Origin: Acidimicrobiia bacterium
GTDB taxonomy: Bacteria; Actinomycetota; Acidimicrobiia; IMCC26256; BP-133
DNA length: 11,986 nt
Reading direction: 5' to 3'
Assembly (NCBI GenBank): GCA_025934385.1
Contig: JAICYE010000025.1
Span: 1-11,986 of the forward strand
This document shows, one piece after another, positions 1 through 11,986 of the stretch (position 1 is the stretch's first letter; each line of letters begins with the position of its first letter). Under the pieces are notes generated by a model. The model was not told the origin of the DNA. It worked only from the letters and a program-made list of their open reading frames with translations, and did no database searches. The position numbers and the translations under genes were made by a program.

Positions 1-1
1 A

Positions 2-1573
2 GCGCTGGCGATGACGCTCGTCATCCACCCCGTCCTGTCCAACGCCTACGACACGCCGCTCGTCTACCTGGCCTTCGCCTTCGCCGCCGCCGCCTTCGGC
101 GGGTTCCGCAGCCTGCCCCGGGCGGCCGCCGCCGGCGTCGTGCTCGGCCTCGTGCCGACGCTCATCGAGGCCAACCCGAGGGCGAGTGGCGGCGTCGGCG
201 GCATCGGCGACATCGTCGCCTTCCTGCTGGTGGCAGGGGTCCTCCTGCGCCGCCCGGGGTTCCTCGGGCGCCCCGCTCTCGACGAGTCGTTCGCCAGTGC
301 CGCCGGGGAGGCCGCGCCGGCCGCCGCCCGCCGCCGGGAGGCGCTCGTCGCCGTCCGGCCGCTCCCGGCCTGGGTCCGCCGGGCGGGGCTGGCGGCGGTG
401 GCGCTCGTCCTCGGCGTCGGCGTCCCGGTGCTGTCCGGCAACGCCGCCCTCGACGCCTGGGCCCGGGGCGTGTCGATCTTCCTCGTCTGCGCCTCGATCG
501 TGATCCTCTCCGGCTGGACGGGCGAGCTGGCCCTCGGCCAGGTCGCTTTCGCCGGGATCGGCGCCTACCTCGTGGCCGACCTCAGCGTGCGGGTCGGGCT
601 GCCCCACCTTCTGGCCGTGCCCCTGGCCGCCCTGGCCGTGCTGCCGTTCGCCGTGGTGGTCGGCGTCCCGGCCTTCCGGTCGCGGGGGCGGCTCGGCTTC
701 GCCGCCGTCTCGCTCCTGTGGATGGTGGTGGCGGCGTCGCTGTTCTGGGGGCCCCGGTCGAGCTGGTTCACCGGCCATGCCACCGTCCTGCACCGGCCGG
801 ACTGGATGAACGTCCTCTCCGGCCGCCCGGCGGTGTCCTACTACTTCATGGCCCTGCTGACGGCCGCGGCCGTGGTGTGGTTCGCCACCAACCTGCGGCG
901 CTCCCGCGTCGGCCGGGCCCTGGCCGCCGGGCGGGACCGCGACGCCGGCGTCCGCAGCCTCGGCGTCGACCCGGCCCACTACCGGCTGGTGGCCCTGTCC
1001 TTCTCGGCCGTGGTGGCCGCCCTCGGCGGGATCGTCGGGGCCTACGGCGGCCACCCGCTCGACCCGACGCACTTCGGCGTCTTCGTGTCGGTGCAGTACT
1101 TCCTCTACACGGTCATCGGCGGGTCGGGCTCCCTGGCCGGGGCGGCCGTGGTGGTTTTCGCCTTCGAGGTGGCGCCCGCCCTTCACGGGGGTACGGCGCC
1201 GACCGGGCCGGGCAGCGTGGTGATCGTCGGCGCGCTGGCTGTCCTCACCGTGGCCTTCGTGCCCGGCGGCGTGGCCGGCCTGGTCCGGCGGGCGGCGGCC
1301 CGGCTGACGCCGGCGCCGACGCCCGCGCCGACACCGGCGCTGGTCGGGGCGTCGTCCTCCGGGTTCATCGGCTTGGCCCGGGAGCCCGACCTGTTCGACA
1401 CCGATCCCTACACCGTCGACGACCCGTTCGCCGCCGATGCCCCGTTGGCCGACGACCCGTTCGCCGTGGGGGATCCCTTCGCCGGCGAGGATCCATTCGC
1501 CGGCGACGATCCGTTCGGCGACGGCGATTCCAATGGCTCTGGTGACGGCCACCGGGGTGGTCACGATGCCTGA
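2..1573 (+). CDS. livHM: LivH-LivM fused branched-chain amino acid ABC transporter permease (5' end cut by window)
   Basis: Membrane permease of a HAAT-family importer for branched-chain amino acids, amides or similar solutes. The frame is already open at base 2 and the first Met (base 11) lies inside a domain, so the gene starts outside the window. Counting from that Met, residues 1-85 match the end of LivH (FGGFRSLPRAAAAGVVLGLV, then the IGDIVAFLL...LLRRPGFLG ending). After a linker (about 86-120), residues 121-425 are a full LivM: GWTGELALGQVAFAGIGAY (168-186), the ATPase-contact loop around GRDRDAGVRSLGVD (307-320), and VIGGSGSLAG (368-377). A PTPAPTPAPT linker (433-442) leads to an acidic tail with five DPF motifs (471-502). 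Two permeases that are normally separate are therefore one chain. The stop overlaps the LivG start by 8 bases. Family certain; substrate not readable from sequence. Confidence 0.9.
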   Translation, partial: ALAMTLVIHPVLSNAYDTPLVYLAFAFAAAAFGGFRSLPRAAAAGVVLGLVPTLIEANPRASGGVGGIGDIVAFLLVAGVLLRRPGFLGRPALDESFASAAGEAAPAAARRREALVAVRPLPAWVRRAGLAAVALVLGVGVPVLSGNAALDAWARGVSIFLVCASIVILSGWTGELALGQVAFAGIGAYLVADLSVRVGLPHLLAVPLAALAVLPFAVVVGVPAFRSRGRLGFAAVSLLWMVVAASLFWGPRSSWFTGHATVLHRPDWMNVLSGRPAVSYYFMALLTAAAVVWFATNLRRSRVGRALAAGRDRDAGVRSLGVDPAHYRLVALSFSAVVAALGGIVGAYGGHPLDPTHFGVFVSVQYFLYTVIGGSGSLAGAAVVVFAFEVAPALHGGTAPTGPGSVVIVGALAVLTVAFVPGGVAGLVRRAAARLTPAPTPAPTPALVGASSSGFIGLAREPDLFDTDPYTVDDPFAADAPLADDPFAVGDPFAGEDPFAGDDPFGDGDSNGSGDGHRGGHDA

Positions 1574-2726
1574 CCGGCCCGGCCCCGGCGACGGCGGGAG
1601 CCGCCTCTCCGAGGTCATCCGGCGCCTCCAGGAGGCCCGGGCGAGGGCGCCCCGGGGTAGCGATGCCACCGGGCCTGGCCCGGTCGCCGACAGCGGCGCC
1701 CCCGTCGGCGACGCCGGCCCCGAGACCGACCGGCCGGAGCGGGGCGAGTTCCTCTGGAGGCCGTTCAACCCCAAGGCCCTGGAGCGGACCAGGCCGTTCC
1801 GGACGGCGCCGCCGTCGCGCGACGAGTTCGAGTCCCACCTCTCGCAGTTCCTCGGCGCCCGGGCCAAGCGAACGGGCCCGCTCTTCCGGGCCCAGGGCCT
1901 CTCCGTCCGCTACGGCGCCGTGGCCGCCTGCACCGACGTCGACCTCGAGCTCAACGACGGCGAGATCGTGGCCGTCATCGGCCCCAACGGCGCTGGCAAG
2001 ACCGCCCTGTGCGACGCCCTCAGCGGCTTCGGCCCGGCCACCGGCCGGGTCTACCTCGGCGACCGCGACGTCTCGGTGCTCCCCGCCCACCAGCGCAGCC
2101 GGCTGGGCGTGGCCCGGACCTTCGCCCACCCGGCGCTGTTCGAGTCGATGACCGCGGCCGAGAATCTGATCGTGGCCCAGCACCGCCGGATGCGGGGCGG
2201 CTTCTTCGCCTGCGGCTTCGGCCTGGCCCTCTCCAAGCACGAGGACCGCCTGGCCCGCCGCCATGCCCTCGAGCTCCTCGAGCTGCTGGGCATCGACGGC
2301 CTGGCCGACCAGCCGGTGGCCCGGCTCGGGCCCGGCGAGCAGCGGCTCGTCGACCTCGCCCGGGCTCTGGCCGCCGACCCCCGGCTGGCCATCCTCGACG
2401 AGCCCGCCGCCGGGCTGGCCAAGGAGGACCGGCGGGACCTGTCCGAACGCATCGGCATGGTCTGCGACGAGATGGGCATCGCCGTCCTCCTCACCGGGCA
2501 GGACTTCCCGGCCATCACCAACCTCGCCGACTTCGTCTACGTCCTCGACAGCGGGACGGTCGTGGGGAAGGGGGAGCCGCCCGACGTCCGGGCCGACACC
2601 CGGGTGCAGGCGGCCTTCCTCCGGGGGCTGGAGCCGCCGACGCCGCCGTCGGCACCGCCCGGGCCGCCCCCGGTCCCTCGCGATGGCGGCCCGGACCGGC
2701 CGGTCGGGCCGGGAGAGCTCAACTGA
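1566..2726 (+). CDS. livG: LivG-like branched-chain amino acid ABC transporter ATP-binding protein
   Basis: Cytoplasmic ATPase that would drive the LivHM permease. The ATG at 1566 is chosen because it overlaps the permease stop (ATGCCTGA); the frame is open further upstream, but there it reads through the permease tail as an Arg/Pro-rich shadow. It gives 386 aa, against about 255 for usual LivG. Residues 1-105 are a hydrophilic extension without a recognised domain. The ABC domain holds Walker A GPNGAGKT (139-146), signature LGPGEQ (254-259), and Walker B LAILDEP with catalytic Glu279. Three positions are unusual: the Q-loop reads RTFAHP, with Ala187 where RTFQN is usual; the signature Ser is Gly; and the switch His (family IEHD) is Gln312 in TGQD. 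A Pro-rich tail follows (about 357-380). Family assignment is firm. Whether hydrolysis is normal is uncertain. Confidence 0.9.
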   Translation: MPDRPGPGDGGSRLSEVIRRLQEARARAPRGSDATGPGPVADSGAPVGDAGPETDRPERGEFLWRPFNPKALERTRPFRTAPPSRDEFESHLSQFLGARAKRTGPLFRAQGLSVRYGAVAACTDVDLELNDGEIVAVIGPNGAGKTALCDALSGFGPATGRVYLGDRDVSVLPAHQRSRLGVARTFAHPALFESMTAAENLIVAQHRRMRGGFFACGFGLALSKHEDRLARRHALELLELLGIDGLADQPVARLGPGEQRLVDLARALAADPRLAILDEPAAGLAKEDRRDLSERIGMVCDEMGIAVLLTGQDFPAITNLADFVYVLDSGTVVGKGEPPDVRADTRVQAAFLRGLEPPTPPSAPPGPPPVPRDGGPDRPVGPGELN

Positions 2727-3463
2727 TGCTCGCCGTCACCGGCCTCGAGGTGGGCTACGCCGGCGCGCCCGTCCTGCGGGGAATCGACCTCGAAGTCGGC
2801 GACGGCGAGGTCATGGCCGTCCTCGGGCCGAACGGGGCCGGGAAGACGACGCTGGCCCGGGCCGTGACCGGCGTCGTCCGGCCGATGGCGGGAACCATCA
2901 CCTTCGACGGGCACCGCATCGACCGGCTATCGCCCAGAGCGATCGTGAAGGTGGGAGTCGTCGGCGTGCCCCAGGGCCGGCGGGTGTTCATGGGCCTCAC
3001 CGTCCTCGACAACCTCCGCGTCGGCGCCCACACCCGGGGCCGCCGGGCCGCCTCCGATGTCGACTGGGCCCTCGACCTCTTCCCCGGGCTCCGGGCCCAG
3101 GCCTACCGGCCGGCGGCGGCCCTCCCGGCCGGCGAGCAGCAGGTGCTGGCCCTGGCCCGTGCCCTGGTCAGCCGGCCGAAACTGCTGGTCGTCGACGAGC
3201 TCTCGGCCGGGGTTTCGCCCGCCCTGGCCTGCCAGTTGTTCGACGTGCTGCGGGGGCTCCGCCTGGCCGGCGTGTCGCTGCTGGTGATCGACCAGTTCGT
3301 GAACCTTGCACTGGGGCTTGCCGATCGGGCGATTGTCATCGAAAATAGTCGGGTATGTCTGTGTACAGAGTCAGGTAACCTGGCCCTGGCAGACGTCTCA
3401 TGGCAGTCGACGCACCCCGGCGGAGGCGACTCCGCCAGTCGAAGCAAAGGAGCACCCCAATGA
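2726..3463 (+). CDS. livF: LivF-like branched-chain amino acid ABC transporter ATP-binding protein
   Basis: Second ATPase of the importer, 245 aa, close to the usual LivF length. The ATG at 2726 shares its A with the LivG stop (TGATG) and has GGGAGAG at 2711-2717, 8 bases upstream. Motifs are Walker A GPNGAGKT (34-41), the LivF-type VPQGRRVF (81-88), LPAGEQ (133-138) in place of LSGGEQ, and Walker B LLVVDEL with Asp157 and Glu158. Gln190 replaces the switch His, which is normal for LivF (family VEQN, here IDQF). The last 40 residues are divergent: AENG-like ENSRV is still collinear with the family, but codons such as AAT, AGT, GTA, TGT and ACA appear that are rare in this window. The 3' end probably doubles as regulatory sequence for the next gene, which it overlaps by ATGA. 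Confidence 0.88.
   Translation: MLAVTGLEVGYAGAPVLRGIDLEVGDGEVMAVLGPNGAGKTTLARAVTGVVRPMAGTITFDGHRIDRLSPRAIVKVGVVGVPQGRRVFMGLTVLDNLRVGAHTRGRRAASDVDWALDLFPGLRAQAYRPAAALPAGEQQVLALARALVSRPKLLVVDELSAGVSPALACQLFDVLRGLRLAGVSLLVIDQFVNLALGLADRAIVIENSRVCLCTESGNLALADVSWQSTHPGGGDSASRSKGAPQ
3333..3382 (+). promoter_or_regulatory. Possible promoter/operator region inside the 3' end of livF
   Basis: This stretch is clearly less GC-rich than its surroundings and uses codons foreign to the window. It holds TTGTCA (3333-3338), which resembles a -35 box, and two short inverted repeats: TCTGT-gt-ACAGA (3358-3369) and CAGGT-a-ACCTG (3372-3382). No convincing -10 box lies at 17 bases; TATGTC (3354-3359) is only 15 away. 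It may be a promoter or operator for the secreted-protein gene at 3460. This is a weak call, resting on composition and symmetry alone. Confidence 0.25.
3419..3436 (+). promoter_or_regulatory. GNRA-capped hairpin just upstream of the 3460 gene's ribosome binding site
   Basis: GGCGGAG (3419-3425) and CTCCGCC (3430-3436) form a perfect 7-bp stem closed by a GCGA tetraloop, a stable GNRA type. It ends 9 bases before the Shine-Dalgarno AAAGGAG (3446-3452) of the next gene, and it lies inside the last codons of livF. It could tune translation of the downstream gene or stabilise a processed transcript. It is too far from any T-run to be a terminator. Confidence 0.45.
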
Positions 3464-4965
3464 AGCTGGGCGCCCGTCTCCCCCGGGGCCTGGCCGTGGC
3501 GGCGGTGGCAGCCGCCACGGTGGTACCGCTCGCGGCCTTGCCCGCGTCGGCGGCGCCAGCCGCTCCCGCTGCCTACAGCGTGTACAGCAGCGCCCAGCCA
3601 CTTGTCTGGGCCGACTCCTCGAGCGTCCCCGTCGGCGACGTCCACGTCCCGTCGGTCGTGGGCAACGCCAACCCCCTCGGCATGGCCAGCGCCTACGCCG
3701 CCCTGAGCAACCCCGACGGATCCGGCAAGACGATGTCGGGTCAGACGATCAGCGGCCTGCAGTGCAGCGGATACGACGCCTGCAAGGACCCGTTCCTGAT
3801 GACGGCCCGGGCGGGGCACGAGGGTGACGCCGCCGGGCACAGCGAGCAGTCCGCCTCCTTCACCGGCAGGGACGGGAAGTTCCCCGGCAACATCCACGCC
3901 ATCACCGACTGCCCCGGCGCCTGCGCCTCGCAGCCCGTCCACTCGACCGGCACCGCCGCCGGGCCGGCCGGCAACCTCCCCGGCTACGTGAGCATCGGTG
4001 CCTCGTCGGCCACCCAGGACCTGTCGATGGACGACAAGGGCCGCCTGGTCTCGACCGCCACGTCGGAGCTCGACAACGTCTCGATCGGGCCGAAGAACGA
4101 GGTCCACTTCTCCCGCCTGCTGACCACCGCCCAGGCCCTCGGCGCCGGCGCCGAGAACAGCAAGGACGGCCGGGCCGACATCCGCATCGACAACTTCTAC
4201 ATCCTCGACAACCCCGTCGAGCTCACCCGGGCCGGGCTACGGCTGGCCAACGCCGGCCCCTCGGAGCAGGAGGCCTACGACGGCGCCAAGGTCCTGCTCA
4301 AGAAACGGAAGGACCGGGGCATCATCCTCAACCTGCCGAACGTCGACGCCCAGGTCACCAAGACGCCCGACCACGTGACCGTCGACGTCCCGGCCCTGTC
4401 GGTGATCTTCGAGCAGTCGGCCGGGCCGGTAACGGCGGCCCTGAGCGACCCCGTCCAGCTCGGTCACTCCACCGCCGTCGTCGCCGCCATCGACACCAAC
4501 AAGCACATCGAGGTGCGTCAGGACAGCAAGGGCAACCCGGTCGTCGTGACGACCACGGCCCCCTCGGCCGTGGCACCCCCGGCGTCGGAGCCTCCGGGCC
4601 CGAAGCCGCCTGTGTCGACGCCGCCGGACGGTAAGCGGCCTCCCGCCGGTCAGGGCCACAGCGTCCCGCCCGGGCCGACCGGTACGGGCCTGGCTCCGAC
4701 GACTCAGGGCGTGACGAGCACGCCGCCCGGTCCGGGCGGATCGACGACATCCGGCCCGGCGATCGACCCCGGCTCCTCGTCGACGACCGACAGCGCCGCC
4801 CAGGGGCTGCAGGATCCGAGCCAGAACGCGATGCCCAGCGTGAAGGACGTGGAGAACAAACTGGGTCTGCGGGGTGCTCACAGCGTCAGCCGGGCCTTCG
4901 GGGCGTTCATCGGCCTCGGGCTCATCCTGCCGCTGTCCCGCTTCCTGATCCGCCGCTTGGGGTAG
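3460..4965 (+). CDS. Secreted, C-terminally membrane-anchored protein of unknown function
   Basis: No family recognised. The ATG at 3460 is chosen over an in-frame ATG at 3400 because AAAGGAG (3446-3452) lies 7 bases upstream, it overlaps the livF stop as ATGA, and it puts a signal peptide at the N terminus. The product is 501 aa. Residues 1-31 are a Sec signal (likely cleavage PASA/APA). A Ser/Gly/Asn-rich, probably beta-rich ectodomain follows (about 38-365), with two close Cys pairs (102/108 and 151/155). A Pro/Thr/Gly/Ser linker resembling a wall-spanning stalk covers about 367-445. A final hydrophobic helix (about 478-498) ends in LIRRLG, giving an anchor without an LPXTG motif. Translational coupling to livF suggests a surface role tied to uptake, but it does not resemble a LivJ-type binding protein. 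The TAG stop is also the outer edge of the 4963-5125 palindrome. Confidence 0.85.
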   Translation: MKLGARLPRGLAVAAVAAATVVPLAALPASAAPAAPAAYSVYSSAQPLVWADSSSVPVGDVHVPSVVGNANPLGMASAYAALSNPDGSGKTMSGQTISGLQCSGYDACKDPFLMTARAGHEGDAAGHSEQSASFTGRDGKFPGNIHAITDCPGACASQPVHSTGTAAGPAGNLPGYVSIGASSATQDLSMDDKGRLVSTATSELDNVSIGPKNEVHFSRLLTTAQALGAGAENSKDGRADIRIDNFYILDNPVELTRAGLRLANAGPSEQEAYDGAKVLLKKRKDRGIILNLPNVDAQVTKTPDHVTVDVPALSVIFEQSAGPVTAALSDPVQLGHSTAVVAAIDTNKHIEVRQDSKGNPVVVTTTAPSAVAPPASEPPGPKPPVSTPPDGKRPPAGQGHSVPPGPTGTGLAPTTQGVTSTPPGPGGSTTSGPAIDPGSSSTTDSAAQGLQDPSQNAMPSVKDVENKLGLRGAHSVSRAFGAFIGLGLILPLSRFLIRRLG

Positions 4966-5125
4966 TGACCGGTCGGGCCAATGGTCGGCGGCTCTCTCCG
5001 GCCAGAATCGCCCCTGCCGGCGTCCTCCTCGTCGGCCTAGCTTCAGCTAGGCCTCCTCGTCGATCCTTGGCAGGTACGATTCTGACTCGGAGATCCCTCG
5101 CCGCCACCGGCCCGACCGATCACTA
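4963..5125. repeat. 163-bp interrupted palindrome, MITE-like, filling the intergenic gap
   Basis: The gap folds on itself end to end. Paired arms, left with right, are: TAGTGA 4963-4968 with TCACTA 5120-5125; CGGTCGGGCC 4970-4979 with 5109-5118; GGT 4983-4985 with ACC 5106-5108; GGCGGC 4987-4992 with 5100-5105; TCTCCG 4995-5000 with 5088-5093; CAGAATCG 5003-5010 with 5077-5084; CCTGCC 5013-5018 with 5069-5074; and GGCCTAGC 5034-5041 with 5046-5053, around a TTCA loop. That is about 53 pairs. The 15-base ends 4965-4979 and 5109-5123 match at 14 of 15, and each is bordered by TA, as expected for a Tc1/mariner-type MITE with a TA target duplication. An 11-base direct repeat (CCTCCTCGTCG, 5024-5034 and 5052-5062) flanks the apex. 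Alternatives are a structured RNA or a bidirectional terminator. No transposase is present. Confidence 0.7.
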
Positions 5126-5129
5126 GGAG
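5125..5129 (+). promoter_or_regulatory. Ribosome binding site deciding a TTG start
   Basis: AGGAG lies 5 bases before TTG 5135. No ATG or GTG in this frame would leave the membrane segments intact, so this site fixes the start. Its first base is also the last base of the long palindrome, so folding of that element would lie directly against the ribosome site. Confidence 0.65.
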
Positions 5130-5134
5130 CGCCG

Positions 5135-5572
5135 TTGGAACCGATTGCGGGTGCCGCTGCCGACCGGCGGGAGCAGCAGGCTCAGCTCCAGGCGCTCGTC
5201 CAGGAACAGCTCTTCCGCCGCTGGCGGGCCGTGCTGGGCTGGATCCTGATGGCCGCCGGGGGCGTCGCCATCCTCGTCGCCTGGTACCAGGTCCGCGACC
5301 TGCCCCAGGTCTTCCTCCAGATGCCCTACCTCATCAGCGGGGGCGTCGGGGGTGCCGTGCTCATCGGCCTCGGGGCGGCGCTGCTGATCACGCAGGACTT
5401 CCGCGACGACAAGCAGCGGCTCACCGACCTGGAGCGGAAGATCTCCGAGATGGAGGACGTCCTGCTCACCCAGGCCGACCTCATCGGCGAGGCCATCGCC
5501 ATCCTGTCGTCGGCCGCCGAGGGCGCCGAGTCCGAGGTCCGCCGGGCCGTCTGGCGCCGCGGCCGGGGCTGA
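5135..5572 (+). CDS. Small two-helix membrane protein with C-terminal coiled coil, unknown function
   Basis: No family recognised. The product is 145 aa from TTG 5135 with AGGAG upstream. Residues 1-30 are hydrophilic and Gln/Arg-rich. Two membrane helices follow (about 32-50, containing GWILMAAGGVAILVAW, and about 65-86, containing ISGGVGGAVLIGLGAALLI). Residues 88-128 form a charged heptad-like helix (DDKQRLTDLERKISEMEDVL), and the tail is Arg-rich. The layout suggests a hairpin in the membrane with both ends in the cytoplasm and a coiled coil for oligomerisation or partner binding. It is the first gene of the operon running to 9176, and its stop is overlapped by the probable start of the ferredoxin gene. 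Confidence 0.75.
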   Translation: MEPIAGAAADRREQQAQLQALVQEQLFRRWRAVLGWILMAAGGVAILVAWYQVRDLPQVFLQMPYLISGGVGGAVLIGLGAALLITQDFRDDKQRLTDLERKISEMEDVLLTQADLIGEAIAILSSAAEGAESEVRRAVWRRGRG

Positions 5573-5886
5573 CCATTCCGGTCGCCACCGGGCGGGCCGA
5601 GCGGCTCGCCACCCGGCAACGCAATCCCAAGTGGCAGACGCCGCCGCTGCGCATCGACATGTCGATCTGCATCAACTGCGACGCCTGCCTGCGGGCCTGC
5701 CCGCCGCAATTCGGCGCCATCTTCAACCACGGCCCCGACGTGGTGATCGTGCCCGAGCTGTGCAGCGGCTGCGACAAGTGCCTGCCCGCCTGCCCCGTCG
5801 ACTGCATCGTGCCCGACCAGGACTGGTCGCCCGCCCCCGAGGTGTGGTGGGCGCTGGCCGGCGGGCCGGAGGACCCGTATGTCTGA
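5569..5886 (+). CDS. 2[4Fe-4S] ferredoxin (probable non-ATG start)
   Basis: Small soluble electron carrier. Two complete CxxCxxCxxxCP motifs are visible, CINCDACLRACP and CSGCDKCLPACP, enough for two [4Fe-4S] clusters, plus one extra Cys in CPVDC. The first ATG (5659) would put the first cluster Cys at residue 4 and delete the usual opening strand. The frame stays open upstream with strongly coding-like codons and reads RNPKWQTPPLRID directly before the ATG. I therefore extend it to CTG 5569, which overlaps the preceding stop as CTGA and gives 105 aa; ATT 5575 is another possible start. No ATG, GTG or TTG exists in this stretch. The redox partner is unknown; none of the neighbours is an obvious client. 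The conservative version is 5659-5886 (75 aa). Confidence 0.85.
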   Translation: MTIPVATGRAERLATRQRNPKWQTPPLRIDMSICINCDACLRACPPQFGAIFNHGPDVVIVPELCSGCDKCLPACPVDCIVPDQDWSPAPEVWWALAGGPEDPYV

Positions 5887-6643
5887 GGCCGTGATGCCGC
5901 GACGCCCGTCCGCCGAACCCTTCTCGGCGGCCGGCGGCCCCCACGGGGCCCTCGTGCTCCACGGCTTCACCGGCAATCCGTCATCGATGCGGTGGGTGGC
6001 CGACGCGCTGGCCGCCGCCGGCTTCGCCGTGGAGCTGCCCCTCCTTCCCGGGCACGGCACGTCGGTGGAGGACATGCTGACCACCGACTTCTCCGACTGG
6101 TCGGCCGCCGCCGAGGCCGCCTACCTCGATCTCGCCGACCGGACCGACTCGATCGTCGTCGTCGGCCTGTCGATGGGCGGAACCCTGGCCGCCTGGGTGA
6201 CGGCCCGTAACCCGGCAATGGCCGGGCTCGTGGCCGTCAACGGGATGTTCGAGCCGCCGGCGCCGAGCTTCCTGGAGATGCTGCGGGCGACGGTGGCCCA
6301 GGGCATCGACCGCTTCGACGGCATCGGCTCCGACATCGCCCTGCCCGGGGTGAGCGAGGGCGCCTATCCGGCCACGCCGCTCGAACCGCTGATCTCGCTG
6401 ATGGAGGCGGTCACCGAGCTCCACGGCGACCTGGGGAAGATCCGCTGCCCGGTGCTGATCCTCACCTCCCGGCAGGACCACGTCGTTCCGCCGAGCTCCT
6501 CCGACGTGCTGGCCTCGGCCGTGGCCGGCCCGGTCGAGCGGGTGATCCTCGAGCGCTCCTACCACGTCGCCACCCTCGACTACGACCGCGACGTGGTCGA
6601 GCAGCGGACCGTGGAGTTCGCCCGGCGCGTCACCACGAGGTAA
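5879..6643 (+). CDS. Alpha/beta hydrolase, Est30-like carboxylesterase / monoacylglycerol lipase
   Basis: Serine hydrolase of 254 aa that should cleave carboxylic esters such as monoacylglycerols or medium-chain esters in the cytoplasm; no signal peptide is seen. The oxyanion segment LHGFTGNP lies at 27-34. The nucleophile elbow GLSMGG places Ser98, Asp200 sits in TSRQDHVVPP, and His229 in SYHVATLDYD, so the triad is complete. The HGFTGN opening and the LPLLPGHG segment (53-60) resemble the Geobacillus Est30 group. ATG 5879 has GGAGGA at 5868-5873, 5 bases upstream, and overlaps the ferredoxin stop by 8 bases, so it is translated as part of the same operon. The acyl-CoA synthetase downstream suggests the released acid is CoA-activated. 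Exact substrate unknown. Confidence 0.88.
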   Translation: MSEAVMPRRPSAEPFSAAGGPHGALVLHGFTGNPSSMRWVADALAAAGFAVELPLLPGHGTSVEDMLTTDFSDWSAAAEAAYLDLADRTDSIVVVGLSMGGTLAAWVTARNPAMAGLVAVNGMFEPPAPSFLEMLRATVAQGIDRFDGIGSDIALPGVSEGAYPATPLEPLISLMEAVTELHGDLGKIRCPVLILTSRQDHVVPPSSSDVLASAVAGPVERVILERSYHVATLDYDRDVVEQRTVEFARRVTTR

Positions 6644-6691
6644 CCGGATAGCGTCGACGGTTCGAGCCCGCTCGCAGAGGAGGCGGTGGCA

Positions 6692-8470
6692 GTGGCGCTG
6701 GAGACGATTCCCCAACTCGTGCTCGGGAACGCCCGGCGGTTCGGGGCGGCGCCGGCCTACCACGTGCGGGGCCCGGGCGGCTGGGAGGCGACGTCGTGGG
6801 AGCGCTACGCCGCCGAGGTCCGCCAGGCCGGTGCGGCGATCGTGGCCCTCGGCGTCGAGCCCGGGCAACCGGTGTGCATCCTCGGCGCCAACCGGCCGGA
6901 GTGGGTGATCTCCGATGTCGGGGCCATGGCCGCCGGGGCCGTGCCGGCCGGGATCTACGCGACGTCGTCGCCGGCCGAGTGCGCCTACATTCTCAACCAC
7001 TCCGAGGCGCCCGTCGTTGTCGTGGAGGACGAGGCCCAGTGGCAGAAGATCGTCGCCGTGCGCAACGAGCTGCCCCGCCTCCGCCACGTCGTCACGATGC
7101 GGGGGACACCGGAGATCGACGACCCCCTGGTGCTGGGCTGGGACCAGTTCCTGGCCGGGGGCGCCCGGGCCGGCGCCGAGGACGGGCTCGACCAGCGGCT
7201 GGCGGCGCTGCGGCCCGACACCATCTCCACCTACATCTACACGTCGGGTACGACCGGGCGGCCCAAGGCCGTCATGCTCACCCAGGACACCATGGCCTGG
7301 ACGGCGGCCCAGGCCTGCGAGCTCGTCGGCGCCACGCGGCAGGAACGGGTGGTGTCGTACCTGCCGCTGTCGCACATCGCCGAGCAGATGTTCACCATCC
7401 ACATCGCCGCCACGGCCGGCTTCGCCGTCTACTACGCCGAGTCGCTCGACCGGCTCAACGCCAACCTCGTCGAGGTGAAGCCGACGCTCTTCTTCGGCGT
7501 GCCCCGGGTGTGGGAGAAGTTCCACGCCGGCGTGCTGGACAAGCTGGGCGAGAACACCGGCGTGAAGGCCAAGCTGGTCGAGCAGGCCACGGCCGTCGGC
7601 CGCAAGGTCACGACCCGGCGGGCCGCCGGTCAGGGCGTGCCGATCGCCGACGCGGCGCAGTTCACGCTCTTCGACAGGCTCGTGTACTCGAAGGTGAAGG
7701 ACGGGCTGGGCCTGTCGGAGGCCCGGCTCTGCGTGAGCGGCGCCGCGCCGGTGTCGAAGGACGTCCTGGAGTTCTTCGCCGGGTTCGGGCTGCCGGTCTA
7801 CGAGGTCTACGGCCAGTCGGAGGACTGCGGCCCGACGACGTTCAACGTCCCGGGCCGGACCAGGTTCGGCACGGTCGGGCCGGCCTTCCCCGGCGTCGAG
7901 GTGAAGATCGCCGGAGACGGCGAGATCATCCTGCGGGGCCGCAACGTCTTCGCCGGCTACGCCAAGGACCCCGAGGCCACCGCCGAAGCGTTGGCCGACG
8001 GGTGGCTTCACACCGGCGACCTCGGCGAGTTCGACGCCGACGGGTACCTGTCGATCACCGGCCGGAAGAAGGACATCATCATCACGGCCGGCGGGAAGAA
8101 CGTCGCCCCCAAGCTGCTCGAGGGGGGCTTGACGAACCACCCGCTCGTCTCGGAGGCCGTCGTGATCGGCGACCGGCGCAAGTTCCTCACCGCCCTGGTG
8201 ACGATCGACCCCGACGCGGCGGCGAAGTTCTGCCGAGAGCGGGGCGTGGCCGGCCCGCCCGACCAGAGCGCCGAGATCCGGGGCGAGATCCAGCAGGTGG
8301 TGGACCAGGTCAACACCGAGCTGGCCCGGGTCGAGCAGATCAAGAGGTTCACGATCCTGTCCCGGGAACTCTCGATCGCCGAGGGCGAGCTGACGCCGAC
8401 GCTGAAGGTCAAGCGCAACATCGTCGCCGCCCACTTCGAGGCCGAGATCGAAGCCATGTACGCCGACTGA
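6692..8470 (+). CDS. fadD: Long-chain fatty acid-CoA ligase (AMP-forming), FadD15/bubblegum type
   Basis: Activates fatty acids to acyl-CoA through an acyl-AMP intermediate, for beta-oxidation or lipid synthesis. GTG 6692 is chosen because AGAGGAGG (6676-6683) is 8 bases upstream; the in-frame GTG at 6686 would be only 2 bases away. The product is 592 aa, a usual length. All ANL-superfamily cores are present: P-loop YTSGTTGRPK (183-192), YGQSE (373-377), TGD (441-443), GRKKD (457-461), and the C-terminal catalytic Lys572 in LTPTLKVKR. YGQSEDCGP in place of YGxTE, and the GRNVFAGY segment, resemble the bubblegum (ACSBG) and FadD15 branch. It lies 48 bases after the esterase and 1 base before the TauE gene. 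Chain-length preference cannot be read. Confidence 0.93.
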   Translation: MALETIPQLVLGNARRFGAAPAYHVRGPGGWEATSWERYAAEVRQAGAAIVALGVEPGQPVCILGANRPEWVISDVGAMAAGAVPAGIYATSSPAECAYILNHSEAPVVVVEDEAQWQKIVAVRNELPRLRHVVTMRGTPEIDDPLVLGWDQFLAGGARAGAEDGLDQRLAALRPDTISTYIYTSGTTGRPKAVMLTQDTMAWTAAQACELVGATRQERVVSYLPLSHIAEQMFTIHIAATAGFAVYYAESLDRLNANLVEVKPTLFFGVPRVWEKFHAGVLDKLGENTGVKAKLVEQATAVGRKVTTRRAAGQGVPIADAAQFTLFDRLVYSKVKDGLGLSEARLCVSGAAPVSKDVLEFFAGFGLPVYEVYGQSEDCGPTTFNVPGRTRFGTVGPAFPGVEVKIAGDGEIILRGRNVFAGYAKDPEATAEALADGWLHTGDLGEFDADGYLSITGRKKDIIITAGGKNVAPKLLEGGLTNHPLVSEAVVIGDRRKFLTALVTIDPDAAAKFCRERGVAGPPDQSAEIRGEIQQVVDQVNTELARVEQIKRFTILSRELSIAEGELTPTLKVKRNIVAAHFEAEIEAMYAD

Positions 8471-8471
8471 C

Positions 8472-9176
8472 TTGGCGTCCTTTCTCGCCGCGCTGGCGGT
8501 GGCCGCCGGCGTCGCCGCCCAGGCGGTCACCGGCTTCGGGTTCTCACTGGTCAGCGCCCCGTTCCTCATCGCCGCCTACCGCGCTCCGGCCGGCGTGCAG
8601 CTCAACCTGGTGCTGTCGGCGGCGGTCAACGTCGCCGTCCTGGCTCGCGAACACCGCCATGCCGACGGCCGGGCGGCGGCGCTGCTGCTCGCCCCGGCCG
8701 TGGTCGCCATCCTCCCCGCCGCCTACGTCGTCCGCCGGGTCGCCCGCGGTCCCCTCACGGTCGGCGCCGGCGCCGTCTGCCTGGCCGCCGTCGCCGCCCT
8801 GGCCACCGGCCGCCGGTTCCGCCGGGGGAGCGGCCCGGCCGGCACCGCCGCCGCCGGGCTCGTGAGCGGCGCCATGAACGTGGTGGCCGGGATCAGCGGC
8901 CCGCCCGTCGTCCTCTTCGCCCTCAACGCCGCCTGGCCCCCCGACCGCCTCCGCCCGACGATGCAGCTGTTCTTCCTCGGCCTGAACATCCTGACGCTGG
9001 CGTCCCTCGGCCTGCCCCACCGCCTGCCCCCGACCCTGCTCCTGGGCTTCGGCGCCGGCGTCCTCATCGCCCGCCTTCTCGGCCACCGCCCGTCCCCGAC
9101 GGCGGTGCGGACGGGAACGCTGCTGCTGGCGGCGACCGGAAGCGTGATGGCGATCAGCCGCGGCCTGCTGACCTGA
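8472..9176 (+). CDS. TauE/SafE family permease (sulfite/sulfonate exporter family)
   Basis: Membrane protein of 234 aa with about eight hydrophobic segments. The two family half-repeats are visible: AQAVTGFGFSLVSAP (16-30) and GAMNVVAGISGPPVVLF (133-149). Characterised members move sulfite, sulfoacetate or related organic anions, but the family is broad and the substrate here is unknown. The start is TTG 8472, one base after the fadD stop. No good Shine-Dalgarno is visible, so translation probably depends on coupling to fadD. It is the last gene of the operon and is followed by an 11-bp stem-loop. At 234 aa it is at the short end for the family, but both repeats are intact. Confidence 0.82.
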   Translation: MASFLAALAVAAGVAAQAVTGFGFSLVSAPFLIAAYRAPAGVQLNLVLSAAVNVAVLAREHRHADGRAAALLLAPAVVAILPAAYVVRRVARGPLTVGAGAVCLAAVAALATGRRFRRGSGPAGTAAAGLVSGAMNVVAGISGPPVVLFALNAAWPPDRLRPTMQLFFLGLNILTLASLGLPHRLPPTLLLGFGAGVLIARLLGHRPSPTAVRTGTLLLAATGSVMAISRGLLT

Positions 9177-9185
9177 GCTGAACAT

Positions 9186-9218
9186 GAGCCCGAGGTGGTC
9201 GGGGCCAACCTCGGGCTC
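9186..9218. terminator. Stem-loop terminator between convergent genes
   Basis: GAGCCCGAGGT (9186-9196) and ACCTCGGGCTC (9208-9218) form a perfect 11-bp stem with an 11-base loop. It sits 9 bases after the TauE stop and 7 bases beyond the stop of the opposing gene at 9226, so it can serve both directions. No T-run follows on either strand, as is common for stem-loops in high-GC actinomycetes. Confidence 0.75.
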
Positions 9219-9225
9219 GAGTTGG

Positions 9226-9813
9226 TTACTGGACCGTCAGCGTGGGCGCCGGATGCCCGGAACCGTCCGACCCCTTCCACTCGATCTTCTCCGAGTCGAC
9301 GGGGTTGGCCTGGTATTGCGTCACGGGGAAGGCGTAGGTGCCGGCTTCGTTGGGGACGTCGACTTCGAACTCGAAGTCGTTGCCGGCTTCGTCGTTCTCC
9401 GCTTCCTCGTCGTCCCGATCGGCGATGCGGGCGCGGCCGGCGGTGGGCAGGTAGGCGCTTTCGTCCTCAGACTCCGAGTGGACGCAGCGCCAGCTCGATT
9501 CCGCCGTGCAGCCGTCCCGACTGAAGACCACACGGGGTCGGCGAGGGTCGTGCGGATCGGCAGGGACGCTACAGCTCCACCCGGCGGCGGCGCTGCATTC
9601 GTGCGGCTCGAAGCCATCGGGCAGGAAGATCTCGATGTGGCTGTTCTTCATGCCCTTTCCCTCGGCGGGGATCTGGAGTTCGAGCCGCTCTTCCCGCGCT
9701 CCCTTCGACACGCTCGCCTGTTCGAAGGCCGGTTTCGCCACGGCCGGTCCGACGCCCAGGCCGGCCACGGCCACGGCCACGGTCCCGACAACAACGGTGA
9801 TCCGTCGATGCAT
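9226..9813 (-). CDS. Secreted YcnI-like (DUF1775-like) protein
   Basis: The start is ATG at 9813 (reading MHRRITVVV): GGAGGG (minus strand, 9825-9820) lies 6 bases upstream. TTG 9837 and ATG 9819 are also in frame but are worse placed. The product is 195 aa. Residues 1-26 are a Sec signal ending PAVA/KPAF. The fold resembles YcnI/DUF1775: IPAEGKGMKNSHIEIFLPDGF with a GW motif near the start, and QYQANPVDSEKIEWKGSDG then HPAPTLTV at the end. Four Cys (73, 81, 102, 110) could pair, and an acidic stretch (DRDDEEAENDEAGNDFEFEVD) lies in the middle. Known YcnI proteins bind copper through a His at the mature N terminus; here it would be Lys, so copper binding is doubtful. It diverges from the RTX gene and converges on the TauE gene. 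Confidence 0.75.
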   Translation of the reverse strand: MHRRITVVVGTVAVAVAGLGVGPAVAKPAFEQASVSKGAREERLELQIPAEGKGMKNSHIEIFLPDGFEPHECSAAAGWSCSVPADPHDPRRPRVVFSRDGCTAESSWRCVHSESEDESAYLPTAGRARIADRDDEEAENDEAGNDFEFEVDVPNEAGTYAFPVTQYQANPVDSEKIEWKGSDGSGHPAPTLTVQ

Positions 9814-10008
9814 CCTCATCCCTCCATTGGCGGTCAATGTCGGCGAGAACTTACTCGTGGAGAGTTAGGGACGCCACAGCTATTTCGTTTGGGTCCCCTT
9901 CACCAGACGAATGAGAGCGACCTGAACGCCCGCTGTTGCAGGGCTGACTGAGGTTTTCCTAACGTTTGACTGCCGGCGATCGCCGGGTCTGCAAGCTGGG
10001 GAGCTGCT
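9814..10008. promoter_or_regulatory. Divergent intergenic region
   Basis: This 195-base gap between two outward-facing genes must carry both promoters. On the + strand, TTGCAG (9936-9941), 18 bases, then TAACGT (9960-9965) is a weak sigma-70-like candidate for the RTX gene (three of six matches in each box). The 14-bp palindrome at 9973-9986 follows it. For the - strand gene I see no convincing -35/-10 pair. The middle part is less GC-rich than the flanking genes, and no additional ORF is supported. Confidence 0.4.
9973..9986. promoter_or_regulatory. Perfect 14-bp palindrome, operator-like, in the RTX gene leader
   Basis: CCGGCGATCGCCGG is fully self-complementary. It starts 7 bases after the TAACGT candidate -10 box, near where transcription would begin, and ends 22 bases before the ATG at 10009. 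The position suits a repressor site. A chance GC-rich palindrome is possible. Confidence 0.35.
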
Positions 10009-10566
10009 ATGCGATTCAGAACGGTTCGAGTGAAGGTCGGCGCGTTCGCGATGGCCGCCGCCACGACGGGCTTCGTCGTGGGGCTGGCGGTGCTCAACGG
10101 AGGAACCGCCCAGTCCATCGGCGGGTTGTGCAACGGGCAGCCGGCCAGCCATCCGTACTTCGACGCGTCGGGGCAGCCCGGCCCGACGCTCATCGACGGC
10201 ACCGACCACGACGACGTCATCATCGGCAGCGACGGCGACGACCACCTCGACGCCGCCGGCGGCGACGACGTCGTCTGCGGCGGGCTCGGGGACAACGACA
10301 TGGAGGGCGGGTCGGGCGACGACGTGATGCGGGGCGGGCCCGACGAGGACGACCTCGAGGGCGAGTCCGGCAACGACACCCTCGTCGGTGGCGGGGGCGG
10401 CGACACGCTGGCCGGCGGGACGGGGCACGACTTCATCGATGCCGGATCCGGCGACGACATCCTCATCGGCAACGACGACGACCAGGTCGACAAGATGAAC
10501 GGCGGCGACGGCTTCGACGACTGCCTGTTCAGCGCCGGCGACGAGGTCGCCAACTGCGAATACTGA
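10009..10566 (+). CDS. Secreted RTX-type calcium-binding repeat protein
   Basis: The product is 185 aa from ATG 10009, with GGGGAG (9998-10003) 5 bases upstream. An N-terminal hydrophobic segment (about 10-31) after MRFRTVRVKV acts as a Sec signal or anchor. Residues about 63-170 are nonapeptide repeats of the GGxGxDxLx type, for example GGSGDDVMRG, GESGNDTLV, GGTGHDFID and AGSGDDILI, which fold as a calcium-bound beta-roll in known RTX proteins. The end, GGDGFDDCLFSAGDEVANCEY, carries two of the four Cys (41, 90, 172, 183). Unlike classical RTX toxins it has an N-terminal signal, no visible catalytic domain and no type I secretion genes nearby. Its role could be calcium-dependent surface binding or structure; function unknown. 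Confidence 0.85.
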   Translation: MRFRTVRVKVGAFAMAAATTGFVVGLAVLNGGTAQSIGGLCNGQPASHPYFDASGQPGPTLIDGTDHDDVIIGSDGDDHLDAAGGDDVVCGGLGDNDMEGGSGDDVMRGGPDEDDLEGESGNDTLVGGGGGDTLAGGTGHDFIDAGSGDDILIGNDDDQVDKMNGGDGFDDCLFSAGDEVANCEY

Positions 10567-10585
10567 CCAGCGTCGGATTTGGCCG

Positions 10586-10625
10586 GGCGGAGCGCCGTCG
10601 GGAATCGCCTCGGCGGCGCTCCGCC
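10586..10625. terminator. Stem-loop terminator between the RTX gene and the multicopper oxidase gene
   Basis: GGCGGAGCGCCG (10586-10597) and CGGCGCTCCGCC (10614-10625) form a perfect 12-bp stem; the 16-base loop can pair further with G-T wobbles. It lies 19 bases after the RTX stop and 14 bases beyond the oxidase stop, so it probably ends transcription from both sides. Confidence 0.75.
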
Positions 10626-10639
10626 GTTACCGACCCTGC

Positions 10640-11785
10640 CTACTGCACCCGGTAGAAGGCCGACATCCCGGCGGCGATGTGGTCGTTGACATGGCAGTGG
10701 TAGAGCCACGTCCCCGGATTGTCGGGAACCATGTCGGCCGTCTTCATGGTCATCGGGAGCAGGTCGAGCATGTCCATCCGCATCCCGTCGGAGAGGACGG
10801 TGTTGCCGTGCCAGTGCGGCGTGTGGAGCCCGGTCTCGGTTCCGGCGGCGAAGACGTACCAGCGCACCGTCTGGCCCTTCTTGAAGTCGAGCCCCGGCAG
10901 GTTGCCGAACAGGTACCCGTTGATCGAGTGCTTGAGGTTCGACTCCTTGAACTCGTCGTCGTCCTTCTTGACGTCTTTGGGCTTGTCGGTGTGGTGCTCG
11001 ATGTTCCAGTCGAGCCAGGGGCTCAGGTTCTCGTCGAAGATGTCGTAGAGGGTGACGACCTCACGGTCGACGTCCTTCGGGGATCCGTCGGCCCGGGCCA
11101 TGCCCCGCCGGGTCACGATGATCGGGCCGATGAGGCCGGCGTTTGTGTCGGTGATCTCGTTGGTGTGGGAGTGGTAGGCCCACAGCACCGAGCTGTCGTC
11201 TTGGGGGCCGGGGCCGGCCCGCTCCGGCACCGGCCAGATGTAGGTGTGCTCCCCGCCCTGCGGGACGGCGTCGTCAGCCTTGTCGGCCCCGCTGGTGCCG
11301 TCGTCGTAGTCGGCGCCCTCAGAGGCCTTGTCGTAGAACACCCCGTGGGGGTGCATGCTGGCCGGGAACGGCGTGTTGTTCCGGAAGACGACCTTGATGG
11401 TGTCGCCGACCTCGGCGTGGATGGGCGGGCCGAGGACGCCGAGGTGCTCCCACTGCTTGGGCCGGGGGGCGAGCGTCTTGAACGTGCCGTCGGTGTACTG
11501 GCGGTAGATGGACTTCCGGTTGACGTGGCCGATGCGCTCGTCGCCATGGTCGAGGTAGGTGCCGGCGGTGGCGTCGAAGCGCGCGCCGAGCAGGTTCCTG
11601 CCCGACGGGGCGTAGTCCCACTCGACCGGGTCGGCGGCGATGTAGTACGGGCGCGTCCGGCCGGTGGCGGCGCTCGAGCGGGTGGCCCGAGCCACGGCCA
11701 CGACCCCTCCGGCGGCCACGAGAACGATCCCCGTCGACAGCGCCAGCAGCCGGCGTCTCCACGGTGCCGTGCCCTGTCCTCCCAT
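10640..11785 (-). CDS. Two-domain multicopper oxidase, ceruloplasmin-like (putative ferroxidase/cuproxidase)
   Basis: Exported copper enzyme that oxidises a substrate, plausibly Fe(II) or Cu(I), and reduces O2 to water. ATG 11785 is chosen for its GGGAGGG six bases upstream (381 aa); ATG 11800 with GGGGAG is nearly as good, and TTG 11836 is less likely. A signal or anchor segment with a WRRRLL Arg cluster spans about 10-35. All four copper motifs are present: MHPHG (His145, His147), YHSH (His205, His207), HTPHWHG (His321, His324, His326), and HCHVNDHIAAGM (His363, Cys364, His365, His369, Met374). The blue copper site is thus only in domain 2, and the trinuclear set is complete. Segments such as YYIAADPVEWDYAPSG, RIGHVNRKSIYRQYTD, GLIGPIIV and SINGYLFGNLPGL follow animal ceruloplasmin/hephaestin closely. 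Terminator downstream; paired palindromes upstream. Confidence 0.9.
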   Translation of the reverse strand: MGGQGTAPWRRRLLALSTGIVLVAAGGVVAVARATRSSAATGRTRPYYIAADPVEWDYAPSGRNLLGARFDATAGTYLDHGDERIGHVNRKSIYRQYTDGTFKTLAPRPKQWEHLGVLGPPIHAEVGDTIKVVFRNNTPFPASMHPHGVFYDKASEGADYDDGTSGADKADDAVPQGGEHTYIWPVPERAGPGPQDDSSVLWAYHSHTNEITDTNAGLIGPIIVTRRGMARADGSPKDVDREVVTLYDIFDENLSPWLDWNIEHHTDKPKDVKKDDDEFKESNLKHSINGYLFGNLPGLDFKKGQTVRWYVFAAGTETGLHTPHWHGNTVLSDGMRMDMLDLLPMTMKTADMVPDNPGTWLYHCHVNDHIAAGMSAFYRVQ

Positions 11786-11862
11786 TTCGTCCCTCCCCAT
11801 GCCGCTCCCCCCCGGGACCGGGAGCCGACGAGGCAACCCTAGGGCAGCCGTCGCACTGGCGG

Positions 11863-11898
11863 AAGGGCGCCCTTACATAAAAGTTCTCAGGCGCCTGA
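11863..11898. promoter_or_regulatory. Twin GGCGCC-centred palindromes upstream of the oxidase gene
   Basis: AAGGGCGCCCTT (11863-11874) and TCAGGCGCCTGA (11887-11898) are both perfect 12-bp palindromes sharing the GGCGCC core, with centres 24 bp apart. Between them lies the only AT-rich patch nearby; on the minus strand it reads CTTTTATGTAA and includes TATGTA, a possible -10 box. No good -35 was found. The arrangement suits an operator pair around the oxidase promoter. The outer palindrome followed by CTTTT could instead end the upstream minus-strand gene. Confidence 0.4.
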
Positions 11899-11910
11899 AT
11901 CAGCCGGAGT

Positions 11911-11986
11911 TCAGTGGCCGGCCGGGACCCGCAGGCAGAAGCGGGCGCCCCGCGGTTCGCCCGGCTCGTACCAGGCGTCGCCGGCG
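11911..11986 (-). CDS. C-terminal end of a probable sensor histidine kinase (cut by window)
   Basis: The minus strand is open from the right edge to a TGA at 11913-11911, encoding 24 residues: AGDAWYEPGEPRGARFCLRV then PAGH. This resembles the closing strand of a histidine-kinase ATPase domain, where GGxaw...GaRFxLrLP is usual. High-GC codons support real coding. The gene lies upstream of the oxidase on the same strand, separated by 125 bases holding two palindromes. The evidence is short, so the kinase identity is tentative; the existence of a gene end here is more secure. Confidence 0.5.
   Translation of the reverse strand, partial: AGDAWYEPGEPRGARFCLRVPAGH

Follow-up and report, generated by a model that had tools for sequence, protein, structure and literature searches.

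The window, i.e. the whole 11,986-nt stretch of contig JAICYE010000025.1 of an Acidimicrobiia bacterium (assembly GCA_025934385.1), contains a long palindrome between two co-directional genes (Table 1). For the upstream gene, neither Pfam nor NCBIfam gave a match at E 0.001, the downstream gene likewise matched neither, and none of the 10 ORFs of the window that were scanned with Pfam matches a transposase, in agreement with the transposase-free surroundings described in the first-pass annotation. That annotation had placed one pairing structure of about 53 base pairs over the whole gap at 4963–5125. The coordinates are correct, and the gap does fold on the plus strand into a single hairpin spanning 163 nt, but the fold contains 61 pairs rather than 53. 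Its energy is −98.7 kcal/mol (z = −10.9), and 200 dinucleotide shuffles gave −59.5 ± 3.6 kcal/mol, none of them reaching so low a value; the minus strand folds at −119.5 kcal/mol. Several details of the same description also hold: the terminal 15 bases match at 14 positions, both borders carry TA, the TAG at the left edge is the stop codon of the upstream ORF (with a C-terminus, R-L-G-stop, identical in the related loci L001 and L002), and the right edge adjoins a Shine-Dalgarno-like TAGGAG ahead of the TTG at 5135. Elsewhere in the window, an ORF containing many GGxGxD-like repeats (judged by eye) precedes a strong, short inverted repeat (10586–10625), the two together occupying 10009–10625.

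Table 1. Features of the palindrome and its flanking genes (R1, R2, covariance models; A5, alignment; L001–L003, related loci).
Feature	Position	Strand	Basis or remark
Upstream gene	3460..4965	+	Stop codon inside the left edge of the insertion
Left copy of the duplicated target TA	4963..4964		Doubles as the TA of the upstream TAG stop; the empty sites of L001, L002 and L003 have one TA
Left terminal inverted repeat	4963..4984	+	Profile of the ends of 131 distinct flanked copies; 86% pairing with 5104–5125 over 22 bp
Element body, 159 bp, GTGACCGG...CCGATCAC	4965..5123	+	Strand given as in models R1 and R2
Inner stem arm, outer part	4985..4997	+	Sequence variable, pairing retained family-wide
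Conserved core	4998..5090	+	CGGCC stem, further paired stretches, two loop strands and apical hairpin; consensus of 90 copies, alignment A5
Right terminal inverted repeat	5104..5125	−	Pairing with the left repeat and end profile
Right copy of the duplicated target TA	5124..5125		Empty-site comparison
Downstream gene, TTG start	5135..5572	+	91.7–93.1% identical in L001–L003

Relatives of the locus were collected by scanning a genome collection with the acyl-CoA ligase encoded at 6686–8470, which yielded 79 loci. The gene at 5135 is encoded in only three of them (L001, L002 and L003, from genomes of one family, whose class we take to be Acidimicrobiia). The junction in all three is TTGGGCTAGGAG, and the window has TTGGGGTAG[...]CACTAGGAG at this place, reading TTGGGG TAG TGACC...GATCAC TAG GAG; the 161 extra bases correspond to 159 bp and one extra TA. 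The sequence of L003 begins only five codons ahead of the stop, and the flank boundaries extrapolated in L001 and L002 leave exactly 2 bases between them. The stretch at 4963–5125 is an insertion of 159 bp plus one extra TA. The TA target duplication proposed in the first-pass annotation is thus seen directly, as one TA in the empty sites of all three relatives having the junction and two in the window, and the comparison with loci lacking the element, which had been suggested as a check, speaks for mobility. The window locus presents both the terminal inverted repeats and the target-site duplication of a miniature inverted-repeat transposable element (MITE). When all flanks were compared with all collected loci, clean empty boundaries were found for the window copy only; the same comparison revealed a divergent nuoI/nuoJ-like junction in L205 without the element. 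An empty site for the copy in L101, whose flanking genes we take to be sucC and sucD, was sought in genomes G001 and G002, but the gene pair found (L277) appears to be non-orthologous and is uninformative.

The element is dispersed. Using blastn, the window element matched two, one and four places in G001, G002 and G003, respectively (all three sampled genomes of the closest family), and none in G004; the match in G002 is a 72-bp half that neither covariance model recovered. Five complete copies, aligned over 163 columns with one gap and showing double changes in 21 of 58 consensus pairs, were used to build model R1, and 75 copies, including that of the window, were used for model R2. The element body of the window scores 119.1 bits with R1, for which it was outside the training set, and 132.7 bits with R2. 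R1 matched at least 78 of 395 genomes of the class at E ≤ 1e-3. Because at most seven candidates were scored per genome, this count and the copy numbers in the class are lower bounds; G351, outside the 78, also holds a copy (in L251). At the level of the order, R1 matched 5 of 58 genomes; blastn with the window element matched 9 of these, weakly in the six that lie outside the family; and 19 of 396 genomes of a phylum sample gave matches, 6 of them already present in the class sample. R2 matches numbered 3, 0, 10, 13, 1, 20, 100 and 22 in G001, G002, G003, G049, G123, G146, G223 and G373, respectively, some places being counted on both strands (at least 10 in G223). The 2.3-Mb genome of G223 thus has about 100 matches, with some on both strands, and several sub-types occur together in it. 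In the 1.29 Mb from 80 sources formed by the window and the 79 loci, R2 found the window copy and one weak match (31.8 bits). The genome-wide search for copies, likewise suggested earlier, accordingly returned many, which points to mobility rather than to a single-copy feature, and dispersal is found together with presence and absence at one site.

In total, 133 copies were collected, 117 of which are 163–166 bp long. Two longer copies with apparently central extra sequence are L122:1501-1720 (220 bp) and L119:1501-1681 (181 bp). In some genomes the copies are near-identical, which points to recent spread. G049 has eight of them, at up to 99% identity (median, 97.5%), and its end sequence, found nine times in this genome, is absent from the 13 others of the same family. 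In several other genomes the copies differ widely (median identities, 64–79%). The closest relatives of the window copy, in L110 and L101, are 74.5% identical to it. Among the G223 loci (L138, L165, L181, L190, L199, L200 and L233), L181 carries two unlike copies within 1.2 kb. The copies in L106 and L205 lie inside putative NADH dehydrogenase operons at different junctions (nuoI/nuoJ and nuoH/nuoI; gene names presumed from recognition of the translations). Neither phages nor plasmids gave a blastn match to the window element; the L153 copy had no match in plasmids and the L138 copy none in phages. Two pattern matches in viral contigs were taken as chance, one (L080) having no second arm and lying in gene-like sequence, by eye, and the other (L295) having no model match.

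The flanks and ends of 131 distinct copies share the profile C (66–70%), T (75–77%) and A (82–90%), followed by G (95%), T (87–89%) and G (96–97%), and the consensus at both ends is approximately C-TA-GTG-S-YCYGTC-NNNN-AANT; the left terminal repeat of the window copy fits approximately TA-GTG-S-YCYGTC-N4-AANT loosely, by eye. Of 118 copies whose ends are clear, 61 have TA on both sides and the other 57 lack it on one or both. Five of nine TA/TG copies (L106, L157, L158, L195 and L205) have TAG at the left end and read CACTGATG at the right end, whose TGATG resembles a stop codon overlapping a start codon. These copies could have arisen by insertion at TG and subsequent repair of the upstream stop, or by an event without duplication. 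Later decay of the TA does not account for all of the copies, and the CACTGATG pattern is poorly explained by simple decay.

A gene-like frame ends exactly at the element edge in 60 of 128 distinct copies (≤170 bp). This association is mostly attributable to the choice of CTAG as target, since 19 of 48 CTAG sites lying outside elements in the same loci, and assessed on both sides, are stop codons as well; with almost as high a frequency at other CTAG sites, a mechanism specific for stop codons was not retained. CTAG itself is approximately four times rarer than base composition predicts in the 311 kb of copy loci (251 vs. 1,032 sites), 101 of the sites being outside elements. As the first base of the element is G, insertion at the TA of a TAG stop rebuilds TAG, so that the copy lies flush with the stop and the upstream protein is unchanged. 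Element edges can also recreate CTAG targets: L251:1-1256 seemingly holds an IS630-type transposase element and a 168-bp family member (1089–1256) side by side, the former ending at the very TA with which the latter starts.

Both the TA target and the ends recall the IS630/Tc1-mariner group, and the IS630 DDE domain (PF13358) was used as a marker of its transposases. This domain occurs in 65 of 395 genomes of the class and in 11 of the 78 element genomes (one below the cut-off), vs. approximately 12.8 expected, i.e. without enrichment in these fragmented metagenome assemblies; in the three closest genomes, which are also fragmented, no match exceeded the cut-off. The lack of enrichment may reflect gaps in the assemblies, the action of another enzyme, or a transposase that was lost once the element had spread. 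Among 33 IS630 loci collected from the class, at least 14 show element-type ends that face each other at a distance of 1.13–1.25 kb, as the first-pass annotation had proposed looking for. The left neighbour of these ends is c in all 14 and the right neighbour g in 13, TA at both ends being there by construction because the end search required it. Four of the 14 (L255, L259, L266 and L271) are in genomes belonging to the 78. Ends of five of the 14 match element ends in blastn (22–34 bp, 86.7–95.5%), and the other nine have no such match at E 0.001; among the matches listed (E ≤ 0.001), all fall in the terminal 34 bp and none in the core. By eye, sub-types also agree, TAGTGGTCCGTCGCTCAAAT (L265) with elements of G337 and TAGTGATCTGAGTCAGAAGT (L256) with elements of G049, the insertion sequence copies being in other genomes. 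Several sub-types of the family thus share their ends with IS630 elements; no IS630 with the end of the window copy itself, GTGACCGGTCGGGCCAAT, was found among the 33 loci. Other IS630 loci of the class (L249, L258, L260 and L263) have quite different ends (AAGAGGTTCG...AATACAG and similar).

Compensatory changes, whose lack in homologues was to count against an RNA structure, are abundant. When 75 copies were aligned with MAFFT, blind to structure, the named stem was paired in 80.0% of its cells, vs. 61.7% with shuffled partners and 29–44% with slid partners, and double changes occur in 53 of 56 stem pairs (695 cells vs. 239); the few pairs that cross the central loop are poorly supported (44–49% of cells paired). 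Among 17 representatives less than 70% identical to one another, pairing reaches 89% in the 19 pairs of the terminal repeats (shuffled, 63%) and 79% in the 29 pairs of the inner stem (columns 24–63 and their partners), for which shuffling gave a mean of 62% and a maximum of 65% and sliding gave 25–34%. Covariation in the terminal repeats is expected because both must fit one transposase. Covariation beyond them, beside conserved loops, is unexpected and is not required by the IS630 mechanism. Identity among the 17 copies rises from 42–45% in the outer part of the inner stem to 63–69% beside the loop and 73–74% in the two loop strands, which face each other, are mostly unpaired and non-complementary, and form the best conserved part of the element. 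In the window copy, these strands are GCGTCCTCCTCGTC and TCCTCGTCGATCCTTG, and the apical hairpin is GGCCTAGC-TTCA-GCTAGGCC. The simplest reading of the inner-stem pairing suggested by these alignments is selection on the fold, and we infer that such selection may have kept the whole hairpin, beyond the terminal repeats.

The main rival to selection on the fold is repair by template switching, during which one arm of a palindrome is copied onto the other in replication. A MITE whose stem is maintained in this way would acquire corresponding changes in its two arms even if the hairpin had no function. However, the best conserved strands are the non-complementary ones of the central loop, and, by eye, alignments A2 and A5 have their bulges and mismatches in the same columns; copying alone should erase such persistent loops, bulges and mismatches, which weakens this explanation, and we consider it unlikely, if still a serious contender. 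Conservation of structure past the terminal repeats would also suit a mobile hairpin moved by a different enzyme, such as a single-strand Y1/RAYT-like transposase that recognizes the fold and inserts it without target duplication. The lack of enrichment of the IS630 domain in element genomes points the same way, as do the asymmetric ends of many copies (e.g. TAGTG...CAC/TGATG), which are simpler to understand as duplication-free insertions. Against these stand the agreement in type, including the CTAG context, between the ends of the family and those of the IS630 elements of the class and the TA found at both ends in more than half of the clear-ended copies, and we give such an enzyme little credence.

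The first-pass annotation had left a structured RNA or terminator as the alternative to a mobile element. A fixed RNA, attenuator or terminator inherited with its gene pair would account for the very stable fold on both strands, the strong covariation and the position between co-directional genes. As a sole explanation it is refuted by its absence from the same junction in all three relatives, and other copies adjoin other genes. The direction of the element relative to the gene ending at it is 26 vs. 21 (p = 0.56), and, of 109 copies assessed on both sides, 31 lie between convergent genes and 12 are entered by a reading frame; with copies in either direction and some between convergent genes, a strand-specific function is unlikely. 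Rfam gave no match at the gathering score, with two matches far below threshold, and an intrinsic terminator was rejected, as there is no TTTT or AAAA within 4963–5125 or just outside. A fixed RNA is hence hardly credible by itself; an added role as RNA is compatible with the compensatory changes.

We conclude, with a probability of roughly 0.93, that the window copy is a gene-less, 159-bp MITE of the IS630/Tc1-mariner type that is moved in trans by an IS630-family transposase. It is short and has stop codons in five of its six reading frames and no transposase gene. Empty sites, dispersal, the target preference, the covarying hairpin and IS630 elements of the class with like ends are all observed, and the non-autonomous IS630-type element envisaged at the outset is supported by the copies, the empty sites and these IS630 ends. 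For the window copy itself, we infer that the mover was an IS630 transposase. Such an enzyme would recognize the terminal repeats, excise the element and insert it at TA, preferably within CTAG, duplicating the TA. CTAG being scarce and often a gene end (xxC TAG), the initial G of the element would then restore the TAG. The likeliest two roles of the core would be to aid movement or persistence as folded DNA, or to make insertion tolerable in operons as an RNA hairpin. More tentatively, and with rather more doubt than confidence, the element might be modular, comprising an old core hairpin with a job of its own, as DNA or RNA, and outer arms jointly re-fitted to different IS630 transposases across the class.

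An IS630-associated transposon reportedly prefers TA within CTAG, according to the title of a 1991 paper by Tenzen and Ohtsubo. Nezha of cyanobacteria, which belong to another phylum, is said by title to be an active MITE and is presumably akin to IS630. To our knowledge, most bacterial MITEs have been described within one genus or a few relatives. No earlier account of such a MITE in Acidimicrobiia was found, judging by titles in a literature coverage outside which most subscription journals lie, and the combination of MITE, IS630 and CTAG returned work on Pseudomonas rather than on Acidimicrobiia. Bacterial MITEs are generally regarded as insertion sequences that have undergone internal deletion and depend for their movement on the transposase of the parent (PMC3189936). 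Of 39 in vitro products of ISY100, an IS630-family element, 34 were insertions at TA that had duplicated it, and 3 showed TA at one end but a lone A at the opposite end (PMC2170065); IS630 and ISY100 carry their own transposase, unlike the gene-less family described here. RUP of Streptococcus pneumoniae, which accompanies IS630-Spn1, is likewise short and non-autonomous, with IS630-like terminal repeats and a TA-containing target, but, compared by description only, it is 107 bp long and is described as a repeat of one species, with no other signature of structure or function (PMC2229807). The Acidimicrobiia family, in contrast, spans the class sample and has a conserved core and a covarying stem. 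Correia/NEMIS elements of Neisseria, also compared by description only, have a 155-bp form, TA ends and a stem-loop RNA that is a proposed RNase III substrate (PMC2229807), but occur in different hosts.

One MITE family, recognizable by its core and fold, thus occurs throughout the class sample. In a small genome it attains about 100 matches, and its evolution resembles that of a structured RNA. The family makes it possible to test whether the core of a MITE is under selection of its own. It also offers a ready explanation for hairpins lying flush with stop codons, which might otherwise be mistaken for terminators.
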